20,432 nucleotides of DNA from a virus. The stretch is from IMG/VR virus record IMGVR_UViG_3300021424_000291, positions 1 to 20,432 of that record. The stretch is one strand, 5' to 3'. Below, piece after piece: positions 1-20,432 of this stretch. Below the pieces are notes generated by a model. The model was not told the DNA's origin and did no database searches. It saw nothing but the letters and a program-made list of their open reading frames with translations. Position 1 is the stretch's first letter. Each line of letters begins with the position of its first letter. A program made the position numbers and the translations under genes.

Positions 1-61
1 CGCGAACTTTGAGGAAGTCGTCTTGCTTTTCTAGTGTGACTTCTACGAGTTTTTCGACCAT
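1..61 (-). CDS. regA: RegA translational repressor, N-terminal fragment
   Basis: Only the first 20 codons are in the window; the gene runs off the left edge. They read MVEKLVEVTLEKQDDFLKVR, which matches the start of T4 RegA (MIEITLKKPEDFLKVK). In T4, RegA is an RNA-binding protein that blocks translation of early mRNAs, including those of genes 44 and 45. The ATG lies two bases after the gene 62 stop, and its ribosome binding site (AAAGGTG) sits in the last codons of gene 62, so translation is probably coupled. The gene order 45-44-62-regA is that of T4. RegA-like target sequences are visible before genes 45 and 44 in this window. Confidence 0.85.
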   Translation of the reverse strand, partial: MVEKLVEVTLEKQDDFLKVR

Positions 62-63
62 GG

Positions 64-444
64 TCAATCACCTTTATATAATTGTTTTTTCATCGCGGTG
101 ATTTGGTCTTCAGAAAGAATCTTCAATGTTTCCTCTGCTTTCGCGTCGGAGTATCCATAATATTCTTTAACTACACTCAAATCACTACTTTGAGCCTTTT
201 TGTGCCATTTACCATATGGACGTTTCTGGGCTCTTATAATATTTATAAGAAAGTCATATTTGAGTTTATTGTCGAGTGTTGTGAATCGATTAATCTCATT
301 GGCTAATAGGACCGTATCACGATGATAGGAAAGTGCTCTATTTACCATGAAAGACGAATAAGACTTCTCGTCCTGTTCAGTCAGCAAGGCATATTCCTTG
401 GTCTGTAGGATAGACGGAAGTATTTCTTTAAACAAGTCAGCCAT
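64..444 (-). CDS. 62: Clamp loader small subunit gp62
   Basis: This is the 126-aa small subunit that joins gp44 to form the clamp loader, which opens the gp45 ring and places it on primer-template DNA. The call rests on position (between gene 44 and regA) and on an N-terminus like the family (MADLFKEILPSIL, then an aromatic-rich helical region with YDFLINIIR and RPYGKWHK). T4 gp62 is 187 aa; shorter forms occur in marine T4-like phages. I place the start at the ATG at 444, one base after the nuclease stop. A reading frame beginning three codons earlier would use TTG and overlap the upstream gene. Confidence 0.8.
   Translation of the reverse strand: MADLFKEILPSILQTKEYALLTEQDEKSYSSFMVNRALSYHRDTVLLANEINRFTTLDNKLKYDFLINIIRAQKRPYGKWHKKAQSSDLSVVKEYYGYSDAKAEETLKILSEDQITAMKKQLYKGD
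240..247 (-). promoter_or_regulatory. T4-type late promoter octamer inside gene 62
   Basis: The minus strand carries TATAAATA, the exact T4 late-promoter consensus, within the gene 62 coding region about 180 bases before regA. In T4 this element is read by RNA polymerase carrying gp55 with gp33 and the clamp. It could give late transcription of regA, or it may be chance in AT-rich coding DNA. Confidence 0.3.
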
Positions 445-445
445 A

Positions 446-1015
446 TTAAACAAACATATGATCTAAAGTAGATCGATTTTCGATTGATGAATCTAGGATT
501 ACTACTTCGTGTATTAAATCATCAATATGCATTGCCAATACAAGTTTTAAATAGTTATTATTTGTTATTTTTGGAAATGCATTAGAGACTACAATGTATT
601 CATAGTCTTTGATTCCTTGAATTTGCATACTCAGTTTTAAGATTCTTCCTCTTATGATAGCACCATCAATAGCAGTATCTTTGTTTAATCCGATTTTACT
701 ATCTTGCTTACCATAACATTTGCTTTGTCTAGATTTAGACTCTATGAATATTTGTTTTCCGTTTTTTAAAACAACTTTAAAGTCAAAGACATATTTTGAA
801 TTAAATTGTTTAAATGTTCTGATCACTTCTTCAGCATTTTTGATATATATTCTCGCCATATCTTCACTAGGAATCTGTATTTCATGATGCTGCTCTAAAC
901 TCAATATTTGATTTGAATAGTGTTTTCGTATCCATTTTTTAGTTTGAATTTCAAATTCTACACCTGATGTTTCGACACTAGTTTTTTTCGATTTTTTATT
1001 TTTTCTATTTTTCAT
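446..1015 (-). CDS. Putative PD-(D/E)XK nuclease with clamp-binding-like C-terminus
   Basis: A 189-aa protein with a very basic start (MKNRKNKKSKK). Residues 74-96 show a PD-(D/E)XK-like core: D78 in YVFDFK, a short hairpin, then E92-x-K94 in IFIESKSR. This is the arrangement of many restriction-type nucleases, though the assignment is by motif only. The last residues, RSTLDHMFV, are a variant of the STLDDMFG tail on the dioxygenase and GT-B glycosyltransferase of the same operon and resemble a sliding-clamp-binding peptide. The ATG overlaps the gp44 stop (ATGA) and the stop is one base before gp62, so it is an insertion between two genes adjacent in T4. It looks more AT-rich than gp44, consistent with acquisition. 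A role in host DNA degradation, repair or exclusion is inference. Confidence 0.6.
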   Translation of the reverse strand: MKNRKNKKSKKTSVETSGVEFEIQTKKWIRKHYSNQILSLEQHHEIQIPSEDMARIYIKNAEEVIRTFKQFNSKYVFDFKVVLKNGKQIFIESKSRQSKCYGKQDSKIGLNKDTAIDGAIIRGRILKLSMQIQGIKDYEYIVVSNAFPKITNNNYLKLVLAMHIDDLIHEVVILDSSIENRSTLDHMFV

Positions 1016-1947
1016 ACGAACTTACACTCCACCATCATCTCAGTGAGGCATGCGGTAAGATTTAGTTCCTGATCTGCAACAAATGCTGATTGGTATTGAT
1101 AGCGCGCAAGAATTACAACCGCATTTGGAATCGTAGACTTATCCATGATATCATACAGACTATCATAGATCTTACGATAAATCTTTGCAGGATCATCACC
1201 ACCAAAATCAGCAACCCACTTTCTCATTGCCCCAAAGTTTTGTTCCTTTAAAGAAGTTACCAGTTCATTGATTGATACGTCAGCAATGCTTGATAATATA
1301 CCAGCGTCGATCTTACCACTGACTGAATATCGCTGTAGTTCATTCAACACTCGGCGATAGTCAGGAAAATGCTTCTTGACAACTTCAACTAATACTGTTT
1401 TCTCGAAAGGAATCTTTTCGACGTTAAGAATTTCAGCAGCACGCTTCATGAATGCTGCAGCCATCTTTGGTTTATCTTCCTTGCGCAGTTTGAATTCAAT
1501 CACAGCGCAACGAGAATGCAACGGTTCAATGATACGATTCTTGTAGTTACAAGTCATGATGAACGTGCAGTTATGCGCAAATTCTTCCATCGCTGCACGC
1601 ATCGCTGGCTGGGTACTATTGGGGTTCAAATAATCTGCTTCATCAATAATGATGACTTTTTTACCACCACCAAGAGACATTGCACTGGCATAGTTCTTGA
1701 TTTTGGTTCGGAATGTGTCAATACCAGACTCATCCGAGCCGTTGATCATGAGATAGTCGCAACCGATTTCATCACACAATGCGCGTGCAACTGTAGTCTT
1801 ACCTGTGCCTGGACCACCGCAAAGAAGCAAATGCGGAATCTCTTTCCGATCCACATAGGACTGGAAAGTAGATTTGTATTCTTCTGGAAGTATGCAATCA
1901 GCGATCGTATGCGGTCTATAGCGTTCTACCCACAAAACATCACTCAT
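1012..1947 (-). CDS. 44: Clamp loader ATPase large subunit gp44
   Basis: This AAA+ ATPase of 311 aa (T4 gp44 is 319) forms the clamp loader with gp62 and loads gp45 at replication forks and for late transcription. Visible motifs are Walker A GGPGTGKTT at 44-52, Walker B IIIDEAD ending at 105, and the clamp-loader arginine-finger motif SRC at 145-147. The N-terminal LWVERYRP is typical of RFC and DnaX family small subunits. Its ATG follows a GAGG ribosome site by eight bases within an ATGAGG-(T-rich)-ATGAG sequence that resembles the T4 RegA target. It is separated from the DsbA-like gene by 102 bases, the longest gap inside this operon. Confidence 0.95.
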   Translation of the reverse strand: MSDVLWVERYRPHTIADCILPEEYKSTFQSYVDRKEIPHLLLCGGPGTGKTTVARALCDEIGCDYLMINGSDESGIDTFRTKIKNYASAMSLGGGKKVIIIDEADYLNPNSTQPAMRAAMEEFAHNCTFIMTCNYKNRIIEPLHSRCAVIEFKLRKEDKPKMAAAFMKRAAEILNVEKIPFEKTVLVEVVKKHFPDYRRVLNELQRYSVSGKIDAGILSSIADVSINELVTSLKEQNFGAMRKWVADFGGDDPAKIYRKIYDSLYDIMDKSTIPNAVVILARYQYQSAFVADQELNLTACLTEMMVECKFV

Positions 1948-1964
1948 AATAAAACCTCATGATG
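1948..1964 (-). promoter_or_regulatory. Ribosome site and candidate RegA operator of gene 44
   Basis: Just before the gp44 ATG the minus strand reads CATCATGAGGTTTTATT. The T4 gene 44 RegA target has ATGAGG followed by an AT-rich spacer and the start codon; the same order and near-identical spacing are seen here. Since regA is in the same operon, translational repression of gp44 by RegA is likely. Confidence 0.5.
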
Positions 1965-2049
1965 AAAAGATGGGACGGAGGGGGTGAATCCTCACAGCGG
2001 CAGTCTGGCGGAGTGTGCTGTCAACAAGAACAGTTGCGCCCCAATAGAC

Positions 2050-2286
2050 TTATTTAGCCACATTCTCATAGATAGTCTGGAAGTCACTCTGCTCTGCAAC
2101 TTCCTCTTCATAACTACGCTTGTGATAAGTCTTTGCCAGTTTACGACCCAACTTCTTGGGAATCTCGCATTCGTCATGCATCTTGTCGAGAATCTCTTTG
2201 ATGAGATCACGTTCGGCTTCAACACGAGTGAGTGAATTTGAGATTTCTTGGAGGCATCCCAAAACCTTTGCTTTATCAAGTGCCAT
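2050..2286 (-). CDS. DsbA-like double-stranded DNA-binding protein
   Basis: A 78-aa, charged, mainly helical protein between gp45 and gp44. Its second half (LIKEILDKMHDECEI, then KLAKTYHK, an acidic stretch and a final IYENVAK) follows the same pattern as T4 DsbA (LIKDIRIRAKDELGV, then LLALYHK, acidic, LYDTVFSK). T4 DsbA is an 89-aa double-stranded-DNA-binding protein linked to late promoters. Similarity was judged from memory and is moderate, so a different small replication accessory protein is possible. The ATG is two bases after the gp45 stop, so it belongs to the replication operon. Confidence 0.5.
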   Translation of the reverse strand: MALDKAKVLGCLQEISNSLTRVEAERDLIKEILDKMHDECEIPKKLGRKLAKTYHKRSYEEEVAEQSDFQTIYENVAK

Positions 2287-2288
2287 GA

Positions 2289-2975
2289 TTATTCTTTCTC
2301 ACTAAACTTTGAGTCTTTCGCTTCTACAGCAATGTAGTAGATGATGTCAGAACTCTTATGTTTAAACTGAGCAAGACCTTTCTTAGCAATCGAAACATCA
2401 TACGATCCATCCATCATCTTAAAGTTTTCAACCTTCATGACAACTTTAAATACCTTACCATCACCTGTAGCAATTTCAATCTTAGACTGATCAGACGAAT
2501 CATCAGCAACATCAGTAGCCATGAAAGTAATCACTTCACCATCACTCTCGAATACAAAATTCGGCGAGCCAGAAATGCCAGCCGAACGACGCATCCACTC
2601 AAGATCTTCGCTCGAAAGTGTAAATGAGCAATACGAATCATCGAACTGAATAGACTTACCATCTTTCGGCGCGACAATTACTTGCGGCGAACAATACTTG
2701 ATGTAATCAGACTTCTTTTTATTCTCAGTAGAGATATTAACACGATCTTCACCAAAAGAAAGATAAGCCTCTTTATAGAGAGAAATTTTGGCAAGAAGTT
2801 TGTTCAAATCATAGAGCGCAAAATCTTTCGGGAAATTTTCGCCGATCGTTGCCTCTACATAAATTGTTCTTAGTGGAGAAATAGTTTTGATGACATTACC
2901 ACTCTTGAAATGCAAACTATGATTAATGCCAGAAAAGTTTTTTAAAATATTAACAGTATCTTCAGAAAGTTTCAT
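2289..2975 (-). CDS. 45: Sliding clamp gp45
   Basis: This is the 228-aa trimeric DNA polymerase processivity clamp, the same length as T4 gp45. It also couples replication to late transcription through gp55 and gp33. The N-terminus MKLSEDTVNILKNFSGIN aligns directly with T4 gp45 (MKLSKDTTALLKNFATIN), and the YDLNKLLAKISL segment matches the T4 YDLNGFLGILSL segment. The order 45-44-62-regA supports it. The ATG lies inside the last codons of the dNMP kinase gene (14-base overlap), with a RegA-like operator over the ribosome site. Three proteins encoded in this operon carry C-terminal tails that look like ligands for this clamp. Confidence 0.95.
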   Translation of the reverse strand: MKLSEDTVNILKNFSGINHSLHFKSGNVIKTISPLRTIYVEATIGENFPKDFALYDLNKLLAKISLYKEAYLSFGEDRVNISTENKKKSDYIKYCSPQVIVAPKDGKSIQFDDSYCSFTLSSEDLEWMRRSAGISGSPNFVFESDGEVITFMATDVADDSSDQSKIEIATGDGKVFKVVMKVENFKMMDGSYDVSIAKKGLAQFKHKSSDIIYYIAVEAKDSKFSEKE

Positions 2976-3630
2976 AATTTAGAACCTCATTCGCTTCAAC
3001 ATGATTATTATAGATAGAATTCATCAACTTGTCAACTCTTATTTTTAGTTCTTCTAATGAACAATTATTGTCCAATACAATGTCGTAGTGCGACCCAATC
3101 CATGCCCATTCAGAATGATGTACATCTGGATATGCATTGCGCATCAGTTCGGGTGTATTGCGAAGATTGCAATCTCTAGCAAGATTATACCACTCAGGAT
3201 CATCACCACGCCGAACACGAATAACTTTACCGCCAGAATTAACAATTGCTTTGATTTCATTTGGAAATCTAACATCAGCAATCACATAATTGTTCCAAGG
3301 TGCTTGTTCGCATCGACGCATAACTGTATGAACCCACAGGTCAGGATGAAATATCCCACGACCTGCCTCTGTGCCCATAAGTTGGAGTGCTAATCTTGGT
3401 GAAAATGTTTTCCCAAATTTTCCTGACCACCATGGATCATCTTGTTCGCGCCATGTTCTTGACTCTGGTGTATCACCTTCAAGCAAAGCGCGATCCCAAC
3501 CAAAAATTACAGCGCAAGCATCTTTGACGCTATTCGCATAACTTTCTTTTAAAAAATTATGATGTTCAACTAAGATATCAGCAACAGTTCCTTTACCATT
3601 GCCGATATTGCCGACAAGACCTATAATCAT
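2962..3630 (-). CDS. Deoxynucleoside monophosphate kinase (T4 gp1-like)
   Basis: A 222-aa P-loop kinase (T4 gp1 is 241 aa) that phosphorylates dNMPs for phage DNA synthesis; the T4 enzyme also accepts hydroxymethyl-dCMP. The N-terminus MIIGLVGNIGNGKGTVAD contains the P-loop at residues 7-15. The central VIADVRFPNE segment, with an Asp-Val-Arg followed by basic VIRVRR, is typical of phage and Gram-negative dNMP kinase-like proteins. It lies after the two glycosyltransferases and overlaps gp45. The specificity cannot be read from sequence; a role in supplying a modified nucleotide is possible but the dioxygenase upstream argues for modification after polymerisation. Confidence 0.8.
   Translation of the reverse strand: MIIGLVGNIGNGKGTVADILVEHHNFLKESYANSVKDACAVIFGWDRALLEGDTPESRTWREQDDPWWSGKFGKTFSPRLALQLMGTEAGRGIFHPDLWVHTVMRRCEQAPWNNYVIADVRFPNEIKAIVNSGGKVIRVRRGDDPEWYNLARDCNLRNTPELMRNAYPDVHHSEWAWIGSHYDIVLDNNCSLEELKIRVDKLMNSIYNNHVEANEVLNYETF
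2973..2992 (-). promoter_or_regulatory. Candidate RegA operator and ribosome site of gene 45
   Basis: The minus strand reads GAATGAGGTTCTAAATT up to the gp45 ATG. The T4 RegA recognition element of gene 44 begins GAATGAGG and ends AAATTATG, so both halves are kept with four extra bases (TTCT) between them. GAGG also serves as the ribosome binding site. The element is inside the 3' end of the dNMP kinase gene. Confidence 0.5.
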
Positions 3631-3647
3631 AACAAATACTTTATTCT

Positions 3648-4487
3648 TTACAGAGCGCCAACCCAGTTAGCAATGGCTGGCAGATCACCAGTAAATGCAT
3701 ACGTTCCAACGTGATGAGTCTTCATCCAAGGACACAACCAAATTTGTCCGCCAATTCTACGCCACCACTGGCAGAACATGTAATCTTCAGAGAGATAACG
3801 ATCAGAGCCACCAACTTCTTTTTCTTTACCATCAATATTAATTACACGCTTGCGATCGATGACTGTATCGAAATAGGCATGGATATAACGAGTGCCATCA
3901 AAGTTTGCTTGACCAACATGATCTGGTCTGTAACTAAACTCAGGATAGGCTTCTCGGAAACGATCAAACACTTCACGTTTAACCATCATAAATCCTGTAC
4001 CAATCTCAAGAACTTCAACTGGCTCGGCGACGCTGAACTTTTCAGTTCCTGGAGCAGGATTAAACACATAATCACCTGCCAATTTTTCCATTTCTGCAAT
4101 AGGAAGATCAGGATGTCGCTTTAATCCTTCTTTAATTGCACTCCATTTAATTGATTTCTTCGGATACGGTCCACCACTTACATCTTTATCTAGAGCAAGT
4201 AATGCAATCACATCGCGAGGGTCATAATGAATGTCTGCGTCAATAAAGAGCAGATGAGTATATCCTTCTGCACGAAGGAACTCATCAACAAGATAATTTC
4301 TTGCTCTAGTAATTAGAGATTCATTAAAGATAAATGAGAATCGAACATCGATTCCATACTGCCCGCACAATGCTTGTAAATCCAAGCAAGACTTTGCGTA
4401 CATACCATGAGACATACCACCATACATTGGGGTGGCTACAAACAATTTCTTCTTGCGAAGTTCTTCTACTTTTACTTCAAGTTGCAT
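3648..4487 (-). CDS. GT-A fold glycosyltransferase
   Basis: A 279-aa family 2-like glycosyltransferase of the type common in marine T4-like phages. Key features are the nucleotide-sugar-binding N-terminus LFVATPMYGGMSHGMY (15-30), the helix LITRARNYLVDEF, and a DxD-type metal/sugar-nucleotide motif FIDADI with D83 and D85. EIGTGFMMVKREVF follows, and a C-terminal SEDYMFCQWW supplies the likely catalytic Glu-Asp pair. A GGAG ribosome site precedes the ATG. It sits between a GT-B glycosyltransferase and a dNMP kinase, downstream of a TET/JBP-type dioxygenase. The likely acceptor is a hydroxylated DNA base or a first sugar on it; glycosylation of a virion protein is the alternative. Unlike its two upstream neighbours it lacks the STLDDMFG tail. 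Confidence 0.8.
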   Translation of the reverse strand: MQLEVKVEELRKKKLFVATPMYGGMSHGMYAKSCLDLQALCGQYGIDVRFSFIFNESLITRARNYLVDEFLRAEGYTHLLFIDADIHYDPRDVIALLALDKDVSGGPYPKKSIKWSAIKEGLKRHPDLPIAEMEKLAGDYVFNPAPGTEKFSVAEPVEVLEIGTGFMMVKREVFDRFREAYPEFSYRPDHVGQANFDGTRYIHAYFDTVIDRKRVINIDGKEKEVGGSDRYLSEDYMFCQWWRRIGGQIWLCPWMKTHHVGTYAFTGDLPAIANWVGAL

Positions 4488-4529
4488 ATTAACTCCAGAG
4501 TGTAAAATTCAAATCAACGTATTATATAG

Positions 4530-5858
4530 TCAACCAAACATGTCATCTAGGGTACTAGTCACATTCAGTTTATCAGAAAATTTAAAGTGATTGCACCACA
4601 CAGAATCTACTACATCATTTAACTCGGCATTAAATTTTCCTGTTTGCGTTTCAAGCAATCCAGTTGCAAGAGCAATATATTCCGACGCAATGTTTTTACG
4701 ATCAAACTTTTTAACAAATTCCCAGTTATTGGCAACAATCTTACTATAATCAAAAGGTTGCATTGACAAGAATTTATTACAAAGATCTCCGAACTGTTTC
4801 GGCGTAGCATCCCAGGGAATCATCAAATAATTTTTGCCTGGCTTGAGTAGACCTTCGCCTTTCTCATTATCAGAAACGCCAAGATTACGAGCAATCGGAA
4901 CAACACCCATAAGCATTGCATCAATTACAACACGATTGAAGTGTTCGCCATAAGTTCTTGACCATGAAGGATCAAGCAAGAATTTACTGTGGCTTAGAAT
5001 TTCATCACGCTTTTGCTCAGAAACGAAACCGATATATTGCATGCCTTTGCTAAGAGCATTCTGCCAAATAGGTTTACCAACACGATCAGGTGTGGCTTGA
5101 GGATCTCTCTCCAATGTACAGTAATATTCTGGCTTACACTTATCTTTTGATGCCATGTAAGCACGTTCAATACCATCACCAGCAACAATTACTTGACCAT
5201 GAATGTAGGGAACTGCTGCTACGAGATCATCAACACGCTTCCATCGCTTGAATGTTTGTAGCGAGAAGATTGTATCAGTCTTTTCATCGAATGATGTTAA
5301 TCGCTTTTTGGATATATCCTGCGGATTTAGAATCAAAGCACGAGGAATCTCCATAGATCCTGCTTGTTTGAGTGCGCTTGGATGAACGCATGCCAAACCT
5401 GCGATATGTTTCCGAAGATGATGTATCCAAGGATAATTCTTTTTTAGATTACCATCATGTACAATTATGACATGTTTGGCTTTTACATCGGTGAACATTC
5501 TCAACCATGATTGCTTACCTTCTGAATCTTGGCACTTGAAACCAAAGATAGATTGCCAGATAACAATATCATAATCATTCGCAATTTTTACAAATTTATT
5601 TACATCATCATCATTGATAAACGAAAGATATTCTCCGCGCCACCCTTTACCTTGATGAACTGGGATACCTGTTCCTGCACCAATATCATATCCTTCTTTA
5701 TCATAATCTTCAGAGAACTTTCCACCAGATTTTGTGCTCCGAAGAAATATAAATCCAGTTTGATGACCGAGATCTTTGAAACCAGCAATTAATTGCTCTG
5801 CGTGTGATATGATACCGCCGAAGTTATTAAAGTCATGTACAACTGTCAATATTTTCAT
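4530..5858 (-). CDS. GT-B fold glycosyltransferase with clamp-binding-like tail
   Basis: A 442-aa GT4-type retaining glycosyltransferase with two Rossmann-like halves. Signs are the N-terminal ILTVVHDFNNFGGIISHAEQL, which contains the glycine loop. The C-terminal domain has VIVAGDGIE near 225 and SRTYGEHFNRVVIDAMLMG near 302-320, where E307 and D315 stand in the sugar-nucleotide Glu-x7-Glu position. The start is the ATG at 5858, two bases after the dioxygenase stop; a frame beginning six bases earlier would use TTG. The last eight residues, STLDDMFG, are identical to those of the dioxygenase upstream and resemble a sliding-clamp-binding peptide. The probable role is transfer of sugar to a hydroxylated base in DNA; this substrate is inferred from context. 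Confidence 0.8.
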   Translation of the reverse strand: MKILTVVHDFNNFGGIISHAEQLIAGFKDLGHQTGFIFLRSTKSGGKFSEDYDKEGYDIGAGTGIPVHQGKGWRGEYLSFINDDDVNKFVKIANDYDIVIWQSIFGFKCQDSEGKQSWLRMFTDVKAKHVIIVHDGNLKKNYPWIHHLRKHIAGLACVHPSALKQAGSMEIPRALILNPQDISKKRLTSFDEKTDTIFSLQTFKRWKRVDDLVAAVPYIHGQVIVAGDGIERAYMASKDKCKPEYYCTLERDPQATPDRVGKPIWQNALSKGMQYIGFVSEQKRDEILSHSKFLLDPSWSRTYGEHFNRVVIDAMLMGVVPIARNLGVSDNEKGEGLLKPGKNYLMIPWDATPKQFGDLCNKFLSMQPFDYSKIVANNWEFVKKFDRKNIASEYIALATGLLETQTGKFNAELNDVVDSVWCNHFKFSDKLNVTSTLDDMFG

Positions 5859-5860
5859 AA

Positions 5861-7153
5861 TCAACCAAACATATCATCTAGAGTTGAAACTTTATTATAC
5901 GCTTCTGAATGGTATTTGGCAACCATTTCTTCTCCACCATTTTTTTCCAAGTAGTCATACCACTCTTGTTCTTCCCACATTCCTGGACTGATTCCATTCC
6001 AGAGTCTTCGTTGGAGTGGATGGTCTTTGTTTTTTCTACGGCACTCAACATAATTAAATCGATGATCTTCATACTCTTTGCTCCCAAGTTCAAGCATCTT
6101 TTCACGCAAATAACAAACAAGACTTATGCGTTCTGCGCTTTCATCTTCAAGAACAATAGGTGTGTTACCATGAATATACTCATGATTATTGACTAGTAAT
6201 AGATCACCAGGACGCACATTGATAGCAATACGAACCTCAGGTAGAATTAGATATCCGCCAGAATAGTTGCCGTTGTTTGAAAGAACTAGAAGATTACTCA
6301 ATCCATTTGTGAAATCGCCAGCATCACGATGCGCTGCTGTTCTAAATGTCTTGTTGACAGTAATCGTCGTAAAGACAGTTTCCGGAACCAAGAATGACGG
6401 ATCAATTTTATCTGCTGCTTCACGTTGAGCAGCATGACGCTGAGGGAGTAACTCTGCGAACCCACGATCTAGAGATTGAAGAAACGGAAAAGCCAATTTA
6501 AATTTATCATATGATTGCTGTGTATAAGAAGTAGCACGCCCATAAGGAATGCGAGGATACCGATCAAACCAGCCAGCAATTCCAGAAAATACAGGATTCG
6601 CATATGTTGTATCCGAAATGTAATCCCCTAAAATATCTTTTGCTTCTTGTTTTCTTTCAGCAACCTTTAATCCAATAGCACTCTTTAACCAATTATCAAA
6701 ATTAAAATTTTCTTCTTTAACTTTTGCTGCAAGCCAAACAAGTCCACGTGTAGATTCAACGTTTTTGTATTGTTGTTGTATTCTAGCAACTTCTTCTTTT
6801 ATATCAAGGGGAACTGCAGTATTTTCTGGTTCTACTTTGAAAAATTCCAATAAACGAAGTTGAGTTTCTGTTACCCAATCACGACCAGCGCATTTGTCAC
6901 CCTTTGGTCCTGCTGCAAGCCCACGATTTTGCGATTGAGTTGCTGCTTCGCGCAGCCCAAGATAAGCCTGTTGTTGTTCTTTTTTAGAAAAGAAGTTTTT
7001 TCTAAACTTGAATGCTATGTTATTCTCATCTTCTGATTCAAGATAACAATCTGTATCTTCATTGATAATTGTATCATAATGCGACTCATCAATGAATTGA
7101 CCAAGAAGATGTTCGCAATCTAACTTAGACTTTGCAATAATTACTTTGACCAT
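5861..7153 (-). CDS. TET/JBP-family DNA base dioxygenase with clamp-binding-like tail
   Basis: A 430-aa 2-oxoglutarate/Fe(II) dioxygenase. The catalytic core is at about 260-352: VNKTFRTAAHRDAGDF gives H275 and D277, then GNYSGGYLILP and VRPGDLLLVNNHEYIHGN with H328, and ERISLVCYLR with R342 as the likely 2-oxoglutarate-binding Arg. The HRDAGD form and the IHGNTP context fit the TET/JBP family, which hydroxylates 5-methylcytosine (TET) or thymine (JBP) in DNA. Residues 1-240 are unassigned. It is the first gene after a perfect consensus promoter and has a strong AAGGAG site. The C-terminus STLDDMFG is shared with the next gene. With two glycosyltransferases following, I infer base hydroxylation then glycosylation. 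No cytosine methyltransferase is in the window, so thymine or externally made 5mC are both possible. Confidence 0.8.
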   Translation of the reverse strand: MVKVIIAKSKLDCEHLLGQFIDESHYDTIINEDTDCYLESEDENNIAFKFRKNFFSKKEQQQAYLGLREAATQSQNRGLAAGPKGDKCAGRDWVTETQLRLLEFFKVEPENTAVPLDIKEEVARIQQQYKNVESTRGLVWLAAKVKEENFNFDNWLKSAIGLKVAERKQEAKDILGDYISDTTYANPVFSGIAGWFDRYPRIPYGRATSYTQQSYDKFKLAFPFLQSLDRGFAELLPQRHAAQREAADKIDPSFLVPETVFTTITVNKTFRTAAHRDAGDFTNGLSNLLVLSNNGNYSGGYLILPEVRIAINVRPGDLLLVNNHEYIHGNTPIVLEDESAERISLVCYLREKMLELGSKEYEDHRFNYVECRRKNKDHPLQRRLWNGISPGMWEEQEWYDYLEKNGGEEMVAKYHSEAYNKVSTLDDMFG

Positions 7154-7154
7154 G

Positions 7155-7177
7155 AGAACACTCCTTCATTGTGTTCT
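7155..7177. repeat. Inverted repeat at the transcription start of the dioxygenase operon
   Basis: AGAACAC and GTGTTCT form a perfect 7-bp inverted repeat around nine bases. It begins directly after the -10 box and spans the predicted start site and the AAGGAG ribosome site. As DNA it could be an operator; as RNA, if transcription starts at its first base, it would hold most of the ribosome site in a hairpin loop. Confidence 0.45.
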
Positions 7178-7206
7178 ATTATATATGTGCATTTATTCTC
7201 TGTCAA
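7178..7206 (-). promoter_or_regulatory. Perfect sigma-70 consensus promoter of the modification-replication operon
   Basis: The minus strand carries TTGACA (7206-7201), a 17-bp spacer and TATAAT (7183-7178), an exact match to the housekeeping consensus. The predicted start near 7171 gives an 18-base leader before the dioxygenase ATG. It should act as a strong early promoter for the dioxygenase and probably for the whole run down to regA, since no terminator is evident in between. Confidence 0.85.
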
Positions 7207-7237
7207 ATAAAACTGTGGGGGCAAGAACTGCCCCCAC
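7205..7237 (-). terminator. Rho-independent terminator of the 98-aa gene
   Basis: On the minus strand GTGGGGGCA and TGCCCCCAC form a 9-bp GC-rich stem with a five-base loop (7215-7237), followed by AGTTTTATTT. It lies 30 bases after the stop of the 98-aa gene and its T-tract abuts the -35 box of the next promoter, insulating the two units. On the plus strand no T-run follows, so it acts in one direction. Confidence 0.85.
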
Positions 7238-7267
7238 GAGAACCAGAACGGTTTTGTTTTGCCAAGA

Positions 7268-7564
7268 TTAGGCAGTCATCGAGACACTGATAGCATCACG
7301 ATAGAGAGTCTTGCGAGCGCGAGCAACCTGACCCTGATCGAGATACTTCTCGAACTGGTTCGAAGGATTGCCAAGGCGATACGCAAACACTTTCTCACCA
7401 CGCGAGTTCGTGATGCGATTGGTGTATACAGAGATACCCTCATTGCGTGCACGATAAGCGAGGTCAGCAACATTATCAACCTTAAAAAGCGTACGACCCT
7501 GACGTGAAGTCACGGTGTTGCCATCAGCAAGATAAGTTACAAACGAGTTAAGAGCATTAGCCAT
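7268..7564 (-). CDS. Small basic protein of unknown function, single-gene unit
   Basis: A 98-aa protein (MANALNSFVTYLADG...) I do not recognise. It is basic and contains no membrane segment or known motif; the C-terminal third (QGQVARARKTLYRDA) is probably helical. I chose the ATG at 7564 because GAAGG stands eight bases before it; an in-frame start 24 codons earlier would lie in the structured leader. It has its own promoter, a stem-loop leader and a strong terminator, making a transcript of about 400 bases. This suggests high early expression as an independent unit, for example a host-takeover or nucleic-acid-binding protein, but that is inference. Confidence 0.8.
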   Translation of the reverse strand: MANALNSFVTYLADGNTVTSRQGRTLFKVDNVADLAYRARNEGISVYTNRITNSRGEKVFAYRLGNPSNQFEKYLDQGQVARARKTLYRDAISVSMTA

Positions 7565-7581
7565 ATAATATACCTTCACAA

Positions 7582-7627
7582 AAACCCCTTCAATAATATC
7601 GCAAGATTGGGGCTTGCCTTGCGATAT
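7582..7627 (-). promoter_or_regulatory. 5' stem-loop with possible pseudoknot in the leader of the 98-aa gene
   Basis: The predicted transcript starts at or next to a perfect 10-bp stem, ATATCGCAAG with CTTGCGATAT (7627-7618 and 7605-7596). The 12-base loop contains AAGCCCC (7615-7609), which can pair with GGGGTTT (7588-7582; seven pairs, one G-U) just downstream, giving an H-type pseudoknot with connectors of two, three and seven bases. The pairing ends four bases before the GAAGG ribosome site, so it could protect the 5' end or control translation. Confidence 0.5.
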
Positions 7628-7634
7628 ACCATTC

Positions 7635-7663
7635 ATTATATACTAACAAACGGCAAAAGTAAA
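7635..7663 (-). promoter_or_regulatory. Promoter of the 98-aa gene (TTTACT-N17-TATAAT)
   Basis: The minus strand has TTTACT (7663-7658), 17 bases, then TATAAT (7640-7635). Its -35 region AGTTTACTTTTG is identical over 12 bases to the plus-strand promoter at 20071. The predicted start is at about 7628, the base of a stem-loop. The -35 lies directly after the stop of the upstream 64-aa gene. Confidence 0.75.
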
Positions 7664-7665
7664 CT

Positions 7666-7860
7666 TTACAAATAACAAAACAATCTTTGCGTTATCAAAG
7701 AATCTTGCAATGTTTTATATCGTTCTTCAAGAACACTAATTGCTGTATTGTAATGTCCAGTGCCTTCTTCGCTTGGTTTGTAATAGTACATCTTAAGCGT
7801 TTCGATTTCACTCTTCAAGACTGCAAGATATTCTTCTTTTGAAAATTCAATCATACTCAT
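7666..7860 (-). CDS. Conserved-looking small helical protein
   Basis: A 64-aa acidic protein (MSMIEFSKEEYLAVLKSEIETL...) likely to be two helices, the second being TAISVLEERYKTLQDSL. Proteins of this pattern (a helix, a Gly-His-Tyr/Ile-x-Thr-Ala turn, and a VLE-type helix) occur in marine T4-like phages without an assigned function; this is from memory. It starts five bases after the stop of the upstream oxygenase gene, so the two are cotranscribed. An alternative start is the third-codon ATG. Confidence 0.65.
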   Translation of the reverse strand: MSMIEFSKEEYLAVLKSEIETLKMYYYKPSEEGTGHYNTAISVLEERYKTLQDSLITQRLFCYL

Positions 7861-7865
7861 GATAA

Positions 7866-8495
7866 TTACTGTAAAATAAGTTCTGTTAGTTGTGTATTAT
7901 CTCCAAGTTTTCCTGACAAAAAGGTGTTGAAAGATAGGCTTATCCGCGTTTCTTGGTAATTTTCGTCATGTAAAACTGGGACTGAGTGTCTAAGATAAGA
8001 AGGAAAAAGATACAATACTCCTGTTCCTGATGGCGCCCACCATGTTTCTGCATTATAAAGATGAGCATCGGTTGATGAAAACTTTAAAATTAAGTTATTG
8101 TGTGCTTCAAATTTATGAAAATTAATTTTATCAGTCAAAGGATCTGCATTAATATATAACACACCAGAAATAAAACTATTTCCGTGATTGTGTTCGTGAT
8201 GATATTGCGTCTTAGTTGTATAATTCAACCATGATTGTGTTATGTATATGCTTAGATCATCACGAGGTTTGAACGCCTCATTAAAGAATTTTATTGTGGA
8301 TTGTAAACAAAAATCGCGCACATCTTTGAGAGCAGTTTCTTCTAAAACTTTAGAATTTATACTAGTTTCATTACCAAAATTGGGTCGGCGTTCTAAATTA
8401 TTTACAAAATTCCTTTCTTCATCTGTAAATTCACGATTCAAACAAAATCTTGCTACAGGAATCGGAAATAGACCAAGTATTTCAATATCACTCAT
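7866..8495 (-). CDS. 2OG-Fe(II) oxygenase, TIGR02466-like
   Basis: A 209-aa oxygenase of the double-stranded beta-helix fold. The N-terminal GLFPIPVARF is typical of this family. The iron-binding part is YHHEHNHGNSFISGVLYI (98-115; His100 and His102 or His104 as candidates) and LFPSYLRHSVPV with H170, followed by TRISLSFN with R184. Members are frequent in marine phages; substrates are unknown and both protein and small-molecule hydroxylation are possible. The gene is noticeably AT-rich. It starts with the same bases (xTGAGTGATATTGAAAT) as the CobS-like gene. Confidence 0.8.
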   Translation of the reverse strand: MSDIEILGLFPIPVARFCLNREFTDEERNFVNNLERRPNFGNETSINSKVLEETALKDVRDFCLQSTIKFFNEAFKPRDDLSIYITQSWLNYTTKTQYHHEHNHGNSFISGVLYINADPLTDKINFHKFEAHNNLILKFSSTDAHLYNAETWWAPSGTGVLYLFPSYLRHSVPVLHDENYQETRISLSFNTFLSGKLGDNTQLTELILQ

Positions 8496-8526
8496 ATATT
8501 AATTTCCCATATAAAATCATATGAGA

Positions 8527-8534
8527 TATTTATG
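8527..8534 (-). promoter_or_regulatory. Candidate T4-type late promoter
   Basis: In the 59-base gap before the oxygenase gene at 8495 the minus strand reads CATAAATA, one base off the T4 late octamer TATAAATA and within the relaxed NATAAATA form described for marine T4-like phages. It stands about 30 bases before the ATG, a normal distance. gp55, the factor that reads such sites, is encoded at 16283-16822. Confidence 0.4.
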
Positions 8535-8554
8535 CAACAATAAATTGAGAAAAA

Positions 8555-8749
8555 TTACTCACCATTTGGATGCCTCTCATTAAAAGTATCCATCCAATTT
8601 TTAAGATATTGTCTGGCTTCCTTTTGGTTTACACCAAAGACTTCAGCGATATATGGTGACGCGCCAAACATATTCATACAACCTGTTTCGCGCAATGCAT
8701 CCAAGTAATCATTAATCTTTTCTTGCATTTCCATTCTAAACTGATCCAT
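8555..8749 (-). CDS. Small conserved protein, helix-turn-helix-like
   Basis: A 64-aa protein: YLDALRETGCMNMFGASPYIAEVFGVNQKEARQYLKNWMDTF. The order helix, MFGA-PY turn, FG(V)-x-x-EAR helix and WM is a pattern I associate with small conserved proteins in marine T4-like phages; its function is not known. The arrangement resembles a compact helix-turn-helix. It starts 11 bases after the CobS-like gene with a GAGG ribosome site, so it is probably cotranscribed with it. Confidence 0.7.
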   Translation of the reverse strand: MDQFRMEMQEKINDYLDALRETGCMNMFGASPYIAEVFGVNQKEARQYLKNWMDTFNERHPNGE

Positions 8750-8760
8750 AAATACCTCTA

Positions 8761-10194
8761 TTAAAACGGAATATCTTCTTTGTCAAGAGTATCTTCAGCA
8801 TGAACATTTTTCAACTCATAGGCGAGCGGTGCATTTTTGTTCGCCACCAGCGTGACAAGAGTTTTGGCGACACGATCAATAATCTGCTCAGTGTTCATAC
8901 CCTGACTGCGTTCTTTTTCAAGTTCATGTGCAGACAGTGTTACTGTTTGACTTTGACCGTTTTTCGTGACACGAACAATTAAATCATCTGAATTAGGACT
9001 TGAGAGATTTTCAATCTTGACTTCATCTGATGACATAGGAGCAGGAGCAGTTGCCTCCGCATCAACCTTTGTGTAGAGATCAAGAAACGCAGTCTTGGTG
9101 TCAGTATCGAATCGGTTCAGACACATCTCAATTGCTTTCAGACGATTGCCGAAGATAGAGTAGGCTTTCGTGATATGCACAAGACGACGAGTCGAGATAA
9201 CTTCATCAACCGCACCATCAGCGAAAGACTTGCGAATCACATCAGCCCACATGATCAGACGATCGATGAAAACTGCATCCGTCAAATTATATAGCGCAAA
9301 GTTCTTCTCAAGAATCTTGCGCTCGGTAGCAGCAGGAGGGTACTCTTGCTCGACCGTGATTGCGAAACGCTCAAGGAACGCTTCGTTGAGCAAATTTGTA
9401 CCGATAAATCGACCATCATCACTGCCCTTGCCCTTCGTGTTTGCAGTTGCAATTACATTGAAGCCAACGGCAGGATGCACAACCTCACCAGTCTTCTTGT
9501 CGAAGTATGGCTTGCCCTCAAGAATCGGCTGCAAGCAGAGGATGTCCTCGGTGCCAAGATCACACTCATCAAGAAGAAGAACCGCACCACGACGCATTGC
9601 AGTCAACACAGGACCCTCGCGGCGAACTGTGCTACCATCAATCAGTTCGTAAGAACCAATCAGATCAGACTCATCGGTGCGCTTCGTGATATTGACGCGA
9701 ATCAACTCACGCTTGAGCGCAGCACAAACTTGCTCGATCATCATGGTCTTGCCGTTGCCCGACAGACCAGTGATGTAGACAGGGTAGAAAATGCGAGACT
9801 TGATAATGTCGCGCATGTCGTTGAAGAATCCGAACGGAACATAAGTGTTGCTCTTCTCAGGAACAAATGATTCGGTGACGTTTTGCGCACGCTTGCTCGC
9901 AAGATTTATAACCTGCGCGAGAGGAGCCATCGCAACCTGAGCAAGAGATTGCTCAACAACAGGATTTGAAACAACATTCTTGGGAAGAATGTTGAACGTG
10001 TTTCGCGCAACCTTGCGCTCACGAAGAATGAAGTATGGGAAATTTTCAATCCCATTCTTCTTGTTATCGCAATAGGAATTGAGTTCCTTCAGCGTGATTG
10101 TTTCCTTGTCGAAGAATGCATGAATCTTCTCAAGGAATTCAGTCTGAGACTGCGGCGAACTATAGAAAGATTTTCTCATTTCAATATCACTCAC
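8761..10194 (-). CDS. cobS: CobS/MoxR-like AAA+ ATPase
   Basis: A 477-aa AAA+ ATPase with Walker A GLSGNGKT at 143-150, Walker B VLLLDE at 205-210, a sensor-1-type ATANTKGKG, and an arginine-rich helical C-terminal part. Such proteins are called CobS in cyanophages, after the cobaltochelatase subunit, but at 477 aa it is longer than bacterial CobS and may act generally as a MoxR-type remodeller. The partner CobT-like VWA protein is encoded just upstream. The N-terminal 100 residues are a possible adaptor domain. The start is a GTG at 10194 or the ATG at 10179; neither has a strong ribosome site. The protein ends EDIPF, like the C-terminal tip of bacterial single-stranded-DNA-binding protein. 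Confidence 0.8.
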   Translation of the reverse strand: MSDIEMRKSFYSSPQSQTEFLEKIHAFFDKETITLKELNSYCDNKKNGIENFPYFILRERKVARNTFNILPKNVVSNPVVEQSLAQVAMAPLAQVINLASKRAQNVTESFVPEKSNTYVPFGFFNDMRDIIKSRIFYPVYITGLSGNGKTMMIEQVCAALKRELIRVNITKRTDESDLIGSYELIDGSTVRREGPVLTAMRRGAVLLLDECDLGTEDILCLQPILEGKPYFDKKTGEVVHPAVGFNVIATANTKGKGSDDGRFIGTNLLNEAFLERFAITVEQEYPPAATERKILEKNFALYNLTDAVFIDRLIMWADVIRKSFADGAVDEVISTRRLVHITKAYSIFGNRLKAIEMCLNRFDTDTKTAFLDLYTKVDAEATAPAPMSSDEVKIENLSSPNSDDLIVRVTKNGQSQTVTLSAHELEKERSQGMNTEQIIDRVAKTLVTLVANKNAPLAYELKNVHAEDTLDKEDIPF

Positions 10195-10210
10195 TGTTTA
10201 CATTATAAAA

Positions 10211-10396
10211 TTAAACGCGGACCAAGCGAAACTTTTCAGTCTCACTAGGGTCACCACCATAGGGAATGAACCGAAGTTCATCACCCTCAATTTCAACGGC
10301 GAACGCACCATTGGGCGTTTCACTGTAGTAAATACCAGCGCGTTCAGAAAACTGAAGGTGCGCTACCGTTTCAAGATCAGTAGGAAATTTCATCAT
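10211..10396 (-). CDS. Unknown 61-aa protein
   Basis: A short protein, MMKFPTDLETVAHLQ...RLVRV, with several beta-strand-like stretches (GAFAVEIEGDELRFIPYGG). I do not recognise it. A longer frame would start at TTG upstream, inside the promoter; the ATG at 10396 or the next at 10393 is more likely. The predicted transcription start is at this ATG, so it may be translated from a leaderless mRNA. It lies between the CobT-like and CobS-like genes. Confidence 0.65.
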   Translation of the reverse strand: MMKFPTDLETVAHLQFSERAGIYYSETPNGAFAVEIEGDELRFIPYGGDPSETEKFRLVRV

Positions 10397-10402
10397 ACAA
10401 CC

Positions 10403-10431
10403 ATTATTGCTCGAAGATGCTCGAAAGTAAA
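10403..10431 (-). promoter_or_regulatory. Promoter of the 61-aa and CobS-like genes
   Basis: TTTACT (10431-10426), 17 bases and AATAAT (10408-10403) on the minus strand. The start codon follows the -10 by only six bases. The spacer contains a direct repeat of GCTCGAA on the plus strand with a 10-base period (10409-10415 and 10419-10425). Confidence 0.65.
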
Positions 10432-10449
10432 GGAGTATTTTCTCTATAT

Positions 10450-10468
10450 AAATCAATAACTTACGCAG
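10450..10468 (-). promoter_or_regulatory. Repeated upstream element, copy 1
   Basis: The minus strand reads CTGCGTAAGTTATTGATTT, matching 18 of 19 bases of the element at 12806-12824. In both places 18 bases separate it from the -35 box and it is centred about 63 bases before the predicted start, a position typical of an activator site. It sits just after the CobT-like gene stop. Confidence 0.6.
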
Positions 10469-10472
10469 TCAC

Positions 10473-12752
10473 TCACGCAACCGCCAATTCTTCGGCGAGT
10501 TTAGTCAACAGCAATCGATTGGTGCGCTTGCTGTTCAGATTATCGCCGAAGACTTTCGCCATCTTATTCTTGCTCATGTCTTGAGTGATATTCAACTTCT
10601 CGTCGGTGACGTTGTCAGACGGTATACCAACATAGAAGTATTTTTCATAACCAAGATTCTTGGTCGTAAAGAAATTGTGACGATTGAAAGAATTGCGAAT
10701 CGCTTGCTGTTCATCAAAAGACTTATCGTGAACAATAAATTTCATATCACGTTTGATTGCTTTCGGATTGCCGATATAGAAACCGATATGCTTGCAACCA
10801 GTCACATCAGCAACTAACTGCGTGATTGACTTTTGAAACGACCAACAATTTTCCATCTTAATCTTCTTCTTGGTCTTTTTGTCGACAAGATAGTAAACAG
10901 CGTTGCGATCGACATCATGATAGTGAGTGTTTTCTGATGGCGGAAAATGAATATCAACACCACCTTCACCATCAGTCAGATATACAACGTTGCAAACATC
11001 GAGTTGATGATGACGCTGAAATCGAGTGATGATCTCACGAGAAGCAAGCAATGTCTGAATGAACGGAGTTCCGTTCAAGCCAAAGCCAGAACGATCCCAG
11101 TCGTTGAACTCGCCGTCAGGAGCATGATTGTAACGATAAGCACCATACCGTATATACTCGCTCGAGATCACGCAAAGCATATTGAATGCCTTGCGATACT
11201 GAACAGGCGACAACGAAGTGCCAATCAGATGCTTGAGATGAAACCAATCCTGACCAACAATCATGTCAGTAAATTTTTCAGAAACAAATCGTTCGCTTTT
11301 ACGCATCTCAATCAATTTGTTGTTGCTGTAACAGTCATCACTGAAGCCATAGACTTCGACAGGAACATTCGCAAGTTTACAGAACGAAACAAGAATCAGC
11401 ATCTGGTCAACAGTATTGCGAATTAGATCGCACATCGAACCAGACATATCAACGAACAGAATGTATCCGTGATTCTTGCCCTTCGGCACAACCGTGATCT
11501 TCTTGAAGAGATCATTGCTGAACTTGTATTTGTGCAGCACATTCAGATTCAGTTCGCCAGTGCGAGCAGTCTGCGTTCGAGCATACTCGCTGGCTTTCTT
11601 GCGCATCTCAAACTCTTTGAGAATATGCATAATGACTTTCTTGTTCGCAGCATTGAAACGACGAACAGACTTCTGCACAACAGTCTCATAAGAGATGTGA
11701 TTTCGACCATATGGTTTGTACGGATCGGCAATCTGCTCTCTAAAGTATCGCTCGAGATCATTCATGACTTCCGTGTTCGGAAGAATAATGTTCTCAAGAT
11801 TCGCTTCAGGAAGATTGAACATGAAAACTTTGCCAGAGGAATTGACGAGTTCGCCCTCGCGCTGGCGGAAAATTTGATCGGTGACAGAATGCGGCTCACC
11901 ATCATCTTCTGAATCGCCATTGTTCACAGTCTTGGAAGAAGTTTTTTCCTCTTCGTCAGACTCTTCCTCACTCTCATCAGTGCTGTCAGAATCTTCGCCA
12001 TCTGATTCTTCACCAAGATCTGATTCCTCATCAGAATCAGCAGAATCGCTGGCTTCGTCGCCGTCACGAAACTCATCATCTTCTTCGTCGAATGAATCTT
12101 CTGATTCTATTTCGGAATCGCCGTCTTCGATTTGCGGCGGAGCAAAGGCATTCATCAGGTCATTCTTGTTCTGAATTTTGTCTTGTTCGTGCTCTTTGAC
12201 ATAGTCAAACACACGTCGCGCAATGTCAACAACTTGATCCCAGGTTTCGGCATTTTCGACTTCGCGCACTATGTCGCGCTCGGCGTCATTGAATTCAACA
12301 ACAACGTGTGCGCCCATCTTGAATCGCAAATTGATACGGTCGATCAAATTCAACTTGTTGAGATCGCCGAGTTTCTTGATGCCGAAGAAGTCACGCTCAT
12401 AGAGAGACGCATAAGCACGAGCAAAAGCCTTGGCAAGACCAGGAAACTTGCGCTTGACAAGTTTCTCGATGCGCGCATCTTCGATGACATTCAAGAAATC
12501 TTTGTATTTCTTGCTGCTGCTGGCAACTTGATCGTGCCAACCTTGCTCGGGAGTATTCAGAGCATGACCGACTTCGTGACCTGTCAACAAGTCATAGAGA
12601 TCGCCATCCATGTCTTTCCATATAGGAAGGACCATCGTGCGTGACTTGAGATCAAAGTATGCAGTCTTGGTCTGCTGATGCGAGACCGTGATATTTTCCG
12701 TCGCCAAAAGTTTGGCTAGGATTGATTTAGAAGTCTGAATATTCGTACTCAT
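10473..12752 (-). CDS. cobT: CobT-like VWA protein with HEXXH metallopeptidase motif
   Basis: A 759-aa protein in three parts. The N-terminal domain has HEVGH at 59-63 and EDARIE at 91-96, an arrangement that could bind zinc (HEXXH plus a downstream Glu). Residues about 209-286 are a highly acidic Asp/Glu/Ser linker. From about 425 there is a von Willebrand A domain with the MIDAS motif DMSGSM at 435-440. The acidic linker and VWA domain are the layout of CobT, the partner of CobS in cobalt chelatase, and the CobS-like ATPase is encoded two genes downstream. Marine phage homologues are annotated as peptidase, VWA or CobT. I infer a MoxR-VWA ATPase pair; whether it inserts metal, cleaves or remodels a protein is open. 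AGAGG precedes the ATG by 11 bases. Confidence 0.75.
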   Translation of the reverse strand: MSTNIQTSKSILAKLLATENITVSHQQTKTAYFDLKSRTMVLPIWKDMDGDLYDLLTGHEVGHALNTPEQGWHDQVASSSKKYKDFLNVIEDARIEKLVKRKFPGLAKAFARAYASLYERDFFGIKKLGDLNKLNLIDRINLRFKMGAHVVVEFNDAERDIVREVENAETWDQVVDIARRVFDYVKEHEQDKIQNKNDLMNAFAPPQIEDGDSEIESEDSFDEEDDEFRDGDEASDSADSDEESDLGEESDGEDSDSTDESEEESDEEEKTSSKTVNNGDSEDDGEPHSVTDQIFRQREGELVNSSGKVFMFNLPEANLENIILPNTEVMNDLERYFREQIADPYKPYGRNHISYETVVQKSVRRFNAANKKVIMHILKEFEMRKKASEYARTQTARTGELNLNVLHKYKFSNDLFKKITVVPKGKNHGYILFVDMSGSMCDLIRNTVDQMLILVSFCKLANVPVEVYGFSDDCYSNNKLIEMRKSERFVSEKFTDMIVGQDWFHLKHLIGTSLSPVQYRKAFNMLCVISSEYIRYGAYRYNHAPDGEFNDWDRSGFGLNGTPFIQTLLASREIITRFQRHHQLDVCNVVYLTDGEGGVDIHFPPSENTHYHDVDRNAVYYLVDKKTKKKIKMENCWSFQKSITQLVADVTGCKHIGFYIGNPKAIKRDMKFIVHDKSFDEQQAIRNSFNRHNFFTTKNLGYEKYFYVGIPSDNVTDEKLNITQDMSKNKMAKVFGDNLNSKRTNRLLLTKLAEELAVA

Positions 12753-12758
12753 ACAGCC

Positions 12759-12787
12759 ATTATCCTCTCAAATGACCGAAAAGTAAA
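12759..12787 (-). promoter_or_regulatory. Promoter of the CobT-like gene
   Basis: TTTACT (12787-12782), 17 bases and GATAAT (12764-12759) on the minus strand. The ATG at 12752 follows the -10 by six bases, the same geometry as the promoter at 10403-10431. Confidence 0.65.
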
Positions 12788-12805
12788 GCGCAAAAAACTC
12801 TAATA

Positions 12806-12824
12806 AAATCAATAACTTGCGCAG
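12806..12824 (-). promoter_or_regulatory. Repeated upstream element, copy 2
   Basis: CTGCGCAAGTTATTGATTT on the minus strand, one base different from the copy at 10450-10468, at the same 18-base distance from the -35 and directly after the deformylase stop codon. Confidence 0.6.
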
Positions 12825-12825
12825 C

Positions 12826-13542
12826 CTATACTTTATACACGAAGACTTCGCTAGATTTTTCTTCCTTCGGCAACTGATCAAGAATTGTGATTTCTGGCGT
12901 CTTTTCTGCACTCACTGGCTTTAGTGCTTGTTTGTGTGTAGTAACTTGTCTTTCTGCTTTTGCTTCTGCTTCTGCTTTCTGAGCAGCGAACATCTTAATT
13001 CTCTTTACATTTTTCTTCACTTTGCGTTTGGCTTGTTCTAATCTAAACGAACTCACCTTATCTGTATATACAATTCCATCTAGGTGATCTAATTCATGTT
13101 GAACGCAAACAGCAGTGAGACCACTAAATGTTTCTTGAACCCAATCTCCATTAATTGCTTGAAATTTTACTGTCACGTTTTCCCAACGATCAATTTTTAA
13201 ATACAATCCAGGATAAGATAGACATCCTTCTTGATAATTTGACGGTACATATGAATGAGTGACAATTTCTGGATTAAACATTGTCCAAATTTCATTACCC
13301 ATATTAATTGCACAAAATCTTTCTTTATGACCAACTTGATTAGAAGATAAACCCAAACCCTCAAGTTTTCCTAACGTCTCAGCCATTGAAAAAGCAATGT
13401 AATGTGCTCTCTTATTGTCTTCAATTGATTCAAATTTAAAAGGAACAGTTGGTTCTCTCAAAATTGGATCATAAAAATCTACCAACTTATAGATTTCATA
13501 TTCTACAAGATCACCCTTGTATGTTTTGATCATCTTTGCCAT
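12826..13542 (-). CDS. def: Peptide deformylase
   Basis: A 238-aa enzyme that removes formyl groups from N-terminal methionine; phage copies are common in marine phages and are thought to favour processing of certain proteins during infection. All three family motifs are present: GLSSNQVG at 64-71 (GxGxAAxQ motif with Ser-Ser in place of Ala-Ala), EGCLS at 105-109 with metal ligand C107, and QHELDH at 148-153 with H149, E150 and H153. Typical phage deformylases stop soon after the last motif; this one has an extra tail of about 70 residues that is first Lys/Ala-rich, then acidic. It starts one base after gp46. Confidence 0.9.
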   Translation of the reverse strand: MAKMIKTYKGDLVEYEIYKLVDFYDPILREPTVPFKFESIEDNKRAHYIAFSMAETLGKLEGLGLSSNQVGHKERFCAINMGNEIWTMFNPEIVTHSYVPSNYQEGCLSYPGLYLKIDRWENVTVKFQAINGDWVQETFSGLTAVCVQHELDHLDGIVYTDKVSSFRLEQAKRKVKKNVKRIKMFAAQKAEAEAKAERQVTTHKQALKPVSAEKTPEITILDQLPKEEKSSEVFVYKV

Positions 13543-13543
13543 A

Positions 13544-15253
13544 TTAGTTCACCATTTGCGAGAAATTCTTTATTTTCCCAAATCGTATTGTATGTTTAAA
13601 CTTATCAACCATCTGATCAGATTTATGTGTGATCACAAAGATATTTGTACCTTCGTTCATCATATTTATCAACTTCATAAATTCTTCAGTACCATTGATG
13701 TCAAGAGAACCATCAAAGACCTCGTCGAAGATGAGCAAATTCGTATTGACACTGTTCTTCAATTTGGCGACCGATCTCCAAGTGAACAAGAGTGCTAGAT
13801 CAATACGTTTCTTTTCACCCTCTGAGAAGTTTTCATAACTGAAATCATCTCGGTGACGAGACTTGATGGTCTCCTTAAACTCCTCGTCAATGTTGAAGTT
13901 GACAAAGAAGTCCATCGCAGCCAAATACTTATTCACCAATTTGTTTATAATTGGAACGTACTGCTTAATGATTTTCGACTTAATCCCGCCATCTTTAAGC
14001 AACTGCGCGACAATATCATAGTTCTGTGTTTGTTCAGATACTGTTTTTCTTTTTTCATTGAATCCTTGTAATGCGTTCAATAGTTCTTTCGATTGTGCCT
14101 TGAACTCATCGCTCATGGCTGGTTTGCTTTCTATCTCTGTAATCTCATCCTCAAGTTTCTTAATGTACTTTCTGATCTGGCTGCGAGAAGTATTAATCCG
14201 CACAAGATCTTGTTCGAAAGACTTGAGTTCTTTTTGAGTAGTCTTGATGGTATTGATTCGCTGTAGAACGGCATCACTTTCTTCTTTGAGTTTGTTTAGA
14301 CCTTCGGTTAGTTCTGATATTTTACTATTGCATGAATGAACTTTTTCTTCTTTGTTATTGATAGCCTGATCGCAGGTTGGACAAGTCGAATTTACAGAAT
14401 AGAACTCAATGTCTTTCTCGAGTTTCTGAATGTTCCCTTCGATCTTGGCTTCAAGATTGTTCAGTTTGTTGAAGCGTTTGGTTGTAAATTCTTCATCTGA
14501 TGTTAGAAAGATCAGATCATCGATTTGCTTTTCTTTTTGCGTTGCTTCCGTTTCAAGAGAAGAGAGTGATGCCCTGTTCTCTACTGCTTCTTGTTTCTTT
14601 GCATCTAAAATTTCTTTTGTATTCTTCTTGAGTTCGTCAAGATGTTTCTTGTGTAGTTCAATTTTATCTTTTGTGTTATCAATCTGAATCTTGAGTTGTG
14701 CTGCTTCATCTTTCAGAGCATGCATTTTGTTCTTTACGACAACATTCATCGCAGAAAAAATTTGAATGTCTAATAGATCTTCAATCACTGTTCGGCGATC
14801 AGCCGCCGATAATTGCATAAACGGAGTAAAGTTTGTGGATCCTAAAATTACTATTTGCGTGAATGATTTGTAGTTCATCTTAAGAATTACTTTCTCAAGA
14901 TATTCTTGATAATCTTTAGATTTGGCGTCTTGATTAAGTAAATCGTCGTTCAAATAAATTTCAAATAAATTTGGTTTTATTCCACGAACAACTTTGTATT
15001 TTATTTTGCCAATAACAAACTCAATCTCAACCACACAATCTTTTTCGTTGATTGAATTTACAAGTTGAGGTTTGTTAATATTGCGGAATGGCTTGCCGAA
15101 TAAAGCAAATGTGATTGCATCAAGAAATGTTGATTTACCCGCACCATTCTCGCCAACAATGAGCGTGGTTGGATGCGCACCAAGATTAATCTCAGTAAAT
15201 ATATTTCCAGAAGAAAGAAAATTTTTATAACGTACAGCGTTAAAAAATATCAC
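13544..15253 (-). CDS. 46: Recombination nuclease ATPase subunit gp46 (Rad50-like)
   Basis: A 569-aa SMC-type ATPase (T4 gp46 is 560) that works with gp47 to resect DNA ends for recombination-dependent replication and to degrade host DNA. Walker A GENGAGKST lies at 34-42, the zinc-hook CPTC at 291-294 within long coiled coils (about 175-420), the ABC signature FSEGEKKR near 476-483 and Walker B LLIFDE at 506-511. The ETIKSRHRDDFSYENFSEGE segment is nearly the same as in T4. The start is GTG in a GTGA overlap with the gp47 stop, implying coupled translation of the two subunits. Confidence 0.95.
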   Translation of the reverse strand: MIFFNAVRYKNFLSSGNIFTEINLGAHPTTLIVGENGAGKSTFLDAITFALFGKPFRNINKPQLVNSINEKDCVVEIEFVIGKIKYKVVRGIKPNLFEIYLNDDLLNQDAKSKDYQEYLEKVILKMNYKSFTQIVILGSTNFTPFMQLSAADRRTVIEDLLDIQIFSAMNVVVKNKMHALKDEAAQLKIQIDNTKDKIELHKKHLDELKKNTKEILDAKKQEAVENRASLSSLETEATQKEKQIDDLIFLTSDEEFTTKRFNKLNNLEAKIEGNIQKLEKDIEFYSVNSTCPTCDQAINNKEEKVHSCNSKISELTEGLNKLKEESDAVLQRINTIKTTQKELKSFEQDLVRINTSRSQIRKYIKKLEDEITEIESKPAMSDEFKAQSKELLNALQGFNEKRKTVSEQTQNYDIVAQLLKDGGIKSKIIKQYVPIINKLVNKYLAAMDFFVNFNIDEEFKETIKSRHRDDFSYENFSEGEKKRIDLALLFTWRSVAKLKNSVNTNLLIFDEVFDGSLDINGTEEFMKLINMMNEGTNIFVITHKSDQMVDKFKHTIRFGKIKNFSQMVN

Positions 15254-16305
15254 ACAGTCTCCATAGACAATGCTTGATTATATACATCGCGCAGAACAGT
15301 CTTAATTCTATCTGATTCAACAGGCAATGTCAATCCATCGACGTATTTGTTTAAAATTGTCATTGTATCTTCTGCTTGATCGATATCTACTTCAACATTG
15401 TCTATGATCTCAGAGAAATCCTCAACAACTGCAACCTCAAGAGGTGCTGCTTTTGTAATTGAGTCTATCAGTGTGTCGAACAAAAAGGAATTGTTTCTTT
15501 TTTCTACCACTATTTTTAGATACTTACCAGACAAATACGAATAGTCTGCATTTACAATATCATTGTAAAATAATTCATCATCATTGTACTTAATCTTATA
15601 GAACATCTTCTCTGGATTGGGTACAAAAGTAAGTTCTCTAGTTTCGGTATCAAAAATATGAAATCCGCGCTCATCGTTATAGTCAGCCCAAGTCATTTCT
15701 CCTGGAGTACCAACATAGGTGATGCTTCCATTTGTACTTTTGTGATGAAAATGCCCCGATAGAACCATATCATATTTACTTAATATGTTTGCATCCATTC
15801 CTTCATGGCAGATATTACCACGATCCATTTCAAACCCAGCGAGTTCAAAATGACCTAAACAAACTTGATTTTCACTACGCTTGATGAAGTCTAGAATTTC
15901 AAGTTCATTGTCTTTGCAAATCCAAGGAATGACATCGATCCCCATCCACATTGATGGTTTGTCATACAGAATGACATGATTTTCATAATCACGCAAAAGC
16001 AAATCTGGCGAGTTTACTTCGAGAGTGTTCTTGAAAAAGATATCGTGATTACCAAGTAGAACGCGACACTGAATATTGTGTTTGACTAACTGGTCAAAAA
16101 AATAACGACGGCAAAGAGCAAGAGACTGAAAAGAGATATACTTCCTACGATCAAATAAGTCACCCAACTGAAAGATGGTGGTAATTCCATTTTGCACCAA
16201 ATAAGGAAAAAATGTTTTCAAATAAAAGTCGCGATAATGATTATGAAAGGCAATACTATCGCCTCTCATTCCAAAATGCGCATCACCCAGGATTGCTATT
16301 TTCAT
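15250..16305 (-). CDS. 47: Recombination nuclease subunit gp47 (Mre11-like)
   Basis: A 351-aa metallophosphoesterase (T4 gp47 is 339), the nuclease partner of gp46. Metal-binding motifs appear in the expected order: GDAHFG with D8 and H10, GDLFDRR with D49, GNHD at 85-88, then LGHFEL and SGHFHHKS with the late histidines. It overlaps the gp55 end by 23 bases and the gp46 start by four. Confidence 0.95.
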   Translation of the reverse strand: MKIAILGDAHFGMRGDSIAFHNHYRDFYLKTFFPYLVQNGITTIFQLGDLFDRRKYISFQSLALCRRYFFDQLVKHNIQCRVLLGNHDIFFKNTLEVNSPDLLLRDYENHVILYDKPSMWMGIDVIPWICKDNELEILDFIKRSENQVCLGHFELAGFEMDRGNICHEGMDANILSKYDMVLSGHFHHKSTNGSITYVGTPGEMTWADYNDERGFHIFDTETRELTFVPNPEKMFYKIKYNDDELFYNDIVNADYSYLSGKYLKIVVEKRNNSFLFDTLIDSITKAAPLEVAVVEDFSEIIDNVEVDIDQAEDTMTILNKYVDGLTLPVESDRIKTVLRDVYNQALSMETV

Positions 16306-16822
16306 CTACGAATTTCTCTAACCCAGTTTTCTTGGCTTTCTTTTCTTTTCTTGCGTTTTCGTAATTTTGAATGAATTGGGAAATGTTTTCATAGAGTTCG
16401 AATTGTCTAAAAGTTCCATCTTCATTCTCATTGAGTTCGAACTCGTCGAGTACTCCAGCAGTTTCAGTTGATTTGTATTTAACATAGAGTTGTTTCTTCT
16501 CTTTCTGAATCCGACGTAAGAATGCATAATATACTATTTGCGTGAAATAAGCAAACGGATTTGCTGATTTTGCTGGATCAAAATTATCGACGTACATCAC
16601 GCAATTTTCAATTGCGTCTGCAACCATTTCATCGCGGAAAGTATATGACAAGAAGTTTGGTTTGTGAGAAAGATTCTCGGCAATCTTCATGAAGCACTCA
16701 GCAACGTATCGAGGAATCTGTGGCTTTGGTTGACCAAGTCTCTTTGCCTTGCGAATTGATGTGCGATATGCAGTCATTTCCTTGAGGAAATCTTTATTAT
16801 TGATGTAGTGATTCTTTGCCAT
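16283..16822 (-). CDS. 55: Late transcription sigma factor gp55
   Basis: A 179-aa protein (T4 gp55 is 185) that replaces the host sigma on RNA polymerase and recognises the late TATAAATA box, working with the clamp as activator. Recognisable parts are an N-terminal basic region, PNFLSYTFRDEMVADAIENCVMY, and FDPAKSANPFAYFTQIVYYAFLRRIQKEKKQ, the sigma region-2-like helices shared with T4 gp55. T4 gp55 contacts gp45 by its C-terminus; here TGLEKFV near the end is a possible equivalent. It starts five bases after the oxygenase gene and overlaps gp47, a 55-47-46 order as in relatives. Confidence 0.92.
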   Translation of the reverse strand: MAKNHYINNKDFLKEMTAYRTSIRKAKRLGQPKPQIPRYVAECFMKIAENLSHKPNFLSYTFRDEMVADAIENCVMYVDNFDPAKSANPFAYFTQIVYYAFLRRIQKEKKQLYVKYKSTETAGVLDEFELNENEDGTFRQFELYENISQFIQNYENARKEKKAKKTGLEKFVDENSNPG

Positions 16823-16827
16823 AATTA

Positions 16828-17475
16828 TTATTTCATTCCCATGAATGCTGCTATAGTAAATCTAGAATCCTCGATTTCATTTGATTCACTAATGACTTGT
16901 GTCACTTTATGTTCTATAGCAGAACAAAAAATAACTGATTGATTGTTTGAGAGCGGCACAGTATATGTTTTCCCAAATTCTGTAAAACAAAAATCTCCCC
17001 CACTATACGCTTTAGGTTCTTTATAAAGAAGAGTAACCATGGTAAATACGCCTTCATCTTTGTGACTGGCATATTCATCACTATTATTGTATTTTTGTAC
17101 AAGCAATGATGTGTTGTTTACATTTTTAAACATTAAAAAAAATGGTGATTGTTCATAAATTTCTTCGAACACTTTAGGGTCATTAAATATACTGCTATAA
17201 GTTTTTGCTATTTCAGAATGCTGATAAGGATTTTTGAAGAACGCTTCTAGAAATATACCCACCCCTCGCTTTCTAAATGTAAATTCTGTATTTCCATTTT
17301 CTAATTCTTTAGGATCTTTAGCTGCGTGCGTTCCGTCTGGACCCACCATATTGGGGGCAAGATATTGTAATTCTTTCCACACTCTTTGATACTGTTCATC
17401 ATCAAAAATGTTATCAATAATAATATGTGGTATAGGTTCATTATACAATTTTATTTTCATATAATCGTCTTCCAT
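16828..17475 (-). CDS. 2OG-Fe(II) oxygenase, prolyl 4-hydroxylase-like
   Basis: A 215-aa oxygenase of the P4H/PKHD type. The core is YASHKDEG with H138 and D140, then YSGGDFCFTEFG (158-168), the distal EHKVTQV with H189, and SRFTIAAF with R205. Such genes are frequent in marine T4-like phages but their substrates are not established. It is clearly AT-rich relative to gp55 and gp47. The ATG at 17475 is four bases after the upstream stop; a second ATG at 17460 has GGAAG before it and may be the true start. No STLDDMFG-type tail is present. Confidence 0.8.
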   Translation of the reverse strand: MEDDYMKIKLYNEPIPHIIIDNIFDDEQYQRVWKELQYLAPNMVGPDGTHAAKDPKELENGNTEFTFRKRGVGIFLEAFFKNPYQHSEIAKTYSSIFNDPKVFEEIYEQSPFFLMFKNVNNTSLLVQKYNNSDEYASHKDEGVFTMVTLLYKEPKAYSGGDFCFTEFGKTYTVPLSNNQSVIFCSAIEHKVTQVISESNEIEDSRFTIAAFMGMK

Positions 17476-17479
17476 ATTT

Positions 17480-17917
17480 TTAATGTACTGGTTTATCCTT
17501 TTTGTTAGCCATTGCTTCTAGTATTGAAACCACTTTTTGAGTTTTTTCAACTACTTCTTGTTCTTCTTCTTTGGTCATACTTGGAGTATTTTGTCTAATT
17601 TTCGCCACGTTATTGTAAAAGAATTCACTTACATGCTCATATTGTTCATAAAATTCTTGTCTGACAGGTGTGATGAAAATTATATCATCAAGTTTTATTT
17701 CAACTTCTTGTAATTCAATCACTGACTGTGGCAAATATTCTTGCAATGAAAGAATTTGTCGACCCTCATCAAATAAAGTCTCAATCTCAATTCTAAGTGG
17801 TCGCTCAATAGTTATACATTCAGTTCCATATGAAACATACCCAATCAAATCATCAAACGTGTCTCGAGTGCGAACAAATTTTAATTCTGTTTTTTCTGTG
17901 TTCTTTTTTCTTGGCAT
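17480..17917 (-). CDS. Unknown protein, possibly Sm-like beta-barrel
   Basis: A 145-aa acidic protein I cannot name. The N-terminal half (ELKFVRTRDTFDDLIGYVSY, then ITIERPLRIEIE, and VEIKLDDIIFITPV) looks like five short strands, and the second half is charged helix. Small Sm-like proteins with a similar strand order occur in marine T4-like phages, so an RNA-binding barrel is possible but not shown. The ATG shares one base with the uvsW stop (TAATG), so it is translationally coupled to uvsW. Confidence 0.6.
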   Translation of the reverse strand: MPRKKNTEKTELKFVRTRDTFDDLIGYVSYGTECITIERPLRIEIETLFDEGRQILSLQEYLPQSVIELQEVEIKLDDIIFITPVRQEFYEQYEHVSEFFYNNVAKIRQNTPSMTKEEEQEVVEKTQKVVSILEAMANKKDKPVH

Positions 17918-19380
17918 TAGTTTATCCTTACGTTACTTGATGTGAAAGGAAATCTTTCTTCGCTATAGATCTTCACTCGTTCCTCATAATGCTTCAATGT
18001 GAAGTTTGTATAAGGACCATAACGCAAATCATCAGCAAGATCATAAAGTGTAGCAGCGTCTTTGTTCTCACCCAAACGCAGCACACGACCAATTGACTGT
18101 AGAGAACGAATCTTACTCTTTGTTGGAGAGGAGAATATAATATTATGTAGGTTACGAATGTTCACACCTGTAGAGAACGTACCGTAACTCGCCACAATGA
18201 TCGCATCGTTTTCCTGTTCCGTGATATGCCGAACTGCTTCGCGATCCTCTGCCTCAACTCCGCCGTGAATAAAGAATACCTTTCGTCCATTGGCTTCTTT
18301 TGAAATCATTTCATGTATTATTTTACCGTGTTTCTCAACATAAGTAAATAAAATTAATGAGTTACCCTTTAAGTTGAGCGCAAGATCACGAATAAAATTA
18401 TTTCGACCTTCATGCTGAGTCAAAAAATTCATCTCATCTGGATATGTAAAACCCTTTATAGCCTTGCATACTTGTTCTGGATATTTTAAAACAATACACT
18501 TGATACTAAAATTTGCTAATTGCTTGCGTTCAATTAGTTCTTTTGTAGAGATGACTTTAAACGTAGGACCAAACAAGCCCTCAAGAACTAGTTTGTTGAC
18601 TTTGCTATCATCCAATGTTCCTGTAGTGCCAACACGAATGTCGCAGTTGATAAGTTTAGTCATGATGCTGGTCAATGACTTGGCTTTAAACGTATGTGCT
18701 TCGTCACCAATCACAAAATCAAACTGAGAAAAATATTTCTTCGGCATCTCAAAGATAGACTGCCAAGTAGAAATTATTAAATCTGTTTCTGGAATCTTGC
18801 TTTCGCCGCCAAAAATTTTCTGGCAATGCTTATCTACATCCCAGCCATTCACGCCAGAATAATTTTTAAAGTCAGAATGCATCTGAGTCACTAGATTAAT
18901 CGTAGGAACAATCAACAATCCACGTTTCTTACCTGTGTTCAACAGGTGGCGAATCATCATGTAGATGATGAGTGATTTTCCTGATGCGGTAGGTGAAACG
19001 AGTACAGTTCTTTTCTTCGTAAGTCCGACGCTAGACGCGAGATACTGATAATCTCTTGGCTCCATCGGAAGCGATAAAGCGCTCGCAAGATTTTTTGTGT
19101 CGATCGGATAGACTTCCTTTTCTTCATCTATAACCTCGAATGTGTAGTTATTATTCTTACAGAAAGTCTTTATATAGGCAATTAATCCAGCATAAATTTG
19201 CTTCGTGCGTAAGTTGAGCAAACGTATCTTCCCGTCCCAGTGTCTATTACGAAACGCTGGACTGAATTGATACCCAGGAGTCGAAAACGTAAAAAATTCA
19301 GACATCTCTTGAAGAATGCCGTCATCTGCGTTCACCTGCACATAAATGTTATTTACTTTTTCTATCGTTACATCTGTCAT
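17917..19380 (-). CDS. uvsW: DNA helicase UvsW
   Basis: A 487-aa superfamily 2 helicase (T4 UvsW is 503) that unwinds R-loops and branched recombination intermediates and switches origin use from early to late. The N-terminal domain keeps FFTFSTPGYQFSPAFR...WDGKIRLL, matching T4. The helicase core has PTASGKS at 130-136, DEAH at 226-229, GTTGTL, ASYGTFSTGVNIRNLH and QSIGRVLRLG. I start it at the ATG at 19380, which overlaps the upstream stop in an ATGA; an in-frame TTG lies eight codons earlier. Confidence 0.95.
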   Translation of the reverse strand: MTDVTIEKVNNIYVQVNADDGILQEMSEFFTFSTPGYQFSPAFRNRHWDGKIRLLNLRTKQIYAGLIAYIKTFCKNNNYTFEVIDEEKEVYPIDTKNLASALSLPMEPRDYQYLASSVGLTKKRTVLVSPTASGKSLIIYMMIRHLLNTGKKRGLLIVPTINLVTQMHSDFKNYSGVNGWDVDKHCQKIFGGESKIPETDLIISTWQSIFEMPKKYFSQFDFVIGDEAHTFKAKSLTSIMTKLINCDIRVGTTGTLDDSKVNKLVLEGLFGPTFKVISTKELIERKQLANFSIKCIVLKYPEQVCKAIKGFTYPDEMNFLTQHEGRNNFIRDLALNLKGNSLILFTYVEKHGKIIHEMISKEANGRKVFFIHGGVEAEDREAVRHITEQENDAIIVASYGTFSTGVNIRNLHNIIFSSPTKSKIRSLQSIGRVLRLGENKDAATLYDLADDLRYGPYTNFTLKHYEERVKIYSEERFPFTSSNVRIN

Positions 19381-19580
19381 GTTTCTGTATGAATTTTTAA
19401 CCAACTTGAATTACCCAATGCTGGTCGTCCAATATATTTCTCGCCAGTCTCCATGTCAAAAAGCATATACTTTTCTGGGCATTTAGTTTTGATTGTGAGG
19501 GTCATAGGCTCTGCTAATTCTTGAGCAACAGAGCCATCTTTCAAAACTCTTACCTTGCTCCCTGTATGAATTTCTCCCAC
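19377..19580 (-). CDS. Small unknown protein between uvsY and uvsW
   Basis: A 67-aa protein starting MGEIHTGSKVRVLKDGSVAQEL and ending near WLKIHTET. It looks like a small all-beta domain (strands around KVRVLK, MTLTIKT, YMLFDM), perhaps SH3- or KOW-like. The GTG at 19580 is preferred because AAGGAG lies eight bases before it; a TTG start 24 bases further up has no such site. Either way it overlaps the end of uvsY, by 31 bases with the chosen start. T4 also has small genes between uvsY and uvsW. Function unknown. Confidence 0.7.
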   Translation of the reverse strand: MGEIHTGSKVRVLKDGSVAQELAEPMTLTIKTKCPEKYMLFDMETGEKYIGRPALGNSSWLKIHTET

Positions 19581-19999
19581 CCCATATACTCCTTCAATTG
19601 CCAAGTACGATTGTTTAATTCTTTCATTACGTGTTCACAAAATTTTGCTGCTTCTTCGTGATATGATTTCTTACGTTTCAATTTGTTCAAATCATCATCC
19701 CCATCGATGTATACAGATATATCTGATTTGAGCGTAAAACGAAATGGCTCCCAACCAAGTTTTTCTAACTGTTCTTGGTCAAGTTTACCAGTGTAGTATT
19801 CCCACTTGAGTTTTTTGATCTTATCAAATTCAAGAGAGGCTCGCTTCGCTGACAAATTGTGCAGCGACAAGTATTTGTTATACTTGTTGTGTAAAATTGG
19901 AATGCGGAGAATTTCTTTTCCTGGCTCAGTGGTATCAACTTCACTGTCTTTTTCCCATTGCTTCATAATTTCTTCAAGTGGAGGAGTTTCAATTGCCAT
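19550..19999 (-). CDS. uvsY: Recombination mediator UvsY
   Basis: A 149-aa protein (T4 UvsY is 137) that helps load the UvsX recombinase onto gp32-coated single-stranded DNA. It follows the family pattern: an N-terminal helix with WEKDSEVDTTEPGKEILRIP, a central LHNKYNKYL and WEYYTGKLDQEQLEKLGW, a charged KSDISVYIDGDDDLNKLK and a C-terminal helix RTWQLKEYMGWEKFIQGAR. Similarity to T4 UvsY is modest but the order before uvsW supports it. A good promoter lies 30-58 bases upstream; no strong ribosome site is visible before the ATG. Confidence 0.88.
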   Translation of the reverse strand: MAIETPPLEEIMKQWEKDSEVDTTEPGKEILRIPILHNKYNKYLSLHNLSAKRASLEFDKIKKLKWEYYTGKLDQEQLEKLGWEPFRFTLKSDISVYIDGDDDLNKLKRKKSYHEEAAKFCEHVMKELNNRTWQLKEYMGWEKFIQGAR

Positions 20000-20028
20000 A
20001 ATATTGCATTAAAGTTACAGATACACAT

Positions 20029-20057
20029 ATCATACTGTAAAACAATCATAAAGTAAA
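20029..20057 (-). promoter_or_regulatory. Promoter of uvsY (TTTACT-N17-TATGAT)
   Basis: TTTACT (20057-20052), 17 bases and TATGAT (20034-20029) on the minus strand. The predicted start near 20022 gives a leader of about 23 bases before uvsY. Its -35 box faces away from that of the plus-strand promoter at 20071, with 13 bases between them. Confidence 0.7.
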
Positions 20058-20070
20058 TATTTTTGTATAG

Positions 20071-20099
20071 TTTACTTTTGAATCTACACTAGATATAAT
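20071..20099 (+). promoter_or_regulatory. Plus-strand promoter antisense to the tail-tube-like gene
   Basis: TTTACT (20071-20076), 17 bases, TATAAT (20094-20099). AGTTTACTTTTG is identical to the promoter of the 98-aa gene. No plus-strand gene is visible downstream; a start near 20106 would read antisense into the tail gene from 20127. Confidence 0.55.
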
Positions 20100-20126
20100 C
20101 ACTATGTTCGGTATGAACGAACTCTT

Positions 20127-20432
20127 CTATACTCTTTCATAATTATAGTATGTAAAGCGAAATGTTGCATCTGCGGTTACAACGTTGTCCGCTGAATCGC
20201 CAGTGTTGAATATAATTGTTGATAATGATACTGGGAATAAACCAACAAATTTAACACGGAAATTTGGATTATTTTTATTTGTAAAAATAGTCATAATTGC
20301 ATCAGTATACTGTCCACCAGACAAACTATTGCTGGGCAAAAATTGTTTACCCAAATTATTAACTGAATTTTGTTTTTGCAAATTTAAGTATTCTTCAAAA
20401 TCTAATGGGAATGTTATACCGCGCATCCAGGG
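20127..20432 (-). CDS. Tail tube-like protein (gp19/gp54 family), C-terminal part
   Basis: The frame is open to the right edge (Pro-Trp precede the first Met), so this is the last 101 residues of a longer gene. The text FPLDFEEYLNLQKQ, LSGGQYTDAIMTIFTN, FRVKFVGLFPVSLSTIIFNTGDSADNVVTADATFRFTYYNYERV fits the end of T4-type tail tube proteins: a long strand ending in Phe-Pro, a short turn, then a strand of the kind TADATFRFTYY. In T4, gp19 builds the tail tube and gp54 starts it; I cannot tell which, or whether it is a related baseplate-tube protein. It is the only structural gene seen. Confidence 0.6.
   Translation of the reverse strand, partial: PWMRGITFPLDFEEYLNLQKQNSVNNLGKQFLPSNSLSGGQYTDAIMTIFTNKNNPNFRVKFVGLFPVSLSTIIFNTGDSADNVVTADATFRFTYYNYERV

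Follow-up and report, generated by a model that had tools for sequence, protein, structure and literature searches.

The window analysed here, a 20,432-bp IMG/VR piece of a T4-type phage, carries the genes for the two clamp-loader subunits parted by an open reading frame for a protein of 189 amino acids, a putative PD-(D/E)XK endonuclease (positions 446–1015, minus strand). The order along the minus strand is gp44, the large subunit (1012–1947; phrog_168, E = 2.2e-127), the insert, and gp62, the small subunit (64–444; phrog_225, E = 2.3e-37, and PF16790). The same strand encodes the sliding clamp gp45 (2289–2975; phrog_223, E = 2.1e-58), a glycosyltransferase (GT, 4530–5864) and a TET/JBP-type dioxygenase (TET, 5861–7153; PF12851, E = 7.5e-23). 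In T4, gp44 and gp62 are direct neighbours, as the first-pass annotation of this DNA had stated, and the insert lies exactly at their junction. Coupled overlaps had been described on both sides; this holds for gp44, whose stop codon shares 4 nt with the start codon of the insert (ATGA, 1012–1015), but not for gp62, where the TAA of the insert and the conserved ATG are separated by base 445 (TAA-T-ATG, 442–448). With a single spacer base, re-initiation at gp62 is plausible even though the frames do not overlap.

The insert has a GC content of 27%, compared with 42% for gp44, and is present in identical form and at the identical place in four further IMG/VR contigs, i.e., the frame is intact in five contigs. 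Searches of viral contigs and genome contigs for divergent orthologues returned identical copies or nothing, a sequence search of the PDB yielded designed or unrelated proteins only, and no significant match was obtained in the family libraries; judged by these searches, the window nuclease is an orphan. Matches among Serratia and Klebsiella phages by tblastn (E 0.05–0.6) were dismissed as spurious: their alignment loses Asp78 and the Glu92/Lys94 pair of the predicted active site.

The gp44–gp62 junction is a nuclease slot with turnover in the cyanophage-like relatives of T4. From close relatives, 74 distinct loci were recovered by scans with gp44 and gp62, 36 of them with an empty junction and 38 with a filled one. 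In the empty alleles gp44 and gp62 are joined directly (AAGTTC|AATGGCTGA) with overlapping stop and start codons, and it is at that exact stop-start point that the filled alleles carry an additional gene; both insertion edges in the window are defined by comparison with these empty alleles. With a third scan included, the inserts fell into about 20 kinds unrelated to one another, among them PD-(D/E)XK, HNH, NUMOD and Endo VII types, the counts and family assignments being based on ORFs called mechanically in contigs from metagenomes. Many residents were identified as nucleases by profile searches (PHROG homing endonuclease with E = 7e-51, HNH_3 with NUMOD4, NUMOD3, Endonuclease_7 and PDDEXK_5), some are PD-(D/E)XK-like by motif alone, and at least one, the DUF3820-like insert of L069, may be something other than a nuclease. 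On a quick maximum-likelihood tree of gp44 and gp62 DNA, in which two rows out of register distort one branch and hardly affect the count, the state of the junction must have changed a minimum of 26 times, including 17 switches from empty to filled or back. The nearest relative of the window, L026, carries a different nuclease in the slot. No pair of inserts that is both recent and placed on distant backbones was found among the loci compared. A NUMOD3-motif gene occupies the slot in reverse orientation in L050, L123 and L126, so that transcription together with the clamp-loader genes is no requirement for a resident.

The same gap is used in cultured cyanophages. Homologues of two inserts, the NUMOD4-HNH protein of L042 and the PD-(D/E)XK protein of L241, were examined in DSL-LC03, S-B64, S-H25, S-SSM4, S-8S29 and Sf-FR1, and in all six they lie between gp44 and gp62. 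In marine cyanophages, other genes were also found there, i.e., a dam-like methylase, glutaredoxin and endonuclease V, and hence there are lineages in which the gap is open to more than nucleases. Several records contain further material at this place. In S-B64 (L254, MH107246.1, about 69530–70860) two HNH-like frames in the gap are unannotated, and DSL-LC03 has a second 'putative endonuclease' (L253:865–1494) with a PD-(D/E)XK-like stretch, SDFIISKDGKKYERVQVKS, in the gap that it shares with a tailed HNH homing endonuclease. In phage DLP6 (L086:17518–17988) gp44 and gp62 are parted by a 77-aa protein and an unannotated stretch. The open-access literature, to which our search was mostly confined, yielded no report of a gp44–gp62 slot or of clamp-tailed homing nucleases.

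A restriction-like nuclease had been proposed from the residues Asp78, Glu92 and Lys94, which do occupy these positions in the protein (codons 782–784 for Asp78 and 734–742 for Glu92-Ser93-Lys94, minus strand). The spacing of the motif by itself is no evidence, since a loose D-x13-E-x-K pattern occurs in 76% of shuffled versions of the insert and, among 62 phage proteins of about its length, in 40; it was discarded as an argument. The sole hint from the family libraries was the YraN profile, which covers residues 78–116 and thereby all three positions (E = 0.081). AF2 prediction from the single sequence gave a pLDDT of 31; with a four-row alignment of the insert and three remote insert proteins, a mixture of remote families picked for the same motif that could bias the model, the mean pLDDT was 68 and the pTM 0.70, with block averages of confidence up to 95 around the strands that carry Asp78 and Glu92. 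In this model, the predicted metal-binding Asp78 (strand 74–83) and the predicted ExK motif (strand 88–94) lie on adjacent strands, as in a catalytic D...(D/E)-x-K arrangement, and an alpha-beta-beta-beta-alpha-beta core is recognizable from AF2 and Foldseek with moderate confidence. Foldseek searches of the PDB returned EndoMS/NucS, Card1, BstEII, PfoI, Mus81/Hef, EcoO109I and SgrAI near the top, nearly all of them PD-(D/E)XK enzymes; as the E-values are weak (best 3.6e-3), the evidence for the fold is the class of the matches and no single match.

Comparison with a second insert family of the same site, PDK_H, one aligned member of which comes from the cultured phage Sf-FR1, points in the same direction. 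In three MAFFT modes Gly18, Phe21, Glu22, Asp78, Glu92 and Lys94 fall in register with residues that are invariant in four diverged PDK_H members; Glu22 (codon 950–952, minus strand), in a GxxFExQ motif of the first helix, is invariant also when PDK_G is aligned. The profile score between insert and PDK_H hardly exceeds what chance gives (237 of 5000 shuffles), and homology is therefore suggested rather than proven; when the insert sequence alone was compared with PDK_H and PDK_G by hhalign, no match was obtained. Taken with the model, the Foldseek ranking and the weak YraN match, the alignment supports the first-pass assignment, and the insert protein likely has a PD-(D/E)XK fold and active site.

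The C-terminus of the insert, RSTLDHMFV, is of the type found on clamp ligands. Its last eight residues (182–189, STLDHMFV; 449–472, minus strand) are modelled with low confidence and stand away from the core. DNA polymerases (gp43) of relatives end in SLEDFFS, SLDCFFE or SLDCFFS, and TET and GT proteins in STLDDMFG or STLEDLFG, the former being the end of both in the window; the codons of the three window tails (insert, GT and TET) differ at several positions. Of the 212 genes predicted for a 173-kb relative, gp43 and TET alone encode the strict form of the tail. A scoring matrix was built from gp43, TET, GT and gp55 tails, with TET and GT assumed to be clamp ligands and no insert included. 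Against 74 T4 proteins this matrix placed gp43 first (11.9) and gp55 third (5.1), both of which are proven clamp ligands in T4 (ref. PMC2988020). The window insert scores 13.8, and a score of 13 or more was reached by none of 210 natural C-termini (gp43 and TET aside) and none of 40,000 internal 12-mers. The tail ends on the insert's own TAA and is thus free of the forced ends that gp62 imposes on other residents (see below). As judged from sequence, it resembles the DNA-polymerase clamp tail of the lineage (SLEDFFS) far beyond chance, which bears out the clamp-type tail noted earlier, and STLDHMFV probably binds gp45, the presumed partner, as the polymerase tail does. Clamp-like ends were also seen on two further TET/JBP-type dioxygenases, i.e., GDFFV in DLP6 and SLEEFFV in C48C1, and on a 112-aa protein without assigned function that some relatives encode immediately upstream of gp44 (L031:1852–2191 and L057:5037–5376; STLENLFEV and STLEHLFGT).

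Tails of this kind recur among other residents of the slot, i.e., L043 (NNLEQFYG), L051 (NNLETLFS), L042 (NTLEHLIY), L226 (EHLERFFV), L241 (TVFDNFYG) and L227 (NLLEFFHG). Three of the six cultured homologues, none of which was used for the matrix, also bear one (DSL-LC03, NLLETFFV; S-H25, NPLEKLLS; S-SSM4, SPLEDLLK), and the neighbouring methylase genes of the gap in cultured phages do not. Several residents, including the NUMOD3-HNH ones, are without a clamp-like tail. Most metagenomic inserts terminate on the ATGGCTGA of gp62, by which their last residues are partly forced to [NYHD]G; against such a YG-forced background the family-level enrichment has p of about 0.01, compared with 1e-6 to 1e-4 in a naive test, and a general enrichment of tails among inserts is thus likely rather than proven. 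Motifs of clamp-like appearance at the N-terminus of residents without a C-terminal tail (L028, DTVDQFFE; L026, ENLDEFID; L062, QTISQFFD; L244, DNLCAFFG) were set aside, their enrichment being mild and spotted post hoc.

The first-pass annotation had placed the nuclease beside a DNA-modifying system, and our co-occurrence data do not lend support to this link. Of the six contigs that bear an insert and extend far enough upstream, four show neither TET nor GT there, TET is present in L048 and G001 where the junction is empty, and the 15 contigs with enough flank, a small sample, show no association between insert and TET/GT. Since the inserts do not track these genes, membership of the insert in a TET/GT modification system was rejected. 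Removal of competitor DNA, proposed in the same context, fares better as homing-type exclusion, the slot behaving like a homing-endonuclease site (refs. PMC2993671, PMC11620839), but not in its modification-linked form. In the DLP6, Cr30 and S-CBWM1 records (L086, L162, L164) the TET/JBP-type dioxygenase is labelled 'SNF2 DNA repair protein', probably in error.

Several known systems share single features with the insert. I-Ssp6803I, the type member of the PD-(D/E)XK homing endonucleases, is intron-encoded. PD-(D/E)XK enzymes are one of the known homing endonuclease families (ref. PMC6083498), and the predicted fold of the insert is alike, but the present gene stands free in a phage genome and its product has a clamp-type tail. 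Free-standing homing endonucleases of cyanophages are represented by F-CphI and Endo VII-type (DHHRN) enzymes (ref. PMC6083498); Endo VII-type inserts fill the gp44–gp62 slot in relatives, but their fold differs from that of the present protein. The T4 Seg and Mob enzymes of intronless homing are encoded by free-standing genes between conserved phage genes with a patchy distribution among close relatives, and such nucleases are linked to marker exclusion (refs. PMC2988022, PMC2993671). In contrast to the insert they are GIY-YIG or HNH enzymes, SegA, SegF, MobB and MobC showed no clamp-type tail with our matrix, and homing by the present gene is inferred. On the side of the clamp, T4 gp43, gp55 and gp33 carry a short hydrophobic-acidic C-terminal peptide that is interchangeable among the three (ref. 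PMC2988020); the C-terminal STLDHMFV of the insert is a peptide of this type, but none of the three proteins is a free-standing endonuclease of such a kind. A precedent for an accessory DNA enzyme on the clamp is T4 α-glucosyltransferase, which binds gp45 (ref. PMC13216743), but has a C-terminus without the insert-type tail and modifies DNA, whereas the insert protein is predicted to cut it.

We consider that the insert encodes a free-standing PD-(D/E)XK homing (marker-exclusion) nuclease of the gp44/gp62 slot that is tethered to gp45, with a probability of roughly 55%. In a mixed infection, the nuclease would cut genomes without the insert in the clamp-loader region, and recombination repair would then copy the insert into the cut genomes or remove the allele of the competitor, while the tail on gp45 would bring the nuclease to DNA that is being replicated; that the protein cuts, homes and binds the clamp, and what the tether is for, are all part of this proposal rather than observations. 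The homing reading is drawn from a nuclease that is patchily distributed and exchanged for others at one conserved junction, which is the signature of such enzymes (refs. PMC2988022, PMC2993671), and the 74 loci display a single site that is empty in some close relatives and filled in others. In its favour we count, besides the predicted fold, the register with PDK_H and the tail, the changes of state, the different nuclease in L026, the resident with a PHROG homing endonuclease match, the placement of all six cultured homologues and the low GC content of the insert; against it we count the weak Foldseek E-values, the near-chance PDK_H score, the motif-chosen AF2 rows and the tailless residents.

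The rapid turnover of unrelated nucleases would also fit conflict genes, and the insert might cut the DNA of rival phages, satellites or the host without spreading itself, possibly in a way that depends on how the bases of the target are modified. A homing enzyme can itself yield interference competition (ref. PMC11620839), as does ΦPA3 gp210, a homing nuclease that serves competition between phages (ref. PMC11620839). The single exact insertion point, the homing-type families among the residents and the lack of association with TET/GT speak against a nuclease that does not home, and we regard it as unlikely. More doubtful is a replication-linked repair nuclease that would cleave at mismatches or damage once the fork has passed, modelled on EndoMS/NucS, the top Foldseek match and a PD-(D/E)XK nuclease driven by a C-terminal clamp peptide that activates it (ref. 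PMC8228993). EndoMS/NucS, a mismatch enzyme found in archaea and actinobacteria, has two domains and no sequence relation to the patchy phage insert; its N-terminal dimerisation domain and C-terminal nuclease domain have only a 189-aa single-domain model as counterpart, and the match is confined to the part with the nuclease fold (about 104–145 columns, TM about 0.28). Furthermore, one would expect a gene for repair to be retained, but most close relatives lack this one, their junction being empty or filled by nucleases unrelated to it.

That the insert is incidental cargo at an insertion-tolerant junction, its nuclease activity lost or never present and its tail due to chance or a relic, we hold to be the least probable explanation. 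Non-nuclease genes do occur between gp44 and gp62 in marine cyanophages, and the gene is an orphan; yet the inserts of this lineage are mostly nuclease-like, the frame has been kept in five contigs, the tail would arise by chance in fewer than 1 in 40,000 random 12-mers, and clamp-type tails recur in cultured-phage inserts outside the matrix set.

Compared with free-standing homing and marker-exclusion nucleases in general, it is the clamp tail that is the unusual part of the tethered homing nuclease proposed here. Homing endonucleases are usually thought to locate their long target sites unaided. A broader proposal, which we offer tentatively and at somewhat less than even odds, is that unrelated nucleases of the junction (PD-(D/E)XK, NUMOD4-HNH and perhaps others) have repeatedly gained clamp tails, and that the clamp delivers them to the replicating genomes of competitors; the delivering clamp would be the very one that is loaded by the products of the flanking genes. 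The slot is in addition a source of small PD-(D/E)XK and HNH nucleases that are missed by database profiles. If unrelated nucleases at one locus do carry the clamp peptide of the polymerase, homing would be physically tied to the replisome, and a single junction, with alleles that are empty or hold a nuclease with or without a tail, would form a natural series on how tethering relates to the speed of homing or the exclusion of competitors. Swappable, tag-ended DNA cutters at this junction suggest selfish enzymes that ride on the replication machinery.
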